11,484 nt of DNA from Acidobacteriaceae bacterium. Its GTDB lineage: Bacteria; Acidobacteriota; Terriglobia; Terriglobales; Acidobacteriaceae. The DNA lies in NCBI GenBank assembly GCA_003139975.1, contig PLHN01000504.1:15624-27107 (forward strand). The letters are read 5' to 3'. How positions within the stretch are numbered: position 1 is the first letter of the stretch; each line of letters starts with the position of its first letter. Of this stretch, positions 1 through 11,484 are shown one piece after another. A model generated the notes under the pieces. The model worked only from the letters and a program-made list of their open reading frames with translations, ran no database searches and had not been told where the DNA came from. The position numbers and the translations under genes were made by a program.

Positions 1-353
1 CAAAACATTTTGGCGACCTCACCGGCAAGCCGGGTTTGCGGACCGATCTCGAACCCTTCGTGGAGTTGCTTGGCGACCGCCTGCTCCACAAAATCGGGAC
101 GGTGCCCGAGCATGATCGGGCCGAAGCCGTTCAGAATGTCGATGTATTCATTGCCGTCTACGTCCCACAAGCGCGACCCCTGCGAGCGCAGGGTCACGAT
201 GGGATATACGATCTCCTTCCACTGGACGCGGAAGCCGGAGACGACACGCGGATCGGCGAGTTCTGCGCGGTGCTCTTGCGTGAAGCTCTTCGATTTCGCG
301 GTGCGCCGGACGTACAACTCGATCAGCTTGCGCAATCCTTCTTCCTGTTGCGG
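1..353 (-). other. Aminotransferase (AMT) domain, N-terminal part, within the PKS
   Basis: Residues 1165-1281 of the PKS match the start of the glutamate-1-semialdehyde-type (class III) aminotransferase fold: a helical lead-in (TPQQEEGLRKLIELY), a YPI segment, the GSRLWDVDGNEYID strand and LNGFGPIMLGH, then GPQTRL. Known examples fused after an ACP (MycA and ItuA of the iturin family, McyE of microcystin) convert a beta-ketoacyl-ACP to a beta-aminoacyl-ACP with an amino acid as nitrogen donor. The PLP-binding lysine would be about 200 residues further on, beyond the left edge, so catalytic competence cannot be judged here. Confidence 0.9.
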
Positions 354-3300
354 GGTCACGTTGCCGGAGATGCCTTTTTGCGGCGGCTTATAGGGGCCGA
401 AGGGCTTGAACTCCTCCTTCGGCAACACGATCGGAGCTGTCGTTGTTTCGGCTACCTGAGTGGACGCGGGCGCGCTGGGCGCCTTCACAACCGGCGCAAC
501 CGGAGGAGCAGTGGCTGCGGGTGCGGGCACAGTTGTGGGTGCGAGGGTCGTAGTCGCAGCACTCGATCCGCGCAGCGCGTCGATCTGCTGGGCAAAGAGC
601 TGATTCATCGCCTGAAGCTGTTCGCGCATCAGGCGTTCAACCGGAGATTCAGACATGGAACTATCTCCACTTCCCGCCGCTACCGGCATGGGCCGAATCG
701 CGGGCGCCGATACCTGCACAGATGTGGGAGCCGCAACGACTGTGGGAGGGGCCGCTGCTGGCGCTGTTTCCGCCATTACATCCGCTGGCAATTGTTTGTC
801 GAGGAACTCGGAAAGCGCATCCATGCTGGAAAGGTCGCCGAGCAACTGGCGAAATGTAACCTTCACCCCGAACTTCGCCGACAAAGCCTGCGTTACCTGG
901 GTAAGAAAGAGCGAGTCGAAACCCATTTCAAGAAAACTTGTCGAGCCGACAGCCTTGGAGACATCGACCCCGGAAAGGTCTTCGAAAATCTCACAGAGAA
1001 CGCTGGCTATTTTCGTCAACCTCGGTGCGGCCAAGGTTGCGGGCGGTCGCGGATTTGCATTCACGATTGTGTTTTCCTTCCCAGAAGGGACTTCTGCAAT
1101 GAAATATTCTGCAGCAGCAGCAGCCGGTGCGGCCGGCTGCGCCAGCGCAGATCTGTCTGAAGCGGGAGCCTCGATCCAACAGCGCTTTCGTTCGAAAGGA
1201 TAGGTGGGCAGCGAGACCTTTCCTCTTCGTTCATCACCGTGAAGCTTGCGCCAATCGGGTTGCGCTCCGGCGAGCCAGAGAGAGCCCAGCGCGTTCATCA
1301 CACTTGAGACATCGCCTTCGCCGGAAAAACCGTCGGTCAGCGAAGAGACTATTGGTTGGTCGGCGGATGCGCCCAGCTGTTGCCGGGCCAGCGTGCCCAG
1401 AACGTTGCCCGGGCCGACCTCCAGATGGATGCTGTTGGGCTTCGTCCGAAGCTTGGCCAGGCCGGATGCAAATTGCACTGACTGGCGGAAATGCCGCGCC
1501 CAGTAAGCCGGATCGGTCGTTTCCTTCTCTGTAATCCATTTCCCCGTCACAGCCGAAACGTAGGGAATCTCGGGCGCATGGAGGCGAACCTGCGCCACGC
1601 GCTTGGTAAAGGGCTCGACGATGGGATCCATCATCGAAGAATGGAAAGCATGAGAAGTGACCAGGCGGCGCGAAACCACGTTCTCCGCAGCCAACTTGCG
1701 CTCCAGTTCTTCGATTTCATCTAATGGTCCGGAAACCACACAAAGGGAAGGTGCGTTGATGGCGGCGATGGACAGATTTCCCGTCAACCGCGCGCGAAGC
1801 TCGTTTTCCGGCAAACGCACGGAGAGCATGCCTCCACGCGGCAGATCCTGCATCATCCTTCCCCGGGCAGCCACCAGCGCGAGCGCGTCTTCGAGCGAAA
1901 ACACGCCCGCCAAGCAGGCGGCCGCAAACTCCCCAATGCTGTGCCCAAGCATGCCGGCGGGCTGAATGCCCCAGCTCATCCAGAGTTGCGCGAGCGCGTA
2001 CTCAATCGTAAAGATGGCCGGCTGCGCAATGACAGTATCTGTGACCTTGCGCTTGGCTTCTTCGGAGGCGCCATCCTGCGGATACAGCAGATCGCGTAGA
2101 TCGGCACCCAGGTGCGGCCGCAGAATCTCGGCACACCGATCCACCGCTGCCTTGAAGACCGGCTCGGTTTCGTATAACTCGCGGCCCATGTTCGGGTGTT
2201 GCGAGCCTTGTCCCGGGAACAGAAAGCACACACCCGGATTTTCCAGGGGACGTAAGCGCGTCTGCACGCGCTTGCGATCACGCTGTGCAATATTCGTGAT
2301 CGCCTCGGGCACATCGCGGGCGATGATCGTCCGGCGGCAAGGGAAAGCATGACGTCCAGTTTGGAGAGTCCAGGCAACGTCTGGCAGAGATAGGTCGAGA
2401 TGTGACGACAGATACTCCCCAAGATTCGAGGTTGCTTTATCGAGTGCCGCCTCAGACCGGGCCGAAAGGACCAATAACTGCATCGCGCGCGAGGAAGCCG
2501 CCTGCGGCCGTTCTGGCGCCTGTTCCAAAACCACGTGCGCGTTGCTTCCGCCTACGCCAAATGCGCTGACGCCGGCGCGGCGCGGTCCGTTTTTCTGCTG
2601 CCACTCCTTGCGGCTGGCGTTCACGTAAAACGGACTGTTCTCCAACTCAAGTTTTGGGTTCGGCCTTTTGAAGTGCAGGGTGGCCGGATAGATGCCGTTG
2701 CGCACCACGTGCACGGCATGAATGAACCCGGTGGCGCCGGCTGCGATATCCAGATGCCCGACATTTGTTTTAGCCGTGCCTACGGCGCAAAATTGCTTCG
2801 CCTTTGTGTGTGCACGAAATGCCTGGGTGAGCGCGGCGATCTCGATCGGATCGCCCAACGGTGTTCCTGTGCCATGCGCCTCGATATAGCCAACCGTCTC
2901 GGGCGAAACTCCCGCGACCGCCTGTGCCATCGCCACCACTTGAGCCTGGCCCTCGACGCTCGGCGCCGTGTAGGCCACCTTGCTCGAGCCATCGTTGTTC
3001 ACTGCGAATCCGCGGATCACCGCATAGATCTGGTCGCCATCGGCGACCGCGTCTTCGAACCGCTTCAAGAGCACAACTGCCGCGCCGCCCCCAAATACCG
3101 TTCCGTTGGCGTTCTCATCGAACGCGCGGCAATGGCCGTCGGGCGAGGCCATGCCGCCGTCCTGATAGAGGTATCCGCGTTTCTGCGGAAAAGTAACGGA
3201 AACTCCGCCCGCCAGCGCCATGTCGCATTGATAGGTCTGCAGGGATAGCGCTGCCTGGGAGATGGCCAGCAGCGACGACGAGCAACCCGCAACCATCGTA

Positions 3301-3845
3301 AAGGCCGGTCCCTTCAGGTTGAACTTGTAGGCAACGCGCGTAGCCAGGAAATCGACGTTGCTGCCCAACAGCACCGGGTAGTTCGCCACCTGGTATCCAG
3401 CGACGTAGTCTTCGACAAATCGCCGGTCACGGCACACATGATTCAGGAAGTACGTGCTCGTGCTGCATCCCGCATAAACACCGGTCATGCCGGGCGTATT
3501 CATGGGATCGCAGCCGGCATCTTCGAGCGCCTCCCAACAGATCTCGAGGAAGAGGCGATGCTGCGGGTCCATGAGTTCCGCTTCTTTGGGATAGAGGCCA
3601 AAGAACGCCGCATCGAACTGGTCGACGTCGTTCACGATCGGGCGCGCGGCCACATAGGCCGGGTCTTTCACCGCTTCCGCGGCGTTCGCCACCTCCAGTT
3701 CATCCGCGCGGAAATGAGTGACCGACTCGATGCCCGCCAACTGGTTGCGCCAGAACTCGGCTACGTTGCGAGCTCCCGGGAAGCGGCCCGACATGCCTAT
3801 GACTGCAATCGCGTTGCTAAGATCCTGTGGTTTCTGATTGCTCAT
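1..3845 (-). CDS. Type I polyketide synthase with C-terminal aminotransferase, KS-AT-ACP-AMT (partial, 3' end beyond left edge)
   Basis: I translated this frame by hand: 1,281 codons with no stop to the left edge. The ATG (3843-3845) overlaps the NRPS stop as ATGA, suggesting translational coupling. Domains: ketosynthase at about residues 11-440 (active-site Cys188 in an unusual VAGCSSS context, His324 in HGTGT, His364 in NVGH); acyltransferase at about 540-830 (GHSIGE with Ser636, and HAFH at 732-735, the malonyl-CoA signature); a post-AT linker ending in TYPFERKRCW; ACP at about 945-1015 (phosphopantetheine Ser978 in GFDS); a 120-residue Ala/Pro/Thr linker; then the start of a class III PLP aminotransferase (about 1165 on, LWDVDGNEYIDILNGFG). 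No KR, DH or ER is present. The expected reaction is malonyl extension of a carrier-bound acyl or aminoacyl group, then beta-amination. In known relatives a condensation domain and PCP follow; here that part, and the AMT lysine, lie outside the window. Family assignment is secure; the product is inferred. Confidence 0.95.
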   Translation of the reverse strand, partial: MSNQKPQDLSNAIAVIGMSGRFPGARNVAEFWRNQLAGIESVTHFRADELEVANAAEAVKDPAYVAARPIVNDVDQFDAAFFGLYPKEAELMDPQHRLFLEICWEALEDAGCDPMNTPGMTGVYAGCSTSTYFLNHVCRDRRFVEDYVAGYQVANYPVLLGSNVDFLATRVAYKFNLKGPAFTMVAGCSSSLLAISQAALSLQTYQCDMALAGGVSVTFPQKRGYLYQDGGMASPDGHCRAFDENANGTVFGGGAAVVLLKRFEDAVADGDQIYAVIRGFAVNNDGSSKVAYTAPSVEGQAQVVAMAQAVAGVSPETVGYIEAHGTGTPLGDPIEIAALTQAFRAHTKAKQFCAVGTAKTNVGHLDIAAGATGFIHAVHVVRNGIYPATLHFKRPNPKLELENSPFYVNASRKEWQQKNGPRRAGVSAFGVGGSNAHVVLEQAPERPQAASSRAMQLLVLSARSEAALDKATSNLGEYLSSHLDLSLPDVAWTLQTGRHAFPCRRTIIARDVPEAITNIAQRDRKRVQTRLRPLENPGVCFLFPGQGSQHPNMGRELYETEPVFKAAVDRCAEILRPHLGADLRDLLYPQDGASEEAKRKVTDTVIAQPAIFTIEYALAQLWMSWGIQPAGMLGHSIGEFAAACLAGVFSLEDALALVAARGRMMQDLPRGGMLSVRLPENELRARLTGNLSIAAINAPSLCVVSGPLDEIEELERKLAAENVVSRRLVTSHAFHSSMMDPIVEPFTKRVAQVRLHAPEIPYVSAVTGKWITEKETTDPAYWARHFRQSVQFASGLAKLRTKPNSIHLEVGPGNVLGTLARQQLGASADQPIVSSLTDGFSGEGDVSSVMNALGSLWLAGAQPDWRKLHGDERRGKVSLPTYPFERKRCWIEAPASDRSALAQPAAPAAAAAEYFIAEVPSGKENTIVNANPRPPATLAAPRLTKIASVLCEIFEDLSGVDVSKAVGSTSFLEMGFDSLFLTQVTQALSAKFGVKVTFRQLLGDLSSMDALSEFLDKQLPADVMAETAPAAAPPTVVAAPTSVQVSAPAIRPMPVAAGSGDSSMSESPVERLMREQLQAMNQLFAQQIDALRGSSAATTTLAPTTVPAPAATAPPVAPVVKAPSAPASTQVAETTTAPIVLPKEEFKPFGPYKPPQKGISGNVTPQQEEGLRKLIELYVRRTAKSKSFTQEHRAELADPRVVSGFRVQWKEIVYPIVTLRSQGSRLWDVDGNEYIDILNGFGPIMLGHRPDFVEQAVAKQLHEGFEIGPQTRLAGEVAKMF
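420..785 (-). other. Long Ala/Pro/Thr-rich interdomain linker with an embedded helix, within the PKS
   Basis: PKS residues 1021-1142, between the ACP and the AMT, are low in complexity and rich in Ala, Pro, Val and Thr. The middle is different: residues 1068-1091 (starting PVERLMREQLQAMNQ) carry regularly spaced Leu, Met and Phe, as expected for an amphipathic helix or short coiled coil. This looks like a flexible tether with a possible oligomerisation or docking helix. The function is inferred from composition only. Confidence 0.6.
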
Positions 3846-5764
3846 GAAAGTTGTCTCACGCGCCGCTGCTGTTCTAGTGCCCGCTGTCTCTTGCTGATTC
3901 TGTCTGCGATATCATCGCCAGTGAATTGTGGCTTGGTTTGCCCCTCTAGATACTTGCCGAGCGACCGGATAGAACAGTACTGGAACAAGTCCGTAACTGA
4001 AAACACGCGCCCTAAAGCCTCTTGTAACTCAGCATGCACCTGCACAAGAAGGATCGAATCGCCACCTAAATCGAAGAAGTTATCTGTCGGACTAAGTTGC
4101 GCCACTCCGAGGATCCGGCTCCATATTGAAGAAATGATTGCTTCCATTCCACTCATTGGTGGCAATCCGCCAGGGAAAGGTTCGTTACTCGTCGGAGCGG
4201 GCAGCAGACTGCGATCCACCTTGCCGTTCGCGTTGAGTGGAAGGGACTCCAATATCAAGAAAGTAGAAGGCAGCATATGCGCGGGCAGAAAATTCTCGAC
4301 CGCAGCGCGCAGGTCGCCCGGCTGCAATTGAAGCCCAAGGTCGGGGACAACATAGGCCACCATTTTCTTCTGGCCGTCCACTTCGACCGCATCGACCACG
4401 GCTTGCTTCACGCCGGGCTGCCGGATCAAAGTAGCTTCGATTTCACCAAGCTCGATTCTTTGTCCATTAATTTTGATCTGGCGGTCGATTCTGCCCAGGA
4501 ACTCGATTTCGCCGTCGGGCATCAAACGCCCACGATCGCCGGTGCGATAAATCCGCTCACCGGTGCGCGGATGCACTGCGGTGCGGGCCGCCGTCTGGTC
4601 CGGGTTGCGCCAATAGCCTTTCAGCAATCCGACCCCTGCGCAGCACAGCTCTCCCGGCGCACCCGCCGGGCACTCGTTCAGGTTTTGATCCATTACGTAG
4701 TAACGCGTGTTTGCGATCGGGTGCCCATACGGAATGCTCTTCCAATCGGGCGGCAGTTGCTTGACCGGAAACCAGATGTTCCAAACGGTGGTTTCGGTCG
4801 GGCCGCCCACACTGACAACCTGCACGTCACCAAAATGCTCGCGAATCCGCGCTGGGGCGCTCAGTGGAATCCAATCGCCACCAAGAAATGCCAAGCGCAG
4901 CCGATCGCGCAGCACCAGCTTTCGAGCCGCCGCGTGAACCAGCAGCATCTCCATAAAAGCAGGCACCGAATTCCACACCGTGACGCCCAGCTGGTTAATC
5001 AGATCGACCCAATGGTCGGGCGAGCGCGTGCCATCGCGTTCCGGCATCACAATGCTGCCGCCCGCAGCCAGAATGCCAAAAATGTCATAGACCGACATAT
5101 CGTGGTGCAGGGCGGTTACTGCCAGAGCGCGATCATCGGCCTTCACGCTAAAGGCGCGATTCGTTTCCAGGATGCAATTGACTAACCCGCGGTGGCCAAT
5201 CATCACGCCTTTTGGCTTTCCCGTGGAACCGGAGGTGTAAAGAACGTAGGCAATGTCTTCCGGAGTCTGCCTGCGAGCGAGTGGCTCCGCATCGCCTGCC
5301 AGCAAACCGGGCTGATCGACCGACACTCGCGCGACGTTCCCAGGCCATTTCAGCCTCTCGTCCAGCCATGACTGCGTCAGGACAACCTCGACTTCCCCGT
5401 CCTCTAATAAATAACGCAAACGGTCGGGCGGAACATTCGCGTCCATTGGCAGGTAAGCGGCGCCTGCCTCAAGAGCGCCCAGCACCCCAACAACCTGCTC
5501 CCAGCCCTTGTCCATTACGATCGCGACCAGCGTATTGGGCTTGACGCCAAGGGCCCTTAGTCGATGGCCAAGCATGCGGGAAGCGGAAAGCAGCTCGCCG
5601 TAGGACAGTCCACCAGACACAGAAATGACTGCGGGCCGCTCCGGTGCGCGCATCGCCTGTGCGACGAACAGGTCCTGCGCCAGACAGTCCGGAAAGTCGA
5701 AACCGGGCTCGGTTGAGGACTGTCCTGCGAGTTCAAGCGGATTCATGGGCTTTGGGGAATTCAT
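3842..5764 (-). CDS. Nonribosomal peptide synthetase loading module, adenylation-PCP
   Basis: This 640-residue protein activates an amino or other carboxylic acid as its adenylate and loads it onto its own carrier domain. Adenylation motifs appear in order: LSYGEL (53-58), GAAYLPMD (101-108), LYTSGSTGKPKG (175-186), HHDMSVYDIFG (220-230), GGPTETTVW (320-328), YRTGD (406-410), the INGQRIELGEIE region (432-443) and NGKVDR with Lys515. The PCP carries Ser570 in DLGGDS. There is no condensation, epimerisation or thioesterase domain, so it should act first. By motif alignment the pocket residues are D222, M223, Y226, N265, F293, G295, V319, V327, W328 and K515; the pattern recalls Cys/Gly/Ala-type pockets but matches none I know. 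The C-terminal 24 residues are highly charged and could be a docking tail for the PKS. The ATG at 5762-5764 has only a weak Shine-Dalgarno sequence; Met7 is a less favoured alternative start. Confidence 0.95.
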   Translation of the reverse strand: MNSPKPMNPLELAGQSSTEPGFDFPDCLAQDLFVAQAMRAPERPAVISVSGGLSYGELLSASRMLGHRLRALGVKPNTLVAIVMDKGWEQVVGVLGALEAGAAYLPMDANVPPDRLRYLLEDGEVEVVLTQSWLDERLKWPGNVARVSVDQPGLLAGDAEPLARRQTPEDIAYVLYTSGSTGKPKGVMIGHRGLVNCILETNRAFSVKADDRALAVTALHHDMSVYDIFGILAAGGSIVMPERDGTRSPDHWVDLINQLGVTVWNSVPAFMEMLLVHAAARKLVLRDRLRLAFLGGDWIPLSAPARIREHFGDVQVVSVGGPTETTVWNIWFPVKQLPPDWKSIPYGHPIANTRYYVMDQNLNECPAGAPGELCCAGVGLLKGYWRNPDQTAARTAVHPRTGERIYRTGDRGRLMPDGEIEFLGRIDRQIKINGQRIELGEIEATLIRQPGVKQAVVDAVEVDGQKKMVAYVVPDLGLQLQPGDLRAAVENFLPAHMLPSTFLILESLPLNANGKVDRSLLPAPTSNEPFPGGLPPMSGMEAIISSIWSRILGVAQLSPTDNFFDLGGDSILLVQVHAELQEALGRVFSVTDLFQYCSIRSLGKYLEGQTKPQFTGDDIADRISKRQRALEQQRRVRQLS

Positions 5765-5892
5765 TAGACACTAAGCCGGGGGAAGCTCGTGCAGGGTTAA
5801 CTTAACTGCGACATAACAATGATTTTATCGAACGCATCGAAAAGTGAGTGCGGCACGAAAGGGCTATACACTTTAGTCGGATAGCAAACGAC
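5765..5892 (-). promoter_or_regulatory. Intergenic region upstream of the NRPS, possible promoter or operator
   Basis: This is the longest gap in the window (128 bp) and it separates the tailoring genes from the NRPS/PKS pair. It is more AT-rich than the flanking genes. An imperfect inverted repeat occurs at about 5823-5844 (TTTTATCGA, 5-base spacer, TCGAAAA), with one bulged base. On the minus strand a TAAAAT element overlaps it and resembles a -10 box, but I found no convincing -35 box at the right spacing. A repressor site, a weak promoter or simple spacer are all possible. No T-run follows the repeat in either direction strongly enough to call a terminator. Confidence 0.3.
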
Positions 5893-7116
5893 TCAGAAGC
5901 CTCTTTTCACAGCGAGGTACGGAATCAGAAACAATTCGGCGACGCCGGGAAGAGGGTCCTCGAGGCTGAATACCGCTTCCGTCCGGCACATTCCCAGCGA
6001 ACGGAGATAGCCTCTGGGGCCCATGCTTCCCGCCAGAAACTCCAGACACACTGTAGGAATATCGGTGGTCGCTCGCATCCAGCCGACGCCGGGCCGCGCC
6101 TTAACCGGCGAAACTGGGAGTCCCATTTGGTCCGCGAAGAGCATGTAGCTGAAATCCACTCCCGCGCTGGCACCCAGCGTATGATACCCCCACGTGCGCG
6201 CATTGACATCGAGCATCTTGAATTTCCCGTCACGCGGATCTAGTTTGTACTCCAGTTCGACCAGGCCGTAATAATCGATCGCCCTCAGAAAGCGCTCCGA
6301 CATCTCTTCCAGTTCAGGCTGCTCAATGGTTTCGACAAATGTGCTCGCCCGCCCGAATTGCAGCGGATGCTGCCGTCTCCTCTTTGCCACCATGCTGCCA
6401 ACGGCCTCGCCCGCGCGGAAGAAAGCGCAGTAAGAATATTGCTGGCTGCCTCCGCCGGGAATGACTTCCTGCACCATCACTTCGCCCGGCCCCACGATCT
6501 CGTAAGCCTTCTGAAACAGCGTGCGCAGTTCGGCGTGGCTTTCCGCGCACCATGCCTTCACCCGGGTCGCATAAACAAAGTGTTCCTTGATTGCCGGCTT
6601 GATGGCAAAAGGCGGAGCCAGTTCGTCAAACTGCTCCAGTTCCGCAACGCTGCTGGGATACCATGTCGCGGGGATCGGGATCCCCAACTGGGCCGCGAGT
6701 CTATAGGTATTTCGTTTGTCCCACGCCCATTGCACGCTCTCCCATTCCGGGGTCGGAACTCGAAATACCTGGCTCAGTTCGTCGCGATAGCGCGATACCG
6801 CGGCTACCAGCTCATCGCGCGTGGGGTAAAGCAGCCAGCCCTCCAGCCCGAGTCTGCGGCCCAGACTTAGTAACTCGTCGACGGTATGGCGCTCATCTTT
6901 TAAATTAGAAAAGCGTATTGCCCTGCCGGCATAGCGAGAATAGCGGGCAATCGAGTGCTCGTCGTCGACGATGCAGGTGGGAACGCCGTGTCTTCCCAGA
7001 CTCCGGACAATCCCCAGTCCCTGATAATCGCCGCCGAGAACGACTGCTCCGGCTATCTTGGTGCCGAAGCGCTCGCTTGCGCTCCGCTCGAGCAGCGCGC
7101 TGGTCGCATTAGCCAT
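5893..7116 (-). CDS. ATP-grasp family ligase (predicted carboxylate-amine ligase)
   Basis: This 407-residue protein has the layout of the ATP-grasp superfamily. A preATP-grasp Rossmann-like domain covers about residues 21-120 (AVVLGGDYQGLGIVRSLGRHG). The ATP-binding core follows, with AIKPAIKE (Lys173, Lys177), VQEVIPGGGS (216-224) and the metal-binding stretch LVELEYK (Glu287, Glu289) through MLDVNARTWG (Asp303, Asn305). Such enzymes use ATP to make an acyl-phosphate and join a carboxylate to an amine or another nucleophile; the nearest broad group is the predicted ATP-dependent carboligases often found in polysaccharide loci. The substrate cannot be read from the sequence. Its ATG lies inside the 3' end of the monooxygenase gene (8-bp overlap), so the two are probably translated together. 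It could form an amide between the assembly-line product and an amino sugar, or act in glycan modification only. Confidence 0.85.
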   Translation of the reverse strand: MANATSALLERSASERFGTKIAGAVVLGGDYQGLGIVRSLGRHGVPTCIVDDEHSIARYSRYAGRAIRFSNLKDERHTVDELLSLGRRLGLEGWLLYPTRDELVAAVSRYRDELSQVFRVPTPEWESVQWAWDKRNTYRLAAQLGIPIPATWYPSSVAELEQFDELAPPFAIKPAIKEHFVYATRVKAWCAESHAELRTLFQKAYEIVGPGEVMVQEVIPGGGSQQYSYCAFFRAGEAVGSMVAKRRRQHPLQFGRASTFVETIEQPELEEMSERFLRAIDYYGLVELEYKLDPRDGKFKMLDVNARTWGYHTLGASAGVDFSYMLFADQMGLPVSPVKARPGVGWMRATTDIPTVCLEFLAGSMGPRGYLRSLGMCRTEAVFSLEDPLPGVAELFLIPYLAVKRGF

Positions 7117-8299
7117 TTCCGTTTGCCGCTCCGTTCGCGCGGCTCACAAAGCGCGCCAGTTCCGTAGATGCAAACTCCGTCCCCGAAACAAAACCCAACA
7201 GCGGCCCAAAACTCCACGATGCCGTCTTACCCACAAAATGGAGTCCCGGAATCGTGCTTTCAAAACCTCGCTTGAGGACCGGAAATCCATTTACGGTCCG
7301 AAGGCGCGCTAAAAGTGAGGGCGGCAGAAAACCGTAACGGCTCAGATCCACGCGGAATCCCGTGGCCAGCAAGCAATGGTCGACGAAGCGCTCGCTGCCG
7401 TCGTCCAACTTGAGGTGCACGCCACTTCCCTTTTCCGCCGCCTGCAGAACCGTGCGGCCCAGGGAGATCGTTATGTCCTTTAACCGCGGTTGTAACCAGG
7501 CCGCGCCTGCGGGACGAATGGCGCGATAGGCGACCTTATCCTGAAACTCCCGCGGAAAGCGGCGAAACACGTGCGGTGCCGCCACCAGCCGGCTGATTCC
7601 CGCCGGTCCTACGTCGCGATTCGAGTAGAACAGTTTCGAAATCGGACCCAGATGATGCAGACGAGCGTGCAACCCAACCCAATTCAGCGACGATTCGCGC
7701 ACCAGCACTTCGGGCTGCGCTCCCGTTTCTTTGAGTAGCGCCGCCGACTCCAATGCGCTCTGTCCCCCTCCGATGACGGCGACTTTCTTTCTTTTGAACT
7801 TGCTCAAATCGCGATGATCCGCGGCATGCGAAGCTAGTTCTTTTGGAAGAGCCGAATATTCCTCTGGCAGGTAGGCAAACGGGCCAATCCCTCCAGCGAC
7901 TACCACGCGCCGGGAAGTGAACTGTTCCCCGTCCGACAAACTCACAAGGAAATCCCGTCCGCTCCGCTGCAGGCTGGTCACCTGCCGAGGATCGACATCG
8001 GGCACCGCGTGCCTCTGATACCAGAGCCCATAGTCCACAAAGCGCTTCAGCGGAATCGGCTTTCCAAAGTGATTCCCTTCGGCGTTCCGGAAAGCATCGA
8101 GGCTGAGTGTGCCCTTGGGATCCGCAATGTGCGATGCCTCCCAATTCGAGCGCAGGAGCATCCCCGCGGGCATCTGCTCCGCCCAGAACGCCATGGGCGA
8201 TCCGAATACGCGTACCTCAACACGATGCGCGCGTAAGAAATTGGCAGCCGCCAAGCCATACGGCCCCGCTCCGATCACGGTTACATTGCAGCCTGACAT
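7109..8299 (-). CDS. FAD-dependent, NAD(P)H-binding monooxygenase-like oxidoreductase
   Basis: This 396-residue protein has two dinucleotide-binding folds: FAD site VIGAGPYG (8-15) and NAD(P)H site VIGGGQSALE (175-184). A late ATGFRVD motif (312-318) is also present. Just before the second fold, SHAADHRD (157-164) resembles the flavin-monooxygenase fingerprint around its conserved His, in a degenerate form. This places it among flavin-containing monooxygenases and the lysine/ornithine N-hydroxylase relatives. Members hydroxylate amines or sulfur, or oxidise carbonyls; the substrate here is unknown. No signal peptide or membrane segment is seen, so it should be cytosolic. The ATG at 8297-8299 follows a GGGAGG Shine-Dalgarno site with a short 3-base spacer. 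The C-terminal ANGAANGNG tail is low in complexity. An N-oxidation step on an amine made by the neighbouring synthase is plausible but unproven. Confidence 0.88.
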   Translation of the reverse strand: MSGCNVTVIGAGPYGLAAANFLRAHRVEVRVFGSPMAFWAEQMPAGMLLRSNWEASHIADPKGTLSLDAFRNAEGNHFGKPIPLKRFVDYGLWYQRHAVPDVDPRQVTSLQRSGRDFLVSLSDGEQFTSRRVVVAGGIGPFAYLPEEYSALPKELASHAADHRDLSKFKRKKVAVIGGGQSALESAALLKETGAQPEVLVRESSLNWVGLHARLHHLGPISKLFYSNRDVGPAGISRLVAAPHVFRRFPREFQDKVAYRAIRPAGAAWLQPRLKDITISLGRTVLQAAEKGSGVHLKLDDGSERFVDHCLLATGFRVDLSRYGFLPPSLLARLRTVNGFPVLKRGFESTIPGLHFVGKTASWSFGPLLGFVSGTEFASTELARFVSRANGAANGNG

Positions 8300-8302
8300 A
8301 GA

Positions 8303-8308
8303 CCTCCC
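8303..8308 (-). promoter_or_regulatory. Ribosome binding site of the monooxygenase gene
   Basis: Minus-strand GGGAGG stands 3 bases before the ATG. The spacing is shorter than usual, but the match to the anti-Shine-Dalgarno sequence is strong and it supports the start at 8299. Confidence 0.6.
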
Positions 8309-8346
8309 GTTATTTTCGCGCTGACTAATTCTGGGGGATTTGCCGA

Positions 8347-9726
8347 CTAGCCAATAACCGAACCTGGAACCTTCGCCTGCGAGGGGACCCGACTGTAGAC
8401 CAGTTGCCCGTCGCGTTCCGTGGCATAGGCGATGCTCGCCCGCTCGTTGCCTGCGCCTTCAATCCGCAACAACCCATCTTCTTCAATAATTGTCATTTCG
8501 GCGCGCTGTCTCCACCAGCGATTCACTTTGCCCGGCGTTGTGATCCAGACGTTCTGTTTCTGGCGCAGTTCGACCAAATGACTGAGGAGAGCCTCGTAGA
8601 CGGCTCGCTCCCGGGGACCGGTAATGTAATCGGGATGGATGATCACGTTGATCAAGCCGTGCTTCTCCATGATCAACTCGATCTGCTGTTCCCACAATTT
8701 GGTGGAGTAATCGTTCAGGATGTTGAACAGCGTGTAGTCCTGTGTCATCGTTACCGGCAATTCCAGCACGTTGCCAACAAAGTACGGCATGACTGTGCAG
8801 CAACCGCCTCGCTGCGGATCGAGATGGGCCACGTTGGGAACGGACGTGTCGTATTCGAAATCCAGCGCGTCGAACCACTGCTGGTTTCGATAGAGGATCC
8901 CCGCCCGGAATCCTGCCGCGCCAAATTCCTTGCCGTACGCATTAATCTTTTTTGCGCGCTCCATAAACTGTTTTCGTTCATGGAACAAGCGCCCATCATG
9001 GTTCAGGTCGTGCACGACAACCTCGAAACCGCGTTGGCGCAGGGAATCCAGAAACTCCTTGGTCACGTGGTAGCGATGCTCCGGTATCACCTGGAAAGAA
9101 GCGCTGATCCCGAACGAGTCATTGATGTCCATGATCATCGGGCAAAGATCTATGCCTGACGCGGTCTCGATATCGTGGGTCACCAGGGCCGGACTGGAGG
9201 CATTGTCGGGCCAGAACCAGATAAATGGAATTTCTTTCAGGTTCTCTGCTCTGAGTATCATGAGCAGGACTTGCTCCATGAGATTGTCCACGGTCCGATC
9301 GACCGGCCAGTGCGGGAACGGCAAGCGTTCCCAATTGCGCAAACGAAAGCTCTGCAGATGCTTTCGGATGGCCACCGGCAAAATCGGTCGCACAAAGTAG
9401 TATGCGGCAGTAATCGCAGGCATCAGCCCCCTCTGGCTGCCTTTCATGTAGGCCTCTTGCCGGAGGGAGTCTACTATTTCCGTAGGGTCGAAAGGCAGGT
9501 AGACGACGCCGTTCTTGACGCTGGCCTCCGCTACTTTGTTTTCCGAGAGATTGACGGGAGTGTTTGCTGGCTGACCGTTCACGCGGCCGAATAGCGTGTT
9601 CCCGTCGAAGCGAAAATAACCGCGACTCGCCGACAGCGAACCAGTCGATGCAAACCGGCCATACTGTTCGGGATATCGAAAATACTTGAGCACGCTGCTA
9701 TTCACCGATGTCGGGGCCCGCTCCAA
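8347..9726 (-). CDS. Polysaccharide deacetylase-like protein, divergent NodB-fold family
   Basis: This 459-residue protein has a weakly conserved N-terminal region (1-175) followed by a NodB-like barrel. THDIE (183-187) stands where ordinary NodB enzymes have TFDDG. The metal-binding pair fits HxxxH: His239 and His243 in VHDLNHDG. GFRAG with Arg274 and downstream Trp284 fits the third motif, and IIHPDY (His364) fits the C-terminal catalytic-His motif. A metal site of Asp185, His239 and His243 is therefore possible. The expected role is removal of N-acetyl or O-acetyl groups from a sugar, although the altered first motif may mean a different substrate. The start is TTG: an in-frame TAG lies 6 bases upstream and a GGGAGG site precedes it at good spacing. 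A 90-residue C-terminal extension after His364 ends in short beta-like repeats. No signal peptide is evident. Confidence 0.82.
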   Translation of the reverse strand: MERAPTSVNSSVLKYFRYPEQYGRFASTGSLSASRGYFRFDGNTLFGRVNGQPANTPVNLSENKVAEASVKNGVVYLPFDPTEIVDSLRQEAYMKGSQRGLMPAITAAYYFVRPILPVAIRKHLQSFRLRNWERLPFPHWPVDRTVDNLMEQVLLMILRAENLKEIPFIWFWPDNASSPALVTHDIETASGIDLCPMIMDINDSFGISASFQVIPEHRYHVTKEFLDSLRQRGFEVVVHDLNHDGRLFHERKQFMERAKKINAYGKEFGAAGFRAGILYRNQQWFDALDFEYDTSVPNVAHLDPQRGGCCTVMPYFVGNVLELPVTMTQDYTLFNILNDYSTKLWEQQIELIMEKHGLINVIIHPDYITGPRERAVYEALLSHLVELRQKQNVWITTPGKVNRWWRQRAEMTIIEEDGLLRIEGAGNERASIAYATERDGQLVYSRVPSQAKVPGSVIG

Positions 9727-9732
9727 CGTCTA

Positions 9733-9738
9733 CCTCCC
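9733..9738 (-). promoter_or_regulatory. Ribosome binding site that fixes a TTG start
   Basis: Minus-strand GGGAGG lies 6 bases before the TTG at 9724-9726. An in-frame TAG between them rules out any longer reading frame, and the next in-frame ATG is at codon 94. This site therefore decides the start of the divergent deacetylase gene. Confidence 0.7.
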
Positions 9739-9791
9739 TCTTGTTTGTCGTTCCAGAGTTTGACCCGACGCACTGCCAGGCCGATCGAGGA

Positions 9792-10667
9792 CTACTTCCG
9801 CGCCAAGCTTGCTTGCAAATCGCGGCCTTTTCCGGCGGCCGGCGCCGAGAGAAGAGTGCGCTTGAGCTTGTATGCCAATGGCAGCCACCGGTAGGCGCCC
9901 AGTAGTTTCAGGCGGAATTCCAGCGGCCAATCCGTGGGCTCCACGCTGACTCGGCCAACCGCAAACTCTTCAGGATCGGAAAATGCGATTACCGGCAAGG
10001 TTGTAAAAACCCGCTCATACCCGGTATCACGGCACCATTCCACCAATTGCGCGTTGAAGTCGCCGTAGGGAAAACTGAAAGTCTTCACCGGACGTGCCAA
10101 CAACTGTTCCAACTTAATTCGCGATTCAGAAAGCTCCCGGCGCGCGTTCCCCTCCGCCAGAGAGGGAAGTCGTGGATGAGTTAGAGTATGGGACCCGACC
10201 GAGATCAACTCCGCAGGCAACTGTTGAAGGCGCTCCGCCGATGCCAGCCGTTCGCAGCGCTCGGGCGCAGACTCAGGCCACCAACTCGCGCACTCGCCGA
10301 GCAGATCTGGCATGGCGAAGATGGTCGCCGGTATGCCTCTTTTCGTGAGCTCAGGAACGGCGTTCCGAATCGTGTTCTCAAAGCCATCATCGAACGTAAC
10401 CGCCGAATACCTTCTGTCCGGAAGCATCGGTACAACGCGATCGACAGAGATGGGTTCTGTTAGTCGGCGAATCAGATCCATCTGCCCAGCGAAGGCCTGG
10501 CGCTCTTCATCTCTGACCGCGTGATAGTAGACAACGACGCATGTCGGGCGCGGCTTTTTGCCAAATGTCGAAAGAGCCAGGCGCCACCCGGAGTCGATGG
10601 TGTAGAACGCAAGACTGACGAACAAACTCAGCACGCGTCTGAACTTGCTGTAAGCGCTTCGAGCCAT
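9792..10667 (-). CDS. NodB-type polysaccharide deacetylase
   Basis: This 291-residue protein carries clear carbohydrate esterase 4 motifs: TFDDGF (91-96; catalytic Asp93, metal-binding Asp94), SHTLTH (159-164; metal ligands His160 and His164) and FSFPYGDF (198-204). These enzymes remove acetyl groups from N-acetylated sugars. The C-terminal motif that usually holds the second catalytic His is replaced by a VGRVSVEPTDW stretch with no His, as in many glycan-locus members. The N-terminal residues 11-35 are hydrophobic with basic residues ahead of them, so membrane attachment is possible, although no clear cleavage site is seen. The ATG at 10665-10667 starts 18 bp after the glycosyltransferase stop and has no good Shine-Dalgarno sequence, so coupling to that gene is likely. 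The family call is firm; the substrate is not known. Confidence 0.92.
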   Translation of the reverse strand: MARSAYSKFRRVLSLFVSLAFYTIDSGWRLALSTFGKKPRPTCVVVYYHAVRDEERQAFAGQMDLIRRLTEPISVDRVVPMLPDRRYSAVTFDDGFENTIRNAVPELTKRGIPATIFAMPDLLGECASWWPESAPERCERLASAERLQQLPAELISVGSHTLTHPRLPSLAEGNARRELSESRIKLEQLLARPVKTFSFPYGDFNAQLVEWCRDTGYERVFTTLPVIAFSDPEEFAVGRVSVEPTDWPLEFRLKLLGAYRWLPLAYKLKRTLLSAPAAGKGRDLQASLARK

Positions 10668-10685
10668 AAGTCAGATATTGTTTGA

Positions 10686-11484
10686 TTATTGCTGCGACAA
10701 AGAACGCTTGCCCCTGTCCCGTGCCGCGGCCGCGGCTACGTTGGGAAGGATGCCCAGAAGTGCCGACAAACTGGTGCGTAAAGTTTGACACTGCTCGTGC
10801 CTTAAGAAGCGCACCTGGTCTTCGGAAACTTGCCTTTCTTCCTTTCGCCAGTATCCGGCGGCAAACCCGGCCAGTCGGCTGAGAGCCCCAACTAAATAAG
10901 GCCGGCGATGTAAGCTGACAATGCATTTCGCCGCCTCAAAGGCTGGGTGACTCCCCAGCGAAAAAGCCGCCAGCCCAGCCCGGTACAAGTACCGCACCCG
11001 CCCGCTAACGCTCCCGGTTGGCCGGCGATGATGTGCGGGAACGTCGGGAAACGACTCGACTTGCCAGCCATGCATGCGCGCCGAAATCTCAGCGCACCAA
11101 TCTGGAGCACCGTAGCGCAGCGGAATATAGCCGCCAATCGCCAGGAAGCACTCCCGCCGAAAAAGCTGGATGCCGTGAGGAACGCTGGTAGCGCGATTCC
11201 CTTTCCTGGGACTGAACTTCACACCGTCATTTTCAAATAACCATCCTCCAGCCAGACCCAGGCTGGGTTCTGCCTCAAATTTGCGGAACAGTTCGCGGAA
11301 ATACGACGCTTCAAACGCGATATCTGAATCCACATTGCCGATAAAATCAAATTCCACGCCGCTCTTCAGCAAGAGATCGAAGCCAGCATTGATCGCGCGG
11401 GCCTGTGCGCCAAAATCAGGCGCATGTTTCTTCGAGAGTTGCAGCAGTTGAATGAAGGTGCGTTTCTGCGCGTACTCCTGAACG
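10686..11484 (-). CDS. Family 2 glycosyltransferase (partial, 5' end beyond right edge)
   Basis: The frame is open to the right edge, and its visible 265 residues lack the true start. A TTG at 11370-11372 can look like a start, but coding similarity continues upstream of it (AQARAINAGFDLLL), so it is internal. The GT-A metal-binding DxD appears as NVDSD at visible residues 50-54. GGWLF and GGYIPLRYGAPDWCAE follow, the latter matching the acceptor/base region of GT2 enzymes, then a HHRRPTGS segment. The enzyme should transfer a sugar from a nucleotide donor to a glycan or lipid acceptor in the cytoplasm; donor and acceptor are unknown. The C-terminal 100 residues are basic with scattered hydrophobic stretches and no clear multi-pass membrane domain. 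It is the first visible gene of the minus-strand run. Confidence 0.88.
   Translation of the reverse strand, partial: VQEYAQKRTFIQLLQLSKKHAPDFGAQARAINAGFDLLLKSGVEFDFIGNVDSDIAFEASYFRELFRKFEAEPSLGLAGGWLFENDGVKFSPRKGNRATSVPHGIQLFRRECFLAIGGYIPLRYGAPDWCAEISARMHGWQVESFPDVPAHHRRPTGSVSGRVRYLYRAGLAAFSLGSHPAFEAAKCIVSLHRRPYLVGALSRLAGFAAGYWRKEERQVSEDQVRFLRHEQCQTLRTSLSALLGILPNVAAAAARDRGKRSLSQQ

Follow-up and report, generated by a model that had tools for sequence, protein, structure and literature searches.

An acidobacterial A-PCP protein as the candidate starter of an aminotransferase-containing NRPS-PKS, with a predicted 3,4-diaminoacyl product

MycA and its relatives (iturin, puwainaphycin, microginin) have the domain order KS-(AT)-ACP-AMT-C-A-PCP. 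The AMT of MycA beta-aminates a beta-keto chain bound to the ACP, with Gln as the amino donor (PMC3870968). Table 2 of that 2013 paper also holds, as a table row only, Pedobacter heparinus C6XWU5, with the order A-CP-KS-AT-CP-PLP1 and the predicted product Nrp-Mal-Gly-Pk, along with longer versions of the same order. In 2024, a route in which an aminoacyl group passes to the KS, is extended with malonyl and meets the AMT was proposed for Pseudanabaena galeata OA858_07105, a C-A(Val)-PCP-KS-AT-ACP-AMT protein (PMC11356792, section 3.3); the accessible part of that section names a beta-amino moiety but no vicinal diamine. Athmu-type pathways (floridanemamide, pahayokolide) are described, in the accessible part of PMC13252402, as having an alpha-keto acid starter, a loader with a KR, three extensions and an AMT with a monooxygenase.

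We analysed an 11,484-nucleotide stretch of an Acidobacteriaceae genome (the window), whose two core genes both lie on the minus strand. The initial annotation had read them as an A-PCP protein without a C domain, joined by an ATGA overlap to KS-AT(malonyl)-ACP-AMT without reducing domains, and the Pfam domains, the junction and the motifs all agree with this reading. The core features are as follows.

3842-5764, minus strand: A-PCP loading protein, 640 aa, without a C domain (Pfam; TIGR01733); orthologues 70-74% (G210, G365)
4220-5662, minus strand: adenylation domain A1, residues 35-515; code DMYNFGVVWK, from alignment
3947-4135, minus strand: loader PCP, residues 544-606; GGDSI serine motif at 4046-4066
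3845-3910, minus strand: basic final 22 residues of the A-PCP protein (C-terminal tail, net charge +5); a helix that docks onto the KS protein is proposed
3842-3845, minus strand: ATGA overlap of the A-PCP gene stop and the PKS gene start (plus strand reads TCAT)
3-3845, minus strand: hybrid synthase (KS-AT-ACP-AMT), 1281 aa in the window; left edge cut by a scaffold gap
2343-3815, minus strand: ketosynthase and C-terminal linker, residues 11-501; CSSS 3273-3293, HGTGT 2862-2882, NVGH 2748-2771
1377-2225, minus strand: acyltransferase, malonyl-type, residues 541-823; GHSIGE 1926-1946, HAFH 1635-1652
801-1001, minus strand: ACP, residues 949-1015; GFDSL serine 903-923
3-203, minus strand: aminotransferase (Aminotran_3), first ~67 residues; the part with the PLP lysine lies left of the window (L011)

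In the loader, Pfam places AMP-binding at residues 35-385, AMP-binding_C at 441-515 and PP-binding at 544-606, and the scan of all 640 aa returned no condensation domain. In the synthase part it places KS at 11-392, followed by linker families, AT at 541-823, PP-binding at 949-1015 and the start of Aminotran_3 at 1215-1263; no KR, DH or ER family was found by Pfam in the window's synthase or in its G210 orthologue. The GHSIGE and HAFH motifs are those that we take to mark a malonyl-type AT. Because only a piece of the Aminotran_3 domain lies inside the window, it scores 30.3 bits, just below the Pfam cut-off of 30.5, and the scores are well above it in the continuation (101.5 bits) and in the intact G210 orthologue (173.9 bits). 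E-values between 1e-60 and 1e-90 for the KS, AT and A matches, together with conservation of the gene set elsewhere, exclude a chance origin of the domain layout.

Beyond the window, in contig G000:C441, the synthase continues as AMT-C-A-PCP and the next protein is C-C-PCP-TE. Since a single chain holds KS, AT, ACP and an Aminotran_3 AMT ahead of C-A-PCP, this is an ACP-AMT hybrid synthase of the MycA kind in the broad sense, resembling mycosubtilin MycA and its relatives in domain order, in the Aminotran_3 family and in the predicted beta-amination of an ACP-bound beta-keto chain. The difference lies upstream: in those synthases the KS receives its chain from an acyl ligase or fatty acid, and the fatty acyl or acyl ligase starter with its ACP is replaced here by an amino acid A-PCP. 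The window has the Pedobacter C6XWU5 layout, an A-PCP without C directly before KS-AT-ACP-AMT, and glycine is predicted next in both, but the Pedobacter protein is fused whereas the window's loader is a separate gene. OA858_07105 is like the window in the route proposed and in its GHSI and HAFH motifs, and unlike it in being fused, in its N-terminal C domain and in its predicted valine.

The AMT does not lack its PLP lysine, an absence that the initial annotation had named as fatal to its proposal: the lysine (TYGK) lies outside the window, at L011 15181-15183, and is kept in 26/26 related AMTs read. On its left, the window stops at a 2-N gap (contig 15622-15623) inside the AMT; the G210 orthologue has about 17 residues there, which makes a gap in the assembly the most likely cause of the break. 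Decay of the synthase in this genome, such that it makes nothing, would fit the AMT gap and the first C domain of the terminal protein, which reads HHSVIDY and departs from HHxxxDG. However, the two breaks in the synthase gene both fall on 2-N gaps, the core motifs are present, and the G210 frames, 72-80% identical to those of the window, are intact, with a synthase of 2742 aa (stop to stop). We regard such decay as very improbable.

The nature of the loaded substrate is indicated by the A domain. A1 scores 424 bits, against a cut-off of 317, for the NCBIfam amino acid adenylation domain TIGR01733, and its code has an aspartate at the position to which we ascribe binding of the amine. A FAAL or acyl ligase was rejected as the identity of the loader, given the score over the amino acid A family cut-off and the FAAL C-terminal family PF23024, which is seen in the FAALs of the comparison set (L139, L158, L160) and was not found in the window's loader; in ten other A-PCP loaders scanned (L102 and nine more), AMP-binding_C was present in all and the FAAL family in none. 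If the A domain took an alpha-keto or alpha-hydroxy acid, in the manner of the Athmu pathways, the result would be a 3-amino-4-hydroxy acyl chain and no vicinal diamine. Such loaders have been proposed for AMT-containing synthases, and the Athmu type shares with the window an A-domain loader upstream of a PKS with an AMT (PMC13252402, accessible part), but only there does the loader contain a KR, none being detected by Pfam in the window's loading module. The aspartate, and the codes of relatives, which are known amino acid codes, also speak against this reading, which we consider most unlikely.

The specificity region of A1 is closest to 6lta, BmdB and dihydroaeruginoic acid synthetase (Cys/Ser-type modules), of which the last two take cysteine and 6lta an alpha-methylserine. 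This region favours a starter other than threonine (cysteine, serine, alanine or another small amino acid), a reading that would leave the rest of the route as it is and that has a substantial, if minority, chance of being right. Set against it, the code of A1 is identical at 8/10 positions to DMFNFGVLWK, the nearest printed signature found, which is grouped with threonine, and the Cys codes, DLYN[LMW]SLIWK, have other residues at 299 and 301 (PMC12283262). Threonine-type codes occur in 20/24 relatives of the order; the exact threonine code was seen in relatives only, the A1 code having no exact match to any threonine signature. These codes are alignment-dependent, L231 having been read as DFWNIGMVHK and then as DFWQIGMVHK.

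One prediction of the proposed route is that the window's KS should group with KS domains fed by a PCP. One split in the KS tree placed all 87 PCP-fed KS together with the query, and none of the 23 acyl-fed KS (local support 1.0); 39 of the 87 labels come from fusions in cis, and the other 48, taken from a neighbouring gene, lean on gene neighbourhood, which is partly the point in question. Left out of this count were 14 unlabelled KS (10 on the query's side, 4 outside), L168, which lies on the query's side and follows an A with methyltransferase plus PCP, and L172, which is acyl-ligase-like and is excluded by the tighter split alone. Among the acyl-labelled controls, the carrier of L179 is preceded by an A-like domain that Pfam shows to be FAAL-like. 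The split was unchanged after 20 further KS were added, 19 of them on the query's side and one, L239, with a PKS upstream, outside. One sampling round covered 30 loci, from which 29 KS were used (L191 was too short). Identity to the window's KS was 46.6-82% for PCP-fed and 37-43% for acyl-fed KS; those after FAAL or acyl-ligase-like domains (L139, L158, L160, L172) are 39-42% identical and outside its clade, L172 by the tighter split only. Thus, a KS phylogeny that would have placed the window apart from aminoacyl-accepting clades was not obtained: its KS sits inside the PCP-fed clade.

The charge pattern at the junction suggests that the basic tail of the A-PCP protein may dock onto the KS protein. 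Mean net charge was +4.7 for separate A-PCP tails (n=34), +0.9 for fused linkers (n=39) and -2.8 for KS-gene starts (n=32), in a set that counts the L141 tail, an ORF-calling artefact (probably a frame-broken fused gene), and whose members are related, so that a p-value cannot be taken at face value. The start of the window's own KS gene has a net charge of 0 and is not acidic. A-PCP tails are also basic in A-PCP/KS pairs without AMT, a resemblance that bears on another role for the loader. The three proteins carry three PCPs but only two A domains, and the terminal C-C-PCP-TE has no A domain; the A-PCP could then be a donor in trans for this terminal PCP, with an acyl chain priming the KS as in mycosubtilin-type synthases. 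Besides the tail, the A-PCP-KS fusions and the KS clade argue against this, and G040 and G034 keep the A-PCP though their terminal module has its own A domain. We think a trans donor improbable.

The reading that we favour, and hold to be probable from the encoded domains, is an amino-acid-started hybrid NRPS-PKS in which an aminoacyl-PCP feeds the KS. The A-PCP protein would activate an alpha-amino acid, most likely threonine, and hold it on its PCP. The KS would accept the aminoacyl group and add a malonyl unit to give 4-amino-3-oxoacyl-ACP, as indicated by the KS clade, the AT type and the absence of reducing domains. The AMT would then turn the 3-keto group into an amine, giving 3,4-diaminoacyl-ACP or, from threonine, 3,4-diamino-5-hydroxyhexanoyl-ACP. 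Glycine would be added next by the C-A-PCP module, whose A code in the G210 orthologue was read as glycine, and C-C-PCP-TE might add a last residue, perhaps glycine from the second A domain in trans, and release the chain. The linear Gly-Gly form of the predicted product is C10H20N4O5, with [M+H]+ ~277.15 (hand calculation). The 3,4-diamino-5-hydroxyhexanoyl head has the carbon skeleton of a 3,4-diamino-2,3,4,6-tetradeoxy sugar.

The layout recurs widely. Among the 80 named AMT loci that best match the window's type, a biased sample, an A-PCP stands immediately before the KS in 50, as an A-PCP-KS-AT-ACP-AMT fusion in 33 and as separate genes in 17, and C-A-PCP does so in 4; the 80 include 6 without a called AMT ORF, 7 without a KS before the AMT and 5 with nothing upstream of the KS, and the A domain of L104, L107 and L118 is truncated by the end of the locus, which leaves room for a C domain before it. 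The series A-PCP, KS-AT-ACP-AMT-C-A-PCP and a TE-ending protein was found in G210 and G365, and of the first 14 loci taken from the family's other genera 13 show it. The AMT occurs in 56/397 genomes of the order, and an A-PCP precedes the KS gene in 11/20 further loci of that order.

The nearest AMT relatives outside the genus are G183, G255 and G092 (78% each). G183 and G255 have the same neighbours and synthase in the order FAD oxidoreductase, ATP-grasp, KS gene, without an intervening A-PCP, and at G163 none adjoins the KS gene in the stretch examined. Orphan A-PCPs with a basic tail and the code DALLLGGTFK occur elsewhere in G183 and G255, and the window's genome has a second standalone A-PCP with a similar tail at G000:C517, so another A-PCP could be the donor, the adjacent one being a recent addition or having another role. 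Yet the A-PCP adjoins the KS gene in the window (by the ATGA overlap), G210 and G365, and fused relatives show an adjacent A-PCP as loader elsewhere; we judge a distant donor unlikely, if marginally less so than the trans donor above. The expectation that no other loader feeds this KS thus held at the locus, where none appeared in 16 contig ORFs scanned, and less well for the genome, given C517 and the three clusters without an adjacent A-PCP. The proposed passage from aminoacyl-PCP to vicinal diamine gains from the gene order, the KS clade and the PLP lysine and is weakened by those three clusters, the diamine itself being a prediction.

The domain order cannot be called unusual or undescribed, as it had been: it was tabulated in 2013 (PMC3870968), the route was proposed in 2024 (PMC11356792) and 50/80 of the best-matching loci share it. 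No described product of the layout was found in a literature search whose reach left out most subscription papers; a phrase search of the same literature for 3,4-diamino-5-hydroxyhexanoic acid led to negamycin, which holds, from what the accessible text states, the 3,6-isomer. Tentatively, and with slightly more doubt than confidence, we suggest that a broad family in Acidobacteriota, Pseudomonadota, Bacteroidota and Cyanobacteriota produces short peptides with a 3,4-diamino acid at their head, this acid being built from an amino acid plus two carbons with transamination of the 3-keto group, the starter being threonine in most acidobacteria and Gly or Gly-Gly coming next. Finished genomes, such as G054 (one contig, 5.66 Mb), occur in the family and are probably those of cultured strains, which makes the prediction testable. 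Should the route hold, it would offer a biosynthetic path to vicinal diamines, a class of use for medicinal chemistry and for binding metals, and a fourth start mode for AMT synthases beside the three given for cyanobacterial peptides in the accessible part of PMC13252402. A common, chemically unread cluster class would become readable as amino acid, two carbons and amine, always in this order, and one small A-PCP protein would determine the starter residue; separate and with a docking tail, that protein would be a part easily assayed or swapped.

A special tie to exopolysaccharide genes is unsupported: Glycos_transf_2 (8 vs 3) and Bac_transf (5 vs 3) were counted in 112 ORFs of 240 flanking AMT loci (116 drawn) vs 112 of 134 at other NRPS loci (123 drawn), a control that is not clean, L217 and L218 adjoining AMT clusters. 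Three genes lie upstream of the A-PCP gene in the window.

5893-7116, minus strand: ATP-grasp protein, immediately upstream; in G365 (57%), G183 (68%) and G255 (54%) a homologue likewise lies immediately upstream of the cluster
7109-8299, minus strand: FAD/NAD(P) oxidoreductase, its gene overlapping that of the ATP-grasp protein; order kept for the homologues in G365 (55%), G183 (65%) and G255 (50%)
8347-9726, minus strand: 459-residue protein, no Pfam match; a homologue has the next place in the gene order of G183 (60%) and G255 (52%)

This conserved order suggests that the ATP-grasp and the FAD/NAD(P) oxidoreductase genes are probable pathway genes of this sub-lineage. The G210 homologue of the 459-residue protein (66%) sits directly upstream of the A-PCP.

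The initial annotation had read the window as an A-PCP gene joined through an ATGA overlap to a KS-AT-ACP-AMT gene (AMT, aminotransferase domain), and this parts list proved correct, all of it being recovered on the minus strand by ORF and domain search:

Window 3-3845, minus strand: KS-AT-ACP-AMT gene, ATGA overlap with the A-PCP gene
Window 3842-5764, minus strand: A-PCP gene

The source genome is 73% complete, and 15.6 kb of contig remains left of the window. The AMT is interrupted at the window edge by a 2-N gap, past which the synthase resumes as AMT-C-A-PCP; that A domain contains another 2-N gap. After the synthase come a 1337-residue C-C-PCP-TE protein, a Cupin_8 protein, an aldo/keto reductase, a VanZ protein, a B12-radical SAM protein and sugar genes. 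In the related genome G210 the orthologue is a single open KS-AT-ACP-AMT-C-A-PCP frame of 2742 residues (identity 73-80%), and the same three genes are present, interrupted by gaps, in G365. The terminal protein (L011:7342-11355, on the contig's locus reaching left of the window) has no A domain, its first C domain reads HHSVIDY and its TE motif has a cysteine (GYCMG); the G210 and G365 proteins also have no A domain, an HHSVIDY-type C domain and a TE cysteine (GYCLG, GYCMG). The TE motif is GYS[FY]G in 12/13 loci of g4, another genus of the family, with none read in L073.

The order of these domains had been thought unusual. This claim fails, as the layout is found in many genomes and is already in print (PMC3870968, PMC11356792). 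The AMT query matched 56/397 genomes of the order, from 16/80 genera (E <= 1e-100), 24/396 genomes of a phylum sample (E <= 1e-70) and 3/24 genomes within the genus. Among the first 14 loci retrieved from the family's other genera, 13, all in g4, had the arrangement A-PCP, KS-AT-ACP-AMT-C-A-PCP, TE-ending protein; in the remaining locus (G026) a PCP is fused ahead of the KS. In 20 further loci of the order, the KS gene was preceded by an A-PCP (11), a fused PCP (2), or a C-A-PCP, a C-A-PCP-C-C-PCP or a PKS gene (1 each); no loader-type gene lay before it in three (L228, L229, L233), and L235 begins at a contig edge. The best 80 loci from an AMT-alignment search of named genome contigs are those that such a query matches most strongly, and their shares are no census: directly before the KS we found A-PCP in the same chain (33) or as a separate gene (17), C-A-PCP (4), PCP without a called A (3), FAAL (3), an acyl-ligase-like domain (1) and PKS (1), 18 not being judged by the classification script. 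Titles of the A-PCP loci include Rhizobium, Variovorax, Lysobacter, Rhodanobacter, Pedobacter, Mucilaginibacter, Winogradskyella, Spirosoma and Nostoc. In L085, L097, L242, L246 and L126 the KS-AT-ACP-AMT protein starts with a PCP and no A is called, so the loader is in trans or was missed.

The synthases of MycA, puwainaphycin and microginin have ACP-AMT chemistry in common with the window; unlike its proposed aminoacyl start, they are primed by acyl chains. PMC3870968 gives Pedobacter heparinus A-CP-KS-AT-CP-PLP1, predicted as Nrp-Mal-Gly-Pk, and lists extended versions from Salinisphaera and Thiorhodococcus; PMC11356792 proposes a Pseudanabaena route of valine, malonyl, then transamination; and, for the beta-amino residues of cyanobacterial peptides, the part of PMC13252402 covered here lists three strategies for the starter, none of which uses an amino acid. 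No described product of the aminoacyl-fed layout was found in the literature searched, mostly at listing level. With the layout in print and no product found, the window is therefore a separate-gene variant of a layout already known but chemically unread.

Four lines of sequence evidence favour an aminoacyl-PCP as the KS donor. The first is the existence of the 33 fused A-PCP-KS chains. The second is a KS tree, labelled by what precedes each KS and including 29 KS from five related genomes (eight searched), in which one split (local support 1.0) placed 87/87 PCP-fed KS on the query's side, 39 of them fused in cis, versus 0/23 acyl-fed KS. PCP-fed KS without a seen AMT also fell on this side; the clade therefore tracks the donor, not the AMT. 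Adding 20 KS left the split unchanged, 19 joining the query's side and a PKS-fed one falling outside. Third, the C-terminal tails of separate A-PCP proteins are basic (mean +4.7, 34 pairs; the window's own +5), also in A-PCP/KS pairs without AMT; linkers in fused forms show no such basic stretch (mean +0.9, n=39), and KS gene starts are acidic (mean -2.8, n=32; own 0). Fourth, the A-PCP is retained in the relatives L075 and L076 although their terminal modules carry an A domain themselves. A second conserved pair in the same family comprises a standalone A-PCP with a basic tail, then KS-AT-(...)-PCP-TE without AMT, with a 586-612 residue gene upstream (L037, G362:C86; L038, G253:C316; L039, G210:C29; L040, G220:C185).

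In the window, G210 and G365, an A-PCP directly precedes the KS gene. G183 and G255, which at an AMT identity of 78% rank with the closest relatives from other genera, have the order 459-residue protein, FAD oxidoreductase, ATP-grasp, KS gene (L228, L229), these neighbours being 50-68% identical to the window's (5893-9726), and no A-PCP lies between ATP-grasp and KS gene in the loci compared. In the window, the A-PCP gene occupies that place. The difference would reflect loader gain or loss. The KS of G183 and G255 fall in the PCP-fed clade, and thus an aminoacyl donor likely acts in trans there. Each of the two genomes carries, at another place, an orphan A-PCP that has a basic tail and the code DALLLGGTFK, and the window's genome has a comparable one at C517. 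With evidence on both sides, the adjacent A-PCP is the simplest donor for the window's KS, though not the sole candidate. All three orphans (L041, G000:C517; L248, G183:C17; L249, G255:C291) have a basic tail and follow a gene of 564-575 residues, and in the stretches compared no adjacent KS was called.

The loader's adenylation domain, A1, gave the code DMYNFGVVWK by alignment and mapping of the code positions. The nearest printed signature found is DMFNFGVLWK (8/10 identical), in the threonine section of PMC12283262. Among 24 separate A-PCP loaders from the order's other genera, 20 (13/13 and 7/11) carry DFWNIGMVHK or DFWNVGMVHK. The other four have a DAFWLGGTFK-like code, which is Val/Ile-like. 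Threonine-type loader codes are rare outside the order (L106, L138, L165). A1 is only ~34% identical to relatives' DFWN-type threonine-code domains; if both take threonine, this specificity was therefore reached twice. Counting against threonine, the A1 specificity region is closest to 6lta (FmoA3), BmdB and dihydroaeruginoic acid synthetase, the latter two of which take cysteine. On balance, threonine loading by A1 has about an even chance.

In G210 the second A domain has the code DILQLGMIWK, which PMC12283262 gives as a signature for glycine, and among the named loci 29/54 codes of second A domains start DILQ. The terminal A domain of L075 and L076 is also glycine-type, which weakly suggests that the second A may load both PCPs where the terminal module is A-less. 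In L230 (G092) the usual places are swapped (loader DAFWLGGTFK; second A DFWNIGMVHK, threonine).

From the observed gene order, domains, motifs and KS clade, we infer every chemical step of the following route. The KS cysteine would receive the aminoacyl group from the aminoacyl-PCP, a decarboxylative condensation with malonyl-ACP would yield a 4-amino-3-oxoacyl-ACP, and transamination would give a 3,4-diaminoacyl-ACP. This chain would be condensed with glycine, and a last residue added before release.

The flanks hold further genes:

Window 9792-11483: polysaccharide deacetylase gene and glycosyltransferase-like partial gene, the latter without a Pfam match
L011:6302-7303, left of the window: Cupin_8 protein

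The former, together with the sugar genes left of the window, resemble an exopolysaccharide gene region; in the comparison of flanks such a setting did not prove specific to AMT loci. At window 5893-8299, the FAD oxidoreductase and ATP-grasp genes are probable members of this sub-lineage's pathway, because the neighbour order recurs in both G183 and G255 ahead of the KS gene. In the 67 loci compared, no member of a 4'-phosphopantetheinyl transferase-like family was grouped from the window's contig, and the family adjoins the cluster in 32 (e.g. L073, L112, L147). The Cupin_8 protein is a possible hydroxylase of the pathway; its homologues (E <= 3e-29) adjoin the AMT cluster in 15 of the 66 other loci examined for this, Caballeronia and Nostoc among them.
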